From Pontivivens marinum (lineage in GTDB: Bacteria; Pseudomonadota; Alphaproteobacteria; Rhodobacterales; Rhodobacteraceae): a stretch of 64,000 nucleotides of DNA. Where the stretch lies: assembly GCF_900231835.1 (NCBI RefSeq), contig NZ_OCTN01000001.1, positions 558,001-622,000 of the forward strand, read 5' to 3'. The notes beneath the pieces are model-generated. The model was not told the origin of the DNA and ran no database searches. It worked only from the letters and a program-made list of their open reading frames with translations. Positions 1 to 64,000 of this stretch are shown here, piece after piece; the stretch's first letter is position 1; every line of letters begins with the position of its first letter. The translations under genes were made by a program, and so were the position numbers.

Positions 1-734
1 TACTGCGCGGGCGCGGTAACGATTTCTTCGAGCGCATCTGTAAGCCCCAGATCGCGCTCGAACTGACCCGTGCGCAAGAATGCCAGAACCTCCGCAATCA
101 CAACGGGGTCGTTCATCATAAAGGTATGGGTGACGGGCAAAACGATCATATCCGTCATCCCCTCAACCCGTGTTTCCGCGACCGAAACCTTACCATCATC
201 GGGACCGTCGATCAGCGCGGATGTCACGACATTCATCGTGCGATCACCCGCGATAACCCCGACCTCGAACCGCACGGGGCCAAGCTGGCTTGGCACAGAT
301 GCAGCATCCGTTCCCAACTGCGCGCCTGCCTGCCCATTGATCCAGTTGAACACCGGCAAGTCGCGCAATTGATCCACCAGCTCCGCACCCTGATTGGGCG
401 GTGCCAACATCACAACCCGTCCCAAACCCGCAATCGTGCTGTCCGACAGATATTGCCGCAGCACAATTCCGCCCATGGAATGGGTCACAAAATGTACCGG
501 CTGTTCCCCTTGACAGGCCTGCACGCCATCGGGAACCGCATCGCGGGCCAGTTCATCTATCCGCCCCTGCTTGGACGGGTAGGTGTGGTTGACGACGCTA
601 TACCCCTCACGCGAGAGGACCGTTTCCATAACGATCAACGACGCATCGGTACGGGCCAAGCCATGCAGCAGCACAACGCAATCCGCGAGCGCCACACCGG
701 GAAGCAACATAAATATCAGGGCAAATCTAAACAT
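1..734 (-). CDS. Exported alpha/beta-fold hydrolase (lipase-like), 3' end at window edge
   Basis: Reading the minus strand from the ATG at 734 gives 244 codons that reach the window edge, where the last two bases are TA, so the stop codon probably lies one base outside. The first 17 residues form a signal peptide ending ALA. It is followed by an oxyanion-type HGLART motif (residues 24-29) and the nucleophile elbow HSMGG with Ser86. A late His in VTHTF is a candidate catalytic base. This layout fits small lipase/PGAP1-like hydrolases acting in the periplasm or at the cell surface; the substrate cannot be read from the sequence. It is divergent from the Nudix gene. Confidence 0.8.
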   Translation of the reverse strand, partial: MFRFALIFMLLPGVALADCVVLLHGLARTDASLIVMETVLSREGYSVVNHTYPSKQGRIDELARDAVPDGVQACQGEQPVHFVTHSMGGIVLRQYLSDSTIAGLGRVVMLAPPNQGAELVDQLRDLPVFNWINGQAGAQLGTDAASVPSQLGPVRFEVGVIAGDRTMNVVTSALIDGPDDGKVSVAETRVEGMTDMIVLPVTHTFMMNDPVVIAEVLAFLRTGQFERDLGLTDALEEIVTAPAQ

Positions 735-805
735 GAGACTAAGATAGGCCGCTTTTCGTGTTTGCAATCACTTGCCTGAAAACTTCTTTCGCGCATCATG
801 CGGCA

Positions 806-1258
806 ATGACAGACCGCTCCCCCCGACTAGCCGTGCGCGCCGTGATTGTAGAACAAGATCGCCTGTTTTTGGTGAATGCCTACCCCGGCAATCAATCCGA
901 TCTATGGTGCTGCCCCGGTGGCGGTGTGGAGCGGCACGCAAGCATCCCCGACAACCTGATCCGCGAAGTGTTCGAGGAAACCGGCATGCGCATCGCCGTT
1001 GGGCGACTGCTGGCAGTCTCGGAATTTCATGCGCCCGCCAAAGATTACCATCAGGTGGATTTATTCTATCGCTGCACGATTGCCGACGGCTTTCCCGACG
1101 AGAACTGGCGCGATGCGGAGGGCGTGGTTAACCGCTGGCGCTGGGTCACACAGCAGGAATATGTCGGGCTGCGCGTAAAGCCCGACACGGTCGCTGAGAT
1201 GGCATTCGGCCCCGATGGCCCAGTGATTTACGACCCACTGGAGCCCATCGTGGATTAA
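806..1258 (+). CDS. Nudix hydrolase with atypical Nudix box
   Basis: A 150-residue cytosolic Nudix-fold protein, probably hydrolysing a nucleoside-diphosphate derivative. The Nudix segment (about residues 41-64) ends in REVFEETGM, which carries the metal-binding glutamates. At the position of the first conserved Glu in G-x5-E-x7-REUxEExGU an Ala is present. I chose the ATG at 806 (MTDRSPRL) because the fold begins right after it; an in-frame upstream start at 758 would add 16 residues of unlikely character. It ends convergently with the DUF2853 gene, the stops overlapping by 4 bases. The exact substrate is unknown. Confidence 0.85.
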   Translation: MTDRSPRLAVRAVIVEQDRLFLVNAYPGNQSDLWCCPGGGVERHASIPDNLIREVFEETGMRIAVGRLLAVSEFHAPAKDYHQVDLFYRCTIADGFPDENWRDAEGVVNRWRWVTQQEYVGLRVKPDTVAEMAFGPDGPVIYDPLEPIVD

Positions 1259-1593
1259 GCGAACACGCCCTCTTTGCCCTGCTGCTTTGTGATGATGTAG
1301 TACAAAACCGCGCGATATTTGTTGGTGTTTGAGCGGCCATAGGTATCGACGGCTTTCTCAACCGCTGCTTTGGCAGCAGCCTCATCGGTAATACCCAGCT
1401 TTTTCGTGCAGAAGTTATTCTGAACCGTCAGCATCTCACCCTCGGATGTTGCTGAAACGGTACTGCTATCGGCATTATAGATGGACGGACCGCAGGCGAT
1501 GGTCACTGCTGTCAGCAAGCTTTCATCAACGTCCATGCCGATTTTCTCTAGAGCAGCGGTGTATTTCTCGATCAGTTCTTGGCGTTTCGACAT
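1255..1593 (-). CDS. DUF2853 family protein
   Basis: A 112-residue soluble protein that I recognise as DUF2853, a small family common in alphaproteobacteria. It shows the family features: an N-terminal SKRQELIEKY helix, CGPSIYNADSS in the middle, NNFCTKKLG, and a C-terminal SNTNKYRAVLYYIITK segment. Its function is not established. The length matches the family. The start is supported by the GAGAGGACC sequence just upstream on the minus strand. It probably has its own promoter in the 70-base gap behind the EamA gene. Confidence 0.85.
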   Translation of the reverse strand: MSKRQELIEKYTAALEKIGMDVDESLLTAVTIACGPSIYNADSSTVSATSEGEMLTVQNNFCTKKLGITDEAAAKAAVEKAVDTYGRSNTNKYRAVLYYIITKQQGKEGVFA

Positions 1594-1665
1594 GGCAATG
1601 GTCCTCTCATCCCTACAGGCGCGGGCCAGTCGCCCGTCATGCGGAATCGTGCCAGTCGCGATCGC

Positions 1666-2502
1666 TTAGGGCAACTTTTTTCGCGATTTACTAAGGCCGA
1701 GGGCGATGCCGCCTAGGATTAGAATGGCCGATAGCGCAAAGGTTAGGTCGGGGGGCTCGGCCAAGAAAATCATGCCACCGGCCAGTGCGATTAGGGGGAC
1801 GGACAGTTGAGCAAGTGCGGCGACGGTGGCGTCTAGGCGTGGCAGGACCGAATACCAGAGCGCGTAGCCAATGCCGGAGGAGATTGCGCCCGAAGCCACC
1901 GCCATGATTATGCCATTCATTTCAGGTGTTTGGCCGGGGAAAAACAGCCATGTCAGCAGGCCCAGCGGGGCGGCAAACAGGAAGTTCCCGGCGGTGGCGC
2001 GGGTGGGGTCGGCGCCTTTTGCTCCGATCAGGGAGTACAGGCCCCATGCGACGCCGGACAGGGCCATCAAAACGGCGGCCCAAAGGGGGGGGGAATCGGC
2101 ACCCGGAGCGCCTAGAACGGCGAGACCCAGGACGCCGAAAAGTGAGCCTATCCAACGCCTTGCGCTAGGCTGCTGCCCCTTGATAACTGCGCCGGCGAAC
2201 ATGGTGATCTGGACGGCTCCGAACAGGATCAACGCGCCTAGTCCGGTGGGGATGGCGATATAGGCGAAGGATAGCATTACGGCGTAGAGGTATAGGGATG
2301 CGGCGCCGCTGGGTGAGGCGGCGGACCATGGCTTATATCCTTGAAATCCAACGATTATTGCGAGCATTGCGGCACCCGCAGCGAGGCGGATTGCGGTGAA
2401 TGCGGCAGGGGAAATCCCGCCCTCGACCAGACCGGCGCGGGTCAGGACCGAGTTCGCAGCGAAGAAAATCAGGACGAGGCAGATGGTCATAAAAAGGCGC
2501 AT
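1666..2502 (-). CDS. EamA/DMT-family transporter
   Basis: A 278-residue inner-membrane protein with about ten hydrophobic segments in two repeats of five, the drug/metabolite transporter (EamA) arrangement. The first helix (MTICLVLIFFAANSVLTRAG) carries the typical start of the family, and a positively charged tail (SKSRKKLP) ends the protein. These carriers export or import small metabolites, and the substrate cannot be inferred here. It reads leftward as a single gene, with no obvious functional partner next to it. Confidence 0.85.
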   Translation of the reverse strand: MRLFMTICLVLIFFAANSVLTRAGLVEGGISPAAFTAIRLAAGAAMLAIIVGFQGYKPWSAASPSGAASLYLYAVMLSFAYIAIPTGLGALILFGAVQITMFAGAVIKGQQPSARRWIGSLFGVLGLAVLGAPGADSPPLWAAVLMALSGVAWGLYSLIGAKGADPTRATAGNFLFAAPLGLLTWLFFPGQTPEMNGIIMAVASGAISSGIGYALWYSVLPRLDATVAALAQLSVPLIALAGGMIFLAEPPDLTFALSAILILGGIALGLSKSRKKLP

Positions 2503-2682
2503 GGGGCCTTGTGTCAGATCGAGGGAAAATAGCTAGTCACAACGTGGTTATCCACAGGCTGCAAAACGGCTGCTTTGTGGCTGCTATCGGTATGCGTAGG
2601 ATTTTGGTCGGGTATTGGCCAACAGCGTAGCGCCGAACACCTTGAACACCGGATCGACAGGGCACCCCACACGTCCGTTTTT
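2503..2682. other. Intergenic region with one perfect DnaA box
   Basis: This 180-base gap separates the EamA gene from the HTH gene. It holds one perfect DnaA-box sequence, TTATCCACA at 2548-2556, inside a short GTGG/CCAC inverted repeat. No cluster of boxes or AT-rich unwinding element accompanies it, so it is not an origin. I see no gene or clear terminator here. Confidence 0.4.
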
Positions 2683-3042
2683 CTAGTTTAACCTAGTAAG
2701 AAGAAATGCCAGCGCCGCACCCGCAATGAATGCACCGGTGTTTGAATCTCCGGCCTTCAATTCCTCCTTAGACACCACATTAACATCTTCTTTTTTCTCC
2801 AGTGCCTCTGCCATTTTGTCGGCTTGTGATGTGAGATTCCCGATCGACCAGTTTAGCACGCGACAAGCAGAGCGCAGATCTTCGATCTGAAAGTGCGCCT
2901 GCCCACGAGCGATCCGCGACCAAGTTCCTGTCGCAATACCAGATCTCCTAAAAAAATCCTGCTGCGTCAGCCCTCGCTCTTCGAGACGCTGAGATATGAG
3001 CGTGCAGATAATCATTGAGTATGTTGCGTTGCCGCTTGACAA
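2683..3042 (-). CDS. Small HTH (XRE-like) regulator with C-terminal hydrophobic anchor
   Basis: A protein of about 119 residues. Residues 18-55 (ISQRLEERGLTQQDFFRRSG...) look like a helix-turn-helix of the Cro/XRE type. A charged, Glu/Lys-rich linker follows, and the last 17 residues (GAFIAGAALAFLLTRLN) are hydrophobic enough to be a membrane anchor. I chose the TTG at 3042 because GGAG sits six bases before it; the ATG at 3015 has no ribosome-binding site, and a longer reading would start inside the operator. The gene faces away from the LRAT-like gene across a palindrome it may bind. That pairing and autoregulation are inference. It could instead be a soluble regulator with a hydrophobic tail. 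Confidence 0.65.
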   Translation of the reverse strand: MSSGNATYSMIICTLISQRLEERGLTQQDFFRRSGIATGTWSRIARGQAHFQIEDLRSACRVLNWSIGNLTSQADKMAEALEKKEDVNVVSKEELKAGDSNTGAFIAGAALAFLLTRLN

Positions 3043-3051
3043 AATGCGCTC

Positions 3052-3090
3052 CAATATCCAATTTAAATTTCAATATCCAATTTGGATATT
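3052..3090. promoter_or_regulatory. Palindromic operator with repeated half-site between HTH and LRAT-like genes
   Basis: AATATCCA-ATT-TGGATATT (3072-3090) is a perfect 8-base inverted repeat. A 13-base direct copy of its left part, CAATATCCAATTT, occurs at 3052-3064 and again at 3071-3083, 19 bases apart (about two helical turns). The right half of the upstream copy is degenerate. The array lies between the HTH gene's ribosome-binding site and a candidate promoter for the rightward gene, so one bound regulator could control both. Confidence 0.6.
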
Positions 3091-3117
3091 TGAACCAATG
3101 TAGAGTAAACCTAAAAT
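3090..3117 (+). promoter_or_regulatory. Candidate promoter of the LRAT-like gene
   Basis: TTGAAC (3090-3095) and TAAAAT (3112-3117) are spaced by 16 bases and resemble a housekeeping promoter. The -35 element abuts the right arm of the palindrome at 3072-3090, which would allow repression by occlusion. This is a visual match only. Confidence 0.35.
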
Positions 3118-3180
3118 GGGGACCTAAACGCCCCAAATCAAGCATAAACGCCGCTCAGGCCCCAATTGAAAGAAAAATGA

Positions 3181-3672
3181 ATGCAAGTGACACCCCCACT
3201 AAAGCCCGGTCAAGTAATTATCACAAGCTGCGGAAATTATACACATTTCTCAATCGTAAGCAGCGCTCGATGTATCAATGGAAACCTTATGCTAATATCT
3301 GCGAGCGATACGTCCATGACAGTCACTGAAGAGCCCTATCACAATGTCGTTCGCGGGCGCCCGACCTGCCTTGCTCCGCAACAGTCCTCCTTGCCCACCA
3401 ACACCATCTTGAAGCGTGCTCGCTCCAAGTTGGGTAAATGGCAATACCAGCTTCTTAGTGCCAATTGTGAACATTTCACAAACTGGGCAACGGGACTGAA
3501 TGTATCGTCGCGGCAAGTGAAAAGCACACTGTCCGGGGCGGCTATTGCTGGCGTTGCAACTGCGGTATTTGTGAAGGAACCAAGCTTCAAAATGTTGCTA
3601 ACGATGACAGTGATCGGCGGGCTTACTGGATTGGCCGCAGCCCAACTGCCTATAAAGGCGATTCAACAGTGA
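3181..3672 (+). CDS. LRAT/NlpC-P60-like (permuted papain fold) protein with C-terminal membrane segments
   Basis: A 163-residue protein. The N-terminal part PGQVIITSCGNYTHFSIV places a candidate catalytic His at residue 22. The signature NCEHF (Cys96, His98) is the hallmark of the lecithin retinol acyltransferase/H-REV107-like branch of permuted NlpC/P60 proteins, which act as acyltransferases or lipases through a Cys-His pair. Two hydrophobic stretches (about 116-131 and 137-155) suggest attachment to the inner membrane. No signal peptide is visible, so the catalytic domain probably faces the cytosol. The local sequence is AT-richer than its neighbours. Substrate and role are unknown; a lipid or acyl-chain reaction is inference from the family. 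Confidence 0.7.
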   Translation: MQVTPPLKPGQVIITSCGNYTHFSIVSSARCINGNLMLISASDTSMTVTEEPYHNVVRGRPTCLAPQQSSLPTNTILKRARSKLGKWQYQLLSANCEHFTNWATGLNVSSRQVKSTLSGAAIAGVATAVFVKEPSFKMLLTMTVIGGLTGLAAAQLPIKAIQQ

Positions 3673-3803
3673 CCACACGCAAGCCCACCCTAGGACGATT
3701 AGAAGATGGTCCTTGAGTTGACTGCCAACACAGCAATGAAGCTTTCATAGCCACAGTTCAGCCATAAGGCGACATACCAGCGATCAAGGTCGTGATGGCA
3801 ACA
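3673..3803. other. Intergenic region between LRAT-like gene and groEL terminator
   Basis: About 130 bases with no recognisable gene, repeat or promoter. It lies between the convergent ends of the LRAT-like gene and groEL. Confidence 0.5.
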
Positions 3804-3835
3804 ATAAAAGGGCCGTAGTTTCCACTACGGCCCTT
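3804..3835 (-). terminator. Rho-independent terminator of groES-groEL
   Basis: AAGGGCCGTAG (3808-3818) pairs perfectly with CTACGGCCCTT (3825-3835) around a six-base loop. In the leftward direction the stem is followed by TTTTATT. It lies 38 bases past the groEL stop. Confidence 0.85.
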
Positions 3836-3873
3836 CTTAGGTTCGCTAGAAGTAAAACCCACTAGTGGGTGGC

Positions 3874-5520
<1,647 letters not shown>

Positions 5521-5560
5521 TTAGCTCCTTGGATGTGCGTTGAAAGGGAGAGGCGTCAGC

Positions 5561-5848
5561 TCAGGCCAGCAGGCCGAGGATGTCGCTCTCTTTCATGATC
5601 AGCAGGTCTTCGCCGTCGATCTTGATCTCTGTGCCGGACCATTTGCCGAACAGGACCTTGTCGCCAGCCTTGACGTCCATCGCGATGCGCGCGCCGGATT
5701 CGTCACGTGCGCCTGCGCCGGCGGCGATGACTTCGCCCTCTGCTGGCTTTTCCTTGGCGGAATCAGGAATGATCAGGCCGCCCTTGGTTTTCTCGTCGCT
5801 TTCGATGCGGCGGACCAGCACACGGTCATGCAGCGGTGTAAAATCCAT
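5561..5848 (-). CDS. groS: Co-chaperonin GroES
   Basis: A 95-residue co-chaperonin that forms the heptameric lid of the GroEL chamber. The sequence shows the [14 protein letters not shown] start, the mobile-loop region [16 protein letters not shown] (residues 20-35) and the C-terminal [26 protein letters not shown] segment. Length is standard. It is the promoter-proximal gene of the operon, preceded by a purine-rich ribosome-binding site (GGAGAG) and the CIRCE operator. Confidence 0.98.
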
Positions 5849-5897
5849 GAGTCTCTCCTACAAAAAAGGCTCAGTTGCGTTTACGGGTGGATGGGTC

Positions 5898-5924
5898 TTA
5901 GCACTCACCACCCCGGAGTGCTAA
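5898..5924. promoter_or_regulatory. CIRCE element (HrcA operator)
   Basis: TTAGCACTC, nine bases, then GAGTGCTAA is an exact match to the CIRCE consensus bound by the HrcA repressor. It lies about 50 bases upstream of groES and immediately downstream of the promoter, where bound HrcA would block transcription until heat shock. The hrcA gene is not in this window. Confidence 0.95.
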
Positions 5925-5929
5925 CAGCG

Positions 5930-5958
5930 GATTTAGGCAACCCCATGTAACCTGTCAA
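5930..5958 (-). promoter_or_regulatory. groES-groEL promoter
   Basis: On the minus strand, a perfect -35 box TTGACA (5958-5953) is followed after 17 bases by TAAATC (5935-5930). The CIRCE element begins five bases further downstream. The match looks like a sigma-70 rather than a sigma-32 promoter. Confidence 0.6.
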
Positions 5959-6070
5959 CCGGAGGAGCGGATGGATACGCACAGACTTTTTCATCCAAGT
6001 CATGTGATCGCATCAATTGCGCGCTATTTAAGGTAGAACGCCCCAGTACATTTATGGAGAGCATCCCCAC

Positions 6071-7069
6071 ATGCAACACGCCTTCGCCTCATTTCTGATC
6101 GGCATGACCGCCGCCCTGCCCCTGTTTGCGCAATGCGCCCCTGCGGATTTGCGCACAGAACTGACCGAGGCAGAGCGCGCCACGATCCAGCGTGAGGTTG
6201 CAGATGTACCCTATGGTATCGGGCGTGCCTTTACCGCCGTGCGCGGTGATGAGGAGCTGTTTTTGTTTGGCACATTGCACAGTGCCGAGGCTGGCCCCCT
6301 GCCCGCCCCACTGACCGATGCGCTGGCCAATGCCTCGCAGGTTTTTGTTGAGGTAACGATCGCGGAAAACGAGCGGCTGGCCCGTCAGATGCAGACCAAT
6401 CCCGGCCTGATTATGAATATGGAAGGGGATGGCCTGCTGGAAACACTGTCCGCCAAGGAATGGAATGTACTGACCACCGCGTTTGAGCCTTATGGTATGC
6501 CAGCCGCCGCCGTGGACAGATTGCAGCCCTGGTTCGCCGGTATGATGCTGGCCCTACCCGCATGTGAGCTGATGAATCAGGCGCAGGGTGCGCAGGCCAT
6601 TGATGCGCAGATCGAGCAGATTGCCAGCGGTCAGGGCAAACCCGTTCTGGGGCTGGAAACCGCGATGCAGGCAATCGACGCCTTGGCCAGTATGCCTGAG
6701 CCGGTGCAGATGGATTTCCTGCGCATCGGCATCAGCACCGCCGAGATTGCAGAGCCGTTATTCATGACCGTCGCGCAAATTTATGCCGAGGGCCGCATTG
6801 CGGAAGTTTACGCCCTGTCCAATGTATTTTCAGCCCGCGTTGCCCCGATGGATGAGGTTGAGACGATGAGCGAGGCCGTCTTTGACGCGCTGCTGGTGGG
6901 CCGCAACAATAACTGGATGCCCGCGATTTTGGACGCTGCGCAGAACGGACCAGCGGTAATTGCTGTAGGAGCTCTGCATTTGGGCGGCGAAGAGGGACTC
7001 TTACGCTTGCTGGAGGGCGAAGGTTTTGACATCACGCGCGTTAACCTGGACGGAGAAGTGAGCGAATGA
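6071..7069 (+). CDS. TraB/GumN family protein
   Basis: A 332-residue TraB/GumN-type protein with an N-terminal signal peptide (about residues 1-22), so it is exported to the periplasm. Family motifs are LFGTLHSAE near residue 66, a mid-protein GLETAMQAID, the RNNNWMPAI segment and the C-terminal VGALHLGGEEGLLRLLEGEGF. The fold resembles EreA/ChaN-like and Tiki-type proteins, and some members are metal-dependent proteases. The activity here is unproven. Its stop overlaps the start of the HAD gene by 4 bases (ATGA), so the two are translationally coupled. Confidence 0.88.
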   Translation: MQHAFASFLIGMTAALPLFAQCAPADLRTELTEAERATIQREVADVPYGIGRAFTAVRGDEELFLFGTLHSAEAGPLPAPLTDALANASQVFVEVTIAENERLARQMQTNPGLIMNMEGDGLLETLSAKEWNVLTTAFEPYGMPAAAVDRLQPWFAGMMLALPACELMNQAQGAQAIDAQIEQIASGQGKPVLGLETAMQAIDALASMPEPVQMDFLRIGISTAEIAEPLFMTVAQIYAEGRIAEVYALSNVFSARVAPMDEVETMSEAVFDALLVGRNNNWMPAILDAAQNGPAVIAVGALHLGGEEGLLRLLEGEGFDITRVNLDGEVSE

Positions 7070-7950
7070 CCCAAATCATCGAGAACCTGTCGGAAATCTC
7101 CTCGCGCTATGACGCGGTGTTTTGCGATCTATGGGGATGCCTGCACAATGGCGTGCGCCCGTTCGAGGCCGCGGTCGCTGCTCTAGAGGCATTCCGCCAG
7201 ACCGGTGGCACCGTTGTTTTGCTGACCAATTCGCCCCGCCCGCGCAGTGGCGTTATTGCGCAATTGGATGAGCTGGGTGTGTCGCGCGATTTGTATCAGG
7301 CGGTTGCGTCCTCGGGCGATGCGGCGATTGATGCGCTGGCCTCGGGCATGTTCGGCAAGAAGGTTTATCATATCGGCCCGGCGCGGGATGCCGGATTTTT
7401 CGCCGCTGTATCCGATGATGAGTTCTATGGCGGGCAGGATATTGAGCGTGTTGAGATGGAGGAGGCAGAGGGCATCGTGTGCACCGGCCTGTTCGACGAC
7501 AATGTCGAAACCCCTGCTGATTACCGCGAAATCATCCTGTACGGCATGAATAAGGGGCTGAAAATGCTCTGCGCCAATCCCGACATCTTTGTCGATCGGG
7601 GTGAGCAGCGGATTTACTGCGCCGGTGCCATCGCACAGGCTTATCAGGAGGCAGGTGGCGATGCCCGCTATTTCGGTAAGCCCCACGCCCCCGTCTATCA
7701 ACTGGCCCGGCGCCGGTTGGAGGAAGCCCGTGGCGAGGTTGTTTCCGATGACCGCATTCTGTGCATTGGCGACGGCATCAACACCGATATTGCAGGCGGC
7801 GTGGGCGAAAGCATCGATACGCTGTTCATCACTGGCGGTTTGGCGGCCGCTGAAACGGGCACAGTGACCCAGCCCGATCCGGCCAAGCTGGAACTGTTCC
7901 TGAAGGAACGCCAGCTTAGCCCGACAGCATCAATGGGCTTCCTGCGCTAG
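7066..7950 (+). CDS. HAD superfamily (class IIA) phosphatase, TIGR01459 family
   Basis: A 294-residue HAD-IIA hydrolase. Motif I is DLWGCLHNG (about residues 21-29), motif II is LLTNSPRPR, and motif III/IV includes GKPHAPVYQLA and CIGDGINTDIAGG. These are the NagD-like features of the alphaproteobacterial TIGR01459 family, whose substrate is not established. A cap domain of the IIA type lies between motifs II and III. It is coupled to the TraB/GumN gene by an ATGA overlap, an arrangement that may be a stable pair. Confidence 0.9.
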   Translation: MTQIIENLSEISSRYDAVFCDLWGCLHNGVRPFEAAVAALEAFRQTGGTVVLLTNSPRPRSGVIAQLDELGVSRDLYQAVASSGDAAIDALASGMFGKKVYHIGPARDAGFFAAVSDDEFYGGQDIERVEMEEAEGIVCTGLFDDNVETPADYREIILYGMNKGLKMLCANPDIFVDRGEQRIYCAGAIAQAYQEAGGDARYFGKPHAPVYQLARRRLEEARGEVVSDDRILCIGDGINTDIAGGVGESIDTLFITGGLAAAETGTVTQPDPAKLELFLKERQLSPTASMGFLR

Positions 7951-7994
7951 GCGCGGGCGGCTGACGACTTAGAACACACCAAGGAGAAGACCCA

Positions 7995-9779
7995 ATGTTC
8001 CCAGCATGGCAGGACGTAGCCGCAAATCTGGTCGCCGTTGCAGCAGGCCGTGCGCCTGCCGATATGGTTGTGCGTGGGGGCATTTGGGTCAACGTCCACA
8101 CGCGGGAGCTGTTGGCGGGGCATGACATCGCCATCAAGTCCGGCCGCTTTGCCTATTGCGGGCCGGATGCGTCCCATTGCATCGGGGATGAAACCGAAGT
8201 GATCGAGGCCGAGGGCCGCTATATGGTTCCGGGCCTGTGCGACGGCCACATGCATGTCGAAAGCGGCATGCTGACCGTCACCGAGTTTTCGCGTGCGGTC
8301 ATCCCCCACGGCACGACCTCGATGTTTGTGGACCCGCATGAGGTGGCAAACGTGCTGGGCCTATACGGTGTGCGCCTGATGCATGATGAGGCACTGGCAC
8401 AGCCGGTTAACGTCTTCGTCCAGATGCCCTCCTGCGCGCCATCGGCCCCCGGATTGGAGAATACCGGTGCCGAGCTGGGCCCAGCCGAGGTTGAAGAAGC
8501 CATGGCGTGGCCGAATATTGTTGGTCTGGGTGAGATGATGAACTTCCCCGGTGTCATCAACGGCTCGCAGGCCATGCTGGGTGAGATTGCAGCAACGCAG
8601 GCGGCGGGGAAAACTGTGGGCGGACATTATGCCTCGTCTGACCTGGGGCCGGCGTTCCATGCCTATGTTGCCGGTGGTCCTGCGGATGATCATGAGGGCA
8701 CATCCGAGACGGATGCCATTGCGCGGGTCCGTCAGGGCATGCGCGCGATGATGCGTCTGGGGTCGGCGTGGTATGATGTGGAGGCGCAGGTGACCGCCGT
8801 GACGGAAAAGGGTCTGGACCCGCGGTCCTTCATCCTGTGCACCGATGATTGCCATTCCGGCACCTTGGTCAATGATGGCCACATGAACCGCGTTGTGCGC
8901 CATGCTATCGAGTGTGGTCTGGACCCTGTGATTGCCATTCAGATGGCCACGATCAACACCGCCACGCATTTCGGGATGGAGCGGGATATCGGCTCGATCA
9001 CACCGGGGCGTCGGGCGGATATGATCCTGTCCTCGGACCTGCGCACTTTGCCGATTGAGGTGGTGATTTCACGGGGCAAGGTTGTCGCCCGCGACGGTAA
9101 AATCGTACCGCAGGAGGTGGACTTCACATGGCCAGATGACAGCCGTGCCACCGTGAACATGAAGCGCGACCTGAGCGCCGAGGATTTCGATATTCCGGCT
9201 GAGGGTGACGCCGTGCGCGCCCGCGTGATCGGTGTGGTTGAGAACCAAGCCCCGACCAAGGCGTTAGAGGCGGATCTGGGCGTTGAAAATGGCCTCGTCC
9301 AGATGGACCGTGCCAATGATGTTTGCCAGATCGCGCTGGTCGAACGGCATCGTGCGACAGGGGGCGTGACCAATGCCTTCGTTTCGGGATTTGGCTATGA
9401 TTGCGATATGGCGATGGCGTCCACAGTGGCCCATGACAGCCACCACATGATCGTTGTCGGCACCTCGAAATCAGACATGGCGCTGGCCGCAAACCGACTG
9501 CGCGCTGTTGGTGGGGGTATCTGCCTGTTCAAGGATGGCGTCGAGGTTGCCATGGTTGAGCTGCCCATCGCGGGTCTGATGTCGGATGAGCCTGCCGCAA
9601 CCGTCGCGGGCAAGGCGCAGGGCATGATGGACGCGATGCAGGACTGCGGTTGCACCCTGAACAACGCCTATATGCAGCATTCACTGTTGGCGCTGGTGGT
9701 GATCCCAGAATTGCGGATTTCGGATGTTGGCTTGGTCGATGTCACCCGGTTCGAGAAGGTGGATCTGTTTCTGGACTGA
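7995..9779 (+). CDS. ade: Adenine deaminase
   Basis: A 594-residue amidohydrolase that deaminates adenine to hypoxanthine and ammonia in purine salvage. The metal site is seen in GLCDGHMHVESGM (residues 76-88), a feature of bacterial adenine deaminases. GGHYASSDLG, CTDDCHSGTLVNDGHM and the C-terminal LPIAGLMSDEPA domain complete the family pattern. The start at 7995 has AAGGAGAAG in front of it. The next gene, AMP nucleosidase, makes adenine from AMP, so the two act in sequence: AMP to adenine to hypoxanthine. Confidence 0.95.
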   Translation: MFPAWQDVAANLVAVAAGRAPADMVVRGGIWVNVHTRELLAGHDIAIKSGRFAYCGPDASHCIGDETEVIEAEGRYMVPGLCDGHMHVESGMLTVTEFSRAVIPHGTTSMFVDPHEVANVLGLYGVRLMHDEALAQPVNVFVQMPSCAPSAPGLENTGAELGPAEVEEAMAWPNIVGLGEMMNFPGVINGSQAMLGEIAATQAAGKTVGGHYASSDLGPAFHAYVAGGPADDHEGTSETDAIARVRQGMRAMMRLGSAWYDVEAQVTAVTEKGLDPRSFILCTDDCHSGTLVNDGHMNRVVRHAIECGLDPVIAIQMATINTATHFGMERDIGSITPGRRADMILSSDLRTLPIEVVISRGKVVARDGKIVPQEVDFTWPDDSRATVNMKRDLSAEDFDIPAEGDAVRARVIGVVENQAPTKALEADLGVENGLVQMDRANDVCQIALVERHRATGGVTNAFVSGFGYDCDMAMASTVAHDSHHMIVVGTSKSDMALAANRLRAVGGGICLFKDGVEVAMVELPIAGLMSDEPAATVAGKAQGMMDAMQDCGCTLNNAYMQHSLLALVVIPELRISDVGLVDVTRFEKVDLFLD

Positions 9780-9791
9780 GCATCCCCCGCG

Positions 9792-9912
9792 CCTTGGCTA
9801 GGTATTCCGTAGGGATTTCCATTGTGCCTGAAAGATGATAGCCAAGGTTCGTATCCCGAACGGCGGGTCGCACCGCCGTTACAAAAATCAAATAGGCAGG
9901 CACTTAACCTGC
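9792..9912 (+). ncRNA. Candidate structured leader RNA upstream of AMP nucleosidase
   Basis: The ade-amn gap can fold extensively. CCTTGGCTA (9792-9800) pairs perfectly with TAGCCAAGG (9839-9847). GTTCG/CGAAC (9847-9851 with 9857-9861) encloses the loop TATCC, which can pair with GGGAT (9812-9816) inside the first loop, a pseudoknot. AACGGCGG/CCGCCGTT (9859-9866 with 9873-9880) competes with that small hairpin. GCAGG/CCTGC (9896-9900 with 9908-9912) stands just before the ACGGAG ribosome-binding site. Neither strand has a U-tract after the strong stem, so a simple terminator is unlikely. I recognise no known riboswitch class; the role as a leader is inference. Confidence 0.45.
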
Positions 9913-9929
9913 AAAACGGAGATACACGA

Positions 9930-11420
9930 ATGCGCGTACCCTACGCCCCAGCTGAAGCTGCCGTTCTGACCCCTGCCGCGCAGGGTGTGAAAACATTTGA
10001 CGATCCTGCCTTGGCTGTCGCCCACATCATCGCCCTATATGACGAAGCGACGGAGTTTTTGCGCAGCCATTTCCGTGCGGTCATGCAGGGTGACGAGCCA
10101 CAGGGTCGGTATCGTGCGTTTTACCCGCGGCTGGAAATGACCACGACCAGCTTTGCCTGGGTCGATAGCCGGTTGAGCTTTGGCCATGTTAGTGAGCCGG
10201 GAACCTATTCCGCGACCCTGACGCGCCCTGATCTGTTCCGCGATTACCTGACACAGCAGATCAAGCTGTTGATGCGCAACCATAACGTCCCTGTAAAGGT
10301 AAGCGTTTCCGACACACCGATCCCGCTGCATTTCGCATTGCCCGAGGGCGCGCATGTCGAGGGCAGCATCGAGGATCGTTTGGGCGGGCCGCTGCGCGAT
10401 GTTTTCGACGTGCCAAATCTGGAAACCACAAATGATGACATCGTAAACGGCACGGCCGGACGTGATGCGCAGGGGCATCGGCCCTTGGCCGCGTTTACGG
10501 CACAGCGGGTCGATTATTCGCTGGCGCGACTGGCCCATTACACAGCGACCAGCCCTGCCCATTTCCAGAACCACGTCCTGTTCACCAATTACCAGTTCTA
10601 CATGGATGAATTTGTCACATGGGCGCACAGTCAGATTGCTGATCCTGACAGCGGCTATGTTGCCTTTGTTCAGCCGGGCGGTGCGGTGACAACACGCGAC
10701 GGCACGACAGGTACGCCTGCGGTCAAGATGCCTCAGATGCCGACCTTCCACCTGACACGGGCGGACGGGAACGGGATCACCATGGTCAATATCGGCGTCG
10801 GGCCGTCCAACGCCAAAACGATCACCGACCATATCGCCGTACTGCGCCCCCATGCGTGGCTGATGTTGGGCCACTGTGCCGGTTTGCGCCATTCGCAAAG
10901 TCTGGGCGATTACGTTCTCGCCCATGCCTATGTTCGCGAAGATCACGTGCTGGACGACGATCTACCGGTCTGGGTTCCCATCCCCGCGCTGGCCGAAATC
11001 CAGATCGCGCTGGAGCACGCAGTGGAAAGCGTGACGGGTCTAGAGGGATACGAGCTGAAGCGGATCATGCGCACCGGCACGGTTGTCACCATCGACAACC
11101 GCAACTGGGAGTTGCGCGACCAGTCCGGCCCCGTGCAGCGCCTGAGCCAAAGCCGCGCGGTTGCACTAGACATGGAATCCGCCACCATCGCCGCAAACGG
11201 GTTCCGGTTCCGTGTTCCATACGGAACTTTACTATGCGTTTCGGATAAACCGTTGCATGGTGAGTTGAAATTACCGGGCATGGCCACAGATTTCTACAAA
11301 CGACAGGTGGCGCAACATTTGCAAATCGGAATTAGCGCGATGGAGGCCTTGCGCGAAATGCCACTTGAAAAACTACACTCTCGCAAATTGCGAAGTTTTG
11401 ACGAAACGGCGTTCCTGTAA
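9930..11420 (+). CDS. amn: AMP nucleosidase
   Basis: A 496-residue enzyme that hydrolyses AMP to adenine and ribose 5-phosphate in purine salvage and adenylate balance. The N-terminal AMP-nucleosidase domain includes RYRAFYPRLEMTTTSFAWVDSRLSFGHV, and the C-terminal half is a nucleoside-phosphorylase fold with GHCAGLRHSQSLGDYVLAHAYVREDHVLD and an ALDMESATIAANGFRFRVPYGTLLCVSDKPLHGE substrate segment. I chose the ATG at 9930 because ACGGAGA precedes it; the frame stays open upstream but covers the presumed leader. Length matches the family (E. coli about 484). Confidence 0.95.
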   Translation: MRVPYAPAEAAVLTPAAQGVKTFDDPALAVAHIIALYDEATEFLRSHFRAVMQGDEPQGRYRAFYPRLEMTTTSFAWVDSRLSFGHVSEPGTYSATLTRPDLFRDYLTQQIKLLMRNHNVPVKVSVSDTPIPLHFALPEGAHVEGSIEDRLGGPLRDVFDVPNLETTNDDIVNGTAGRDAQGHRPLAAFTAQRVDYSLARLAHYTATSPAHFQNHVLFTNYQFYMDEFVTWAHSQIADPDSGYVAFVQPGGAVTTRDGTTGTPAVKMPQMPTFHLTRADGNGITMVNIGVGPSNAKTITDHIAVLRPHAWLMLGHCAGLRHSQSLGDYVLAHAYVREDHVLDDDLPVWVPIPALAEIQIALEHAVESVTGLEGYELKRIMRTGTVVTIDNRNWELRDQSGPVQRLSQSRAVALDMESATIAANGFRFRVPYGTLLCVSDKPLHGELKLPGMATDFYKRQVAQHLQIGISAMEALREMPLEKLHSRKLRSFDETAFL

Positions 11421-11474
11421 GTCTTTAAAGCGGCTTGGAACGCATCAAAGTCACTGAAAGTGAACGAAAACGAT

Positions 11475-11491
11475 TGCGGCGAAGCGCCGCA
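11475..11491. other. Perfect stem-loop between amn and HU gene
   Basis: TGCGGCG and CGCCGCA pair around the three-base loop AAG, 55 bases past the amn stop. There is no U-tract, so it is at most a weak or Rho-assisted 3' structure, or part of the HU leader. Confidence 0.35.
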
Positions 11492-11562
11492 TGAGGTCAT
11501 TATCAACGAACGCCGCACCCGCCGGATTAAGTTGAGCAAATTAAAAACGCACAGGGAAACCA

Positions 11563-11853
11563 ATGACGCAAAAACCCATGACGAAAACACAACTGGTTGC
11601 AGCCCTCGCCGAGAGTACTGAAAGCGACAAAAAATCAGCTGGTGAGTTTCTCGATGCGCTGTCCGCGATCATCACCAGCGAAGTTGCCGCAGGCGGCGCC
11701 GTGACAATTCCCAATATCGGCAAGGTCTTCTGCCGTGATCGTCCCGAGCGGATGGTCCGCAACCCTGCCACCGGCGAGCAGATGCAAAAGGAAGCTGACC
11801 GCGCGGTAAAGGTAACTATTGCCAAGGCGCTCAAGGATTCTGTGAACGCCTGA
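11563..11853 (+). CDS. HU family DNA-binding protein
   Basis: A 96-residue nucleoid protein of the HU/IHF family. It has the MTKTQLVAALAESTESDKKSAGEFLDALSAII dimerisation helices and a beta-arm region (IPNIGKVFCRDRPERMVRNPATGEQM) containing the conserved RNPATGE motif that inserts into the DNA minor groove. It lacks the insertions of IhfA/IhfB, so plain HU is more likely. A purine-rich AGGGAAA lies upstream of the first ATG, and a strong terminator follows, so the gene is monocistronic. Confidence 0.93.
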   Translation: MTQKPMTKTQLVAALAESTESDKKSAGEFLDALSAIITSEVAAGGAVTIPNIGKVFCRDRPERMVRNPATGEQMQKEADRAVKVTIAKALKDSVNA

Positions 11854-11884
11854 TCTGTTTGTTCATCAAACATCACTCATTTTA

Positions 11885-11918
11885 AATGGCCGCGCCCTAC
11901 AGGACGCGGCCATTTTTT
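11885..11918 (+). terminator. Rho-independent terminator of the HU gene
   Basis: AATGGCCGCG (11885-11894) pairs perfectly with CGCGGCCATT (11905-11914) around a ten-base loop and runs into a T-tract to 11918, 32 bases after the stop. Confidence 0.93.
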
Positions 11919-12016
11919 GATTTCGGGCTATTTAGTATAGCCGCCTAGGAAAGTAGCCGAACCTTCCGTAACGTCAGATAGTATAGCACTGCGATTCTGC
12001 GGGCGGAGACAGTCGG

Positions 12017-12772
12017 ATGATCGGAACAGATCTATCTATCTTCATTGAGCAATGCGCGAGCATTCATAAACCGGTCGATTTATGGCAACTGGTGCTTGAA
12101 TTTTCGCAGCGCAGCGATGTGTGTTCGCTGAACTATCAGCATTTCAGTACATTTGGCGGGGCACATGTGCAGATCATGACCTATGGCTATCCAGAGGGCT
12201 GGGCCAAGGAATACATCGAGAATGCGCGCCATCGCGATGATCCGATACCGGAATTGGCTGCGCAGTTGGACAAGCCTTTTCTGTGGTCACAGGTCGGCAG
12301 CCTGACCTCAATCACGGCGGAGCAGCAATCCTATCTGGAGGAATTGCGCCGCTGGCATGTGGGTGACGGGCTGGCAATACAGGTATACGGGCCCGGTTTG
12401 CGAAACGGTTATATCGGGCTGGGCTTTGCCGACGACGCAGCGCAGATTGATTCGAGAATCATCCTAGGGTTGCAATTGGCAGCACAGACCGCCCATCAGC
12501 GATACTGTGAGATGAGCCTGAACCACCGACGCCCCCGATATGATCTGTCAAAGCGGGAACGGGAGGTTCTGGCGTGGATCGCGCGGGGCAAAAGCAATGC
12601 GATGATTTCTGACATCCTCAACATTTCACCCCATACGGTGGATACGCATTTGCGGCGTGTTTATGACAAACTCGGGGTCACGGACCGAACGTCAGCTGCC
12701 ATAATAGGATTGGGGTCAAACGTGATCCAATTGGACACGCAGGTCGTGCCGCTACGTCAGTCCCGATATTAA
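12017..12772 (+). CDS. LuxR-family quorum-sensing-type regulator (LuxR solo)
   Basis: A 251-residue regulator. The N-terminal autoinducer-binding domain retains conserved positions: Trp62 and Tyr66 in EGWAKEYI, Asp74/75 in HRDDP, Trp90 and a Gly in HVGDGLA. The C-terminal domain (about 178-240) is a LuxR-type HTH with LSKREREVLAWIARGKSN and ISPHTVDTHLRRVYDKLGV. It probably binds an acyl-homoserine lactone or a related molecule and acts as a transcription factor in the cytosol. No luxI synthase gene is nearby, so it is a solo as far as this window shows. Confidence 0.9.
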   Translation: MIGTDLSIFIEQCASIHKPVDLWQLVLEFSQRSDVCSLNYQHFSTFGGAHVQIMTYGYPEGWAKEYIENARHRDDPIPELAAQLDKPFLWSQVGSLTSITAEQQSYLEELRRWHVGDGLAIQVYGPGLRNGYIGLGFADDAAQIDSRIILGLQLAAQTAHQRYCEMSLNHRRPRYDLSKREREVLAWIARGKSNAMISDILNISPHTVDTHLRRVYDKLGVTDRTSAAIIGLGSNVIQLDTQVVPLRQSRY

Positions 12773-13183
12773 CAAAACTAGCGTGATCACGCGATGGCCC
12801 TTCTTGGCGGGGGTCTATAGCAGACGCCATGCGGTCAAATCAGACCGTCACTCGTATGTGGATCGCCCGAACCGACACCTGCGCAATAGCGCTGTGTCCA
12901 GCAGGTTTTCGAAGAATGGCGTTCCGAGAATACGCAGCCTGTGAACAGGTTGGAGCATGCGCCCATGACAGCTAGGGCCGCGTGATCGTGATGGGTTTGG
13001 GTTGAAATGCGTCTTGCACATGAACGCAGCCGTCTGCCCCAGAGGTGGACAGCCTGCCTTCGTCGTCCTGGCGTCCGCATATCACGTTGTGATGCCATTG
13101 CCGGTGGGGGCTGGGCAATCGGCACACACGTGAACGAGCGACCGCGTCAGTACCTGTGGGGGGTGGTGGCGCGGTCGGCTCGG
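12773..13183. other. Convergent intergenic region, 411 bases
   Basis: Between the ends of the LuxR gene and the beta-oxidation gene. It contains the self-complementary GCGTGATCACGC (12781-12792) just after the LuxR stop and a possible small leftward reading frame (12835-12966). I see no tRNA, repeat or strong terminator. Confidence 0.4.
12835..12966 (-). CDS. Possible Cys-containing 43-residue microprotein
   Basis: An ATG at 12966 opens a 43-codon frame rich in Cys, Ser and Thr, with four Cys (residues 4, 11, 22, 28). No convincing ribosome-binding site precedes it and I recognise no family. It is the most protein-like small frame in this gap, but it may be chance. Confidence 0.2.
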   Translation of the reverse strand: MGACSNLFTGCVFSERHSSKTCWTQRYCAGVGSGDPHTSDGLI

Positions 13184-15265
13184 TTATTTGTTTCGCGCGG
13201 CAAACGGGCTGTTTTGCACGCCCACCTCACGCAGCAATGGCGCAACCTGCCAACTGGCCGGATCAGCATCTGCAATGGCCTGCATCGTGGCCAGTACTTG
13301 CGCGGTGCCATAGGCATCGGCCTGCTGCATAGGGCCACCGCGCCAGCGCGGATAGCCATAGCCCATCATCTTAACCACATCGATATCGAGGGGACGCTCT
13401 GCCACGCCCTCGGCCAAAATCATCGCCGCCTCGTTCACCTGAACGGCATGCAGCATGGCCACGATCTGCGCGTCGGTGAAATCACGCGGGGTGATCCCCT
13501 GCGCCGCACGCTCCGCCGCGATCAGCGCATCGGTTTCCGGCGAGGGCAGCGCAGCCCGGTTGCCAGCCTCGTACCGATAGAAGCCGCGTCCGGTTTTCTG
13601 ACCGGTTGCGCCATCCTCCACAATCAGATCGGGGATGCGGGAATAGCGGCGGTTCGGATCGCGGGTTGCTGCCTCACGTTTGCGATTGGCATAGCCGATT
13701 TGCAGGCCTGCCATGTCGAACATCTCGAACGGGCCCATGGGCATACCGAATGCCTTCATCGCGCCGTCAATCTGCGCGGCGCTGGCGCCATCCTCCAGCA
13801 GATAGCCGGCCATCCGGCCATAGGCGCCGAGGATACGGTTGCCGATAAAGCCGTCGCAGATGCCCGACAGCACCGCCACCTTGCGCATCTTTTTGGCCAT
13901 TACGAAACCGGTGGCCAGCACATCGGGGTGGGTATCAGGCGTTTTGACCACCTCGACCAAGCGCATGATATGCGCGGGGGAAAAGAAGTGCAGGCCCATG
14001 ATCCGCTCGGGGTTTGGCACCTGTGCGGTAAAGCTGGTGGGGTCGATATAGGACGTATTCGTGGCGAGGATCGCGTCCGGGCGGGCCGTTGCCGCCAGCT
14101 TGTCAAACACGGCGCGCTTTACGTCGGTTTCCTCGAACACAGCCTCGATAATCAGGTCGGCAGTAGCGACGGCATTGAAATCATCGGTGGTGGTCAGCAG
14201 GGCAAGGGTTGCGTCGCGGGTGGCCTCGGTGATTTTGCCACGCTTCACAGCCGATGCCAGATTGCCCGCTACGCGATCTTGTGCCGCCTGCGCGGCCTCC
14301 GCGCTTTGCTCAACGATGGTGGTGGGGTAGCCGGCGGAGATTGCAGCCGTCGCAATGCCCGATCCCATCAGGCCACCGCCGATAACGGCAAGCTGTGCGA
14401 TGTCGCGCGGCGTGCCGGATTTCAGCGCGGCTGGCTTGCCAACCGCACGTTCGGCAAAGAAGGCATGGCGCAGGGCCTTTGACTGATCGGTTTCCTTTAG
14501 CTCAAGGAAGATCTCCCGCTCCGCCTTCATTCCATCCGCCAGATCCATGGTGAAGGCATTGCGCACGGAATCAAAGGCCCGCACGGGGGAGATTTGGCCG
14601 CGGGCCTTTTTCGCAACCTCGGCGCGTAATTTGTCCCAATCATCTGCGGTCAGGTCGGTTTGTGCCGGGGCCGGATCAAGGCGCGGCACTGGTTTGCCCG
14701 CCACATCCCGTGCGAAGGTCATTGCATCTGCGGTCAGATCATCGCTGAGGCGATCCACCAGACCGACCTCCATCGCCTGTGCTGCCGAAATTGGCGCGCC
14801 TGTTGTGACCAACTGCACCGCCGCCGCCGCACCGGTCAGTCGTGGCGCCCGCTGTGTGCCGCCAGCACCGGGCAGGATACCCAGTGCGACCTCGGGCAGA
14901 CCAACCTTCGTCCGGCTATCCGCAATCCGGCAATGACAGCCAAGGGCCGTTTCCAGCCCGCCACCCAGCACGGTGCCGTGCAATGCCGCGATCCATGGCT
15001 TGGAGCTGGCGTGGATACGCTCCACCAAATCCGGCAGCCATGGTTGCATGGACCCGCCGTCAAATTCCCGAATGTCAGCACCTGCGATAAAGGTACGCCC
15101 CGCGCAGGCCAGCACCACCGCCTGTACCGAGGCATCCTCCTCCAACACCGGAACAGCATCCCATAGCCCCTGCCGGACCGCCTGCCCGACGGCATTTACC
15201 GGCGGGTTATCAATGGTGACGACGGCAATGCCATCCTGACGGGTAATGGTGACGGTGCTGGACAT
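13184..15265 (-). CDS. Bifunctional enoyl-CoA hydratase/3-hydroxyacyl-CoA dehydrogenase
   Basis: A 693-residue fused beta-oxidation enzyme of the FadB/FadJ type. Residues 1 to about 190 form an enoyl-CoA hydratase (crotonase) domain with the oxyanion segments AGRTFIAGADIREF and GTVLGGGLETALGCHCRIA. The dehydrogenase half begins with the NAD site VIGGGLMGSGIATA and continues with NPERIMGLHFFSPAHIMRLVEVV and a C-terminal repeat. It hydrates and oxidises acyl-CoA intermediates in the cytosol. Start at 15265 (MSSTVTITRQ) is set by GGGGAGAG seven bases upstream; a longer in-frame reading lacks this support. No thiolase gene is adjacent, and the precise chain-length range cannot be read. Confidence 0.93.
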   Translation of the reverse strand: MSSTVTITRQDGIAVVTIDNPPVNAVGQAVRQGLWDAVPVLEEDASVQAVVLACAGRTFIAGADIREFDGGSMQPWLPDLVERIHASSKPWIAALHGTVLGGGLETALGCHCRIADSRTKVGLPEVALGILPGAGGTQRAPRLTGAAAAVQLVTTGAPISAAQAMEVGLVDRLSDDLTADAMTFARDVAGKPVPRLDPAPAQTDLTADDWDKLRAEVAKKARGQISPVRAFDSVRNAFTMDLADGMKAEREIFLELKETDQSKALRHAFFAERAVGKPAALKSGTPRDIAQLAVIGGGLMGSGIATAAISAGYPTTIVEQSAEAAQAAQDRVAGNLASAVKRGKITEATRDATLALLTTTDDFNAVATADLIIEAVFEETDVKRAVFDKLAATARPDAILATNTSYIDPTSFTAQVPNPERIMGLHFFSPAHIMRLVEVVKTPDTHPDVLATGFVMAKKMRKVAVLSGICDGFIGNRILGAYGRMAGYLLEDGASAAQIDGAMKAFGMPMGPFEMFDMAGLQIGYANRKREAATRDPNRRYSRIPDLIVEDGATGQKTGRGFYRYEAGNRAALPSPETDALIAAERAAQGITPRDFTDAQIVAMLHAVQVNEAAMILAEGVAERPLDIDVVKMMGYGYPRWRGGPMQQADAYGTAQVLATMQAIADADPASWQVAPLLREVGVQNSPFAARNK

Positions 15266-15352
15266 AAATCTCTCCCCTATATTTTGGCCACATGGTGACG
15301 CAGCCGCGCGCACCGTCAAGGGCAACGCCGCGTGGGGGAGAGAGTTTGATGT

Positions 15353-16024
15353 TTAGGCAGCCCAGTGGATCGTAGCACCCGCCTGTAGGGCAAGGCGGAT
15401 CGGGGCCTCGGCCGTGGTGGGTGTGGCCTGCGCCTGTGTCAGGGCCTCAGCCTTATCCGCGCCCTGAATCAGGATGTGCAGATTGCGCGCGGCGGACAGC
15501 ACGGGGGCAGTCAGCGTTAGCCGTGGTTCAGGCGCACCCGGTGCACGCATCGGCAGCAAGGGCGGCGCATCAGCGGCCAGCGCCTGTTCCAACAGATCCG
15601 CACCGGGGAAGATTGAGGCCGTGTGCATATCCGCGCCCATGCCCAGCACGCAAACATCCAGTGGCAGGGCCATGGCGATATCTGCGGTGAGCGCCTCCAG
15701 CACGTCCTCGGGCCGGTCACCCTGACGGTAGAACGGCACCATGGTTGCCACTGCCGCTGCGTTTTGCAGCAGGGTGCCGCGCAACAGTCGGGTGTTCGAC
15801 CGCTCCGACGTTTCAGGCACAAAGCGTTCATCCGTCAGCATCACCCGCACGCGGAACCAATCCAGCGGTGCAGTGGATAGCGCGCTGAGGAACGGCCCCG
15901 GTGTGGTGCCCCCCGGCACGGCCAGCGTGGCGGTTGGTTGGGCGTCCAGCGCCGTGGCCAGCTCACCAGCAACTGTTGCGGCCAGTGCGGCCATCAATGC
16001 CTCGCGGCTATCGTAGCGGTTCAT
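15353..16024 (-). CDS. pgl: 6-phosphogluconolactonase
   Basis: A 223-residue enzyme that opens 6-phosphogluconolactone to 6-phosphogluconate. Motifs are AVPGGTTPGPFL (residues 35-46), MLTDERFVP and GMGADMHTASIFPGA, which build the phosphosugar site. It is the last gene of the leftward sugar operon, and its ATG overlaps the zwf stop by 4 bases, so the two consecutive enzymes are translationally coupled. Confidence 0.96.
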   Translation of the reverse strand: MNRYDSREALMAALAATVAGELATALDAQPTATLAVPGGTTPGPFLSALSTAPLDWFRVRVMLTDERFVPETSERSNTRLLRGTLLQNAAAVATMVPFYRQGDRPEDVLEALTADIAMALPLDVCVLGMGADMHTASIFPGADLLEQALAADAPPLLPMRAPGAPEPRLTLTAPVLSAARNLHILIQGADKAEALTQAQATPTTAEAPIRLALQAGATIHWAA

Positions 16025-17481
16025 GCCTCAATCTCCCGCCAGCGACGGCCATCGCGGTGCATCAGGCCCAATGCGTCCTCGGGGCCCGAGCTGCCGGAAT
16101 CATAGGCGGCTGGCTTGCGCCCTTGCTCGGTCCAGTCATTCAACATTTTATCCGCCCATTCCCAAGCTGCCTCGACCTCATCCCCGCGCATGAACAGGGT
16201 TTGGTCGCCGCGAATAACGTCCATGATCAGACGTTCATAGGCATCGGGCATGGATTCCGCACTTGGCCCGAGTGCATCGGCAAAGGTCATGTCCAGCGGC
16301 ACATCGGCCAGACGCATGCCGCCCGGGCCCGGTTCCTTGATCGTCATGCGCAGGGTGATCCCCTCATCCGGCTGCAACCGGATGATCAACGCATTGGTCT
16401 GGTGCGCAGGCAATTTGGCAAAGATCGAGTGAGGCGGCTCCTTGAAGATCACCGCGATCTCACTCATCCGTGCGCGCAGACGTTTTCCAGTGCGCAGATA
16501 GAACGGCGTACCGCTCCAGCGCCAGTTCGAGATGTTTACCTTTAGCGCGACATAGCTTTCCGTCAGGCTGTCAGGATTTTCGGCGTCCTGCACATAGGAT
16601 GGTTCATCCTTGGCCGCGCGATATTGGCCGCGCACGATATCCTCACGGGCGACATCCTCCAGCGAGTGGATGACCTTCAGCTTTTCATCCCGCACGCGGT
16701 TGGCGTCGAACTGGGCTGGTGGTTCCATTGCGGTCAGGCACAACAACTGCATCAGGTGGTTTTGCACCATGTCCCGCATCGCGCCGGATTTGTCGTAATA
16801 GCCGCCACGACCGCCGACGCCGATACTCTCGGACACGGTGATCTGCACGTGATCGACATGACGTGCATTCCACAGCGGCTCGAACAAGGCATTGGCGAAG
16901 CGGACGGCCATCAGGTTCTGGACGGTTTCCTTGCCCAGATAATGGTCGATGCGGTAAATCTGCGCCTCGTCGAAGCTATCGCTCAATTGTTTGTTCAGTG
17001 CGCGGGCCGATTCCAGATCGTGGCCCAGCGGCTTTTCCACAACGATGCGGCTATCCTTGGTCGCGATGCCGGTTTCGTGCAGACGCGCAGCGATGGGGCC
17101 GAACAGCGACGGGCCTACGGACAGGTAGAAGGCGCGGGTTTGGCTCTTCGTTTTGGCGAGCTTTTTGGTCAGCTCGTCCCAGCCATCCTCACCTGTCGCA
17201 TCAACGGTCACGTAATCCAGCACGGACAGGAATTTGGCGGCGATTTCCTCGTCCAGCTTATCCTTGCCGATAAAGGTTTCCAGCGCCTCACGGATCATAT
17301 CGCGAAAGGCGCGGGTGGTCAGCGCGGAGCGGGCCGCACCGATAATGCGCGCATCCTGCGGCATCTGGCCTGCAACCATCCGGCGGTAAAGACCCGGTAG
17401 AATTTTGCGGCGGGCAAGATCGCCGGTAGCCCCGAAGATAATCAAATCAAAGGGCTGTACTGGAATGACGCGCGAAACCAT
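16021..17481 (-). CDS. zwf: Glucose-6-phosphate 1-dehydrogenase
   Basis: A 486-residue enzyme that oxidises glucose 6-phosphate to 6-phosphogluconolactone with NADP, the entry to the Entner-Doudoroff and pentose-phosphate routes. The dinucleotide site is FGATGDLARRKILPGLY near the N-terminus. The active-site motif RIDHYLGKETVQNLMAVRFAN carries the substrate-binding Lys and catalytic His. It sits between fructokinase (17 bases upstream) and pgl (overlapping), so imported sugars are directed into this route. Confidence 0.98.
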   Translation of the reverse strand: MVSRVIPVQPFDLIIFGATGDLARRKILPGLYRRMVAGQMPQDARIIGAARSALTTRAFRDMIREALETFIGKDKLDEEIAAKFLSVLDYVTVDATGEDGWDELTKKLAKTKSQTRAFYLSVGPSLFGPIAARLHETGIATKDSRIVVEKPLGHDLESARALNKQLSDSFDEAQIYRIDHYLGKETVQNLMAVRFANALFEPLWNARHVDHVQITVSESIGVGGRGGYYDKSGAMRDMVQNHLMQLLCLTAMEPPAQFDANRVRDEKLKVIHSLEDVAREDIVRGQYRAAKDEPSYVQDAENPDSLTESYVALKVNISNWRWSGTPFYLRTGKRLRARMSEIAVIFKEPPHSIFAKLPAHQTNALIIRLQPDEGITLRMTIKEPGPGGMRLADVPLDMTFADALGPSAESMPDAYERLIMDVIRGDQTLFMRGDEVEAAWEWADKMLNDWTEQGRKPAAYDSGSSGPEDALGLMHRDGRRWREIEA

Positions 17482-17498
17482 AACGACTCTCCTGTCGT

Positions 17499-18422
17499 TC
17501 AGAGATCAGAAAGACGGGGCAAGTCGGCCCCCTGGCGAGTACATGTGACTGCTGCGGCATTTGCGCAGAAGTTGAGCAAATGCTCAAGTCCTGTCGCATC
17601 CATACCCGCAATATGCCCGTGAATGTCGTCCGCCTTGCCCAATTGCATCAGCAGCGACGCCATAAACGTATCCCCCGCGCCGACCGTATCAATCACATCA
17701 ACAGCCGGGGGCGATGCAACAGCGTGGGCACCATTCGCCGCCCAGCCCAGCGCGCGTTCACCGCCATCGGTGACGACAACCAGTTTCACCCCCGCGGCCA
17801 GCATGTTCTGCGCAAAGGTCGCCGCATCCATGTCAGGGTGGATCAGCTCCAGATCCTCGGACGAGATTTTCAGCACGCTGACAAACGGGATCAGGGCCGC
17901 AACACGGGCGCGCCAAACAGCCATATCAGGCTGTACCGTTGGGCGAATATTCGGATCGAGCGAGATCAGACGATCCTGCGCCTGTTCCGCCAAAGCGTAT
18001 AGCGCATCGGCGCAGGGCATTGTGACCAGAGAATAGGACCCGAAATGCACGCCGCGCACATCATCGGACAGCGTGGGCACATCCGCAGGCGTGACGCCGG
18101 TATCGGCTGCATTCTCGGAATAGAAGGTATAGGCGGGCACGCCCTCCTCATCGAGGGTAATCATGCTCAACGTGGTTTTGCGGTCCGTATCCAGCGTGTA
18201 GCGCAGATCGACATCCTCATCCTGCAACACGCGGTGCAATTTGCGGCCCAGCGGGTCCATGGACAGCGCCGAGAAATAGCCCGCATCCGCCTGCAACCGG
18301 CGCATACCGATGGCCACGTTGAACGGCGACCCGCCTGCCCGCGACGTGAATTTCGCCGTGGCTGCATCCGTGCCGGGTTCCATGAACACGTCGAAAAGAT
18401 TGTCGCCGCAAATCAGAAACAT
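17499..18422 (-). CDS. PfkB-family carbohydrate kinase, probable fructokinase
   Basis: A 307-residue ribokinase-family enzyme. The N-terminal GGSPFNVAIGMRRL is the sugar-binding signature, and the C-terminal DTVGAGDTFMASLL contains the catalytic Asp and anion hole. Placed between the alpha-glucosidase transporter genes and zwf, it probably phosphorylates fructose released from sucrose. Substrate assignment rests on context; another hexose or deoxygluconate cannot be excluded. Confidence 0.85.
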   Translation of the reverse strand: MFLICGDNLFDVFMEPGTDAATAKFTSRAGGSPFNVAIGMRRLQADAGYFSALSMDPLGRKLHRVLQDEDVDLRYTLDTDRKTTLSMITLDEEGVPAYTFYSENAADTGVTPADVPTLSDDVRGVHFGSYSLVTMPCADALYALAEQAQDRLISLDPNIRPTVQPDMAVWRARVAALIPFVSVLKISSEDLELIHPDMDAATFAQNMLAAGVKLVVVTDGGERALGWAANGAHAVASPPAVDVIDTVGAGDTFMASLLMQLGKADDIHGHIAGMDATGLEHLLNFCANAAAVTCTRQGADLPRLSDL

Positions 18423-18553
18423 AAGGTCGCTCCGTCAGATCAACGCCCCATGGGCGGAGGAAGTGGTCACCCCTTGGGGCAAAAATCATCGGCACGTGCC
18501 GAAACACGCGCCGCAGATAGGCGTCAAATGCGCCTGATGCCAATAGCCAAGGC

Positions 18554-19657
18554 CTATTTATAGAAGAAACTATGCCCGCTTGCATCGAAAAGGTGCAGTT
18601 TATCGGGGCTTGCCGTCAGGCTCAGCTGCGTTCCCTTGGACACATCCGCGATTCCGGGGATTTTTGCGATCACCGAATCCTCGCCATCACGCGGGGTGAA
18701 ATAGACCACGGTGACCTCTCCGAGTTTCTCGGTATAGGAGGCCTGCCCCTCAAAAATCACCGCATCACCTGGTTGGGCAACCACGAAATCCTCAGGCCGT
18801 ACGCCAAGCTGGACCTCGGTCCCGCTGGGCAATCCTGCCGCGCTGACCGGTACAGTTGCAACGCCGCCAGCGGTCACATCAATGGTGGTCGTGGTGTCCT
18901 GCGCCGCGCTGATCGTGCCGGGCAGCAGGTTCATTTTTGGTGAGCCGATGAATTGCGCCACAAAGGTATTTTCGGGCCGCTGGTACAGGTCCAGCGGGGT
19001 GCCGAATTGCGCGATTGTGTGCGTCTTGTTGTTCAAGACCACGATGCGGGTGGCCAGCGTCATCGCCTCCACCTGATCGTGGGTGACGTAGATCATCGTG
19101 CTCTCGGGCATGTTTTCCTTGAGCTGCGCAATCTCGATCCGCGTATCAACGCGCAGGGCCGCGTCGAGATTCGAGAGCGGCTCATCGAACAGGTACACCT
19201 TTGGATCCCGCACAATCGAACGCCCGATGGCCACACGCTGCCGCTGCCCGCCCGACAGCGCCTTGGGCAGGCGGTCCAGATAATCGGTCAGTTGCAGGAT
19301 TTTGCCGGCATTGCGCACACGCTGGTCGATCTCGGCCTTGGGCATTTTTGCGACCTTCAACGCGAAGGCCATGTTGTCGTAAACCGTCATATGCGGGTAC
19401 AGCGCGTAGGATTGGAACACCATCGCGATGCCCCGTTTCGACGGCGGCGTATCGTTCATACGCTCACCATCGATATACAGGTCGCCGCCGGTGATTTTTT
19501 CCAACCCTGCAATCATGCGCAGCAGGGTGGATTTACCGCATCCAGACGGCCCGACGAAGACGATCAACTCGCCCTGCTCGATATCAAGGTCGATATCCTT
19601 GAGCACTTCGACGGTCCCGTAGGACTTCGCGATATTTTGCAACAGCAGCGATGCCAT
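18554..19657 (-). CDS. aglK: Alpha-glucoside ABC transporter ATP-binding protein AglK
   Basis: A 367-residue ATPase of the MalK/UgpC class that energises the AglFG permeases from the cytosol. It carries the Walker A GPSGCGKST (about 36-44), the signature ALSGGQRQRVAIGRS, Walker B VYLFDEPLSNLDA, the H-loop YVTHD, and a C-terminal regulatory TOBE region from about residue 240. It follows aglA by 36 bases in the order aglE-F-G-A-K known from Sinorhizobium. Confidence 0.93.
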   Translation of the reverse strand: MASLLLQNIAKSYGTVEVLKDIDLDIEQGELIVFVGPSGCGKSTLLRMIAGLEKITGGDLYIDGERMNDTPPSKRGIAMVFQSYALYPHMTVYDNMAFALKVAKMPKAEIDQRVRNAGKILQLTDYLDRLPKALSGGQRQRVAIGRSIVRDPKVYLFDEPLSNLDAALRVDTRIEIAQLKENMPESTMIYVTHDQVEAMTLATRIVVLNNKTHTIAQFGTPLDLYQRPENTFVAQFIGSPKMNLLPGTISAAQDTTTTIDVTAGGVATVPVSAAGLPSGTEVQLGVRPEDFVVAQPGDAVIFEGQASYTEKLGEVTVVYFTPRDGEDSVIAKIPGIADVSKGTQLSLTASPDKLHLFDASGHSFFYK

Positions 19658-19693
19658 TCTGGTCTCCCCTAGAGTTTTTGCCCTGATTATTGC

Positions 19694-21361
19694 TTACAGG
19701 CTTTGTTGAGCAAAATATGCTTGATAGGGCGGCAAGGTGACGCCCTTATCTGTGACCGCTGCGCTGAAAGGTGCCGCCATATCCTGCCGCCAATCGCCAT
19801 CGGGCAATCTGATCGCCGTGGCCGAGTTGGACATGTTGAAGGCGCAGAACACACGGTCGCCATTATCACCGGTGCGGATGAACGACACGATGTCATCACC
19901 GGAGTCCACCAGCTCGAACGCGCCGTTTCGCAGTGGTTCATGTGCCTGACGGAAGGCGACCATCTCGCGGTAGAAATTCAGCATCGAGCGGTCATCGCGA
20001 TCCTGCTCGGACACGGCTCGGGACAGATGCTCCATCGCGACGGGCAGCCATGGCTTCACATCGGTAAAGCCGCCAGTCGGTCCGTCCACAGACCACGGGA
20101 TCGGCGTACGGCAACCGTCGCGCCCCTTGAATTTCGGCCAGAAGCGGATGCCATAGGGGTCCTGCAATTCCTCGTAGCTGACATATGCCTCGGTCAGGCC
20201 CAGCTCCTCACCCTGATACAGACAGACGGAGCCACGCAGGCTGAGCAGCAATGCCGCGTATAGACGCTGCGCCTGTTCACCCAGATTCCAGCGGCTGGCA
20301 TGGCGCACAACGTCGTGGTTGGAAAACGCCCAGCAGGCCCAACCGTCGCTGGCCACATCCTCGAACCGGGTCAGGACATCGGCCACCATCGTGCCGTTCG
20401 GGGCCTCGGGCGCCAGAAAGTCAAAGGCGTAGCACATGTGGATGCGGTCATCGCCCGCCGTGTACTCCGCCTGAATTTGCATCCCCATCTGGGAATCGCC
20501 CACCTCACCCACAGCGGTTTTACCCGGATATTCGTCCAGCAGCGCACGGTAGCGTTCCAAGAACGCGATGTTTTCCGGCTGGTTTTTGTCGTGCAGGTGC
20601 AATTGCCAGTTATAGGGGTTCACCGCAGGCGCGGTGGAGGCATTGCGGTCCTCGGGCGGGCATACGGGGTTGTCGCGCAATTGCTTGTCATGGATGTAGA
20701 AGTTGATCGTATCCAGACGGAAGCCATCCACACCACGCTCCAACCAGAACCGCGTCACGTCCAGCAGCGCGTCCTGCACCTCCGGCTCATGGAAGTTCAG
20801 GTCGGGTTGTTCCTTGAGGAAGTTGTGCAGGTAATATTGCAGACGCTCGCCGTCCCATTCCCACGCCGACCCGCCAAAGATCGACAGCCAGTTATTGGGC
20901 GGTGTGCCGTCCGGTTTGGCATCGGCCCAGACATACCAGTTCGATTTGGGATTATCGCGAGACGAGCGGCTTTCCTGAAACCATTCATGCTGGTCCGACG
21001 AATGGCTGAGCACGAGGTCGATCATGACCTTTAGCCCCAATTCATGGGCGCGGTGGATCAGCGCATCAAAATCGCCCAACGTGCCAAATAGCGGATCAAC
21101 ATCGCGGTAATTCGACACGTCATAGCCGAAATCCAGCATGGGTGAGCGGAAGAACGGCGAAATCCAGATCGCGTCCACGCCCAGACTGGCAATATGGGGC
21201 AGCCGGTGGATGATCCCTGACAGATCGCCCACGCCGTCGCCATTCGTATCCTGATACGAGCGGGGATAGATCTGATAGATCACCGCGCCGCGCCACCAAT
21301 CGGGATCTGCGGCAAGTACCTTTTCAGGCTCAACGGAAACAGCAAGGTTCATATCAGCCAC
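19694..21361 (-). CDS. aglA: Alpha-glucosidase AglA (GH13)
   Basis: A 555-residue family 13 glycoside hydrolase that splits alpha-glucosides (sucrose, maltose, trehalose or similar) inside the cell; no signal peptide is visible. The catalytic triad is readable: Asp217 in GFRLDTIN, Glu286 in GEVGD and Asp350 in SNHDVVRH. The N-terminal WWRGAVIYQIYPRSYQDTNGDG is the typical opening of this subgroup. Its start overlaps the aglG stop by 8 bases. Which alpha-glucoside is preferred cannot be told from sequence alone; the adjacent fructokinase points to sucrose. Confidence 0.95.
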   Translation of the reverse strand: MADMNLAVSVEPEKVLAADPDWWRGAVIYQIYPRSYQDTNGDGVGDLSGIIHRLPHIASLGVDAIWISPFFRSPMLDFGYDVSNYRDVDPLFGTLGDFDALIHRAHELGLKVMIDLVLSHSSDQHEWFQESRSSRDNPKSNWYVWADAKPDGTPPNNWLSIFGGSAWEWDGERLQYYLHNFLKEQPDLNFHEPEVQDALLDVTRFWLERGVDGFRLDTINFYIHDKQLRDNPVCPPEDRNASTAPAVNPYNWQLHLHDKNQPENIAFLERYRALLDEYPGKTAVGEVGDSQMGMQIQAEYTAGDDRIHMCYAFDFLAPEAPNGTMVADVLTRFEDVASDGWACWAFSNHDVVRHASRWNLGEQAQRLYAALLLSLRGSVCLYQGEELGLTEAYVSYEELQDPYGIRFWPKFKGRDGCRTPIPWSVDGPTGGFTDVKPWLPVAMEHLSRAVSEQDRDDRSMLNFYREMVAFRQAHEPLRNGAFELVDSGDDIVSFIRTGDNGDRVFCAFNMSNSATAIRLPDGDWRQDMAAPFSAAVTDKGVTLPPYQAYFAQQSL

Positions 21362-22511
21362 CTTTGACAGAGCCGGCCAGCAGGCCGCGCACGAGATAAC
21401 GTTGCATTGAGAAAAACACGACCAGCGGAACGATGATCGTAATAAAGGCGGAGGTGGTCAGGATTTCCCAATCCCCCCCGCGTGAGCCGAGAAGCTCCAC
21501 CAACCGGCCCGTCAGGACCATCTGGTTGTCCGATTGGCCCAGGAACACCTTGGCTATCAGCAGGTCGTTCCATGTCCACAGGAACTGGAAGATCGCGAAG
21601 GACGCCAACGCCGGAAAGCTGAGCGGCAGCACGATCCGCATGAAGATACCGAAATCGGTGGCACCATCGACGCGCGCGCTCTCGATCACTTCACGCGGCA
21701 GGCCCGCCATGTAATTGCGCAGCAGATAGACCGCCAGCGGCAGGCCAAATCCGGTATGTGCCAGCCATATCCCGACATAGCCCTTGGCCGACACGCCGAA
21801 TGCCTCTCCGACCACGCCATAGAATTTCAGCAACGGGATCAGCGATAGTTGCAGCGGCACAACCAGCAGGCCGACAATGATCGCGACCAGCATGATCCGC
21901 CCTGGAAATTGCATCCATGCCAGCGCATAGGCCGCGAAGGCCGCAATCAGGATCGGGATAATCGTCGCGGGGATCGACACGGTTAGCGAATTGAGGAAGC
22001 TTTGCGCCACCCCCTCGGAGGACAGAACCGCCTCGTAATTCTCGGTCGTGACGGTGGGCGGAACCTCGGTCGTGTAGAAGATACGCGCGCCGCGCCGCCC
22101 CTCGGGCTGGTCAGCATAGGTGATGGTGTAATCGCCGTTCACCGCGATTTCCAACACGCCATCATCGCGCAGCACCAGCGGCTCACCCGGTTCGTTCGAC
22201 GTTGGGTCCTGCGCGCGGGACCCGAAGGCGGTGACATCGCCGGTCGTGCCATCCTCGAACACTGAACCGGCCACAACCCAAGCACCGCCCACCTGTTGCG
22301 CATCGTCCGGCGCACCGGCGCGGGCGACCAGCGATTGCTCGGACGCGCTCAACGCCGTCCACCAGCCAGAGGTCGAGATCGCATCCCGATCCCGCAGCGA
22401 TGACACAAAGATGCCAAAGGTCGGGATTGTCCACAGCACCACCAGCAGCAAGGCCGAGAGGTTAACCACCCAGACCAGTGCGGGGCTTTTGCCTGCCAAA
22501 CCCAGCATCAC
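21354..22511 (-). CDS. aglG: Alpha-glucoside ABC transporter permease AglG
   Basis: A 385-residue inner-membrane permease of the MalG type. One N-terminal helix is followed by a large periplasmic insertion (about residues 35-150), typical of AglG, then the five-helix core. The EAA loop is ESARVDGATDFGIFMRIVLPLSFPAL. The last residues (RYLVRGLLAGSVKGG) match the MalG-family tail. It overlaps aglF by 4 bases and aglA by 8, so the cluster is tightly coupled. Confidence 0.93.
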   Translation of the reverse strand: MMLGLAGKSPALVWVVNLSALLLVVLWTIPTFGIFVSSLRDRDAISTSGWWTALSASEQSLVARAGAPDDAQQVGGAWVVAGSVFEDGTTGDVTAFGSRAQDPTSNEPGEPLVLRDDGVLEIAVNGDYTITYADQPEGRRGARIFYTTEVPPTVTTENYEAVLSSEGVAQSFLNSLTVSIPATIIPILIAAFAAYALAWMQFPGRIMLVAIIVGLLVVPLQLSLIPLLKFYGVVGEAFGVSAKGYVGIWLAHTGFGLPLAVYLLRNYMAGLPREVIESARVDGATDFGIFMRIVLPLSFPALASFAIFQFLWTWNDLLIAKVFLGQSDNQMVLTGRLVELLGSRGGDWEILTTSAFITIIVPLVVFFSMQRYLVRGLLAGSVKGG

Positions 22512-23500
22512 GCGTTCTCCTTCAATGCATTACGGATGTTCCAGATCATGATCGGGATCACCAGAACCATGATGGTCAGCGCAATCGCAGACCCCCGCCC
22601 CGCATGCCCGTCGATAAAGGTCATCCGGTACATATAATTCGCCAGAACCTGCGTGCCCCATTCGCCATTTGTCATGGCAAACACGATGTCGAACACCTTG
22701 AGCACCAGAATGGTAATCGTCGTCCAGACCACGGCAATGGTGCCTGCGATCTGCGGAATTTTGATCTTGAAAAACACGGTCAGCGGGCCTGCACCGTCCA
22801 GCACGGCCGCCTCGATCGTTTCCTCGGGGATGCCGCGCAATGCGGCGGACAGGATCACCATGGCAAAGCCGGTTTGAATCCAGATCAGGATCACCATCAG
22901 GAAAATATCGTTCCAGAACGGGATCGTAATCCATGCCTGCGGATCACCGCCCAGTGAGGTCACGATGGAGTTCAGCAAACCGATCTGTGTCTGATCCTCG
23001 CCGCGATAATCATAGATGAATTTCCAGATCACCGACGCCCCGACAAAGGAGATCGCCATGGGCATGAAAATCAGCGACTTCGCGATATTGCCCCACCAGA
23101 TACGATCCGTCAGACCCGCTGCGATCAGTCCGAACAGCGTGGACATGGCCGGCACGATGATCAGCCACATGGCGTTGTTAAACAGGCTTTCCTGAAACTT
23201 ATCATCCGCGATCATCCAGCGGTAATTCTCCAGTCCGACGAAGTTTTCGCGGCTGCGGTCCATCATGCTCAACCAGATGGAATTGAACACCGGATAGACC
23301 AGATACAGCCCGAGGATCGCTATCGCCGGCAGCATGAACAACCACGGGCGCACAGCGTTTGCGCGGTTGATATTGCGCCCCGCATTCGGGCCGGTATCAG
23401 GATAGATGCGGTCCAGCACCCAGTTCGAGCCAAAGAAATAGGTCACGCAGGCAATCACGCCCAAAACGACCGTCACCAATGCCAAAATAATTGGGTTCAC
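22508..23500 (-). CDS. aglF: Alpha-glucoside ABC transporter permease AglF
   Basis: A 330-residue MalF-type permease with about seven to eight hydrophobic segments. The EAA loop is EAAVLDGAGPLTVFFKIKIPQI, which contacts the AglK ATPase. It forms a heterodimer with AglG in the inner membrane. It lies 106 bases downstream of aglE, and a stem-loop in that gap may limit read-through, matching the usual excess of binding protein over permease. Confidence 0.93.
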   Translation of the reverse strand: MNPIILALVTVVLGVIACVTYFFGSNWVLDRIYPDTGPNAGRNINRANAVRPWLFMLPAIAILGLYLVYPVFNSIWLSMMDRSRENFVGLENYRWMIADDKFQESLFNNAMWLIIVPAMSTLFGLIAAGLTDRIWWGNIAKSLIFMPMAISFVGASVIWKFIYDYRGEDQTQIGLLNSIVTSLGGDPQAWITIPFWNDIFLMVILIWIQTGFAMVILSAALRGIPEETIEAAVLDGAGPLTVFFKIKIPQIAGTIAVVWTTITILVLKVFDIVFAMTNGEWGTQVLANYMYRMTFIDGHAGRGSAIALTIMVLVIPIMIWNIRNALKENA

Positions 23501-23558
23501 CGCATTTCTCCCCGGAAATTCATGGCCTGCACACGTCTTTGGCGTGGCTAGGGCCGAA

Positions 23559-23585
23559 ATCGGGGCACGTTGGACGCGCCCCGAT
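23559..23585 (-). other. Stem-loop between aglE and aglF (possible attenuator or mRNA stabiliser)
   Basis: ATCGGGGC (23559-23566) pairs perfectly with GCCCCGAT (23578-23585). No U-run follows in the leftward direction. A hairpin at this place, after the binding-protein gene, commonly protects the upstream message and lowers permease expression; that role here is inference. Confidence 0.5.
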
Positions 23586-23606
23586 CTGGGTTATGGATGG
23601 TCCGAA

Positions 23607-24953
23607 TTACTTCAGAGCGTCCCATGTTTCCTGAATGGAGGTCGCAACATCGGTTGCATCCGCTCCACCGGCATAATCAACCATGCCTGTCCAGAATGCG
23701 CCCGCGCCGATACCGCCGGGCATCAGGTCAGATGCGTCGAACCGGAAGGTCGTTGCATTGAGCAGGATCTGACCCTGTGCGCGCGTGGAATCGTTGATAT
23801 AGGCATCGGTGTTCACACCAGCATGCGCAGTCAGCAGACCACCCTGCGCCATCCAGATTTCGTGCGCGATTGGCGTCTTGATGAAGTCGATCATCACACG
23901 GGTTGCCGGACTGTCAGAGGTGATGCCGAACACGGTGCCAGCGCCCAGAACAGGGGTGCCCAGATCGCGATCCGCATAGGATGGGAAGTAGAAGAAGTCC
24001 GCGTCCAGACCAACCTCTGTCCCTTCGGGGAAGAAGGCAGGGATGAACGATGCCTGACGGTGCATATAGCATTCAGGCGGGAACGAGAACAGACCCTTGG
24101 GACTGTCGCGGAAATCAGTTGTGGCAACAGCACCCGCACCGCCGGCAACATAGTCATCATTGCGGGCGAAATAGCCGAATTCCTCGATCGCAGTTATAAC
24201 CGCCGGATCGTTGAACGGGATCTCGTTCGCAACCCACTGGTCATAGACAGATGGCTCCGCCGTGCGCAGCATCATATCCTCAACCCAATCGGTTGCGGGC
24301 CAGCCGGTCGCGCCACCCGAACCCAGACCGATGCACCACGGCGTTCCGCCATCTGCAACGATTTGGTCGGTCAGCTCCTTGAGCTCCTCCATCGAGGTGG
24401 GCACTTCGTAGCCTGCATCCTCGAAATTCTCCGGCAAATACCAAACCAGCGACTTCAGGTCAGCGCGGTAGAAGATGCCGTACAGTTCCTCGTCAAAGGT
24501 GGCGAGATCGACCCAGGACTGGCCTGCGGCGTAATTCTCGGCAATCCATGCGCCATCTTCGGCGGTTAGCGGCGCGACCAGACCGTCACGCGCCATGTCG
24601 CCCAACAGGCCCGGCTGCGGGAAAACGGCGAGGTTCGGCGCGGAGCCTGCCTGCGCGTCGATGCGGATTTGCTGCTCAAAGCTGTCGGACCCTGCATATT
24701 CAACAGTTGCGCCCGTGGCCGCCGTGAAATAGGCAAAAACTGTCTCGACCGTGTCCTTTTCCGCGCCCAGCCATGGGCCCGCAATCGTCACGGTCTGACC
24801 TGTCAAATCGGGGGCGTTTGCCGCGAATTCCTCATAGGAGCTCCACGTGAACTGATCCCCTTCGCCCGGTGTAAATACCAGATGTTCATCCGAAAATGCC
24901 GGTCCAGCAATAATGGCTGCAACAGCGACGCCCGCAAACAGATTGCGTTTCAT
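23607..24953 (-). CDS. aglE: Alpha-glucoside ABC transporter substrate-binding protein AglE
   Basis: A 448-residue periplasmic solute-binding protein with an N-terminal signal peptide (MKRNLFAGVAVAAIIAGPAF). It starts the operon. The start at 24953 follows GGGAGAAAC; an in-frame start 8 codons earlier lacks this spacing. Segments such as TVTIAGPWLGAEKDTVETVFAYFTAATG and SAPNLAVFPQPGLLGDMARDGLV fit family 1 sugar-binding proteins of the AglE type. It delivers alpha-glucosides to AglFG. The AglR-type operators upstream suggest induction by its substrate. Confidence 0.93.
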   Translation of the reverse strand: MKRNLFAGVAVAAIIAGPAFSDEHLVFTPGEGDQFTWSSYEEFAANAPDLTGQTVTIAGPWLGAEKDTVETVFAYFTAATGATVEYAGSDSFEQQIRIDAQAGSAPNLAVFPQPGLLGDMARDGLVAPLTAEDGAWIAENYAAGQSWVDLATFDEELYGIFYRADLKSLVWYLPENFEDAGYEVPTSMEELKELTDQIVADGGTPWCIGLGSGGATGWPATDWVEDMMLRTAEPSVYDQWVANEIPFNDPAVITAIEEFGYFARNDDYVAGGAGAVATTDFRDSPKGLFSFPPECYMHRQASFIPAFFPEGTEVGLDADFFYFPSYADRDLGTPVLGAGTVFGITSDSPATRVMIDFIKTPIAHEIWMAQGGLLTAHAGVNTDAYINDSTRAQGQILLNATTFRFDASDLMPGGIGAGAFWTGMVDYAGGADATDVATSIQETWDALK

Positions 24954-25030
24954 AGAGTTTCTCCCGATTCTGATCACACTGCGGCGATCTTTTAATGGTT
25001 TTTCTCTCGATACGGCGATATGAGGCTATA

Positions 25031-25045
25031 CCAAACCGCTTTGAG
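25031..25045. promoter_or_regulatory. AglR (LacI-type) operator 1
   Basis: CCAAACCGCTTTGAG contains the near-palindromic CAAA-CG-TTTG core typical of LacI-family operators. It lies between the aglE start and a possible leftward -35 element (TTGACT, 25082-25077). Confidence 0.7.
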
Positions 25046-25112
25046 GTGTCGGCACGATGCTAACTTGCCACCTCGGAGTCAAGTACGGTGATAATAGATG
25101 GGTGCGTTTACG

Positions 25113-25141
25113 TTGCCAGTCTTAACAACACTCGGCATATT
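25113..25141 (+). promoter_or_regulatory. Candidate aglR promoter
   Basis: TTGCCA (25113-25118) and CATATT (25136-25141) are 17 bases apart. Operator 2 begins two bases downstream, so the repressor would block its own gene. Confidence 0.45.
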
Positions 25142-25142
25142 G

Positions 25143-25157
25143 CCAAAACGCTTTGAG
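25143..25157. promoter_or_regulatory. AglR (LacI-type) operator 2
   Basis: CCAAAACGCTTTGAG differs from operator 1 by one base and overlaps the ribosome-binding region of aglR. Two copies 112 bases apart, one at each promoter, suggest joint control of both directions, perhaps with a DNA loop. Confidence 0.7.
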
Positions 25158-25173
25158 AGGGAGCTTTTCCGAT

Positions 25174-26202
25174 ATGACACTTAAGGAACTGGCTGACCGT
25201 CTAGGTCTATCGCCAACCACTGTATCGCGCGCCCTGAACGGTTATCCCGAGGTAAACGCAGAGACCCGCGCCAGAATCGAAATCGCCGCTCGTGACTATG
25301 GGTACCGTGCGAACACCATGGCGCGCAAGCTGGCAACCGGTCGATCCATGGCGATTGGCCACGTGATCCCGTTGAGCAACCACCAGATGATCAACCCGAT
25401 CTTTGCGGAGTTCATGGCGGGCGCGTCCGAAATCTACAGCAGCGAGGGCTATGAAACCCTGCTGGCCGCCGTGCCCGCCGCGAACGAGGTGCAGACCTAT
25501 CGTGAGCTGGCCCGCCGTCGGTCCGTTGACGGATTGATCGTGCACGCCCCGCGCCTGAACGACCCGCGCGTTGACCTGCTGCGCGAACTGGAGCTGCCCT
25601 TTGTTGTGCATGGACGATCCGTGGATATCGAGGATCGCCCCGTTTTTCTGGACACCAATAACCGCCGCTCGTTCGAGCAGGCGACCACCTATCTGATTGA
25701 GCTGGGCCACACCCGCTTTGCCCTGCTGAACGGGATGGAGACCATCAGCTTTGCCCGCCGCCGCCGCCGTGGGTTTGAGCAAGCGTTGCAGAATAACGGC
25801 CTGCGTTCGGATGCATCGCGCATGGTGGACATGGAGATGACCGAGACCAACGCCTATGACGTCACGATGAAGTGGCTGAACGAGCCGAAACCACCGACGG
25901 CGATCCTGACCTCCAGCACGATTTCCGCGCTCGGCGTGGCGCGTGCCATTCGGGATGCGGGACTGCAAATTGGCGATGACGTGTCGCTGATCACCCATGA
26001 TGACGACCTGTCCTTTATGCGCAATGTCGGCGATCCGCCGCCCTTTACCGCCCTGCAATCGCCAATCCGTGACGCTGGTGCGAAATGTGCGCGTATGTTG
26101 ATCGACCATATCGCGGGCAAGAAGGTCAGCAGCGAGATCTGGAAATGCGAATTCATCGAGGGCCGCTCCACCGGTCCCGCACCTAAGGAGACCCCGGCAT
26201 GA
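25174..26202 (+). CDS. aglR: LacI-family repressor, AglR-like
   Basis: A 342-residue LacI/GalR regulator. The HTH and hinge are MTLKELADRLGLSPTTVSRALNGYPEVNAETRARI at residues 1-35, followed by a periplasmic-binding-like effector domain. The ATG at 25174 is chosen because GAGAGGGAG precedes it; the TTG at 25153 would lie inside the operator. The gene is divergent from aglE, and its stop overlaps the GH1 gene by 4 bases. It probably represses both directions until an alpha-glucoside appears. Assignment as AglR rests on context and order. Confidence 0.85.
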   Translation: MTLKELADRLGLSPTTVSRALNGYPEVNAETRARIEIAARDYGYRANTMARKLATGRSMAIGHVIPLSNHQMINPIFAEFMAGASEIYSSEGYETLLAAVPAANEVQTYRELARRRSVDGLIVHAPRLNDPRVDLLRELELPFVVHGRSVDIEDRPVFLDTNNRRSFEQATTYLIELGHTRFALLNGMETISFARRRRRGFEQALQNNGLRSDASRMVDMEMTETNAYDVTMKWLNEPKPPTAILTSSTISALGVARAIRDAGLQIGDDVSLITHDDDLSFMRNVGDPPPFTALQSPIRDAGAKCARMLIDHIAGKKVSSEIWKCEFIEGRSTGPAPKETPA

Positions 26203-27527
26203 GCGGCGTAGGCTTCACCCGTGCGGATTTTCCCGAAAATTTCGTCTTTGGCACCGCCACATCCGCCTATCAGATCGAGGGCACGCAATTCGGCGGCTGC
26301 GGCGAATCCCACTGGGATACCTTTGCCGCAACCCCCGGCAATGTGGAGCGGGCCGAGGATGGCGCGGTGGCCTGCGGGCATTACAACACATGGGAGAGCG
26401 ATCTGGATTTGATCGCCAAGGGCGGCTTTGACGCTTACCGTTTCTCCATGAACTGGGCGCGGGTGATGCCTGACGGCCAGACGATAAATCCCGAGGGGTT
26501 GGATTTCTACGACCGCTTGGTGGACGGCATGTTGGCCCGCGGCATTCGCCCCTATGCGACGCTGTATCACTGGGACTTGCCCTCGGCCCTCGCCGATAAG
26601 GGCGGATGGCGCAACCGCGACGTGGCAAGCTGGTTCGCAGATTACACCGAGGCCACGATGTCGCGTATCGGTGATCGGGTGGAGGCGACCGCCACAATCA
26701 ATGAACCGTGGTGCGTTGCGTGGCTAAGCCATTTCATCGGCGGGCATGCCCCCGGAATGCGCGACATCCGCGCCGCCGCCCGCGCCATGCACCATGTCCT
26801 GCTGGCGCATGGCCGCTCGATCGAGGTGATGCGCGGCTTGGGCCTGAGCAATCTGGGGATTGTGACCAATCTGGAGGGCTCGCAGCCCGTTGATGACCGC
26901 CCCGAAACCATCGCCGCGCATCAGCGGAACCACGCCCTGTATAACGAATGGTTCCTATCCGGCGTGTTCAAGGGCGAGTACCCCAAGGCCGCGATGGAGG
27001 GGCTGGAGCCGCATCTGCCACAGGGTTGGCAGGATGATTTCCCGACCATTCAGGCCAAGGTGGACTGGCTGGGCATCAATTACTACACGCGCAAACGCAT
27101 CTGTAATTCCGGCGGCCCGTGGCCCCAGATCGGCGAGGCCCCCGGCCCGCTGGAAAAAACATCCTTTGGCTGGGAGATCGAGCCGGATCGCCTGCGCCAT
27201 TTCCTGACTTGGGCCGCGTCGGAATATTCCGGCGATCTGCCGATCTACGTCACCGAAAACGGCATGGCGGGGCATGATTACCTGCTCGATGAGAAATGCC
27301 CCGATCCGCAGCGCGTCAAATATCTGCGGGACCATTTCGATGCGGCAAAGCAGGCGATTGCGCAGGGTGTGCCGCTAAAGGGCTATTTCGTGTGGTCCCT
27401 GATGGACAATTACGAGTGGGCGGCCGGCTATGACAAACGCTTCGGTCTGGTGCATGTCGATTTCGACACATTGGCCCGCACGCCCAAGGATAGCTGGTAC
27501 GCGATGCGCGATGCGTTGACTGGCTAG
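26199..27527 (+). CDS. Family 1 beta-glucosidase
   Basis: A 442-residue family GH1 enzyme that hydrolyses beta-glucosides in the cytosol. The acid/base Glu169 is in TINEPWCVAW and the nucleophile Glu353 in YVTENGMAG; PENFVFGTATSAYQIEG near the N-terminus is the GH1 signature. It begins on the last bases of aglR (ATGA overlap), so both are transcribed together and share the AglR signal. The beta-specificity contrasts with the alpha-specific AglA in the same locus. Confidence 0.95.
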   Translation: MSGVGFTRADFPENFVFGTATSAYQIEGTQFGGCGESHWDTFAATPGNVERAEDGAVACGHYNTWESDLDLIAKGGFDAYRFSMNWARVMPDGQTINPEGLDFYDRLVDGMLARGIRPYATLYHWDLPSALADKGGWRNRDVASWFADYTEATMSRIGDRVEATATINEPWCVAWLSHFIGGHAPGMRDIRAAARAMHHVLLAHGRSIEVMRGLGLSNLGIVTNLEGSQPVDDRPETIAAHQRNHALYNEWFLSGVFKGEYPKAAMEGLEPHLPQGWQDDFPTIQAKVDWLGINYYTRKRICNSGGPWPQIGEAPGPLEKTSFGWEIEPDRLRHFLTWAASEYSGDLPIYVTENGMAGHDYLLDEKCPDPQRVKYLRDHFDAAKQAIAQGVPLKGYFVWSLMDNYEWAAGYDKRFGLVHVDFDTLARTPKDSWYAMRDALTG

Positions 27528-27541
27528 GGTTCGAGACAACT

Positions 27542-27579
27542 CCGCCGGAGGTGCATTTCGAGAGATGCGCCTCCGGCGG
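27542..27579. terminator. Strong hairpin between convergent GH1 and ABC transporter genes
   Basis: CCGCCGGAGG (27542-27551) pairs perfectly with CCTCCGGCGG (27570-27579), with further internal pairing of GCAT/ATGC. No long T-run on either side, but its position between converging operons fits a bidirectional terminator. Confidence 0.65.
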
Positions 27580-27627
27580 GGATATTTCGCGAATGCGATG
27601 GGGGCGGGTTGCGCCCCCGACACAGGA

Positions 27628-28608
27628 TTAGTTCAGAGCAGCGTCCGAGATTTCGAGCGTATATGCGCCCTCAGGCTCAACCGTGATAACCGGATCCGAA
27701 CCACCGCCCAGCAGCGTTGCCACCGTGCGCTCGTAATCGGCAACGTCCAGCGCGCCGTTCGAACCTGCGGTCAGCAGGGCAATCTCACCCATCATGCGGA
27801 CCTGATGCGATTCGGTTTGCGCACCGGTTGCATCATTGTCGAGCACGATTTCTGCTGCCTCAGCCGGATTTTCCTCGGCCCATTTCCAGCCGCGCATGGA
27901 GGCACGGACGAAGCGCACCATCCGGTCTACGAATTCCGGATCGTCGAGGTTTTCCTCAAGCACGTACATGCCGTCCTCAAGCGTGGCGACGCCCTGCTCC
28001 TCATACTTAAAGGTAACCAGCTCGTCCTCACCCACGCCTGCATCCAGAACCTGACCGTATTCGTTATAGGTCATGGTGGAGATACAGTCGGCCTGACGCT
28101 GCAACAGTGGGTCCACGTTGAACGCCTGACGCAGAACGGTCACGCCGTCCTCGCCACCATCGGTTGGAATACCCAGCTGGCTCATCCAGCTCAGGAACGG
28201 ATACTCGTTGCCAAAGAACCAAACGCCGATGGTTTTGCCGCGGAAATCCTCGGGCGTTTCGATACCTGCATCGGCCCAGCAGGTCAGCATCAGGCCGGAG
28301 GATTTGAACGGCTGCGCGATGTTCACAACCGGCACGCCGCGTTCGCGTGCGGCCAGTGCGGATGGCATCCAGTTCAGCATCACATCAGCGCCGCCACCGG
28401 CCAGCACCTGAGGAGGCGCAATGTCAGGACCGCCCGGCTGGATCGTCACTGCGAGGTTTTCCTCGTCATAGTAACCGTTATCCAGTGCCACGTAATAACC
28501 GGCGAACTGTGCCTGCGTGACCCATTGCAATTGCAGCGTAACCTCGTCCTGCGCCATGGCAGGCGTCGCAAGCAGGGTGGCTGCGGCCAGTGTTTTGAGC
28601 AATTTCAT
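27628..28608 (-). CDS. NMT1/THI5-like ABC transporter substrate-binding protein, probably for pyrimidines
   Basis: A 326-residue periplasmic binding protein with signal peptide MKLLKTLAAATLLATPAMA. The mature part opens with VTLQLQWVTQAQFAGYYVALDNGYY, the signature of NMT1/THI5-like proteins that bind pyrimidine-type and related small ligands. The ATG at 28608 has AAGGAG in front. It is the last gene of a four-gene transporter operon (ATPase, permease, permease, binding protein). Ligand assignment (uracil, thymine or a related base) is from the neighbouring pyrimidine catabolic genes. Confidence 0.85.
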   Translation of the reverse strand: MKLLKTLAAATLLATPAMAQDEVTLQLQWVTQAQFAGYYVALDNGYYDEENLAVTIQPGGPDIAPPQVLAGGGADVMLNWMPSALAARERGVPVVNIAQPFKSSGLMLTCWADAGIETPEDFRGKTIGVWFFGNEYPFLSWMSQLGIPTDGGEDGVTVLRQAFNVDPLLQRQADCISTMTYNEYGQVLDAGVGEDELVTFKYEEQGVATLEDGMYVLEENLDDPEFVDRMVRFVRASMRGWKWAEENPAEAAEIVLDNDATGAQTESHQVRMMGEIALLTAGSNGALDVADYERTVATLLGGGSDPVITVEPEGAYTLEISDAALN

Positions 28609-28661
28609 GTTCTTCTCCTTGTTGGGTAACCCCTTTTCGGGGCCTTTTGCCTTAGCCCCCG

Positions 28662-29510
28662 TCACCTTCCCCTTTGCGACGGATGCCAGAAGGTGGCCGC
28701 TCTCTCGAGGAGCGTTACCACGCCGTAGAAGGTCGAGCCCGCAAGAGCCGCGACCAAAATAACCGCCCAGACCATGTCGAGCGCAAGCCGACCGACCTGA
28801 GTGGAAATACGAAAGCCCATGCCCAATGTGGGTGAGCCAAAGAATTCCGCAACGATGGCACCGATCAGCGCCAGAGTCGTGCAGATTTTCAGGCCGTTAA
28901 AGATGAACGGCGACGCTGCGGGCAGCTTTAGCTTGGTCAATGCCTGCAAAGGCGAGGCCGCGTAGGTCCGCATCAAATCGGACTGCATCCGGTCCGCCGC
29001 CGCCAGCCCCTGCACCGTGTTTACCAGCATCGGGAAAAAGCACATCACGGCAACCACGGCTGCCTTTGACTGCCAGCCGAAACCGAACCACATCACGAAA
29101 ACCGGTGCCATGCCGATGATCGGCAGCGCGGCAACGAAATTGCCAACGGGCAGCAATCCACGTTTCAGGAAGTCGGACCGGTCCACCGCCAATGACATCA
29201 GGAATGCGGCTCCGCACCCGATGATATATCCCGACAGCGCGCCCTTTACGAAGGTTTGAACGAAGTCAGCCCATAGTGTCGGCAGGTTCGACGCAAAGGC
29301 CAGACCGATGGCAGAGGGCGGCGGCAGGATCGCACCGGGCACGTTCAGCGCGCGCACCAGCAGCTCCCACAATACCAGCAGAGTGGTCCCGAAAATCACA
29401 GGTGCCGCTAACCCTGACCAGCGGTTGCCGGTGATCCGTGCCAAGCGAACATTTGCCCACCAACCGCCAACCCAGATGGCGAGCGCGGCAATCATCAATC
29501 CCACACTCAT
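28662..29510 (-). CDS. ABC transporter permease (NMT1-type system)
   Basis: A 282-residue inner-membrane permease of the SsuC/TauC/ThiX class with about six hydrophobic helices. The EAA-like loop includes DLMRTYAASPLQALTKLKLPAASPFIFNGLKI. Its start overlaps the previous permease stop by 4 bases. With the sister permease it forms the translocation channel for the predicted pyrimidine-type ligand. Confidence 0.88.
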   Translation of the reverse strand: MSVGLMIAALAIWVGGWWANVRLARITGNRWSGLAAPVIFGTTLLVLWELLVRALNVPGAILPPPSAIGLAFASNLPTLWADFVQTFVKGALSGYIIGCGAAFLMSLAVDRSDFLKRGLLPVGNFVAALPIIGMAPVFVMWFGFGWQSKAAVVAVMCFFPMLVNTVQGLAAADRMQSDLMRTYAASPLQALTKLKLPAASPFIFNGLKICTTLALIGAIVAEFFGSPTLGMGFRISTQVGRLALDMVWAVILVAALAGSTFYGVVTLLERAATFWHPSQRGR

Positions 29511-30370
29511 CGTCCGAACCCCATGCGTTTGGTTACAATCCGCTCAATCAGACCCACTGCCACGATCAGCAATGCGGCAAGGGCTGCCGCCCCGAACAGT
29601 GCCGACCAGATCTGCACGGTTTGCCCATAATAACTGCCCGCCAATAATCGCGCGCCCAGGCCCGCAACCGCGCCTGTTGGCAATTCGCCGATCACCGTAC
29701 CGACAAGGCTGGCCGCGACTGCAATCTTGAGCGAGGTAAACAGATAGGGCAGCGAGCTGGGCAGCCGCAGCTGGATGAACCCCTGCAAGCCGCTGGCATT
29801 CCACGTTTTCATCTGGTCCAGCTGCATACCACTGGGCGCGCGCAACCCCTTAACCATGCCCACGGTCACAGGGAAAAAGCTGAGATAGGTGGCGATAATC
29901 GCCTTGGGGATGAACCCCTGCATCCCGACCGAATTCAGCACCACGATAATCATCGGCGCAATGGCAAGGATCGGGATGGTTTGCGAGGCGATCACCCATG
30001 GCATCACGCTCATATCCATCGCGCGGCTATAGACAATGCCGATGGCCAGCGCGATTCCCAGTGTTGCACCAAAACCAAATCCGGCCAGCGTTACGCTGAG
30101 CGTGACCCAGCCGTGATAGATCAGGCTGCGCTTGGAGGTGATTTTCTTCTCGACCGTGGTTTCCCAGATCTCCGTCGCGACCTGATGCGGGGCGGGCAAA
30201 CGGGGGCGGTCCTGTGACCAAGTTTCGGCGATCAATTGCGAGGTGGTCAGCACCCTGTCCTGACGCTCCGCCTGTTGATAGGCCCAGTTGGCGTTGAGGT
30301 AGACAGCGCCCGCATACCAAATCGCGATCATCGCGGCGAGGACGGTCAAAATCGGAACGAGGGACCTCAT
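29507..30370 (-). CDS. ABC transporter permease (NMT1-type system), second subunit
   Basis: A 287-residue permease with an N-terminal helix, a periplasmic stretch of about 65 residues, then the conserved core. Its EAA-like loop is DQMKTWNASGLQGFIQLRLPSSLPYLFTSLKIA. It overlaps the next permease by 4 bases and lies 153 bases downstream of the ATPase. That gap holds ACAGGCC/GGCCTGT (30451-30457 with 30486-30492) but no evident gene. Confidence 0.88.
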   Translation of the reverse strand: MRSLVPILTVLAAMIAIWYAGAVYLNANWAYQQAERQDRVLTTSQLIAETWSQDRPRLPAPHQVATEIWETTVEKKITSKRSLIYHGWVTLSVTLAGFGFGATLGIALAIGIVYSRAMDMSVMPWVIASQTIPILAIAPMIIVVLNSVGMQGFIPKAIIATYLSFFPVTVGMVKGLRAPSGMQLDQMKTWNASGLQGFIQLRLPSSLPYLFTSLKIAVAASLVGTVIGELPTGAVAGLGARLLAGSYYGQTVQIWSALFGAAALAALLIVAVGLIERIVTKRMGFGR

Positions 30371-30523
30371 GACGCCCCCCCGGATTTACGGCTGCCATTC
30401 ATGAATTTTAACGGCGCGGTAAGGTTCGCATGATTGAACGTCAGACATGGTACAGGCCGCAAAGCCGGTATTAGTGAGCGAAGTCGGCCTGTCGCCTTGA
30501 CCTCCACAGGGCGGCAGGTTGCA

Positions 30524-31303
30524 TCAAACATCCTCATGCCCCGCGCGCAGCCCCTCACGAACACGGTGGGCGATGGCGATAAATTCCGGCGTATCGCGGA
30601 TTTCCAGCGGGCGTTCGCGTGGTAAAGTGCTCTCGATCACATCGGTTACGCGGCCCGGGCGTGGCGACATCACCACGATCTTGGTGGACAGGTACACAGC
30701 CTCGGGGATCGAATGCGTGACGAAAGCGATGGTTTTTTCAGTGCGCGCCCACAATGCCAGCAATTGCTCATTCAGGTGGTCGCGCACAATCTCGTCCAAC
30801 GCACCGAACGGTTCATCCATCAGCAGGATATCAGCGTCAAAGGCCAGCGCCCGCGCGATGGAGGCGCGTTGCTGCATGCCGCCGGACAATTGCCACGGGT
30901 ATTTCTTCTCGAATCCGGCAAGGTCAACCAGTTCCAGCGTGCGTTTCACCCGCTCTGCCTGATCTGCCTTGGAATAACCCATAATCTCCAGCGGCAGGCG
31001 GATATTTCCGCCGATCGTGCGCCACGGATACAGGCCAGCCGCCTGAAAGACGTAGCCATAGGCGCGGGATTTGCGGGCCTCCTCAGGCGTCATACCATTT
31101 ACGGTAATCTCACCGGCTGTAGGTTGTTCCAGATCAGCAGCGACGCGCAGAAACGTGGTTTTACCACATCCCGACGGACCGATGAAAGAAACGAACTCAC
31201 CTTTACCAATATCGAGGTTCACATCCTTAAGTGCGTGAACCGGTCCATCATTGGTCTGAAAGGTCAGAGACAGATTGCGGGCGGAAATAACGGGATATTG
31301 CAA
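30524..31303 (-). CDS. ABC transporter ATP-binding protein (NMT1-type system)
   Basis: A 259-residue ATPase of the SsuB/TauB/ThiZ class. Walker A is GPSGCGKTT (about 40-48), the signature LSGGMQQRASIARAL, Walker B ILLMDEPFGALDE, and the H-loop FVTHS. First gene of the transporter operon; a RutR-like palindrome lies 40 bases upstream of the start, tying it to pyrimidine catabolism. Confidence 0.92.
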   Translation of the reverse strand: MQYPVISARNLSLTFQTNDGPVHALKDVNLDIGKGEFVSFIGPSGCGKTTFLRVAADLEQPTAGEITVNGMTPEEARKSRAYGYVFQAAGLYPWRTIGGNIRLPLEIMGYSKADQAERVKRTLELVDLAGFEKKYPWQLSGGMQQRASIARALAFDADILLMDEPFGALDEIVRDHLNEQLLALWARTEKTIAFVTHSIPEAVYLSTKIVVMSPRPGRVTDVIESTLPRERPLEIRDTPEFIAIAHRVREGLRAGHEDV

Positions 31304-31343
31304 AGGCTGCCTCTCAGGTTGCTTGAATAGAGTGACGCAATTT

Positions 31344-31359
31344 TTGACCGGTCGGTCAA
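31344..31359. promoter_or_regulatory. RutR-like operator upstream of the pyrimidine ABC transporter
   Basis: TTGACCGGTCGGTCAA shares the TTGACC/GGTCAA arms of the RutR consensus TTGACCANNTGGTCAA, differing at the inner bases. It lies about 40 bases upstream of the ATPase start codon. Confidence 0.65.
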
Positions 31360-31544
31360 GGGTTGCGTGCAGTTAATCACATAACTTGCCGCGCTATTAG
31401 CCAGGCGCACATAACGCAAACAGACACTGCCATAAATATGAGCACCACAAACACTCCAGCAGCAGATATCGCCTGGACATTCAGTGTGCACAAAACAGCT
31501 CCATCCGCCAATTTGCACAAAAGCGCTGGCATTTACGCAGCCAC

Positions 31545-31580
31545 AAAAAGAAAGGGGCGCCAACCATAGTCAGCGCCCCC
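31545..31580 (-). terminator. Rho-independent terminator of the pyrimidine catabolic operon
   Basis: Read leftward, GGGGCGC (31579-31573) pairs with GCGCCCC (31560-31554) and is followed by TTTCTTTTT. It lies 23 bases after the dihydropyrimidinase stop. Confidence 0.85.
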
Positions 31581-31602
31581 GTCAATTACAGGTTATAGCA
31601 GA

Positions 31603-33066
31603 TCAAACCCCGCTTGGGATGTTCATCGGATTGCGCTCAATCTTGCGCGGGGTGTTCAGCGATTTCCACTTGCTCAACGCCTTGGACGCGCTGGCAAAGG
31701 CAGGGCGACGCACGAATTTTCCGCGACCCGGCTGGGGCTGCGAGTTCTGACCATAGGCCCAGATCACATCACCACGGCTGAGGGTATAGCGTGGCTGCGC
31801 CGTGACCTCATACCCCTCGAACACGTTGTATTCGATGATGGATTTCTGGGTGGAGGTCGAGATTGTCTTGGTTATTGTCGGATCCCAGACCACGATATCC
31901 GCGTCGCCGCCAACCATGATGCCACCCTTTTGTGGGTAGATGTTCAGGATTTTAGCGATGTTGGTCGAGGTCGCGGCAACGAACTCCTCCGGCGTCAGGC
32001 GGCCGGTCTCGACCCCCTGCGTCCACAGCATCGCCATCCGTTCTTCAAGCCCACCAGTGCCGTTTGGAATCAGCGTAAAGTTCTCCAGCCCCATCCGTTT
32101 TTGCACGTCCGAGAACGCGGCATGATCCGTCGCAACCACTTGCAGCGAGCCGGAGGAAAGACCTGCCCACAGGCTGTCCTGATGCATTTTATTGCGGAAC
32201 GGCGGGGACATGACGCGGCGTGCGGCATATTGCCAGTCCTTGTTGAAATACTCGCTTTCGTCGAGGGTCAGGTGCTGGATCAGCGGCTCACCATAAACGC
32301 GCATGCCCTTTTGACGGGCACGGCGGATTGCCTCATGCGCCTGCTCACATGATACGTGCACGATGTAGAGCGGCGTGCCGGCGGCGTCAGCGATCATGAT
32401 CGCGCGGTTTGCGGCCTCACCCTCCAATTCCGGCGGGCGGGAATAGGCGTGCGCCTCGGGGCCGGTTTGACCCTCAGCCAGCAGTTTTTCCTGCATGGCC
32501 TGCACGATATCGCCGTTTTCCGCATGGACGAGTGGCAGCGCGCCCAGTTCCGCGCAGCGCTTGAACGAGGCAAACATCTCGTCATCCTCGACCATCAAGG
32601 CGCCCTTATAGGCCATGAAATGCTTGAACGTGTTGATGCCACGCTGTTTTACGACCGCCTCCATCTCCTCGAAGATGTTCTCGTTCCAGCCGGTAATCGC
32701 CATGTGATAGCTGATATCGGTGCAGATCTGGTCCTTGGATTTCTTGTCCCACGCATCAATCGCGTTGAGCAGCGATCCGTCCTCACCGGGCAGGCAGAAA
32801 TCCACCAGCATCGTGGTGCCACCAGCGGCCGCAGCAAAGGTGCCGGACTCAAACGTCTCCGCCGCAGTCGTGCCCATGAACGGCATTTCGAGGTGCGTAT
32901 GTGGGTCAATACCGCCGGGGATGACATAAGCATCGGTAGCGTCGATGGTCTCATCACCTTTGAGATTCTCACCGATCTCGACGATTTTTTCACCATCGAT
33001 CAGGACGTCCGCTTTCCACTGACGGTCCGCAGTGACGATGGTTCCGTTTTTGATGACTTTGGTCAT
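31603..33066 (-). CDS. hydA: Dihydropyrimidinase (D-hydantoinase)
   Basis: A 487-residue amidohydrolase that opens dihydrouracil or dihydrothymine to the N-carbamoyl-beta-amino acid. Metal ligands are His56 and His58 in DPHTHLE, Lys154 in HFMAYKG (carboxylated in the family), and later His in YIVHVSCEQAH and DHAAF. The ATG at 33066 (MTKVIKNG) is the family start; the frame is open further upstream only into repeat sequence. It is the last gene of the catabolic operon, separated from its partner hydrolase by the inserted GIY-YIG gene. Confidence 0.96.
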   Translation of the reverse strand: MTKVIKNGTIVTADRQWKADVLIDGEKIVEIGENLKGDETIDATDAYVIPGGIDPHTHLEMPFMGTTAAETFESGTFAAAAGGTTMLVDFCLPGEDGSLLNAIDAWDKKSKDQICTDISYHMAITGWNENIFEEMEAVVKQRGINTFKHFMAYKGALMVEDDEMFASFKRCAELGALPLVHAENGDIVQAMQEKLLAEGQTGPEAHAYSRPPELEGEAANRAIMIADAAGTPLYIVHVSCEQAHEAIRRARQKGMRVYGEPLIQHLTLDESEYFNKDWQYAARRVMSPPFRNKMHQDSLWAGLSSGSLQVVATDHAAFSDVQKRMGLENFTLIPNGTGGLEERMAMLWTQGVETGRLTPEEFVAATSTNIAKILNIYPQKGGIMVGGDADIVVWDPTITKTISTSTQKSIIEYNVFEGYEVTAQPRYTLSRGDVIWAYGQNSQPQPGRGKFVRRPAFASASKALSKWKSLNTPRKIERNPMNIPSGV

Positions 33067-33085
33067 TGGATTTGCTCCTGCTGCT

Positions 33086-33116
33086 GCGCTGTTCCGGGCT
33101 TGACCCGGAACAGCGC
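33086..33116. repeat. Palindromic repeat, left flank of GIY-YIG gene
   Basis: GCGCTGTTCCGGG (33086-33098) pairs perfectly with CCCGGAACAGCGC (33104-33116) around the loop CTTGA. The core GTTCCGGGCTTGACCCGGAA resembles dispersed palindromes that I know from alphaproteobacterial genomes. It lies in the 5' leader of the dihydropyrimidinase gene. Confidence 0.8.
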
Positions 33117-33124
33117 GCTTATGG

Positions 33125-33412
33125 TCAATACGGTATGTCGAAGGCGACATCGCGCCAATCTGGATTGTGCTGTTGGATCAAAGCGATCTTCCAATCGCGT
33201 CTCCATTTTTTTATGCGCCGTTCTCGAACGATAGCTTCGTGATGGGTTTGGTGTGTTTCGAACCAGACCAACGTCCCGATATTGTAACGCGCTGTATGGC
33301 CAGGGATTGCCCCTGCCCGATGTTGTTCCACACGCCGTCGCAAGTCGTTGGTTGAGCCGAGGTAAAGTGCGCCATGTGGCCGGGATGCGAGAAGATAAAC
33401 GTAGTACTGCAT
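33125..33412 (-). CDS. GIY-YIG nuclease-family protein inserted in the pyrimidine operon
   Basis: A 95-residue single-domain GIY-YIG protein. The motif YYVYLLASRPHGALYLGSTND supplies the two Tyr-containing strands, an Arg in LRRRVEQHR follows, and IVRERRIKKWRRDWK is the basic region with the conserved Glu of the fold. Such stand-alone proteins (UPF0213-like) are common and often multi-copy in alphaproteobacteria; their function is not settled. It has no apparent link to pyrimidine breakdown. The gene lies between two oppositely oriented palindromes, which suggests insertion as a small cassette in the operon's orientation. Confidence 0.85.
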   Translation of the reverse strand: MQYYVYLLASRPHGALYLGSTNDLRRRVEQHRAGAIPGHTARYNIGTLVWFETHQTHHEAIVRERRIKKWRRDWKIALIQQHNPDWRDVAFDIPY

Positions 33413-33482
33413 CGAATGCGCCCCGCGCTGCCCGGTCCCAAAGCGGGTGCAACTCTCGGCCAGAGCAACACCAATGGGCGAG

Positions 33483-33504
33483 GTTCCGAGTCAAGCCCGG
33501 AACA
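33483..33504. repeat. Palindromic repeat, right flank of GIY-YIG gene (inverted copy)
   Basis: GTTCCGAG-TCAAG-CCCGGAAC is the reverse orientation of the left repeat, judged by its loop (TCAAG against CTTGA), with one mismatch in the stem. It stops ten bases before the end of the amidohydrolase gene. Confidence 0.75.
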
Positions 33505-33514
33505 GCGGAGGAGC

Positions 33515-34765
33515 TCACCCCACCACTCCCGCCGTTTCAACAACTGCATGGAACAGCACGTTTGCGCCCTTCTCGGCCCATTCCTTTGAGATTTCCTCGG
33601 CTTCGTTATGGCTCAACCCATCGACACAGGGGCACATAACCATTGCCGTGGGTGCCACGCGGTTGATCCAGCAGGCGTCGTGGCCTGCGCCGGAAATCAG
33701 GTCGCGGTGGGAATAGCCAAGGCGTTCGGCCGCGTTGCGGACGGCAGTGACGCAGCCCTCGTCAAAGGCGACAGGGTCGAAACCACCGACTTTCTCGAAC
33801 GCAATCGTTAGGCCCATATCGTCGGCAACCGCCTGCGCGCCGGTCTGCAAGCGGGCCTCCATATCCTCGATCACCGACAGGTCGGGCGAGCGGAAATCGA
33901 CGGTGAACACCACCTGTCCGGGGATCACGTTGCGCGAATTCGGATAGACGTCGATATGACCCGCAGCACCCACCGCATGGGGTGCGTGGGACCATGCGAT
34001 TTCATCCACCAGTTCGAGAATGCGCGCCATGCCGAGGCCCGCATTTTTGCGCATCGGCATCGGGGTGGAGCCGGTATGCGCGTCCTTGCCCGTTACCGTG
34101 ATCTGGGTCCAGCTAAGGCCCTGGCCGTGGGTGACGACGCCGATATCCTTTTGTTCTGCCTCCAGAATCGGGCCTTGCTCGATATGCAGTTCAAAGAAGG
34201 CGTGCATTTTGCGTGCGCCGACGTCCTCATCCCCGCGCCAGCCGATGCGGTCCAGCTCATCACCGAAGCGTTTGCCCTCAGCGTCGGTTTTATCCTCGGC
34301 CCATTCCTGCGTGTGCAGGCCAGCAAAAACGCCCGAGGCCAGCATGGCGGGGGCGAAGCGGGTGCCCTCCTCGTTCGTCCAGTTGGTTGCCACAATCGGG
34401 TGCTTGGTTTTGATGCCTAAGTCGTTGAGCGTGCGGATAACTTCCAGCCCGCCCAACACACCTAGGATGCCGTCATATTTACCGCCAGTTGGCTGCGTAT
34501 CCAGATGCGAACCCACATAGACGGGCAGCGCATCCGGGTCCGTTCCGGCCCGCGTAGCGAACATATTGCCAAGCTGATCGAGGCCCATCGTGCAGCCCGC
34601 ATCCTCGCACCATTTCTGGAACAGGGCGCGGCCCTCACCATCCTCATCCGTTAAGGTCTGGCGGTTGTTACCGCCAGCAATGCCTGGCCCGATCTTGGCC
34701 ATGTCCATCAGACTGTCCCACAGCCGATCCGCGTTGATTTTGAGGTTTTCACCGGGTGCTGCCAT
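33515..34765 (-). CDS. hyuC: M20 Zn-dependent N-carbamoyl-beta-alanine amidohydrolase
   Basis: A 416-residue M20-family hydrolase of the allantoate/N-carbamoyl-amino-acid type, which removes the carbamoyl group (as CO2 and ammonia) to give beta-alanine or 3-aminoisobutyrate. Metal and substrate motifs are GSHLDTQPTGGKYDGILGVLGG, WTNEEGTRFAP, ELHIEQGPILE and ISGAGHDACW. It directly precedes dihydropyrimidinase in the operon except for the GIY-YIG insertion. Specificity for the beta-carbamoyl substrate is from context; a hydantoin-derived L-carbamoyl amino acid is the alternative. Confidence 0.92.
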   Translation of the reverse strand: MAAPGENLKINADRLWDSLMDMAKIGPGIAGGNNRQTLTDEDGEGRALFQKWCEDAGCTMGLDQLGNMFATRAGTDPDALPVYVGSHLDTQPTGGKYDGILGVLGGLEVIRTLNDLGIKTKHPIVATNWTNEEGTRFAPAMLASGVFAGLHTQEWAEDKTDAEGKRFGDELDRIGWRGDEDVGARKMHAFFELHIEQGPILEAEQKDIGVVTHGQGLSWTQITVTGKDAHTGSTPMPMRKNAGLGMARILELVDEIAWSHAPHAVGAAGHIDVYPNSRNVIPGQVVFTVDFRSPDLSVIEDMEARLQTGAQAVADDMGLTIAFEKVGGFDPVAFDEGCVTAVRNAAERLGYSHRDLISGAGHDACWINRVAPTAMVMCPCVDGLSHNEAEEISKEWAEKGANVLFHAVVETAGVVG

Positions 34766-34794
34766 GGGACTATCTCCTTGTTTTAAATGTTAGT

Positions 34795-36288
34795 TCAGGA
34801 CGGGAAGCTGAATGTCGCGCCTGCCTTGATACCTGCGGGCCAACGGGTCGTTACCGTTTTCAGGCGCGTGTAGAAGCGCACGCCCTCTGGACCGTAGATC
34901 GAGTGATCACCAAAGCTGGACCGCTTCCATCCACCAAAGGAATGGTAGGCGACCGGAACCGGAATCGGCACGTTGATGCCGACCATGCCGACCTCGATCC
35001 GGTCCGCGAAATCGCGTGCTGCATCGCCGTCACGAGTGAAGATCGCGGTGCCGTTGCCGTATTCGTGGTCGTTGATCAGGTCCACAGCGGATTCGTAGGT
35101 CTGCGGTTCCATCACTCCCAGCACCGGGCCGAAGATTTCGGTCGTGTAGATGTCCATGTCCGGCTTAACCTTGTCGAACAGCGAGCCGCCCAAAAAGTAC
35201 CCATCTTCATAGCCTTGCAGCGAGAACCCGCGCCCGTCTACGACCAGATCGGCGCCTTGCTCAACGCCGCTATCGATCAGGCCGGTGATGCGATTTTTCG
35301 CCTCACCTGTGATAACCGGACCCATTTCGGCATCGGCATCGGTGGAGGGGCCAACCTTGAGCGCCTCTACCTTTGGCTTCAGGGCCTTAACCAGCTTCTC
35401 ACCTGTTTCTGCGCCGATTGGCACCGCGATGGAGATTGCCATGCAACGCTCACCAGCAGAACCGTAACCTGCGCCCATCAGCGCATCCGCTGCCTGATCC
35501 ATATCGGCGTCAGGCATGACGATCATGTGGTTCTTCGCGCCGCCAAGTGCCTGAACACGCTTACCATTTGCCGTACCGCGGCTGTAAACATACTCAGCAA
35601 TCGGGGTGGAGCCAACGAAGCTGACCGCCTTCACATCCGGGTTGTCGAGCAGAGCGTCCACGCTGGATTTGTCACCATGCACGATGTTCATCACGCCATC
35701 GGGCAGGCCAGCCTCGCGCAGCAGTTCCCATGCCAGCATCGGGGCGGATGGATCACGCTCGGATGGCTTCAGAACGAAGGTGTTTCCGCAAGCGATTGCA
35801 ATGGGGTACATCCACATCGGCACCATTGCGGGGAAGTTGAACGGCGTGATACCGGCCACAACACCCAGCGCCTGACGGTCGCCATAGCTGTCGATGCCGG
35901 GGCCGACATTGCGGGAAAACTCGCCCTTGAGCAGTTGCGGGATGCCGCATGCGAACTCGACCACTTCCAGACCGCGCTGAATCTCGCCAAGGGCGTCATC
36001 ATGGGTTTTGCCATGCTCACGCGACAGTTCACGCGCCATTTTGTCGGCGTTCTGGTTCAGCAGCTCAAGGAATTTGAACATGATCCGTGCACGCTTCAAC
36101 GGCGGGGTGCGCGACCAAGCGGGGAACGCTGCCTTGGCATTTGCGACGGCTGCGTTCACCTCATCCACAGTGGACAATGGCAGGGTTCCGACGGCCTCGC
36201 CAGTGGCGGGGTTATAGATCGATTGGGTGCGATCCGAGGTGCTGTCGACCAGCTGGCCCCCGATGGCATTTTTAATCGTATAGGTCAT
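34795..36288 (-). CDS. mmsA: CoA-acylating (methyl)malonate-semialdehyde dehydrogenase
   Basis: A 497-residue aldehyde dehydrogenase that converts malonate or methylmalonate semialdehyde to acetyl- or propionyl-CoA with NAD and CoA. The catalytic Cys is in [12 protein letters not shown] (about residue 285), and [20 protein letters not shown] and [12 protein letters not shown] are typical MmsA segments. The ATG at 36288 ([11 protein letters not shown]) is preferred over an upstream in-frame start. It uses the product of the neighbouring aminotransferase, completing beta-alanine breakdown. Confidence 0.96.
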
Positions 36289-36348
36289 AGTTAATTCCTG
36301 TGGTCTCAACCCGAAAAACACGGGCTGCTAAGTGGCTGGCAGAAAGCG

Positions 36349-37677
36349 TTAAGGCAGTTGGCGCAATACATCGGCCAGTGTGCCGAACAGCGTGTCGATT
36401 TCCGCCTTTGAAATGACGAGCGGCGGGCTGAGCGCGATGATGTCGCCGGTGGTGCGGATCAGGATGCCCTTATCATAGGCACGCAAAAACGCCTCGAACG
36501 CGCGGGCGGTTGGCTGTCCCTCGATCGGGGCCAATTCAATACCTGCGATCAGGCCCAGATTTCGCACATCGGTCACATGGGGCAAGCCGCGCATCGAATG
36601 GGCGGCGTCCTCCCAATAGCTGGCCAATTCGGTGCCGCGCTCCAGCAGCCCCTCATCCCGATAGGTGTCCAACGTCGCAATCGCGGCGGCGCAGGCCATC
36701 GGGTTGCCCGAATAGGTGTAGCCGTGGAACAGCTCGATCAGGTTTTCGGGGCCGTCCATAAACGCATCGTGGATTTCTGCCGTGGTCAGAACCGCGCCCA
36801 TCGGGATCACCCCGTTGGTCAGGCCCTTTGCCGTGGTGATCATGTCGGGCATCACGTTGAATTTCTGGGCCGCAAACGGTGCGCCCAGACGGCCAAAGCC
36901 GGTGATGACCTCGTCAAAGATCAGCAGGATGCCGTGCTTGTCACAAATCGCACGCAGACGCTCCAGATACTGCTTTGGCGGCACCAGAACACCGGTGGAG
37001 CCTGCAAGTGGCTCGACAATCACCGCCGCGATGGTGGACGGATCGTGCAGCGCGCAAATCCGCTCCAGATCATCGGCAAGGGTAGCGCCATGTTCCGGCT
37101 GGCCCTTGGTAAAGGCGTTCTGCTCGGGTAAATGCGTGTGGGGCAAGTGGTCCACACCCGCCAGCATCTGACCGAAATGCATCCGGTTCTTAACAATACC
37201 GCCAACAGAAATACCACCGAAGTTCACGCCGTGATAGCCACGCTCGCGCCCGATCAGGCGGGTCCGCGTGCCCTCACCCCGTGCGCGGTGATAGGCGATT
37301 GCCATTTTCAGCGCGGTCTCGACGCTTTCCGAACCGGAGTTGGTGTAGAAAACATGCTTCATAGGGTCCGGCGCAATATCGACGAGGCGGTTGGCAAGTT
37401 CGAACGCCTTGGGGTGGCCCATCTGGAAGGCGGGGGCGTAGTCCAGTTCCTCCGCCTGCTTTGCCACAGCCTCAACGATTTTGGGGCGCGCATGGCCCGC
37501 ATTACAGCACCACAGGCCCGCCGTGCCATCCAGCACCTGACGACCATCCGAGGTCGTGTAATGCATATCCTTGGCGCCAACGAACATGCGCGGATTTTTT
37601 TTGAACTGGCGGTTCGCCGTGAAAGGCATCCAAAATGCGCTGAGATCGTTGGGGGCTACGTTCGTGCGACCTGACAT
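36349..37677 (-). CDS. Omega-aminotransferase (beta-alanine--pyruvate transaminase type)
   Basis: A 442-residue class III PLP aminotransferase. GLWCCNAGHARPKIVEAV, TNSGSESVETALKMA, LLIFDEVITGFGRLG and the PLP lysine in TTAKGLTNGVIPMG are all present. In this operon it most likely moves the amino group of beta-alanine or 3-aminoisobutyrate to pyruvate, giving (methyl)malonate semialdehyde for MmsA. The ATG at 37677 follows AAGGAAGAG. It is the first gene of the catabolic operon; the RutR-like operator is 66 bases upstream. Confidence 0.93.
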   Translation of the reverse strand: MSGRTNVAPNDLSAFWMPFTANRQFKKNPRMFVGAKDMHYTTSDGRQVLDGTAGLWCCNAGHARPKIVEAVAKQAEELDYAPAFQMGHPKAFELANRLVDIAPDPMKHVFYTNSGSESVETALKMAIAYHRARGEGTRTRLIGRERGYHGVNFGGISVGGIVKNRMHFGQMLAGVDHLPHTHLPEQNAFTKGQPEHGATLADDLERICALHDPSTIAAVIVEPLAGSTGVLVPPKQYLERLRAICDKHGILLIFDEVITGFGRLGAPFAAQKFNVMPDMITTAKGLTNGVIPMGAVLTTAEIHDAFMDGPENLIELFHGYTYSGNPMACAAAIATLDTYRDEGLLERGTELASYWEDAAHSMRGLPHVTDVRNLGLIAGIELAPIEGQPTARAFEAFLRAYDKGILIRTTGDIIALSPPLVISKAEIDTLFGTLADVLRQLP

Positions 37678-37742
37678 GGCCACTCTTCCTTTCGCTGATG
37701 GGAATTCAACGTTGCGCTGTTTCCCGTGGCTTGTATGGTCTT

Positions 37743-37758
37743 TTGACCAATTGGTCAG
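37743..37758. promoter_or_regulatory. RutR-type operator between aminotransferase operon and TetR gene
   Basis: TTGACCAATTGGTCAG matches the RutR consensus TTGACCANNTGGTCAA at every defined position except the last. Its place in the divergent promoter region suggests that the TetR-family protein controls both itself and the catabolic operon. Confidence 0.85.
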
Positions 37759-37812
37759 AACGCTAGGCGGCGTCACAAGGCCAGTCAAGCACGGGATCGA
37801 AACGGATGAGAG

Positions 37813-38436
37813 ATGGTTGACGGAACCCAACGAAAACCCACCCGCATCCAACGGCAAAAGCGTGAATTGATCCGCGAGGCGGCACTGGATGTGTTTTCCT
37901 TGCACGGATTTCGCGGTGCTACATTGGATCAAATCGCAGAAAATGCAGGTTTGTCAAAGCCTAACCTGCTGTATTATTTCGAAAGCAAGGAGGCGATCCA
38001 CGCGGAACTGTTGGACCGGCTGCTGGATACATGGCTGGACCCGCTGCGCGAACTGGATGCAGATGGCGATCCGCTAACCGAAATTCGCGGATATATCCAA
38101 CGCAAGTTGGAGGCAGCCCGCGATTTTCCGCGCGAAAGCCGCCTGTTTGCGAACGAAATCATTCAGGGTGCGCCCCGCATTAATGCTGAATTGGCGGGGC
38201 CATTGCGCGATTTGATCCAGGAAAAAAGTGTTGTCCTGCGTCGCTGGATGGATGAGGGGCGCTTGGCCAAGACTGACCCCCAGCATCTGATCTTTGCCAT
38301 CTGGGCCGTCACGCAGCATTACGCCGATTTCGACGTGCAGGTGCGTGCGGTTCTAGGGTCGGATGATGAGGCACGGTTCCACGATGCGGCCGCCACGATC
38401 GAGGCGTTGTTCTTTAAGGGGCTACTGCCGCGCTAG
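37813..38436 (+). CDS. rutR: TetR-family regulator, RutR-like
   Basis: A 207-residue regulator. The TetR HTH is in ATLDQIAENAGLSKPNLLYYFESKEAIHAELL (residues 35-66), and the C-terminal domain (PRESRLFANEIIQGAP, RRWMDEGRLAKTDPQHLIFAIWAVTQHYADF) matches the RutR/YcdC type, which binds uracil and thymine in E. coli. It is divergent from the pyrimidine catabolic operon across a RutR-type palindrome. It would release DNA when pyrimidines are present. Its end overlaps the convergent EamA gene by 4 bases. The symbol is by family resemblance. Confidence 0.85.
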   Translation: MVDGTQRKPTRIQRQKRELIREAALDVFSLHGFRGATLDQIAENAGLSKPNLLYYFESKEAIHAELLDRLLDTWLDPLRELDADGDPLTEIRGYIQRKLEAARDFPRESRLFANEIIQGAPRINAELAGPLRDLIQEKSVVLRRWMDEGRLAKTDPQHLIFAIWAVTQHYADFDVQVRAVLGSDDEARFHDAAATIEALFFKGLLPR

Positions 38437-39317
38437 GTCGGCTCCTCGCGCAGCAGCAGCAATAGCGCAATAACGGTTATGGCGACGCCGATCCCCAATG
38501 CGGGCGCAGGCCAGCCATTGCCCAATGCGCCCTCCCACACGATCACCACGGCAGGGGCCAGATAGGTATAGGCCATCACCTTGGAACTGGGCAGGCGCAT
38601 CGCTGCGAATTGCAGCAGCAGGAATGTCGTCGCACTGGCAAATAGCGCCAGATAGGCCAGCGTAATCCAGAAGATCGGCGGCAAGCTGCCCCAATCCGTG
38701 CGCAGCGCATCCGCGCCTGCATACAGCCCCATCAGCGCAACCGCGCCCAGCAGCATTCCGAACGTAAAGACCAGCGGTGGCTCGCCCCTGTTCAGCCTCC
38801 GCACCAATGGTGTGTAGATCGCATGTGCGACCACGCCGAGGAAGAAGATCGCCTCCCCTCGCCCGATATCGAAGGCCAGAAAGCGTCCCGGATCAGCGTC
38901 GAAAATCACCCACAACGCTCCGATTCCGCCAAGGATCAGCGCCAGCGCGATGCGCGGCGTCGTGCGTTGCCCCAGCAGCATATAGGCAAAGCCCGCTGTC
39001 AGGATCGGCGTCAACGTAAACACCGCAGCCGTGTTGATTGGCGGGGCCGTCAGCAGCCCCACAAACATCAGGATGAAATATAGCGCAAAGATCCCGCCCA
39101 GCAGGGGATAGCGCCACCCCGCGCGCAGATGTTCCCCACGTATACGACCAGTTGCGGCGGCGATGCCCCCCAGCACCGCCGCCGCAATCATGAACCGCAC
39201 CAGGGTCAGGACCGTTGGGTCCACCATGTGTGCGATCTTCCCCCCAAGGCTGAACGAGCCTGCCACAAGAAACGCGTAGAGCAACATGGCCGCATGGCCC
39301 TGTCGCGTGTTGGTCAT
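38433..39317 (-). CDS. EamA/DMT-family transporter linked to PreTA genes
   Basis: A 294-residue membrane protein with ten hydrophobic segments in two EamA repeats. The ATG at 39317 overlaps the preA stop (ATGA), so it is translated as part of the preT-preA operon. A role in moving a pyrimidine, beta-alanine or another pathway compound is inference from this coupling. The end of the frame touches the stop of the RutR-like gene on the other strand. Confidence 0.85.
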   Translation of the reverse strand: MTNTRQGHAAMLLYAFLVAGSFSLGGKIAHMVDPTVLTLVRFMIAAAVLGGIAAATGRIRGEHLRAGWRYPLLGGIFALYFILMFVGLLTAPPINTAAVFTLTPILTAGFAYMLLGQRTTPRIALALILGGIGALWVIFDADPGRFLAFDIGRGEAIFFLGVVAHAIYTPLVRRLNRGEPPLVFTFGMLLGAVALMGLYAGADALRTDWGSLPPIFWITLAYLALFASATTFLLLQFAAMRLPSSKVMAYTYLAPAVVIVWEGALGNGWPAPALGIGVAITVIALLLLLREEPT

Positions 39318-40615
39318 TCTGCTGCGACCGCAGCAGGGTTGTTCGGGTGGGTGGTCCAGTCCGCGAACTCCTCCTCCACAACCTTGCCCGTGCGGGGATC
39401 GGTTGTGCCGGCGGCCATTTCCTCCATCGTGATGCAATCCTCAATCGGGCAGACATTCACGCATAGGTTACAGGCGACGCATTCCTCGTCGATCACCTCG
39501 AATGTGCGATCCTCGCTCATGCTGATGGCCTGATGCGATGTATCCTCGCATGCGGCAAAGCAACGTCCGCACGAGATGCACAGGTCCTGATCGATCTTGG
39601 CCTTTGCCACATAGTTCAGGTTCAAGTGCTTCCAATCAGAGCAGTTCGGGATGGCGCGGCCGGTGATTGCGTCGATGCTCTCATGCCCCTTTTCATCCAT
39701 CCATTGGCTAAGGCCGGAGATCATCTCGTCCACGATTTTAAAGCCATAGGTCATGGCAGCCGTACAAACCTGTACCGACCCAGCGCCGAGGGCGATAAAC
39801 TCCGCCGCATCACGCCATGTCGTAATGCCGCCAATGCCCGAAATTGGCAGGTTTGCCGTTTCAGGATTGCGCCCAATCTCAGCAACCATGTTCAGCGCAA
39901 TCGGCTTCACCGCTGGACCGCAATAGCCGCCATGCGCGCCCTTGCCATCAATCGTAGGCTCTGGCGCGAACAGGTCCAGATTGACCGATGTGATCGAGTT
40001 GATTGTATTGATCAGGCTGACCGCATCCGCGCCGCCGCGATGTGCTGCCTCCGCCGGCAGGCGAACATCGGTGATGTTTGGCGTCAGCTTTACGATGCAG
40101 GGCATGCGGGTGTTTTGCTTCACCCAGCGTGTGACCATCTCGATATATTCGGGGACCTGACCAACGGCGGCGCCCATGCCGCGTTCGCTCATCCCGTGGG
40201 GGCAGCCGAAGTTCAGCTCCACGCCATCTGCGCCGGTTTCCTCGACCAAGGGCAGGATTTGTTTCCACGCCCATTCCTCGCACGGGACCATCAGGCTGAC
40301 CACAACGGCGCGATCGGGGTAGTCCCGTTTGACCGATTTGATCTCCTGCAAGTTGGTTTCCAGCGGGCGATCGGTGATCAGCTCGATATTATTCAGGCCC
40401 AGCAAGCGCCGGTCGGCCCCGTAAATCGCGCCATATCGTGGGCCGTTTACGTTAACCACGCTGGGATCGAGACCCAGCGTTTTCCATACGACACCGCCCC
40501 AGCCTGCCTCGAACGCACGACGGACGTTATATTCCTTGTCCGTTGGCGGCGCGGAGGCCAGCCAGAACGGGTTCGGCGATTTGATACCTGCAAAATTAAT
40601 GCTCAGATCAGCCAT
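39314..40615 (-). CDS. preA: NAD-dependent dihydropyrimidine dehydrogenase subunit PreA
   Basis: A 433-residue FMN-containing subunit that reduces uracil and thymine to the 5,6-dihydro form. The N-terminal part is a dihydroorotate-dehydrogenase-like barrel (MADLSINFAGIKSPNPFWLASAPPTD, LNFGCPHGMSERGMGAAVGQ, SGIGGITTWRDAAEFIALGA). The C-terminus has two 4Fe-4S motifs, CISCGRCFAAC and CVACNLCVNVCP. It follows preT by about 50 bases and works as a complex with it. Confidence 0.97.
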   Translation of the reverse strand: MADLSINFAGIKSPNPFWLASAPPTDKEYNVRRAFEAGWGGVVWKTLGLDPSVVNVNGPRYGAIYGADRRLLGLNNIELITDRPLETNLQEIKSVKRDYPDRAVVVSLMVPCEEWAWKQILPLVEETGADGVELNFGCPHGMSERGMGAAVGQVPEYIEMVTRWVKQNTRMPCIVKLTPNITDVRLPAEAAHRGGADAVSLINTINSITSVNLDLFAPEPTIDGKGAHGGYCGPAVKPIALNMVAEIGRNPETANLPISGIGGITTWRDAAEFIALGAGSVQVCTAAMTYGFKIVDEMISGLSQWMDEKGHESIDAITGRAIPNCSDWKHLNLNYVAKAKIDQDLCISCGRCFAACEDTSHQAISMSEDRTFEVIDEECVACNLCVNVCPIEDCITMEEMAAGTTDPRTGKVVEEEFADWTTHPNNPAAVAAE

Positions 40616-40665
40616 TGGTCGAAGCCTCCGCTACTGGGGTTTGGGGGGTGTTTTGACGGGGGAAA

Positions 40666-41991
40666 TTAAGCGGAGAGATAAGCATGAATGTCCTCCGCCG
40701 CATCGCGCCCCTCGGCCACAGCCGTTACGGTCAGGTCGTCGCCGCCAGCGGCGCAATCACCACCAGCCCAGACGCCATCACGCGACGTGCGGCCCGCGCC
40801 CGTGACCGCAATTTTGCGCCCGTCCAGATCAACAGAAACCGCGCCAAGTGTTTGGCCAATCGCAACCAGAACCTGATCCGCGGGCAGTTGGAATGTCTCA
40901 CCCGTGCCCGTCAGGCCACCGGGGCCATCAACGGTGTATTCAAACTCAACCTGCTGCGCCGCGCCGGAGCCGTGAACCGCGACCGGTTGCGCGTTGAAGA
41001 TCAGGCGAACGCCCTCATGCGCGGCGTGGTCCTGTTCCTTCGTGCTTGCGCTCATCCGCGATTGATCGCGGCGATAGACCATGGACACGTTTTCCGCGCC
41101 CAGCAGGCGGGATTGCACCGCGGCATCAACCGCCGTCATACCGCCGCCGATCACCACAACATTGCGGCCAACCGGAACCGCCGATTTGTCCGACTGACGC
41201 AGCGCATCGATAAAGCGTACAGCGTCGGTCACGTTTTCAAGCGTATCGCCCTGTGCGCCCAGCGCGTTTACACCGCTGAGGCCGATGGCAAGGAAGACCG
41301 CATCGTGCTGATCCGCCAAGCTGTCCAGCGCGATTTCCGCGCCCAGCTTTTGATCGTGTTTAAAGGTAATGCCGCCGATTTTCATCAACCAGTCTACCTC
41401 CGCCTGCGCGAAATCCTCGGGCGTTTTATAGGCGGCGATGCCGTATTCATTCAGGCCGCCGGGTTTCGGGCGGGCATCATAGAGTGTCACATCGTGGCCG
41501 TGCATGGCCAAGCGGTGCGCGGCGGACAGGCCCGCAGGCCCAGCGCCGACAACCGCAACTGTTTTGCCAGTCGTGGCCGCGCGGGTAAAGGGATGCGTGT
41601 CGCGCCCCATCAATGTATCCGTCGCATAGCGTTGCAGCAGGCCGATCTGAACCGGTTTTCCCTCAGCCGCCTCACGTACGCAGGCTTCCTCACACAGTTG
41701 CTCGGTTGGGCATACGCGGGCGCACATGCCGCCAAGGATGTTCTGGTTGAAAATCGTCTTTGCTGCTGCTTCGGGCGTGTCAGTTGCGATCTGACGAATG
41801 AATAGTGGAATATCAATCGTAGTCGGGCAGGCTGTAACGCATGGTGCGTCGTAGCAGAAGTAACACCGATCCGAGGCGACCTGTGCCTCATGCCGATCCA
41901 ATGGCGTGTATAGATCGCCAAAGTTCTGCGTGTATTGTTCCGCCTCCAGCCTGCCTGCTGCTATGCCGTCGATCCGTGTGCCTCGGGTCAA
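40666..41991 (-). CDS. preT: NAD-dependent dihydropyrimidine dehydrogenase subunit PreT
   Basis: A flavoprotein of about 441 residues that passes electrons from NADH to PreA. The N-terminus has the Cys clusters CYFCYDAPCVTACPTTIDIP and CARVCPTEQLCEEAC for two FeS centres. FAD and NAD sites follow ([17 protein letters not shown] and VVIGGGMTAVDAA). I chose the TTG at 41991 because GGGAGA stands six bases before it; a TTG at 42039 would add 16 residues without such a signal. A RutR-like palindrome lies 52 bases upstream. Confidence 0.93.
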   Translation of the reverse strand: MTRGTRIDGIAAGRLEAEQYTQNFGDLYTPLDRHEAQVASDRCYFCYDAPCVTACPTTIDIPLFIRQIATDTPEAAAKTIFNQNILGGMCARVCPTEQLCEEACVREAAEGKPVQIGLLQRYATDTLMGRDTHPFTRAATTGKTVAVVGAGPAGLSAAHRLAMHGHDVTLYDARPKPGGLNEYGIAAYKTPEDFAQAEVDWLMKIGGITFKHDQKLGAEIALDSLADQHDAVFLAIGLSGVNALGAQGDTLENVTDAVRFIDALRQSDKSAVPVGRNVVVIGGGMTAVDAAVQSRLLGAENVSMVYRRDQSRMSASTKEQDHAAHEGVRLIFNAQPVAVHGSGAAQQVEFEYTVDGPGGLTGTGETFQLPADQVLVAIGQTLGAVSVDLDGRKIAVTGAGRTSRDGVWAGGDCAAGGDDLTVTAVAEGRDAAEDIHAYLSA

Positions 41992-42042
41992 GGTCAATCT
42001 CCCTGGGTTGCGATTTTTAAAATCGTGGCACAGGGTCAATTT

Positions 42043-42058
42043 TTTATCAATTGGTAAA
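42043..42058. promoter_or_regulatory. Degenerate RutR-like operator upstream of preT
   Basis: TTTATCAATTGGTAAA matches 13 of 16 positions of TTGACCAATTGGTCAA and keeps the palindrome. It is the third such site, each heading a different transcription unit of the pyrimidine locus. Confidence 0.5.
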
Positions 42059-42076
42059 AATACTTCTTTTCAACTA

Positions 42077-42460
42077 TCAGCTCAGCACCCCCAAATGCTC
42101 CTCAATCGCGCTGCGCATATCGGCAACCGAAAACGGCTTGGCCACGAAATGATCGACGGTGTCGTCATCTGCCTCCTCACGATATGCATCTGACGTCGCT
42201 AGAAAGACCGGAATGCGGGCGAAAACGGGATGCGATTTGATCTTTCGCGCCAGATCTACACCGCTCAACCCCGGCATATTCAGATCCGAAATGACGAGGT
42301 CGAATTTGCGCTCCGCCATCATGTCCAACGCCGCCTGCCCCGTCGCGGCGAGGGCAACCCCCTGCACCCCCAGACGCGACAGGCATTGCCGTGCCAACCC
42401 CCGCATACTTTGTTGATCATCAACAACTAAAACCATTAGTGAACGTGCCAGTGGCATCAT
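42077..42460 (-). CDS. cheY: CheY-like response regulator (last gene of che operon)
   Basis: A 127-residue single-domain receiver. The acidic pair is in VLVVDDQQ, the phosphorylated Asp59 in VISDLNMPG, and the Lys in VAKPF. The ATG at 42460 has GGGGAGGGGC before it. It lies 15 bases after cheB, and is the second CheY in the cluster. Whether it controls the motor or acts as a phosphate sink cannot be read. Confidence 0.9.
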   Translation of the reverse strand: MMPLARSLMVLVVDDQQSMRGLARQCLSRLGVQGVALAATGQAALDMMAERKFDLVISDLNMPGLSGVDLARKIKSHPVFARIPVFLATSDAYREEADDDTVDHFVAKPFSVADMRSAIEEHLGVLS

Positions 42461-42475
42461 GCCCCTCCCCAATAA

Positions 42476-43519
42476 TTACCCGGCGACCTTGCCCAAAGAA
42501 GGTTGCCAAAAGATGGATATACGCGCGCCAATTTCAGCGAGCGGTAATACTTCGTCCAAGGCGCCAATCTCAAACGCGGCGCGGGGCATTCCGTACACAA
42601 CGCAACTGCTTTGATCCTGCCCGATCGTCACCGATCCAGCCTCACGCAATTGCGCCAATCCCTGCGCACCGTCGCGCCCCATACCTGTCAGAATGATGCC
42701 AATAGTTGGCCGCCCCAGCCGTGCCATTCCGCCGAACATCAGGTCCGCCGAGGGCGTGTGCCCCATCGGTGCAGCCGCATCAGATAGCGAGCATGACAGG
42801 CCGTTATAGCTCGATTTTGGCACAAGATGTCGGTGCCCCGGCGCAAAACGGATCATATTGCGGCGCAATACCTCACCATCCTGCGCGACTGCGATGTCGC
42901 GATCCAGTCGCCCGCGCAAACGTCGCGCCAACCTCTCAACAAACGCGGCGGGCATGTGTTGTGTTACCAGAACCGGCGGGCAATTTTCGGGCAGCGCGGG
43001 CAGGACCGATGCCAGCGCGGACACACCCCCTGTTGATGCGGCGATGCCGATCAGTTCAGGCTCCATCAAGGCGCGTCGTGGTGCGGGGACCGGTTCAGTG
43101 TCCACATTCGACATCCGATCCACCTGCGCTGACGCCGCAAAGCTGACAGCAGCGGCGAGGTCCGCACGGAACGCGCGCATTCCGTCCAGGCCTGTCGGTT
43201 TCGCCACCACATCAACCGCGCCCTTCTCCAGCGCCGTCAATGTTGCCTCAGCCCCACGCGAGGTCAGCGCCGAAACCATCACGACCGGCAACGGATTACG
43301 CGCCATCAGCTGTTCCAGAAACGCTATGCCGTCCATGTCCGGCATTTCGATATCCAACGTGATCACATCCGGTTTTTCCTCCGCCAGCAATTTGCCTGCG
43401 GCCTGCGCATCAGGGGCAAATGCGACACGGGCCACAATCTGCATTTCCGCCAAAATATCGCCGATTAACCGGCGCATCAGACGGCTGTCATCGACAACCA
43501 GTAAGTACAATTTACGCAT
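42476..43519 (-). CDS. cheB: Chemotaxis protein-glutamate methylesterase CheB
   Basis: A 347-residue two-domain enzyme. The receiver (residues 1-120) has Asp56 in TLDIEMPDMDG. The methylesterase (about 160-345) has the catalytic Ser in GIAASTGGV, His in VTQHMP and Asp in GMGRDGAQG. It removes methyl groups from chemoreceptor glutamates to restore sensitivity. It follows cheR in the operon. Confidence 0.97.
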   Translation of the reverse strand: MRKLYLLVVDDSRLMRRLIGDILAEMQIVARVAFAPDAQAAGKLLAEEKPDVITLDIEMPDMDGIAFLEQLMARNPLPVVMVSALTSRGAEATLTALEKGAVDVVAKPTGLDGMRAFRADLAAAVSFAASAQVDRMSNVDTEPVPAPRRALMEPELIGIAASTGGVSALASVLPALPENCPPVLVTQHMPAAFVERLARRLRGRLDRDIAVAQDGEVLRRNMIRFAPGHRHLVPKSSYNGLSCSLSDAAAPMGHTPSADLMFGGMARLGRPTIGIILTGMGRDGAQGLAQLREAGSVTIGQDQSSCVVYGMPRAAFEIGALDEVLPLAEIGARISIFWQPSLGKVAG

Positions 43520-43528
43520 ATACTCCTC

Positions 43529-44338
43529 CTACGCCATACGCCGGTAAGCCGTGCGCCCGGCAGGCTCCAACCCGGCGGGCGGTTTGTGCAATGTCTCTGA
43601 GTGGCCTAACATCAGCAGCGCGCCGGGATGCATGCGTGCGGCCAAGCGGCGAACCACATCGGCCCGTTGTTCCGGCCCGAAATAGATCAGGGTGTTCCGG
43701 CAAAAAATCACGTCGAAGCGTGCCTTGAACGGGAACGGCTCTGTCAGGTTCAGCGTGCGAATTCGCATCAGTGGACGCAGGTCGGCGCGGGGCTCCATCG
43801 TTGTCGCATTGGTCATAAATTGCGCGCGGCGGTCCAACGGGATGTCCTGCATGCCCGCCACCGGATAGATCGCCGCCCGCGCCTGTGCCAGTGCGACGGG
43901 ATCAATATCCGTTCCCAGAACCAGCATCAGGCGCCGCATTTCCGGCGCAATCATCGGGGCGATTGTGGTCAAGGCCGACCATGGTTCCTGCCCAGTCGAG
44001 CACCCAGCCGACCAGCAGCGGACCGCGCGATCTGTTGGCAGTTGGGCGACATGGGCTCTCAACCGCTCAAAGTGGTGCGGCTCGCGGAAAAAGGAGGTCA
44101 CATTTGTTGTTACCTGCGCAATCAGATGCGCCTCATCCTCCTGCGCGGCCCCACTGTCCAGATAGTCCAGATAGCTGCTCAAGCTGCCGCACCCCTTTGC
44201 CACAGCCCGGTTTTGCAGGGTTTGGCAGACATTTTTCGCGTGGCGAGAGCGCATGATGATGCCGTATTTACGTTCAACCATCATAGCAAGCTGCGCGCCT
44301 AGGCCATCCCCCCCAGTTGATCGGTCGTCATCACCCAT
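43529..44338 (-). CDS. cheR: Chemotaxis protein methyltransferase CheR
   Basis: A 269-residue S-adenosylmethionine-dependent methyltransferase that adds methyl groups to receptors. The N-terminal helical domain precedes CWSAGCSTGQEPWSALTTI, the SAM-binding loop; FDVIFCRNTLIYFGPEQRADVVRRLA and PGALLMLGHSETL follow in the family order. Its start overlaps cheW by 8 bases, and cheB follows after 9. Confidence 0.96.
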   Translation of the reverse strand: MGDDDRSTGGDGLGAQLAMMVERKYGIIMRSRHAKNVCQTLQNRAVAKGCGSLSSYLDYLDSGAAQEDEAHLIAQVTTNVTSFFREPHHFERLRAHVAQLPTDRAVRCWSAGCSTGQEPWSALTTIAPMIAPEMRRLMLVLGTDIDPVALAQARAAIYPVAGMQDIPLDRRAQFMTNATTMEPRADLRPLMRIRTLNLTEPFPFKARFDVIFCRNTLIYFGPEQRADVVRRLAARMHPGALLMLGHSETLHKPPAGLEPAGRTAYRRMA

Positions 44339-44840
44339 CGCACGGATCGCTCAAATTCAGGCCCATGACACGTTCAATGTCGATAATCCCGACCATCACG
44401 TCAGATGCGACAGCCAGTGCACGCAGCATGACATCCGACCCGTTAGCATTGCGGTTCATCGGCAGCGTTTGAATATCAGCCTCACGCAAGGTCAGGATGT
44501 CGGAAACTGCGTCCACCAACAGTCCCACCCGTTGTTCGCCCTGCTGAACGATCACGATCACATTGGTTTCCAGCGGCTCCGGCGCAGGTGCGCCCAGACG
44601 CAGGCGCAAGTCCTGTATCGACACGATCGCCCCGCGCAGGTTCAAAACGCCCAGAATATGAGGCGGCTGGTTGGGAAGCGGCGTGGTGCGCATCCATTGA
44701 CGGATTTCACGCACCTCGCCTATTCCCACGCAATATTGCCGACCATCGACGACAAAGCTGAGGAATTGCTGAGTTGCATCGCCGTCGCCGGTGGGGTCCT
44801 GTTCCATGTCGACATCTGCGATTTTGGCTACACCTTGCAT
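44331..44840 (-). CDS. cheW: Chemotaxis coupling protein CheW
   Basis: A 169-residue coupling protein that links receptors to the CheA kinase. Residues about 20-165 form the CheW beta-barrel: FLSFVVDGRQYCVGIGEVREI, PPHILGVLNLRGAIVSIQDLRLRLG and GLLVDAVSDILTL are all typical. It overlaps cheA by 13 bases and cheR by 8. Confidence 0.96.
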   Translation of the reverse strand: MQGVAKIADVDMEQDPTGDGDATQQFLSFVVDGRQYCVGIGEVREIRQWMRTTPLPNQPPHILGVLNLRGAIVSIQDLRLRLGAPAPEPLETNVIVIVQQGEQRVGLLVDAVSDILTLREADIQTLPMNRNANGSDVMLRALAVASDVMVGIIDIERVMGLNLSDPCDG

Positions 44841-46834
44841 GGCGCGACCTCCTGTCCAGAATTGAATTGTGGGGATTTCGCCCGTTTCTGACGCTCGACC
44901 AGCGAGGGGACGTCAACGATCAGCGCTACCCGTCCATCGCCCAGAATTGTTGCGCCCGAAATTCCGGTGATCGGCCTGAAATTCGCCTCCAGCCCCTTTA
45001 GAACCACCTGCCGTTGCCCGATCAGCGCATCGACGAGTAGTCCGATATGCCCATTGGTTTCTGTATCCACCACAAGAGCCATTTTATGGGTCGCCGCAGG
45101 GGCCAGCGATGGACCGCCAAACAGTTCATCCAGTGCGTAGACCGGCAGGTATTCGCCCCGCCGCGCAACCATCAACTGACCGTTATGCAAGCGCTCCACC
45201 GTTGTATCGCGCAGTTGCATCGCCTCGATCACCGCGCTGAGGGGGATGACATAGCGTTCGCCGGAAACCTCGACGATCATCCCCTCAAGCACGGCAAGTG
45301 TCAGGGGCAATGTCACCTGAAAACGTGTTCCCTCACCCGGGGCTGAATGGATCAGGCAGCGCCCGCCCAGCGCCTGAATTTTCCGTTTGACCACATCCAT
45401 TCCAACACCACGGCCGGACACGCTGGACACTGTTGAGGCGGTGGAAAAGCCCGGTAGGAAAATCAGGTTGTCGATATCCTCCGCGCTCAACCCCTCAGCC
45501 GAGGTAATCAAGCCGCGTTGCAATGCGACACCCACGACCTTGTCCCGATCAATGCCCCGTCCGTTATCCTCCAGCGTTATCAACACCCGCTCACCCCGAT
45601 GTTGCGCGGTCAGACGCAGCAGGCCATTGCGAGGTTTTCCAAGGGCGGCACGGTCGTCAGGTGCCTCAATCCCGTGATCCATCGCATTGCGGATCATGTG
45701 GGTTAATGGCTCTACCAGCTCCTCGATCACGGAGGTATCAACCTCCGTTTCCTCACCCGAAACCTCGATCCGCACCTCGCGATTAAGGGTTTCGCATAGG
45801 TCCCGCACAATGCGCGGCATGCGGCTAAACACCGATTTGATCGGTTGCGCACGGATTGCCATAACGCTGTCCTGCATTTCGCGCACCTGTCGCGACAGCG
45901 CATCGATGCTGTGATCTAGCGTTTCGTCATTTTCCTGCCGGATCAGTGACATTTCCTGCGCGACAGCGGCCTGAGTGATGACGATCTCTCCGACCAGATT
46001 CACCAGCCGGTCAATCCGATCCAGCGGCACGCGCAGGGATTTGGTATAGCTGGATAGGGATGCAGGCGGGGACGCGACCGTGCCCGATTGGTTCACGGTA
46101 CGAAGGGCGGGCGCGGCCTCAATCGTGGGCAATCCCTGCACATCCACAGACAGATCGTAGATAGAGAAGAAATCGCGCAATGCGGTGGGATCCGCGTCGG
46201 TAAAGGTTAGCTGCCATTCCCATGGCATCAACAGCGGGTCCAGATCGGTAAGCGGTTGCAGGTCGCCAGAAATCGCAACGCTGGTCAGCCCGATGCCCTG
46301 TGCGGCTCGCAACATACGCAGCGGATCATGGCCCGCATAGATAAAGTCGGGACGGGGTGCAAAGCGGATGATAACGCTATCGCCATCCTCAGGCATAGCG
46401 GGCGCAGCGGCAGGTGGCGGTGCGGCAGGCTCATCAACCTGACCGCCCAGAAAACCCGCCAACGCGGCGGAGGTTTGCGCGAGGGTTTCGGTGCGCACCG
46501 GTGCGCCACTGCGGCTACTCTCAACCAATTCCAGCATCATATCCGATGCGCGGGTCAGAACCGGTATCGTTTCATCATCAACGTTCAACTGGCCGGAACG
46601 GCAGGCATCCATCACCGCCTCGAACCCGTGGGCGAAGCTGGTCAGCTGATCCATGCCAAAGGCCGCCGCCCCGCCCTTGACCGAATGCACGGCCCGAAAG
46701 GCAGCATCCAGAATGCTGCGATCCTGCGTCCCGCCCGCCAGTTCGGTCAGGTGATCCTGTAACTGACCCAAAAGTTCGTCACATTCCGTGAAAAACAGCT
46801 CCTTATAATCCTCATCCTGATCCATGGCGGTCAC
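44828..46834 (-). CDS. cheA: Chemotaxis sensor histidine kinase CheA
   Basis: A 668-residue kinase. The Hpt domain has His50 in AVHSVKGGAAAFG; dimerisation and ATPase domains follow (PLTHMIRNAMDHGIE N-box, GRGIDRDKVV, GRGVGMDVV G-boxes), and a CheW-like domain ends the protein from about residue 520. No other CheY-binding segment is obvious between Hpt and dimerisation domains beyond a short acidic region. The GTG at 46834 overlaps the cheY stop (GTGA); ATG at 46825 is the alternative. Receptor genes are not in this window. Confidence 0.97.
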   Translation of the reverse strand: MTAMDQDEDYKELFFTECDELLGQLQDHLTELAGGTQDRSILDAAFRAVHSVKGGAAAFGMDQLTSFAHGFEAVMDACRSGQLNVDDETIPVLTRASDMMLELVESSRSGAPVRTETLAQTSAALAGFLGGQVDEPAAPPPAAAPAMPEDGDSVIIRFAPRPDFIYAGHDPLRMLRAAQGIGLTSVAISGDLQPLTDLDPLLMPWEWQLTFTDADPTALRDFFSIYDLSVDVQGLPTIEAAPALRTVNQSGTVASPPASLSSYTKSLRVPLDRIDRLVNLVGEIVITQAAVAQEMSLIRQENDETLDHSIDALSRQVREMQDSVMAIRAQPIKSVFSRMPRIVRDLCETLNREVRIEVSGEETEVDTSVIEELVEPLTHMIRNAMDHGIEAPDDRAALGKPRNGLLRLTAQHRGERVLITLEDNGRGIDRDKVVGVALQRGLITSAEGLSAEDIDNLIFLPGFSTASTVSSVSGRGVGMDVVKRKIQALGGRCLIHSAPGEGTRFQVTLPLTLAVLEGMIVEVSGERYVIPLSAVIEAMQLRDTTVERLHNGQLMVARRGEYLPVYALDELFGGPSLAPAATHKMALVVDTETNGHIGLLVDALIGQRQVVLKGLEANFRPITGISGATILGDGRVALIVDVPSLVERQKRAKSPQFNSGQEVAPCKV

Positions 46835-47190
46835 GTCAACTGATCGACGAGACCAAGGATCTGGTCCGCGTCAAAGGGTTTGCACAGCCAGCCGGTGGCC
46901 CGAATGCGGCGGGCCTCGTCCTTTAGCTCCTGCGCGGTTTCTGTTGTCAGCAACAGCATGGGCAACAGCCGTCCCTCTGGGGTTTTACGGGCGGCGTCGA
47001 TGAACTCCAGACCGGTCATGCGCGGCATGTTCAGGTCGGTAATCACGATATCGGGGCAATGCTCGGACAGGGCGGCCAGTGCCTCAACCCCGTCATTGGC
47101 GGTAAAGACGGTGTGGCCGCCATCCTGCAAGCACTCCACCAGCATTCCCAACATGGAGCGGGTGTCATCAACGGCTAAAATTCGTCTCAT
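46831..47190 (-). CDS. cheY: CheY-like response regulator
   Basis: A 119-residue receiver with the acidic pair in LAVDDTRS, phospho-acceptor Asp52 in VITDLNMPRMTG and Lys in CKPFDADQ. It is coupled on both sides: its ATG overlaps the STAS gene end, and its stop overlaps cheA. It is the likely direct phosphate acceptor of CheA. Confidence 0.94.
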   Translation of the reverse strand: MRRILAVDDTRSMLGMLVECLQDGGHTVFTANDGVEALAALSEHCPDIVITDLNMPRMTGLEFIDAARKTPEGRLLPMLLLTTETAQELKDEARRIRATGWLCKPFDADQILGLVDQLT

Positions 47191-47453
47191 CCCTCGATCT
47201 CCATCTGCATCATTTGCGCAAACAGGCCGAGGGTGGAGAAGCCGTCCACGATTTCCTCGGATGGGCGGCGCAGGGTCAGGCCGCCTGCACGGTCGCGCGC
47301 GGACAGTAAAACCATGGCCAGCGGGGTGGAAAACACGGTGACCTGTGCCGCATCAATCACGACACGTTCATCGGCAGGGGCATTCAGAATGTCCTGTCGG
47401 GTCTGGATCGCCACCTCGGCATCAGCCCGTGCGGGCAACAGAATTTCCGTCAT
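47187..47453 (-). CDS. Small STAS-domain protein heading the che operon
   Basis: An 88-residue protein with STAS-like features: ERVVIDAAQVTVFSTPLAMVLLSA in the middle, and a C-terminal helix. The ATG at 47453 follows GGGAGGACGC; a longer in-frame reading from 47573 lacks such support. STAS proteins bind partners under phosphorylation control and usually accompany anti-sigma or chemotaxis factors. Its role before cheY-cheA is unproven, possibly in modulating the array. Confidence 0.72.
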   Translation of the reverse strand: MTEILLPARADAEVAIQTRQDILNAPADERVVIDAAQVTVFSTPLAMVLLSARDRAGGLTLRRPSEEIVDGFSTLGLFAQMMQMEIEG

Positions 47454-47601
47454 CGCGTCCTCCCAATGTAAAACCACGGGACCGGTATCCCGCCGGATCA
47501 ATAATTCTTCGTTACCGCCGCTCAGAAATCTGCACGGAAAGTTTGCTATGGCGGTTTCACGCGCTACTCTCATCGCAAAGAATTGACCTGAAGGCTTTCA
47601 A

Positions 47602-48714
47602 ATGATTTCGATCCTAACCAGATTACTACTGGCACTGACCCTATTGGGTGCTGTGCCAGCCACTGCGCATGAGATGCGTCCGGCCGTTGCCACGCTGACA
47701 TCCGGCGATGCGGCATTGGAACTAAACATCGATTTCAACCTTGAGGCCGCGCTGGCCGGTATCAGCGAGGAGCATGAGGACACAGCCGACGCACCCGAGG
47801 CCGCTGAATATGACCGCCTGCGTGGGCTGTCTCCAGATGCCTTAGCAGCAGAATTGCAGGCAGCCGATCTGAACTTTGTCCAACTGGATGTTGATGGCCA
47901 GCCGGTCACGTTCGCATTCGAGGGCGCCGAAATTCCTGCCGTTGGCAATCTGGATGTCGCGCGTGAAAGCATCGTCACCCTGACCGCCCCCCTGCCCGCC
48001 ACTGCATCGGCGCAAATGACTTGGATCGCGGCCGGTGGCCCAGCAATCCTAGTTGTGGATGGCCCCGATGGTGAGCCGGTTCATCAGGAATATCTGTCAT
48101 CCGGCGCGACATCCGCCTCGTTTGATCTGACCGGAGTGGAGCGTCAGAGCCAGTGGTCGGTTTTTGTGAATTATGCCGAGCAAGGTTACTTGCACATCAT
48201 CCCCAAGGGCCTGGACCACATCCTGTTCGTGATCGGTCTGTTCCTGCTGGCCGCCCATGTTCGCCCGCTGCTGATGCAAGTCACCGCCTTTACCGCGGCG
48301 CATACGGTGACATTGGCGCTTGGCACGGTTGGCATTCTGAATCTGCCCCCCACCGTGGTGGAGCCGTTGATCGCCCTGTCGATCACCTATGTCTGTGTCG
48401 AAAACATTCTGACCCGTGAAATGCGGTGGTGGCGTCCGATTGTGATCTTCATGTTCGGATTGCTGCACGGCTTGGGCTTTGCCGGCGTGCTGGGCGATGT
48501 TGGCCTCAGCGGTGAGCACTTCTTCACCTCGTTGATCGCGTTCAATATCGGTGTGGAAATCGGCCAGTTGGCTGTGATTGCGGCATGCTTCCTCGCCGTT
48601 GGCCTGTGGTTCCGTAACAAGAGCTGGTATCGTGCGGTTGTCGTCATTCCCGCATCGCTGATTATCGGCGCAATCGGCCTGTACTGGTTTGTGGAGCGTA
48701 TCGGTCTGATCTGA
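47602..48714 (+). CDS. HupE/UreJ_2-family membrane protein
   Basis: A 370-residue exported protein. A signal peptide (about 1-23) precedes a periplasmic beta-rich domain of roughly 170 residues. About six transmembrane helices follow, beginning at GLDHILFVIGLFLLAAH, with AFTAAHTVTLAL and FGLLHGLGFAG as conserved His-containing motifs. This is the HupE/UreJ_2 pattern, a group linked to metal (nickel or cobalt) transport, but no nickel enzyme gene is adjacent. The gene is divergent from the che operon. Function is uncertain. Confidence 0.85.
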   Translation: MISILTRLLLALTLLGAVPATAHEMRPAVATLTSGDAALELNIDFNLEAALAGISEEHEDTADAPEAAEYDRLRGLSPDALAAELQAADLNFVQLDVDGQPVTFAFEGAEIPAVGNLDVARESIVTLTAPLPATASAQMTWIAAGGPAILVVDGPDGEPVHQEYLSSGATSASFDLTGVERQSQWSVFVNYAEQGYLHIIPKGLDHILFVIGLFLLAAHVRPLLMQVTAFTAAHTVTLALGTVGILNLPPTVVEPLIALSITYVCVENILTREMRWWRPIVIFMFGLLHGLGFAGVLGDVGLSGEHFFTSLIAFNIGVEIGQLAVIAACFLAVGLWFRNKSWYRAVVVIPASLIIGAIGLYWFVERIGLI

Positions 48715-48742
48715 TCCGCTTTACTTTTCCCGAACTCGACAC

Positions 48743-48776
48743 ATGCTTTCGCTTCATAAACAGGGAGCGAAAGCAT
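48743..48776 (+). promoter_or_regulatory. Perfect hairpin covering the DUF2177 start codon
   Basis: ATGCTTTCGCT (48743-48753) pairs perfectly over 11 bases with AGCGAAAGCAT (48766-48776). The right arm includes part of the GGGAG ribosome-binding site and the first two bases of the DUF2177 start codon. Folding would hide the start, a set-up for translational control. It could also serve as a 3' end of the HupE-like message. Confidence 0.6.
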
Positions 48777-49188
48777 GGATGCCAGCCTAACCACCTATCT
48801 AACACTATACGCCGTCACCCTTGCCGTGTTTTTGGGCATCGATGTGATCTGGCTAAAACTGGTGGTACGCCATCTGTTTGAAAGCCGCATCGGCGACATG
48901 ATGCGCGACCAACCCCTGATCGGTGTCGCCGCAGGTTTTTATGCCGCCTATGTCGCAGGCGTCCTTTATTTTGCATCAGCACCCGCATTAGATAGCGCCG
49001 CCTATGGCGAGGTGTTTCTGCGGGGCGCGATCCTGGGCTTGCTGGCCTATGGCACCTATGAATTCACCAGCATGTCAGTGATGCGCAATTGGGACTGGAC
49101 CATGGTTGCCGTCGATACAACATGGGGTGGCGTGTTGACCGGATTTTCGGCGGTTGCGGGCCTGTGGATCACACGCCTGATCGGTTAG
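48775..49188 (+). CDS. DUF2177 family membrane protein
   Basis: A 137-residue membrane protein with four hydrophobic helices. TLYAVTLAVFLGIDVIWL at the N-terminus and LRGAILGLLAYGTYEFTSMSVMRNW in the second half match DUF2177, a family of unknown function. It begins 60 bases after the HupE-like gene within a hairpin. Its end overlaps the kinase gene (convergent) by 4 bases. Confidence 0.88.
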   Translation: MDASLTTYLTLYAVTLAVFLGIDVIWLKLVVRHLFESRIGDMMRDQPLIGVAAGFYAAYVAGVLYFASAPALDSAAYGEVFLRGAILGLLAYGTYEFTSMSVMRNWDWTMVAVDTTWGGVLTGFSAVAGLWITRLIG

Positions 49189-50966
49189 CGTGTGGACGCC
49201 TGCGCCATCTGCTGGGCCTTGGTCCGGCCGGGCATGCCGATGCTTTGGCCGCCCATTTCATCCAGTGAACTGCGCTTGAACTTAATCTCCAGCGCGTAAT
49301 GATCGTCCGTCTTGTCGATCGACATATTGCCAGCCAGTTGCATGACGAAAGCACGGATCAGCGGCTGGCCCATTCCGGCATAGGGTTCAGATGCCTCAGG
49401 CTGGCCCTCGACTGGAATGGTGTTTGTCACCTTCAGGTCGACCATATCATCAGCATCAATGGTCAGGGAGATATCGATCCGCCAATCCTTTTTCCCCTGC
49501 CCGGAATAGTTCAGCGCGTTCATCATCGCCTCCGTCACCAGCAGTGAGAAGGGAACGGCCTGATCGGGGTGCAGATTAAAGCTGTCCAGCTCGGACAGAA
49601 TGGTCGAGCGGCTCTCACCCGGTGAGATATCGGTCAGATTGCTAACGATTTCGCGCAGCAAGGTGTCGGCGGGAACTGTGGTCAGGCTGGGCGTTTCGTA
49701 TAGCCGCTGATGCACCAGCGCGAGGCCCATGACCCGTTCGCGCAGCGAGATAATGGCAACCCGCTCGCGGTCATCCTGCGCGCTGCGCAATTGGATATTC
49801 ATGATCGAGATGATGAGCTGGAGGTTGTTTTTCACCCGATGGTAGACCTCCAATAGCAGGACGGTCTTTTCCTCAACCAGATCAGACAGCTCCTGCTCAC
49901 CCGCATCAACAGCACGCGCCATTTCGACAAAGCTGCCTGATAACTCCTCCAGCTCGCCCGAGGCCCCAACGATAGGTCGCATCGCACGTTCACGATCCCC
50001 TCGTTTAAATGCCAGAATCGAGCGTTGAATCCGCTGGATACCGGTCACAACCAGTCGGCGCATCGCGAAATAGGCCAGCGCGATGCAAATGCCCCAGACC
50101 AGTCCGGGCAGCAAAATCGCGCGCAGAACCGATAGCAGGGCGCCATTTGCATCCATACCTTCAGGGCGTGAGAACAGGCCAACGACCTCATCCTCGACAA
50201 TCGGGACACGGACATAGGTTCTGGTTGAGCCGAAGGCATCGACCCCCTCAAACAGCACAACGCCGCCCGTGGCGTCGAAATCCTCCTCAAGCCCAACCGG
50301 CAGCCACCACCCCTGCTCACGATCCTCGACCGCGCGTGACAACATCCGACCACGGTCATCAATCAAGGCGACGTTCAGCTCAATCCCCTCATCCGCTGCG
50401 GAAAAGACTCTAATAACCTCCCGCGGGATAGAGAGCACAATCGAGCCACGCCATTCGCCGCCCACGATCACCGGATGCAACACAACAACAACAGCACGAT
50501 TGGTAACATTACCGGATTCAACAACACGTGCCGTACGATGCGGGTGTTCGGCCTGCGCAATATGATCAGGGCTCTCGGAATAATCCCGCACAGTTCCGGG
50601 TCGCGACGAACAGTTCATCTGACCAGATGCATCGATAAAACCGGCAAAGATATAACGCGGGGATGCATCTATAAATTGCAGCAATTCCCCAGAACATTCG
50701 TCCATGGATCCTGCATAGACATATGAGTTTCGGCCCAGTGCAGCCGCCGCGCCGAATCCCTCGCCAACCTCTAGCCGCTCCCCCTCCGCCGCGATGCGTG
50801 CAGCAGACAGTAATTCGGATGCGGCGAGTGATTTTGCACGGTCATTTGCGCGCACGGCCTCGTACACGGCAAGGCCGCCAATGGGCAGCAACGCGATGCT
50901 GAGTAAAATTACAATCTGCCATGCGAGTGAGATACGATTGAAAAAGCTGGAACGGGAACGTTTCAT
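49185..50966 (-). CDS. Sensor histidine kinase, HisKA_2 type, probable PhyR partner
   Basis: A 593-residue membrane kinase. Two hydrophobic segments (about 11-33 and 285-310) flank a periplasmic sensing domain of about 250 residues, followed by a HAMP-like stretch. The phospho-acceptor His376 lies in LEVYHRVKNNLQLIISIM, the HisKA_2 pattern, and a HATPase domain follows (LLVTEAMMNALNY, MGQPLIRAFV). HisKA_2 and HWE kinases commonly phosphorylate PhyR. The gene faces phyR across a promoter region with an EcfG-type motif on its own strand. Confidence 0.9.
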   Translation of the reverse strand: MKRSRSSFFNRISLAWQIVILLSIALLPIGGLAVYEAVRANDRAKSLAASELLSAARIAAEGERLEVGEGFGAAAALGRNSYVYAGSMDECSGELLQFIDASPRYIFAGFIDASGQMNCSSRPGTVRDYSESPDHIAQAEHPHRTARVVESGNVTNRAVVVVLHPVIVGGEWRGSIVLSIPREVIRVFSAADEGIELNVALIDDRGRMLSRAVEDREQGWWLPVGLEEDFDATGGVVLFEGVDAFGSTRTYVRVPIVEDEVVGLFSRPEGMDANGALLSVLRAILLPGLVWGICIALAYFAMRRLVVTGIQRIQRSILAFKRGDRERAMRPIVGASGELEELSGSFVEMARAVDAGEQELSDLVEEKTVLLLEVYHRVKNNLQLIISIMNIQLRSAQDDRERVAIISLRERVMGLALVHQRLYETPSLTTVPADTLLREIVSNLTDISPGESRSTILSELDSFNLHPDQAVPFSLLVTEAMMNALNYSGQGKKDWRIDISLTIDADDMVDLKVTNTIPVEGQPEASEPYAGMGQPLIRAFVMQLAGNMSIDKTDDHYALEIKFKRSSLDEMGGQSIGMPGRTKAQQMAQASTR

Positions 50967-51026
50967 TCCATCTCAATCCTGACCCTGTAATGCATTATTC
51001 GAGGTTCTTCCTCTGGCTGTGAATGG

Positions 51027-51051
51027 AACGCCCCGCAGTGCAGTTGGTTCC
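51027..51051 (-). promoter_or_regulatory. EcfG-type (general stress sigma factor) promoter for the kinase gene
   Basis: On the minus strand GGAAC (51051-51047), 16 bases, then CGTT (51030-51027) matches the EcfG consensus GGAAC-N16/17-CGTT exactly. On the opposite strand GGAAC (51025-51029) and GGTT (51046-51049), 16 bases apart, come close to the same pattern, directed at phyR. This places the pair in the general stress regulon. Confidence 0.7.
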
Positions 51052-51164
51052 GTGTTTTTTCCGGAAATATGATATTGCAGCGACGATATGTTGGCCTTTC
51101 TCAAAAACGCACATAGATAGTGCACAACGCAGCGCCGCTTGGGCAGTTGAGGAGGATTGCACTG

Positions 51165-51974
51165 ATGCCAGATGACATGACAATTGTTAACGACATCGAA
51201 ACCCACCTGCCATACCTACGCCGTTATGCACGTGCGCTGACAGGCTCCCAGAAACACGGGGATGCTCTGGCTGCCAGCACGTTGCAGGCGATCCTGTTGG
51301 ATATGACATTGATGGACACCGTTGGCCGACCGGCCGTGCGTCTGTTCAGCGTATTTCATACCACATGGATGGCGCAGGGACGGCTGGGTACCTCGGTTGA
51401 GGATGGTGCCATGGCCAATGAAAGGATTGCTGCCGCGCGGCTAGAAAAGCTGACACCCAGCGCGCGAGAAGCCCTGCTCCTTAAGGTTATGGAACAGTTT
51501 ACCATTGAAGAAGTTGGCGAGATTATGAGTACGAGTACACAAAAAGCAGATGAGCTGGTCCGGATCGGCGCAGCCGAGCTGGAGGGCGGGCTGGCCTCGC
51601 GTATTCTGGTGGTTGAGGATGAACCTTTGATCGCCATGGATCTGGAGGCAATCGTCTCCGACCTGGGTCATACGGTTGTTGGCAATGCCCGCACCCATTC
51701 CGAGGCTATTGCGATGTATGCAAAGCATAAGCCCGAGTTGGTGTTGATGGATGTCCATCTTGCCGACGGGTCCAGCGGGGCCGAGGCCGCAACCGAAATT
51801 CTGGAAGAAACCACCGACCAGCCGATTATCTTTATCACCGCCTATCCCGAACGATTGCTGACAGGACAACAGGCGGAGCCCGCCTTTCTGATCACCAAAC
51901 CGTTCACCGAGGAGCAGGTGCGCGCAACCGTCAGTCAGGCGCTGTTCTTCTCGGCCCGGTCTGTCCCTGCCTAG
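51165..51974 (+). CDS. phyR: General stress response regulator PhyR
   Basis: A 269-residue PhyR protein. Residues 1 to about 135 are a sigma-factor-like domain (THLPYLRRYARALTGSQKHGDALAAS; KLTPSAREALLLKVMEQFTIEEVGEIM) and residues 145-265 a receiver with Asp196 in LVLMDVHLADG. FITAYPERLLTG and ITKPF form the FAT GUY signature. In the known system phosphorylated PhyR sequesters NepR and frees EcfG. The ATG at 51165 follows GAGGAGG. Genes for NepR and EcfG are not found beside it here. Confidence 0.95.
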   Translation: MPDDMTIVNDIETHLPYLRRYARALTGSQKHGDALAASTLQAILLDMTLMDTVGRPAVRLFSVFHTTWMAQGRLGTSVEDGAMANERIAAARLEKLTPSAREALLLKVMEQFTIEEVGEIMSTSTQKADELVRIGAAELEGGLASRILVVEDEPLIAMDLEAIVSDLGHTVVGNARTHSEAIAMYAKHKPELVLMDVHLADGSSGAEAATEILEETTDQPIIFITAYPERLLTGQQAEPAFLITKPFTEEQVRATVSQALFFSARSVPA

Positions 51975-51984
51975 GGCAAAAACA

Positions 51985-53157
51985 ATCCTCTACGACAGCA
52001 TCATTATCGGCGCGGGGGCCGCAGGATTATTCTGCGGCCTTCATGCTGCGCAGCTCGGCCAATCCGTGCTGATCCTCGACCATGCAAAATCAGCAGGTGA
52101 GAAAATTCGCATTTCAGGCGGGGGGCGGTGCAATTTCACCAATCTGCACGCCGCGCCTGAGAATTTCCTGAGCGGCAACAAGCATTTCGCCAAATCGGCC
52201 CTGCGCCGCTATACGCAACACGACTTTATCGCCATGGTCGATGCACACGGCATTGCGTGGCATGAAAAAACGCTGGGGCAACTGTTTTGCGACGGTTCGG
52301 CCAAGCAGATCGTTGCGATGCTGGTCAACGGGATCGAGGATGCAGGCGGCTCGATCAAGCTGGGCTGTAACGTACATGCAATCGAACGGCCCGATGAGTT
52401 CACCGTCGCAACCGATCAGGGCAAGTTCCGCGGGCGCAGTTTGGTCGTCGCAACGGGCGGTAAATCGATCCCGAAAATGGGCGCGACCGGGTTTGGCTAT
52501 GACGTGGCGCGCCAATTCGGGCTAACGGTAACGCCAATCCGCCCTGCATTGGTGCCGCTAACATTTGGTGATGCGGATCGGGACGCCTTTGGCGCAATGG
52601 CTGGGCTGAGCATTGATGCTAATGTCACGGCAAGCAGCGCGCGATTTCGTGAGGGGTTGCTATTCACCCATCGCGGGTTGAGCGGGCCGTCGATCTTGCA
52701 AGTATCCTCCTATTGGCGTGAGGGCGACCGGATATCAGTGGATGTCCTACCTGCCACCGATGCGTTCGAGGTGCTGCGCACCGCACGGCAAACTGCCGGG
52801 CGGCAAACGGTGCGCACGGCCTTGGGGTCTGTTCTGCCGAAACGGCTGGCGGCGCATTTGGCACCGCAGGACGGTAACATTGCTGATCTGAACGATGCCG
52901 CATTGCGTGCGATTGCGGATCAATTGCACGGTTGGTCCCTGACCCCATCCGGCAGTGAGGGGTATCGCACGGCGGAGGTCACTTTAGGTGGTGTAGATAC
53001 GGACGGGCTGGACAGCCGCACCATGGCGGCGAAATCCGTGCCCGACCTGTATTTCATTGGCGAAGTTGTAGACGTTACAGGCTGGCTGGGCGGCTACAAC
53101 TTCCAATGGGCGTGGTCGTCAGGCTGGGCCGCAGCCCAAGCCATCGCCAGCGATTAG
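51985..53157 (+). CDS. BaiN/HI0933-type FAD-dependent oxidoreductase with non-canonical start
   Basis: A flavoprotein of about 390 residues. The FAD site is YDSIIIGAGAAGLFCGL, followed by KIRISGGGRCNFTN, KSIPKMGATGFGYDVA and the C-terminal FIGEVVDVTGWLGGYNFQWAW, the BaiN/HI0933 family. There is no ATG, GTG or TTG in frame before the FAD motif (first is GTG at 52066). The ATC at 51985 gives an N-terminus of family length, and AGGG lies eight bases before it, overlapping the phyR stop. I take ATC as the likely start, possibly a mutated ATG. The physiological substrate is unknown. It is coupled to phyR by position. Confidence 0.82.
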   Translation: MLYDSIIIGAGAAGLFCGLHAAQLGQSVLILDHAKSAGEKIRISGGGRCNFTNLHAAPENFLSGNKHFAKSALRRYTQHDFIAMVDAHGIAWHEKTLGQLFCDGSAKQIVAMLVNGIEDAGGSIKLGCNVHAIERPDEFTVATDQGKFRGRSLVVATGGKSIPKMGATGFGYDVARQFGLTVTPIRPALVPLTFGDADRDAFGAMAGLSIDANVTASSARFREGLLFTHRGLSGPSILQVSSYWREGDRISVDVLPATDAFEVLRTARQTAGRQTVRTALGSVLPKRLAAHLAPQDGNIADLNDAALRAIADQLHGWSLTPSGSEGYRTAEVTLGGVDTDGLDSRTMAAKSVPDLYFIGEVVDVTGWLGGYNFQWAWSSGWAAAQAIASD

Positions 53158-53990
53158 ACCCGCAGCGGGTCCGCCTTGGCCAATGCATCGAACTGCATAA
53201 GCGAGGCGATAACGGCGGGCATTTGATCCAGATAAATCATGTTTGGCCCGTCGGATGGCGCGTTGTCAGGATCCTGATGCGTTTCCATAAATACCGCCGC
53301 AATACCAAGGCTAACCGCAGCCCGCGCCAGAACCGGCGCGAATTCGCGCTGACCACCGGACGAGCCGCCCAGGCCACCGGGCTGTGCAACAGCGTGGGTC
53401 GCATCCATCACCACAGGATAGCCGGTGCGCGCCATCGTTGGCAGCCCGCGCATATCCGCGACGAGATTGTTATAGCCAAAGGTCGTGCCGCGTTCGCACA
53501 GCATAACCTTGTCGTTGCCGGTGCTGGCGACCTTATCCGCGACGTTGGACATTTCAGGCGGGGACAGGAACTGACCCTTTTTGATGTTTACGCCACGGCC
53601 AGTGCGGCCAGCGGCCAGCAATAGGTCCGTCTGGCGGCATAGAAATGCGGGAATTTGCAGGATATCGACCACCTCGGCCACGGCGGCGCACTGCTCCTCC
53701 GTATGAACATCGGTGATAACGGGGCATCCGAATTCGGCCTGAACCGCCTCGAATATCCGCAGGCCTTCCTCCATCCCGATACCACGCTTACCGTTCAGCG
53801 AGGTCCGGTTCGCCTTGTCAAACGAGCCCTTAAAGACGAATTGCGCGCCTGTTGCGGCGCATGCCTCAGCCACCTTTGCCGCGATCATAAAGGCATGATC
53901 CCGATCCTCCAGCTGGCACGGACCCGCGATAATGGTCAGCGGGCGGTCATTGCCAATCGTAAGGTCGCGGATTTCAACGGTTTTCATCAT
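53154..53990 (-). CDS. kdsA: 3-deoxy-8-phosphooctulonate synthase KdsA
   Basis: A 278-residue enzyme that condenses arabinose 5-phosphate with phosphoenolpyruvate to Kdo 8-phosphate. IIAGPCQLEDRDHAF, FVFKGSFDKANRTS, PVITDVHTEEQC and PVVMDATHAVAQPGG are family motifs. It starts on the last base of the kpsE stop (TAATG) and so is in the capsule operon rather than a lipopolysaccharide one. This suggests Kdo supply for a capsule linker as well as LPS. Confidence 0.96.
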   Translation of the reverse strand: MMKTVEIRDLTIGNDRPLTIIAGPCQLEDRDHAFMIAAKVAEACAATGAQFVFKGSFDKANRTSLNGKRGIGMEEGLRIFEAVQAEFGCPVITDVHTEEQCAAVAEVVDILQIPAFLCRQTDLLLAAGRTGRGVNIKKGQFLSPPEMSNVADKVASTGNDKVMLCERGTTFGYNNLVADMRGLPTMARTGYPVVMDATHAVAQPGGLGGSSGGQREFAPVLARAAVSLGIAAVFMETHQDPDNAPSDGPNMIYLDQMPAVIASLMQFDALAKADPLRV

Positions 53991-55477
53991 TAGTCCCCAT
54001 AACTCATCTGTTCGCGCAGGATCGAAATCGTCAAGCTGACCATCATATAGGCCGCAAAGAAGATCACGAAAGCCAACACGGTATATTCAAGCGCCCGCGG
54101 ATAGCTGGGCACAACCGGACGCACCGGATTCACCGCCCGCGCAAGGAACATCAGCTGCTGTGACGCATCCCGACGGGCGAGCTCCAGCCCTGCAACTGCG
54201 GATTCCACCATTAGGTTGCGCGTTGCAAGCTGTTGTTCGGCCTGCGCCATTTCGGCACTGATCCGCGCCAGTGATGTGCGCTCGGTCTGCGCGCTAACAA
54301 CCAATTGCCGCTGTTCGGAGATTGCCTCCTCCAGCCGCGCGATCTCGGCATTCAAAACGCGGACCTGCGCCGGATTCGGCCGTGCATTGTCCTGCAAGGC
54401 GGCAAGGCTAAGCCGCCGTTCCTCCAGCGCGGTTGTCAGGCCGGAAATTTGCGCCTGAACCAGACCAACCTCCAGCTCGGCGGAGAAGATGCCGCGTTGT
54501 TCCTGTAGGGTCAGAACCCGCTCATATGCTTCCTCCAGGCCAGCTTCAGCCGTTTCCAGCACCAATTGCGCACTGGCCAGCGCGTTTTGCTGGTTCCTGT
54601 CCGACATGGTATCAACACGCTGTTCTGCCAGTTCAATCAAGCGGTTGGATATTGCATAGGCCATGTCGGGCGTGGCCGCGATTACCTCAATCCGCAAAAT
54701 CCCCTCAAGCAGATCGAAGCCGATCAGCACGCGATCCTTGTACAGGGCATATGCTTCATTCTCGCTCGCATCAGCGGCCAGTCGTTGGATCGGATCAATG
54801 CTGGTATCAGAATAATGCCCGACGATGCCCAGATCCTGATCCAGAATCCGCATCGCCTCACGCGAGGTCAGGAAATCCTGAATCGCAATCGAGTCGCGCA
54901 GCAGGTTTGCACTGGCCGTGACACCGGTCGCGGATTCAGAATTCAGCGAGGCCGCCGCCGGATTCAGCAACACATTCGACGTCGAGGAATAAAACGGCGT
55001 TGCGTAATTAAAGTAGTAATTCCCCACGAGCGCCGTTGGCAGCACCACGAAAAAGGCCAGACGCAGCCATAGCAGGATAAACCGCCGCCGCCGCCGCCGA
55101 ACCAGTTCGCGCTGAATTTCAAGGATTTCCGCATCGCGCGGATCAATTGGCGGTGCGTTTGCCGGACCCGGCTCAACCTTGGCCACGCCCTGCTCACGCT
55201 GTTTCGCGGGCAGTTGGATGTTTTCGTTCTCGTCACTCTTTTGCTGTTCGGCCCGCATCTGCGCGTTGATAACAGACATCACGTCCTGTCGTTTTTTGAT
55301 CGGGGACGAACCATCAACCGGTGGCGGCACCTTGCCGTCACTGGCGGAATGCTCCTCCCAACTGTCAGCCTCGTTCATCAACTTTCGCGCACGGCGACGG
55401 GCGCGGCGGGCCATTACCTCGGCCTTGTCCTTATCGACTGGCTCGGACGGATCCGGTTGATCAGCGGGTGTAGTCAT
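53990..55477 (-). CDS. kpsE: Capsule polysaccharide export inner-membrane protein, KpsE/BexC/CtrB family
   Basis: A 495-residue polysaccharide co-polymerase-type protein. A charged cytoplasmic N-terminus of about 140 residues leads to a transmembrane helix near residues 135-155, a periplasmic coiled coil (about 300-430), and a second helix near the C-terminus (TVLAFVIFFAAYMMVSLTISI). The proline-rich VRPVVPSYPRALEY motif before it is typical. It links the ABC capsule exporter to the outer membrane. The long acidic/basic N-terminal extension is unusual. Start overlaps kpsT by 17 bases. Confidence 0.88.
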   Translation of the reverse strand: MTTPADQPDPSEPVDKDKAEVMARRARRRARKLMNEADSWEEHSASDGKVPPPVDGSSPIKKRQDVMSVINAQMRAEQQKSDENENIQLPAKQREQGVAKVEPGPANAPPIDPRDAEILEIQRELVRRRRRRFILLWLRLAFFVVLPTALVGNYYFNYATPFYSSTSNVLLNPAAASLNSESATGVTASANLLRDSIAIQDFLTSREAMRILDQDLGIVGHYSDTSIDPIQRLAADASENEAYALYKDRVLIGFDLLEGILRIEVIAATPDMAYAISNRLIELAEQRVDTMSDRNQQNALASAQLVLETAEAGLEEAYERVLTLQEQRGIFSAELEVGLVQAQISGLTTALEERRLSLAALQDNARPNPAQVRVLNAEIARLEEAISEQRQLVVSAQTERTSLARISAEMAQAEQQLATRNLMVESAVAGLELARRDASQQLMFLARAVNPVRPVVPSYPRALEYTVLAFVIFFAAYMMVSLTISILREQMSYGD

Positions 55478-56114
55478 AGAACTGCTTGGCCTCTTCGAGA
55501 GTATCGTAAAATTTCAGGCGCCCGTTTTTCAGGATTGCGGCCTTTTGTGCATAGGCCTCAAGTTGCTTTGGCATATGCGATACCATCACCAGTGTCGCAT
55601 GTTTCAGACGCTCCCGAAATACCTCGCCCGCCTTGCGCACAAATTCGGCATCGGCCATCGTCGGCATCCCCTCATCCACCAGATAGATGTCAAAATCGAG
55701 GCTGAGCAGCAGGGAAAGCGACAACCGCCCCGCCATGCCCGAGGAATAGGTGCTGACCGGTTGCTCGAAATATTCCTCCAGATTGCACATCCACCGGCAA
55801 AATGCCTCAACGTAATCTGGATCGGCGCCGTAGAAATGGCCCGCAAATCGGGCGTTTTCGGCGCCGGACAGGCTGGGATCAACAACGCCCATAAAGCCCA
55901 TGGGAAAGGAAATCCGGCTTTCGCGCAGGATAAACCCCTCATCCGGTCGGGTAATTCCGGCCATCATATTGATCAGCGTGGTTTTCCCCGTTCCGTTCGG
56001 GGCAAGGATGCCAAGGGACTGCCCCAGATCAATGCGAAAGCTGGCCTGATCCAGGATCACCTTGCGCCGCACACCGGTCCAGTAGGATTTACTTACATTA
56101 CGAAACTCAATCAT
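55461..56114 (-). CDS. kpsT: Capsule polysaccharide ABC exporter ATP-binding protein, KpsT family
   Basis: A 217-residue ATPase. Walker A is GILAPNGTGKTTLINMM (about 36-52), the signature STYSSGMAGRLSLSLLLSLDF and Walker B IYLVDEGMPTMAD match KpsT/BexA/CtrD. It is the first gene of the leftward operon. The permease partner (KpsM) is not in the window, which is unusual because kpsM and kpsT are normally adjacent. Confidence 0.9.
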   Translation of the reverse strand: MIEFRNVSKSYWTGVRRKVILDQASFRIDLGQSLGILAPNGTGKTTLINMMAGITRPDEGFILRESRISFPMGFMGVVDPSLSGAENARFAGHFYGADPDYVEAFCRWMCNLEEYFEQPVSTYSSGMAGRLSLSLLLSLDFDIYLVDEGMPTMADAEFVRKAGEVFRERLKHATLVMVSHMPKQLEAYAQKAAILKNGRLKFYDTLEEAKQFYDYTR

Positions 56115-56397
56115 CTGGTATCAGCTCCGCCCGTTTCGACAGAAATTATACGTGTGTCGATGAACATCTGCTTAATGATCGGCATCGGCACTCTTTTTAC
56201 GGTTTGAGGGCACGAATGGAAATCAAGGGCACAGCAACACGTGTTCGTTCAATCATTTCAGTAGCAACTCAGACCTGATGCCGCAATGCACGGCTTTGTG
56301 GCCAGTGTTTGCGGAATGTCGCCTCACGATATCTTGGCAACGGGGTCTGCCGCCTTGGTATAGGGTGTAGATCATATCACATCTGCAAGGGGGTCAC
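56115..56397. other. Divergent intergenic region between kpsT and the UDG-family gene
   Basis: About 283 bases, presumably with promoters for both directions. The sequence is AT-richer than the genes around it. I see no gene and no clear known regulatory motif. Confidence 0.4.
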
Positions 56398-57000
56398 ATG
56401 TCCACGCTCGAAACCCTGATCCACCGCGCCGAGCAGTGCACAATTTGCGCCGATCGCTTTGCCGTGACCAAAACAGTGCACCGCCCCCGCCCCGTTGTTT
56501 GGCTGTCCACGCAAGCGCCGATCCTGATCGCGGGCCAAGCCCCCGGCGCGCGGGTTCATGCATCGGGCATTCCGTTTGACGACAGGTCCGGCGACCGCCT
56601 GCGCGATTGGCTGGGTGTGGATCGTGCAACATTCTATGACCGCTCGAAATTCGCCATTCTGCCGATGGCGTTCTGTTTTCCGGGTTATGATGCAAAGGGA
56701 TCGGACCTGCCCCCACCCAAGGTTTGCGCCAGCACGTGGCGTGCGGACTGCATCGCCGCGATGCCCCAAACCCGCGTCAAACTGCTGATCGGCGGGTATG
56801 CGCAAAAATGGCATCTGGGCGTGAAAACCAATGTCACGCAAACCGTAGCGGATTGGCGGGATTATCCGCCCGATACCTTTGCCCTGCCCCATCCCAGTTG
56901 GCGTAATTCTGGCTGGCTCAAGAAAAACCCGTGGTTCGAGGCGGACGTCCTGCCGCGCATGCGTGATGCGGTCACACTTGCACTGGCGGGGCGCGGCTGA
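56398..57000 (+). CDS. Uracil-DNA glycosylase family protein
   Basis: A 200-residue protein of the uracil-DNA glycosylase superfamily. Motif A is ILIAGQAPGARVHASGIPFDD (about 41-61), and the C-terminal HPSWRNSGWLKKNPWFEADVLP contains the leucine-loop-like motif. An N-terminal CTIC pair (residues 14-17) is Cys-rich but lacks the four-Cys cluster of family 4 enzymes. Base excision activity is likely but the base specificity is open. It lies 12 bases upstream of the SseB gene. Confidence 0.88.
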   Translation: MSTLETLIHRAEQCTICADRFAVTKTVHRPRPVVWLSTQAPILIAGQAPGARVHASGIPFDDRSGDRLRDWLGVDRATFYDRSKFAILPMAFCFPGYDAKGSDLPPPKVCASTWRADCIAAMPQTRVKLLIGGYAQKWHLGVKTNVTQTVADWRDYPPDTFALPHPSWRNSGWLKKNPWFEADVLPRMRDAVTLALAGRG

Positions 57001-57012
57001 CATCTATCCCCC

Positions 57013-57792
57013 ATGACAGAGATCACGCCCCTAGACACCGCCCATAGCGAAGCCGAAACCGACGAGGCACAGCGCCCGCGTTTCTGGTCGCGCCTGCTGG
57101 AAACCGAACTGTTCGTCGCATTGGAGGACGAAGCGGATGGCGAAACGATCCGCCCTGTGATCCTCGACACGGATGACGGGCGCATCGCCTTGGCCTTTGA
57201 TCGTGAGCTGCGCTTGGTTGAGTTTATGGAGGGTCCCAGCGAATTTGCCGCTATGTCCGGTCGTCGCCTGGTCAAGATGCTGGTCGAGCAGGACATCGCC
57301 TTGGCGCTGAACCTTGGCGGGCATACGTCCGAAACGATCCTGCCGGTGGACGCCCTGCGATGGGCGGTGGAACAATTAACCGACCTGACCGTGGTGCGAG
57401 AGGCTGCCGTGCGCGACGTAACCCGCCCGCAGGGGGTGCCCGACGCCTTGCTCAGCGCGATTGCCGAGAAGCTGCCAACGCTGGAGGGGCTGGCCCGTGA
57501 AAGCTGGCTGGTCGGCGTATCCTATCGCGACGGCACACGCGGCCACATGCTGGCCATCGTTGACGCATTACCGCCTGCCAAGGACGCAATCGCCGATGCC
57601 CTGTCCGAGGCCCTGCGTCTATCCGGTCTGGATGCCGGACAGTTGGATATCGTGTTTCTGGACGAGGGCGCCAAGGCTCTGCCATCCCTGCGAGCCAAGG
57701 GCCTAGGCTTTGAAATCCCCCAGCGGCAGGAAATCGTGCGCGAGGTCACAGCCCCCGGCACTGATCCGTCAAAGCCGCCGATCCTGCGCTAA
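57013..57792 (+). CDS. SseB family protein
   Basis: A 259-residue soluble protein that I recognise as SseB-like, built from an N-terminal SseB domain ([32 protein letters not shown] to [15 protein letters not shown]) and a C-terminal domain ([23 protein letters not shown]). Function is not well defined. It probably forms an operon with the UDG-family gene, and its stop overlaps the convergent ubiG stop by 4 bases. Confidence 0.82.
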
Positions 57793-58532
57793 GCGGGCTT
57801 CACACTGGCCGTAACGTAATTCACGCCGAGATCGCGCGCGTCCAGTGACCAATCCCAGCGGGCGAAGTTGAATTTGAATCCGGTGCGATCCACCGGATCC
57901 ATGCCTGCGCCGCGCAGCAATTCGAACAGTTCATCGGGCGTGATGAATTTCGAATGCTCATGCGTGCCGACAGGCAACCAGCGCATGATATGTTCCGCAC
58001 CGATGATCGCGAAAAGAAAGCTCTTCGGATTCCGGTTCAGGGTTGAACACACCATCAACCCACCCGGTTTCAGCAGGTCATGGCAGGTGGTCAGGAAACT
58101 GGCGGGGTCCTCGACATGCTCCACTACTTCCATATTCAGAACTGCGTCGAACTGCTCGCCATCTGCGGCCATCGCCTCCGCCGTGGTGTGACGATAATCG
58201 ATGGTCAGGCCGGATTGTTCGGCATGTAGCCGCGCCACGGGCAGGTTCCGTTCCGCCGCATCCGCGCCGACAACAGTTGCACCCAGCCGGGCCATTGGTT
58301 CGCTCAACAACCCGCCGCCGCACCCGATATCGAGGATGCGCAATCCGGCAAAGGGCAATTCTGCCGTTAGGTCACGACCAAATTCCGCAGCAATCTGGCG
58401 CGTGATATAATCCAGTCGTGTTGGATTAAGCATATGAAGAGGCTTAAATTTACCCTCCTCGTCCCACCATTCATCGGCCATCGCCTGAAACTTTGCGATC
58501 TCGCCGTCATTTACACTTGTCTGCGCGGGCAT
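57789..58532 (-). CDS. ubiG: Ubiquinone biosynthesis O-methyltransferase UbiG
   Basis: A 247-residue SAM-dependent methyltransferase acting at the two O-methylation steps of ubiquinone biosynthesis. [29 protein letters not shown] near the N-terminus is the UbiG signature, and [21 protein letters not shown] is the SAM-binding motif. The ATG at 58532 follows AAAGGCG; the frame stays open for 22 more codons without a better signal. It is divergent from the prolyl aminopeptidase gene. Confidence 0.95.
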
Positions 58533-58586
58533 ATTATCGCCTTTCGATGGATTTAACTCTCCGTTGCAGTAGGACATAGTTCGAAA

Positions 58587-59576
58587 ATGCGTGAACACGG
58601 AAGCCGAAATAGCGTGCCATATCGGCGCAGTCTTTATCCCCCACGGGAACCATCAGCACAATTTGTGCTAGAGGTCCCCGGCGGGCACCAGCTCTATGCC
58701 GAGGAATCGGGCAAGGTGGACGGCGTTCCCGTCGTTGTCCTGCATGGTGGCCCCGGTGGCGGATGCAGCCCTGCGATGCGCCGCTTTTTCGATCCGAATC
58801 ACTACCGCTCCATCCTGTTTGATCAGCGTGGATGCGGGCGGTCGGTTCCCCATGCCAGCGTTGACAACAACACGACCCACGATCTGATCGCGGATATCGA
58901 GCTGCTGCGCGAACATCTGGGCATCGAGCGCTGGTATGTTTTCGGCGGCAGTTGGGGCGCCACGCTGGCCCTGCTCTATGCGCAGGCACATCCGTCGCGG
59001 GTGCAGGGGATCATCCTGCGTGGTGTGTTCCTGATGATGCAGACCGAACTGGACTGGTTCTATAATGGCGGCGTCGCCCGTTTTTGGCCCGAGGAATGGG
59101 AGCGTTTCACCGCACTGATCCCGATGGAGGAACGCGGCGACATGATCGCCGCCTATCGCCGCCGCCTGTTCGGGCCGGATCGGGCGGAGCAGGTCCGCTA
59201 TGCCCGCGCATGGGCCGCATGGGAATCCAACCTTGCCGCCCTGGAAAGCCATGGGCGATCCTCTGGCGGGTCGGGCGAATATGCGCGCGCCTTTAGCCGG
59301 ATTGAAAACCACTATTTCTCGAATCTGGGCTGGATTGAGGAGGGTCAAATCCTCGACCAAGTTTCTCGGCTCAAGGGGATACCCGGATATATCGTACAGG
59401 GCCGCTATGACATGATTTGCCCGCCGGTCAGCGCATGGACCCTGAACCAGGCATGGCCCGATTCCGAACTACGCTCAGTTCGCACCGCAGGGCACGCCCT
59501 GTCCGAACCCGGCATCACCGCCGAACTGGTCGCCGTGATGGAGGAGCTGAAGGAAGTAGAGCACACAAACGCGTGA
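58587..59576 (+). CDS. pip: Prolyl aminopeptidase (proline iminopeptidase)
   Basis: A 329-residue alpha/beta-hydrolase (peptidase family S33) that releases N-terminal proline from peptides. [18 protein letters not shown] carries the oxyanion hole, and the catalytic Ser lies in [29 protein letters not shown] and GHAL supply the expected Asp and His. [12 protein letters not shown] is typical. The ATG at 58587 has no strong ribosome-binding site. Confidence 0.95.
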
Positions 59577-59711
59577 GGTAACGCGGCAAACTCGTTAATA
59601 TCGTGTCATTCAGCACTGGACACAGACCCGAGGCGCACCACATTTGTGAAACCGTGCCGGGTCTGGGGCGTTAAGCTCTAGAGACTGCAGCACTAACGGG
59701 GGTATTTCCTT

Positions 59712-60362
59712 ATGACTATCGCATTCAAAACAACTGGCGCACTTCTACTTGCAGGCATGACACTGACTGCATGCGCACAGGGATCACTGACCACTGGCGA
59801 AAGCGCAAACCGCAATCAGGGCGCGCTGCTGGGCGCGGCACTGGGCGCGGCTGCGGGTCAGCTCGCTGGCGGTGACACACAGGGCACGCTGATTGGCGCC
59901 GCTGTGGGCGCAGGTGCAGGCGCACTGATCGGTGCCGACCTTGACCGTCAGGAGGCTGAACTGCGCCGCGATCTGGCTGGTTCGGGCGTTGGCATTCAAA
60001 ACACTGGCGATCAGCTGATCGTAACATTGCCTGAAGCAATCACCTTCGCCACCGACAGCGCCGATGTTGCGCCGGGCTTCCAGAACCAGCTTTCGGTTCT
60101 GGCCAGCAACCTGCGTCAATTCCCGGGCTCGATCGTTCGCATCACCGGCCACACCGACTCCACCGGTGCTGACGATTACAACCAGCGTCTGTCCACACGC
60201 CGCGCACAGGCCGTTTCCAACGTGCTGGTTGCCAATGGCGTACAGCAGAGCCGCCTGATCGCATCCGGCGCCGGTGAGAGCCAGCCAATCGCGTCCAACG
60301 ACACGCCAAACGGCCGCGCGACCAACCGTCGTGTTGAGCTGGTGATCACACCAACGCAGTAA
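59712..60362 (+). CDS. OmpA-family lipoprotein
   Basis: A 216-residue outer-membrane lipoprotein. The signal peptide ends in the lipobox LTAC (Cys20). A glycine-rich stretch (about 36-75, GALLGAALGAAAGQLAG and GTLIGAAVGAGAGALIG) precedes a C-terminal OmpA/Pal peptidoglycan-binding domain with ITGHTDSTGADDYNQRLSTRRAQAVSNVL and the final NRRVELVI. It anchors the outer membrane to the cell wall. A strong terminator follows. Confidence 0.93.
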   Translation: MTIAFKTTGALLLAGMTLTACAQGSLTTGESANRNQGALLGAALGAAAGQLAGGDTQGTLIGAAVGAGAGALIGADLDRQEAELRRDLAGSGVGIQNTGDQLIVTLPEAITFATDSADVAPGFQNQLSVLASNLRQFPGSIVRITGHTDSTGADDYNQRLSTRRAQAVSNVLVANGVQQSRLIASGAGESQPIASNDTPNGRATNRRVELVITPTQ

Positions 60363-60381
60363 TCTGCGTCAGTTAGAGTAG

Positions 60382-60418
60382 AAAAGGGCCCGGCTGATCG
60401 CATCAGTCGGGCCCTTTT
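60382..60418. terminator. Bidirectional terminator between OmpA-like gene and pyrE
   Basis: AAAAGGGCCCGGCTGAT (60382-60398) pairs with ATCAGTCGGGCCCTTTT (60402-60418) with one G-T pair around a short loop. A/T runs at both ends allow termination in either direction. Confidence 0.92.
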
Positions 60419-60429
60419 ACATTTATGCC

Positions 60430-61125
60430 TTAAACCGAAGTTTCTGCCTTACCGCCATTCGCTGCGGACCATTCCAGCGGGTTGTTCAGGAATGCCTCAA
60501 CCGCGTCCAATGTCTTGGTATCGAAATGGCCCTGCACCCGTGCCTCGGCCAGAACGTCCCACCATGTGGCCAGCCAGTGCAGCTCCAGACCATGCTCGCG
60601 CAGCTTTTCCGGCGCGTCCTTGAAGATGTCGTAGTAAAAGACGACGACCGTGTGATCGCATTTCGCGCCGGCCTTGCGGATCGCCTCGGCGAATTTGACC
60701 TTGGAGCCGCCATCGGTGGTCAGATCCTCAACCAACAGCACGCGCTGGCCTTCCTCGATCAGGCCCTCGATCTGTGCGTCACGGCCAAAGCCCTTGGGCT
60801 TTTTGCGGACATATTGCATCGGCAGGGCCATCCGCTCCGCGATCCAGGCCGAAAACGGGATGCCAGCGGTTTCGCCACCGGCGACGGCGTCGAATGCTTC
60901 GAAACCAGCATTGCGGTACAGCTTGGCCACGGCGAAATCCATCAGCGCGCCACGAATGCGCGGGAAGGAGATCAGCTTGCGGCAATCAATATAGACCGGC
61001 GCGGCAATGCCCGAGGTGAAGATATACGGCTCATCCGCACGAAAATGCACCGCGCCGATTTCCAGCAACATCCGTGCTGTCAGCCGCGCCATTTCCGCAT
61101 CCGAGGGGTAAGAATTCTGAAACAT
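60430..61125 (-). CDS. pyrE: Orotate phosphoribosyltransferase PyrE
   Basis: A 231-residue enzyme that makes orotidine 5'-phosphate from orotate and PRPP in de novo pyrimidine synthesis. [20 protein letters not shown] binds orotate, and [21 protein letters not shown] is the PRPP motif. The ATG at 61125 follows AAAGGACATC. It lies 37 bases downstream of pyrC in one operon. Confidence 0.97.
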
Positions 61126-61162
61126 CTGATGTCCTTTCGATACCGCCACGCGGCCGTGAAAT

Positions 61163-62194
61163 TCAGCGGCGCACGCGCCATTGGGGGGCAAAGCCGGGGT
61201 CAAAAACCGTTACGGGGCCTGCACCGGTTTCGATCGTGGCGGGAAACTCACCGGGGATTTTTTCCAGCACCATCTGCGCCTCGTTCGGGGCCAGCCCATA
61301 CCATGCAGGACCGTTGAGCGAGGCGAAGGATTCGAGCTGATCCAGCGCGTTTTCCTCGTCAAACACCTGCGCCAGCAATGGCATGGTGTTGGTGGCCGAG
61401 AATACGCCCGCGCAACCGCAGCCGGTTTCCTTGGCCGCATCCACATGTGGTGCGCTGTCCGTCCCGAGGAAGAAGCGCGCATCGCCCGATGTCGCCGCCG
61501 CCCGCAGCGCCTGCTGATGCTCGGCCCGCTTCACGATGGGCAAGCAGTAGTAATGGGGCCGGATGCCGCCAACCAGCATGTGATTGCGGTTGATAATCAG
61601 GTGATGCGTGGTCAGCGTACAGGCCAGATTGCGATCCGCGCCGCGCACGTAATCCACACCATCCTTGGTCGTCACATGCTCCAACGTCATCTTGAGTTCT
61701 GGCAGGCGGGTCCGCAGGGGCTCCAGCACACGGTCCAGAAACACGGCTTCGCGGTCGAAAATATCAATGGCGGGGTCTGTGACCTCACCATGCATACATA
61801 GCGGCAGACCGATTTCGGCCATACGCTCCAGCACTGGCATGACTTTGTCGATATCGCGCACGCCGCTATCGGAGTTTGTGGTGGCGCCTGCTGGATAAAG
61901 CTTAACCGCCGTGATCAGGCCAGATTGCGCAGCGGCGGCCAGATCGTCGGGGTCGGTCCCCTCGGTCAGGTACAGCGTCATCAGCGGGGCGAAGTCCGCG
62001 CCCTCTGGCAATGCGGCTAGGATACGATCGCGATAAGCCGCAGCATCCGCGCCGGTCACAACTGGCGGCACCAGATTGGGCATAATGATCGCCCGTCCAA
62101 AGTCCCGTGCGCTTTCCGGCAATATGCCCTCTAGCATTGCGCCATCGCGCAGGTGCAGGTGCCAGTCATCGGGGCGGCGAAGGGTGATATGCAT
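61163..62194 (-). CDS. pyrC: Dihydroorotase PyrC
   Basis: A 343-residue amidohydrolase of the shorter, E. coli-like dihydroorotase type. [16 protein letters not shown] contains the first metal His pair; [45 protein letters not shown] and [14 protein letters not shown] contain the other ligands. It cyclises carbamoyl-aspartate to dihydroorotate. Two ATGs lie in tandem at 62197 and 62194; GGAG is better spaced to the second. Confidence 0.97.
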
Positions 62195-62314
62195 CATGTT
62201 CTCCAGTCGGTTCCGGATAACTAGCACTGCCCTATCCTGTCACGCAATCGTGCGTTCACTGGTAACTGGCATAGGTGCGACCTATGTGAAGTATTGTAGA
62301 ACGGAGAGAAGAAC

Positions 62315-62566
62315 ATGTTGCTGAAACTCACACCCCTGATCGCCGCTATGGCATTGAGCGCATGTGCAGAGGGCGAACGCCCGTTTGATCCTGCCGAATC
62401 CGGACTTTTAAACCCAACGCCTGAATTGGGTTGCGTGCAGCTTGAGCTTTCGCTCGGGCTGCACGGCGACGAATGTGGCGTCCTGACACGGGGCGAGGCG
62501 GCAATCCTGTCGCGCAAACAGGCAAATGGCCTGGATACCGATGATGATTTCGTTGTCAGCGATTGA
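62315..62566 (+). CDS. Small lipoprotein of unknown function
   Basis: An 83-residue protein with a lipoprotein signal ending LSAC (Cys17), so the mature part is about 67 residues. It has two further Cys (ELGCVQLELS and GDECGVL) that might form a disulfide, and an acidic C-terminus (DTDDDFVVSD). I do not recognise the family. A ribosome-binding site GGAGAG precedes the ATG. Confidence 0.65.
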   Translation: MLLKLTPLIAAMALSACAEGERPFDPAESGLLNPTPELGCVQLELSLGLHGDECGVLTRGEAAILSRKQANGLDTDDDFVVSD

Positions 62567-62646
62567 CGCATCCCGCCCTGCCGTGGCGTTTTTATTTACA
62601 GCACCTGACCTCCACGTAAAGTGATCGCAAAGCGAGCCGCACATAA

Positions 62647-64000
<1,354 letters not shown>

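What the first reader, a model, noticed from the sequence alone, without database searches (positions are those of the whole stretch)
2683..3672. Divergent pair: HTH regulator with hydrophobic tail and membrane-anchored LRAT-like protein
Two small genes face away from each other in an AT-richer patch between ordinary core genes. One carries an XRE-like HTH plus a C-terminal hydrophobic segment. The other carries the NCEHF motif of LRAT/H-REV107-like permuted papain folds plus two C-terminal hydrophobic segments. They share a palindromic operator. A regulator and a putative acyltransferase/lipase that may both sit at the membrane could form a self-contained regulated module, perhaps a lipid-modifying, stress or conflict system. 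The function is inference; the motifs and gene order are seen.
Basis: partly seen in the sequence, partly recalled or inferred. Interest (0 to 1): 0.65.

Follow-up and report, generated by a model that had tools for sequence, protein, structure and literature searches.

The report
Lipase-like membrane gene with divergent regulator
A small gene pair, slotted between two ordinary genes, joins a likely membrane-bound lipid-cutting enzyme with a DNA-binding regulator that ends in a greasy tail; the same pairing, and the same kind of regulator beside virus-fighting viperin genes, recurs in other bacteria, which hints at a defence or conflict module that remains untested.

Summary
Window 2683-3042 (-) encodes an XRE-type HTH protein with a C-terminal hydrophobic tail; 3181-3672 (+) encodes an LRAT-domain protein (Pfam E 7e-11) with Cys96, His22 and two hydrophobic segments. 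A perfect 9-bp-arm palindrome lies between them; the genome's only other site within 3 mismatches has 3. The pair sits in a ~1.2-kb AT-rich insert and is absent from the three same-genus genomes searched. The divergent pair recurs in six other loci (one on a Polaromonas plasmid; one with a frame-broken LRAT gene). Among solved structures the LRAT profile matches PLAAT phospholipase A/acyltransferases best. Searches with the regulator alone found tailed regulators divergent from prokaryotic viperins (two genomes) and a bpMoxR ATPase; one viperin-paired regulator groups with the window's in a tree. Two plasmids opened carry another LRAT type directly beside viperin. Best reading: a mobile, repressed, membrane-targeted PLAAT-like effector of conflict or defence. 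Activity, membrane insertion, repression and phage protection are untested. Against it: a usual third catalytic His is Ser, the window's HTH tail is weakly hydrophobic, its flanks are ordinary genes, and most LRAT genes found elsewhere lack the partner.

The parts
2616..3804 (.). Accessory insert: stretch without blastn homology to the same slot of same-genus genome G002; holds the two genes
   Evidence: homology to G002 stops at 2615 and resumes at 3805; GC dip
2683..3042 (-). XRE/Cro-C1-type HTH regulator, 119 aa from the probable TTG start at 3042 (open frame reaches 3054)
   Evidence: Pfam HTH_31/HTH_3; start from comparison with L013 and GGAG spacing
2689..2739 (-). C-terminal hydrophobic tail of the regulator (TGAFIAGAALAFLLTRL)
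   Evidence: hydropathy 1.62; 12 of 12 relatives have a tail of at least 1.6 against 1 of 26 control XRE proteins (the 12 were found with profiles that include the tail)
3072..3090 (.). Perfect palindrome, probable operator
   Evidence: the only other site in the genome within 3 mismatches has 3
3052..3064 (.). Further operator half-site, direct repeat of 3071-3083
3181..3672 (+). LRAT/PLAAT-like permuted papain-fold protein, 163 aa
   Evidence: PF04970 E 7e-11; family profile matches PLAAT3 chains at E 4e-14
3244..3246 (+). His22 codon, probable catalytic base
   Evidence: invariant column in the 15-row alignment; position
3466..3468 (+). Cys96 codon, probable nucleophile of NCEHF
   Evidence: invariant in 7 of 7 aligned LRAT rows
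3523..3573 (+). First hydrophobic segment after the SxQ motif (STLSGAAIAGVATAVFV)
3592..3642 (+). Second hydrophobic segment (MLLTMTVIGGLTGLAAA)

Best explanation
A two-gene accessory effector module. The LRAT/PLAAT-like protein is a membrane-tethered cysteine phospholipase A or acyltransferase that attacks or remodels the cell's own phospholipids when made. The divergent HTH protein is its dedicated repressor, bound at the palindrome; its hydrophobic tail places it at, or lets it sense, the membrane (or the enzyme's own tail), so that membrane injury, for example by a phage, would lift repression and lead to growth arrest or loss of the infected cell. Shown: both domains, the conserved Cys and His, the recurrent divergent pair, the hydrophobic tails, the palindrome, the accessory slot, and regulators of the same kind beside viperins. 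Inferred: repression, membrane location, lipid substrate, sensing and the defence outcome.
For: The pair recurs divergently in G124, G249, G454, G474, a Polaromonas plasmid and G582. In the window's family all 3 LRAT genes found in 295 sampled genomes (own included) are paired this way. LRAT profile against PDB: nine PLAAT/HRASLS-type chains at E 4e-14 to 7e-10, the best aligned through NCEHF and the S..QV motif. In human PLAATs a putative TM domain follows the LRAT domain and is needed, besides catalysis, for organelle deformation (PMC9338259, passages). A bacterial permuted NlpC/P60 relative, Tox-Act1, is an antibacterial phospholipase (PMC12994826, passages). Regulators of the same kind are divergent from prokaryotic viperins in G400 and G369 (PADLOC pVip E 7.6e-95 and 2.6e-84; solved viperins) and from bpMoxR in G732 (PF20030 E 2.6e-54). 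In a 12-row tree a 96/94 split groups the viperin-paired regulator of G400 with those of the window and L013. LRAT lies directly upstream of viperin on Acinetobacter and Moraxella plasmids. Accessory insert; operator without a near copy elsewhere.
Against: No PADLOC model matches the LRAT protein, and the window's flanks are ordinary genes, not a defence island. The usual third catalytic His is Ser40 here. Most LRAT loci elsewhere show no such regulator within about 1.5 kb: HTH in 2 of 11 non-own places of the class search and 1 of 13 of the phylum search; the closest plasmid LRAT (Salinivibrio) and the one genome-contig relative (L025) have none. None of 7 plasmid viperin loci examined has the tailed HTH. 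20 of 26 control XRE genes also have a divergent neighbour within 400 bp, so divergence alone means little. No significant perfect palindrome in 6 of 7 relatives tested. Summed insertion scores are unfavourable for 6 of 10 HTH tails and 4 of 7 LRAT tails, the window's among them (scale recalled). No match in phage records or five viral-contig scans.
Confidence: 0.5

Rival explanations
1. A lipid-homeostasis or envelope-stress module without an immune role: the tailed HTH protein senses membrane state and tunes a lipid-remodelling acyltransferase; spread by transfer because it is locally useful.
For: LRAT enzymes act in ordinary lipid metabolism (PMC10318531, passages); flanks look like housekeeping genes (my reading); the pairs in G249 and G474 also lie between ordinary-looking genes (my reading).
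Against: Rare and patchy: 3 of 295 genomes in the family; same kind of regulator beside viperins; LRAT beside viperin on plasmids.
Confidence: 0.25
2. A toxin-antitoxin-like addiction pair of mobile DNA: LRAT is the toxin, the HTH protein the antitoxin that also represses, perhaps joining it by the tail.
For: Occurs on a Polaromonas plasmid typed as mobilizable; HipB, HigA and PezA are among the 45 PDB matches of the HTH profile, though restriction-controller and SinR proteins score best.
Against: Divergent, not a co-directional operon; tail-to-tail similarity is not clearly higher within pairs than between them (0.14 of permutations reach the observed sum, 7 pairs); the regulator occurs without LRAT.
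Confidence: 0.15
3. The LRAT protein is a peptidase or amidase that cuts its own regulator or another membrane protein rather than a lipid enzyme.
For: The NlpC/P60 superfamily includes peptidases and amidases (PMC3142127, passages); weak Peptidase_C97 match, E 0.0012, under cut-off.
Against: Nearest solved relatives by sequence are PLAAT lipid enzymes.
Confidence: 0.07

Closest known systems
PLAAT/HRASLS phospholipase A/acyltransferases (PF04970 LRAT)
   Same: LRAT domain, NCEHF nucleophile, His, S..Q motif then C-terminal hydrophobic segment (PLAAT domain order from PMC9338259, passages)
   Different: Usual third catalytic His replaced by Ser40; no proline-rich N-terminus; bacterial, paired with a regulator
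Tox-Act1 (T6SS antibacterial phospholipase, PMC12994826, passages)
   Same: Permuted NlpC/P60 cysteine enzyme of bacteria; membrane action is shown for Tox-Act1, inferred here
   Different: Separate clade from LRAT in that paper; secreted, with an immunity gene; in the window the LRAT gene's neighbour is a regulator
Prokaryotic viperins (pVip)
   Same: Share a tailed HTH regulator of the same kind in two genomes, and an LRAT neighbour on two plasmids
   Different: Different enzyme (radical SAM); no viperin beside the window's pair
BrxR-type WYL regulators of defence systems (PMC9122601, abstract, section list and passages)
   Same: A repressor family found beside diverse defence systems, binding inverted repeats
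   Different: No WYL match here; a short HTH protein with a hydrophobic tail; repression not tested
Type II toxin-antitoxin pairs
   Same: Two small genes, one a Cro/C1 HTH
   Different: Divergent order; no evidence of protein-protein neutralisation

Membership tests
LRAT/PLAAT enzymes (PF04970) | Score over the Pfam curated cut-off | tested here: met
   42.9 bits against 24.3
LRAT/PLAAT enzymes (PF04970) | Nucleophile Cys in NCEHF and upstream His | tested here: met
   Cys96 invariant in 7 of 7 rows; His22 in an invariant column of 15 rows
LRAT/PLAAT enzymes (PF04970) | Third catalytic residue His (CHH triad, PMC10318531, passages) | tested here: not met
   Ser40 by hand reading of the alignment; Ser in 5 and Asp in 1 of the 6 paired rows there, His in 4 of the other 9. 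PMC3142127 (passages) says the third residue might not be essential in LRAT
LRAT/PLAAT enzymes (PF04970) | C-terminal membrane anchor, as in PLAATs | tested here: inconclusive
   Two hydrophobic segments, best mean hydropathy 1.75, summed insertion score +0.8; no localisation data
LRAT/PLAAT enzymes (PF04970) | Phospholipase A or acyltransferase activity | not testable with these tools
   needs biochemistry
LRAT/PLAAT enzymes (PF04970) | Permuted papain fold | tested here: inconclusive
   Single-sequence AlphaFold model failed, pLDDT 35; fold inferred from Pfam and PDB sequence matches
XRE (Cro/C1) HTH regulators | HTH domain over Pfam cut-off | tested here: met
   HTH_31 29.2/27, HTH_3 25.8/23, HTH_26 23.7/22 bits
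Type II toxin-antitoxin | Co-directional bicistronic operon | tested here: not met
   Divergent genes
Anti-phage defence system | Match to a described system (PADLOC) | tested here: not met
   No model for P0002 at E up to 1; P0001 only weak matches, best 1.4e-5
Anti-phage defence system | Association with known defence genes | tested here: inconclusive
   Not beside the window's pair; viperin beside relatives of each part
Anti-phage defence system | Protection against phage | not testable with these tools
   needs plating assays

The most novel reading that the evidence does not exclude
A family of hydrophobic-tailed XRE repressors acts as an exchangeable membrane-sensing switch for bacterial antiviral effectors: viperins in some genomes and PLAAT-like phospholipases in others. 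The bacterial PLAAT-like enzyme would then be an unrecognised anti-phage effector, and PLAATs, like viperins, would be another immune effector type shared by bacteria and animals.
Probability: 0.3. Interest if true: 0.82.

Novelty: new variant of a known kind. Interest (0 to 1): 0.6.

Why it matters
In the searches made here I saw no paper that assigns a role to this type of bacterial LRAT protein or describes the pair. A recurrent two-gene module, with a kind of regulator that also stands beside viperins, gives a concrete, testable hypothesis: a membrane-directed PLAAT-like defence effector under a membrane-located repressor. It would also be a lead to how viperins are regulated in bacteria.

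Tried and rejected
Tail-to-tail co-evolution of the two proteins: 0.14 of permutations reach the within-pair sum (7 pairs); dropped. Divergent order as evidence in itself: 20 of 26 control XRE loci share it; dropped. Operator conservation: of seven relatives tested for perfect palindromes only L013 stands out (5 of 300 shuffles); L020, L027, L016, L011, L121 and L123 do not (an imperfect one in L016 was seen). Phage origin: no match in phage records and none in five viral-contig scans. The match of P0001 in G058 (L010) overlaps a histidyl-tRNA synthetase-like frame (my reading) and was dropped as chance. One search listed 102 of 398 genomes, nearly all matching only the HTH part; I counted the 4 places that reach the tail columns (own, G582, G585, G732), and 26 others, the loci L054-L079, served as controls. 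In some searches at most 9 to 12 candidates per genome were scored, so counts are lower bounds. L033 has a tandem HTH (E 1.5e-5), not of the tailed type; not counted. An Aeromonas veronii plasmid regulator (L137:2554-3054) matches the 12-row profile at 1.9e-20 (columns 7-100) and has its own hydrophobic stretches; its divergent neighbour is an unnamed 182-aa protein; seen late and not in the 12. AlphaFold of the LRAT protein without an alignment failed; the HTH model is good over about residues 11-80 (block pLDDT 86-92) and poor in the tail. Papers were seen as search listings, passages, one abstract with section list; none was read whole.

Full report
What is there. The window lies in a 3.73-Mb assembly. 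Between an EamA-type transporter gene (1666-2502, -) and groEL (3874-5517, -) (names from my reading of the translations) lie two divergent small genes. The first encodes an XRE-type HTH protein (Pfam HTH_31, HTH_3 and HTH_26 over cut-off) with a C-terminal hydrophobic tail. The second encodes an LRAT-domain protein (PF04970, 42.9 bits, cut-off 24.3) with NCEHF at 95-99 and two hydrophobic segments after it. GC falls to 0.46.

Operator. AATATCCAA-T-TTGGATATT at 3072-3090 is perfect; 14 of 2000 shuffles of the intergenic stretch match or exceed it. A further half-site lies at 3052-3064. In the whole genome the only other site within 3 mismatches has 3, so the regulator looks dedicated to this locus (inference). 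A weak promoter-like match for the LRAT gene begins at 3090 (2 found in the region, 1.1 expected). L013 has a different but comparable palindrome (5 of 300 shuffles); the other six relatives tested show no significant perfect one.

An accessory insert. The LRAT protein has no match in 100 other genomes, three of the same genus among them; the HTH protein has two weak ones, in G092 and G058, the latter dropped as chance. Aligned with G002 (same genus), homology stops at 2615 and resumes at 3805, so the insert is little more than the two genes. In the relatives where a match to the transporter and the groEL 3' end lie near each other, the slot is about 220-250 bp in G006 and G008 and holds other frames in G001-G004.

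The pair recurs. In the window's family 3 of 295 sampled genomes have an LRAT match: the window's, G124 and G249, and all three have a divergent HTH gene whose product ends in a hydrophobic tail. In the class search (11 of 289 genomes) the pair is in G454 and G474, 2 of 11 non-own places. In the phylum search (12 of 398 genomes) it is in G582, 1 of 13 non-own places; there the LRAT gene is split over two frames. These counts look about 1.5 kb to either side. Of 14 plasmid records with a P0002 match I examined 10; one, Polaromonas pH1NP1, typed as mobilizable, carries the pair. So there are six pairs besides the window's. Unpaired LRAT genes are common; the best full-length plasmid match (Salinivibrio, 33% identity over 91%) has no HTH partner within the 5 kb examined on each side, and the single relative found in genome contigs (L025) has none either.

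The regulator has other partners. Profile A1, made from six LRAT-paired regulators (the window's included), was run alone. In the phylum it reached the tail columns at 4 places (own, G582, G585, G732); in the class 6 of 337 genomes passed 1e-13 (own, G092, G369, G400, G454, G474). G454 and G474 are rows of the profile, so the independent non-own cases are six: LRAT in 1 (G582), prokaryotic viperin in 2 (G400, G369), bpMoxR in 1 (G732), a 746-aa frame with a P-loop-like motif by eye, no Pfam match and only a weak LeoBC match (E 1.9e-4) in 1 (G092), no evident partner in 1 (G585). These five partners are all divergent from the regulator. The viperins match PADLOC pVip at 7.6e-95 and 2.6e-84 and solved viperins. 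In a tree of 12 regulators a 96/94 split groups the viperin-paired one of G400 with the window's and L013's; 7 of 9 inner branches are unresolved. The tail reaches 1.6 in 12 of 12 (partly by construction) against 1 of 26 controls. Among 51 neighbour proteins of the 26 controls, scanned at E up to 1e-10, no pVip was found; 14 PADLOC families matched, each in one protein, with largely helicase-type names (my recall of the names).

LRAT beside viperin. Of 9 plasmid records with a relative of the G400 viperin I examined 7. In two, Acinetobacter towneri and Moraxella osloensis, an LRAT gene lies directly upstream and in the same direction (PF04970 E 2.9e-26 and 2.2e-21); a second Moraxella record, not opened, has the two matches side by side by their coordinates. 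That LRAT type keeps VIHYSG, with a His at the third position, and a longer hydrophobic C-terminus, so it is another subtype. The tailed HTH was in none of the 7. A Vibrio pangenome study lists an LRAT-family gene in an association cluster with a gene matched to defence models, an integrase and DUF2787 genes (PMC12409351, passages); LRAT with DUF2787 and radC also stands on two Aeromonas plasmids.

What the enzyme is. A profile of seven LRAT rows (six paired ones and Salinivibrio) finds PLAAT3, HRAS-like suppressor and PLAAT4 chains as the best solved relatives (nine chains, E 4e-14 to 7e-10), the best aligned through the S..QV motif after NCEHF. In human PLAATs the LRAT domain is followed by a putative TM domain that is needed, besides catalysis, for organelle deformation (PMC9338259, passages). 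The permuted NlpC/P60 relative Tox-Act1 is an antibacterial phospholipase (PMC12994826, passages). LRAT enzymes are described as CHH (PMC10318531, passages); here the third position reads Ser40 by hand on the alignment (Ser in 5 and Asp in 1 of the 6 paired rows), a departure that may or may not matter, since the third residue might not be essential in LRAT (PMC3142127, passages).

Mechanism. The most likely picture is a repressed, membrane-tethered lipid enzyme released when the regulator leaves its operator, perhaps because its tail responds to the membrane. Architecture, recurrence and the regulator's other partners are shown; repression, membrane location, lipid chemistry and protection are inferred. 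Hydropathy gives mixed support for insertion: summed scores are unfavourable for 6 of 10 HTH tails and 4 of 7 LRAT tails, the window's two among them. Against a defence reading stand the ordinary flanks, the absence of a PADLOC match for the LRAT protein, and the many unpaired LRAT genes. A review title links PLAAT4 to pathogen restriction in animals (PMC10102619, title and start of abstract in search listings), which makes the parallel with viperin attractive but proves nothing.

Noticed in passing
L121:442-1866, L123:1183-3072: Prokaryotic viperin genes divergent from XRE regulators with hydrophobic tails, in two genomes of the window's class; a candidate viperin regulator family.
   Followed up: partly
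L132:1381-3406, L131:1325-3385: Plasmid gene strings: small unknown protein, LRAT protein, viperin, in one direction (Acinetobacter towneri, Moraxella osloensis).
   Followed up: partly
window 2548-2613: A short dispersed repeat (matches of 34-46 bp) with five further places in the genome, just left of the insert boundary at 2615.
   Followed up: partly
L113 (G002 slot): The same slot in a same-genus genome holds two small unknown frames, 80 and 174 aa, the longer with a C-terminal hydrophobic stretch; no Pfam match was returned.
   Followed up: partly
L129:2163-9473: Tailed HTH divergent from a 746-aa frame without Pfam match, near a protein with Hsp70 and FGE-sulfatase domains; may be a further conflict system.
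   Followed up: partly
L137:2554-3054: A related regulator with hydrophobic C-terminal stretches on an Aeromonas veronii plasmid, divergent from an unnamed 182-aa protein.
   Followed up: no
L140, L142: LRAT gene followed by DUF2787 and radC on Aeromonas plasmids.
   Followed up: no
L028:1-8315: Nostoc plasmid LRAT gene near NACHT NTPase, ABC ATPase and type I restriction genes.
   Followed up: no
L045:1465-1925: The LRAT gene of the G582 pair is split over two frames: decay or assembly error.
   Followed up: no
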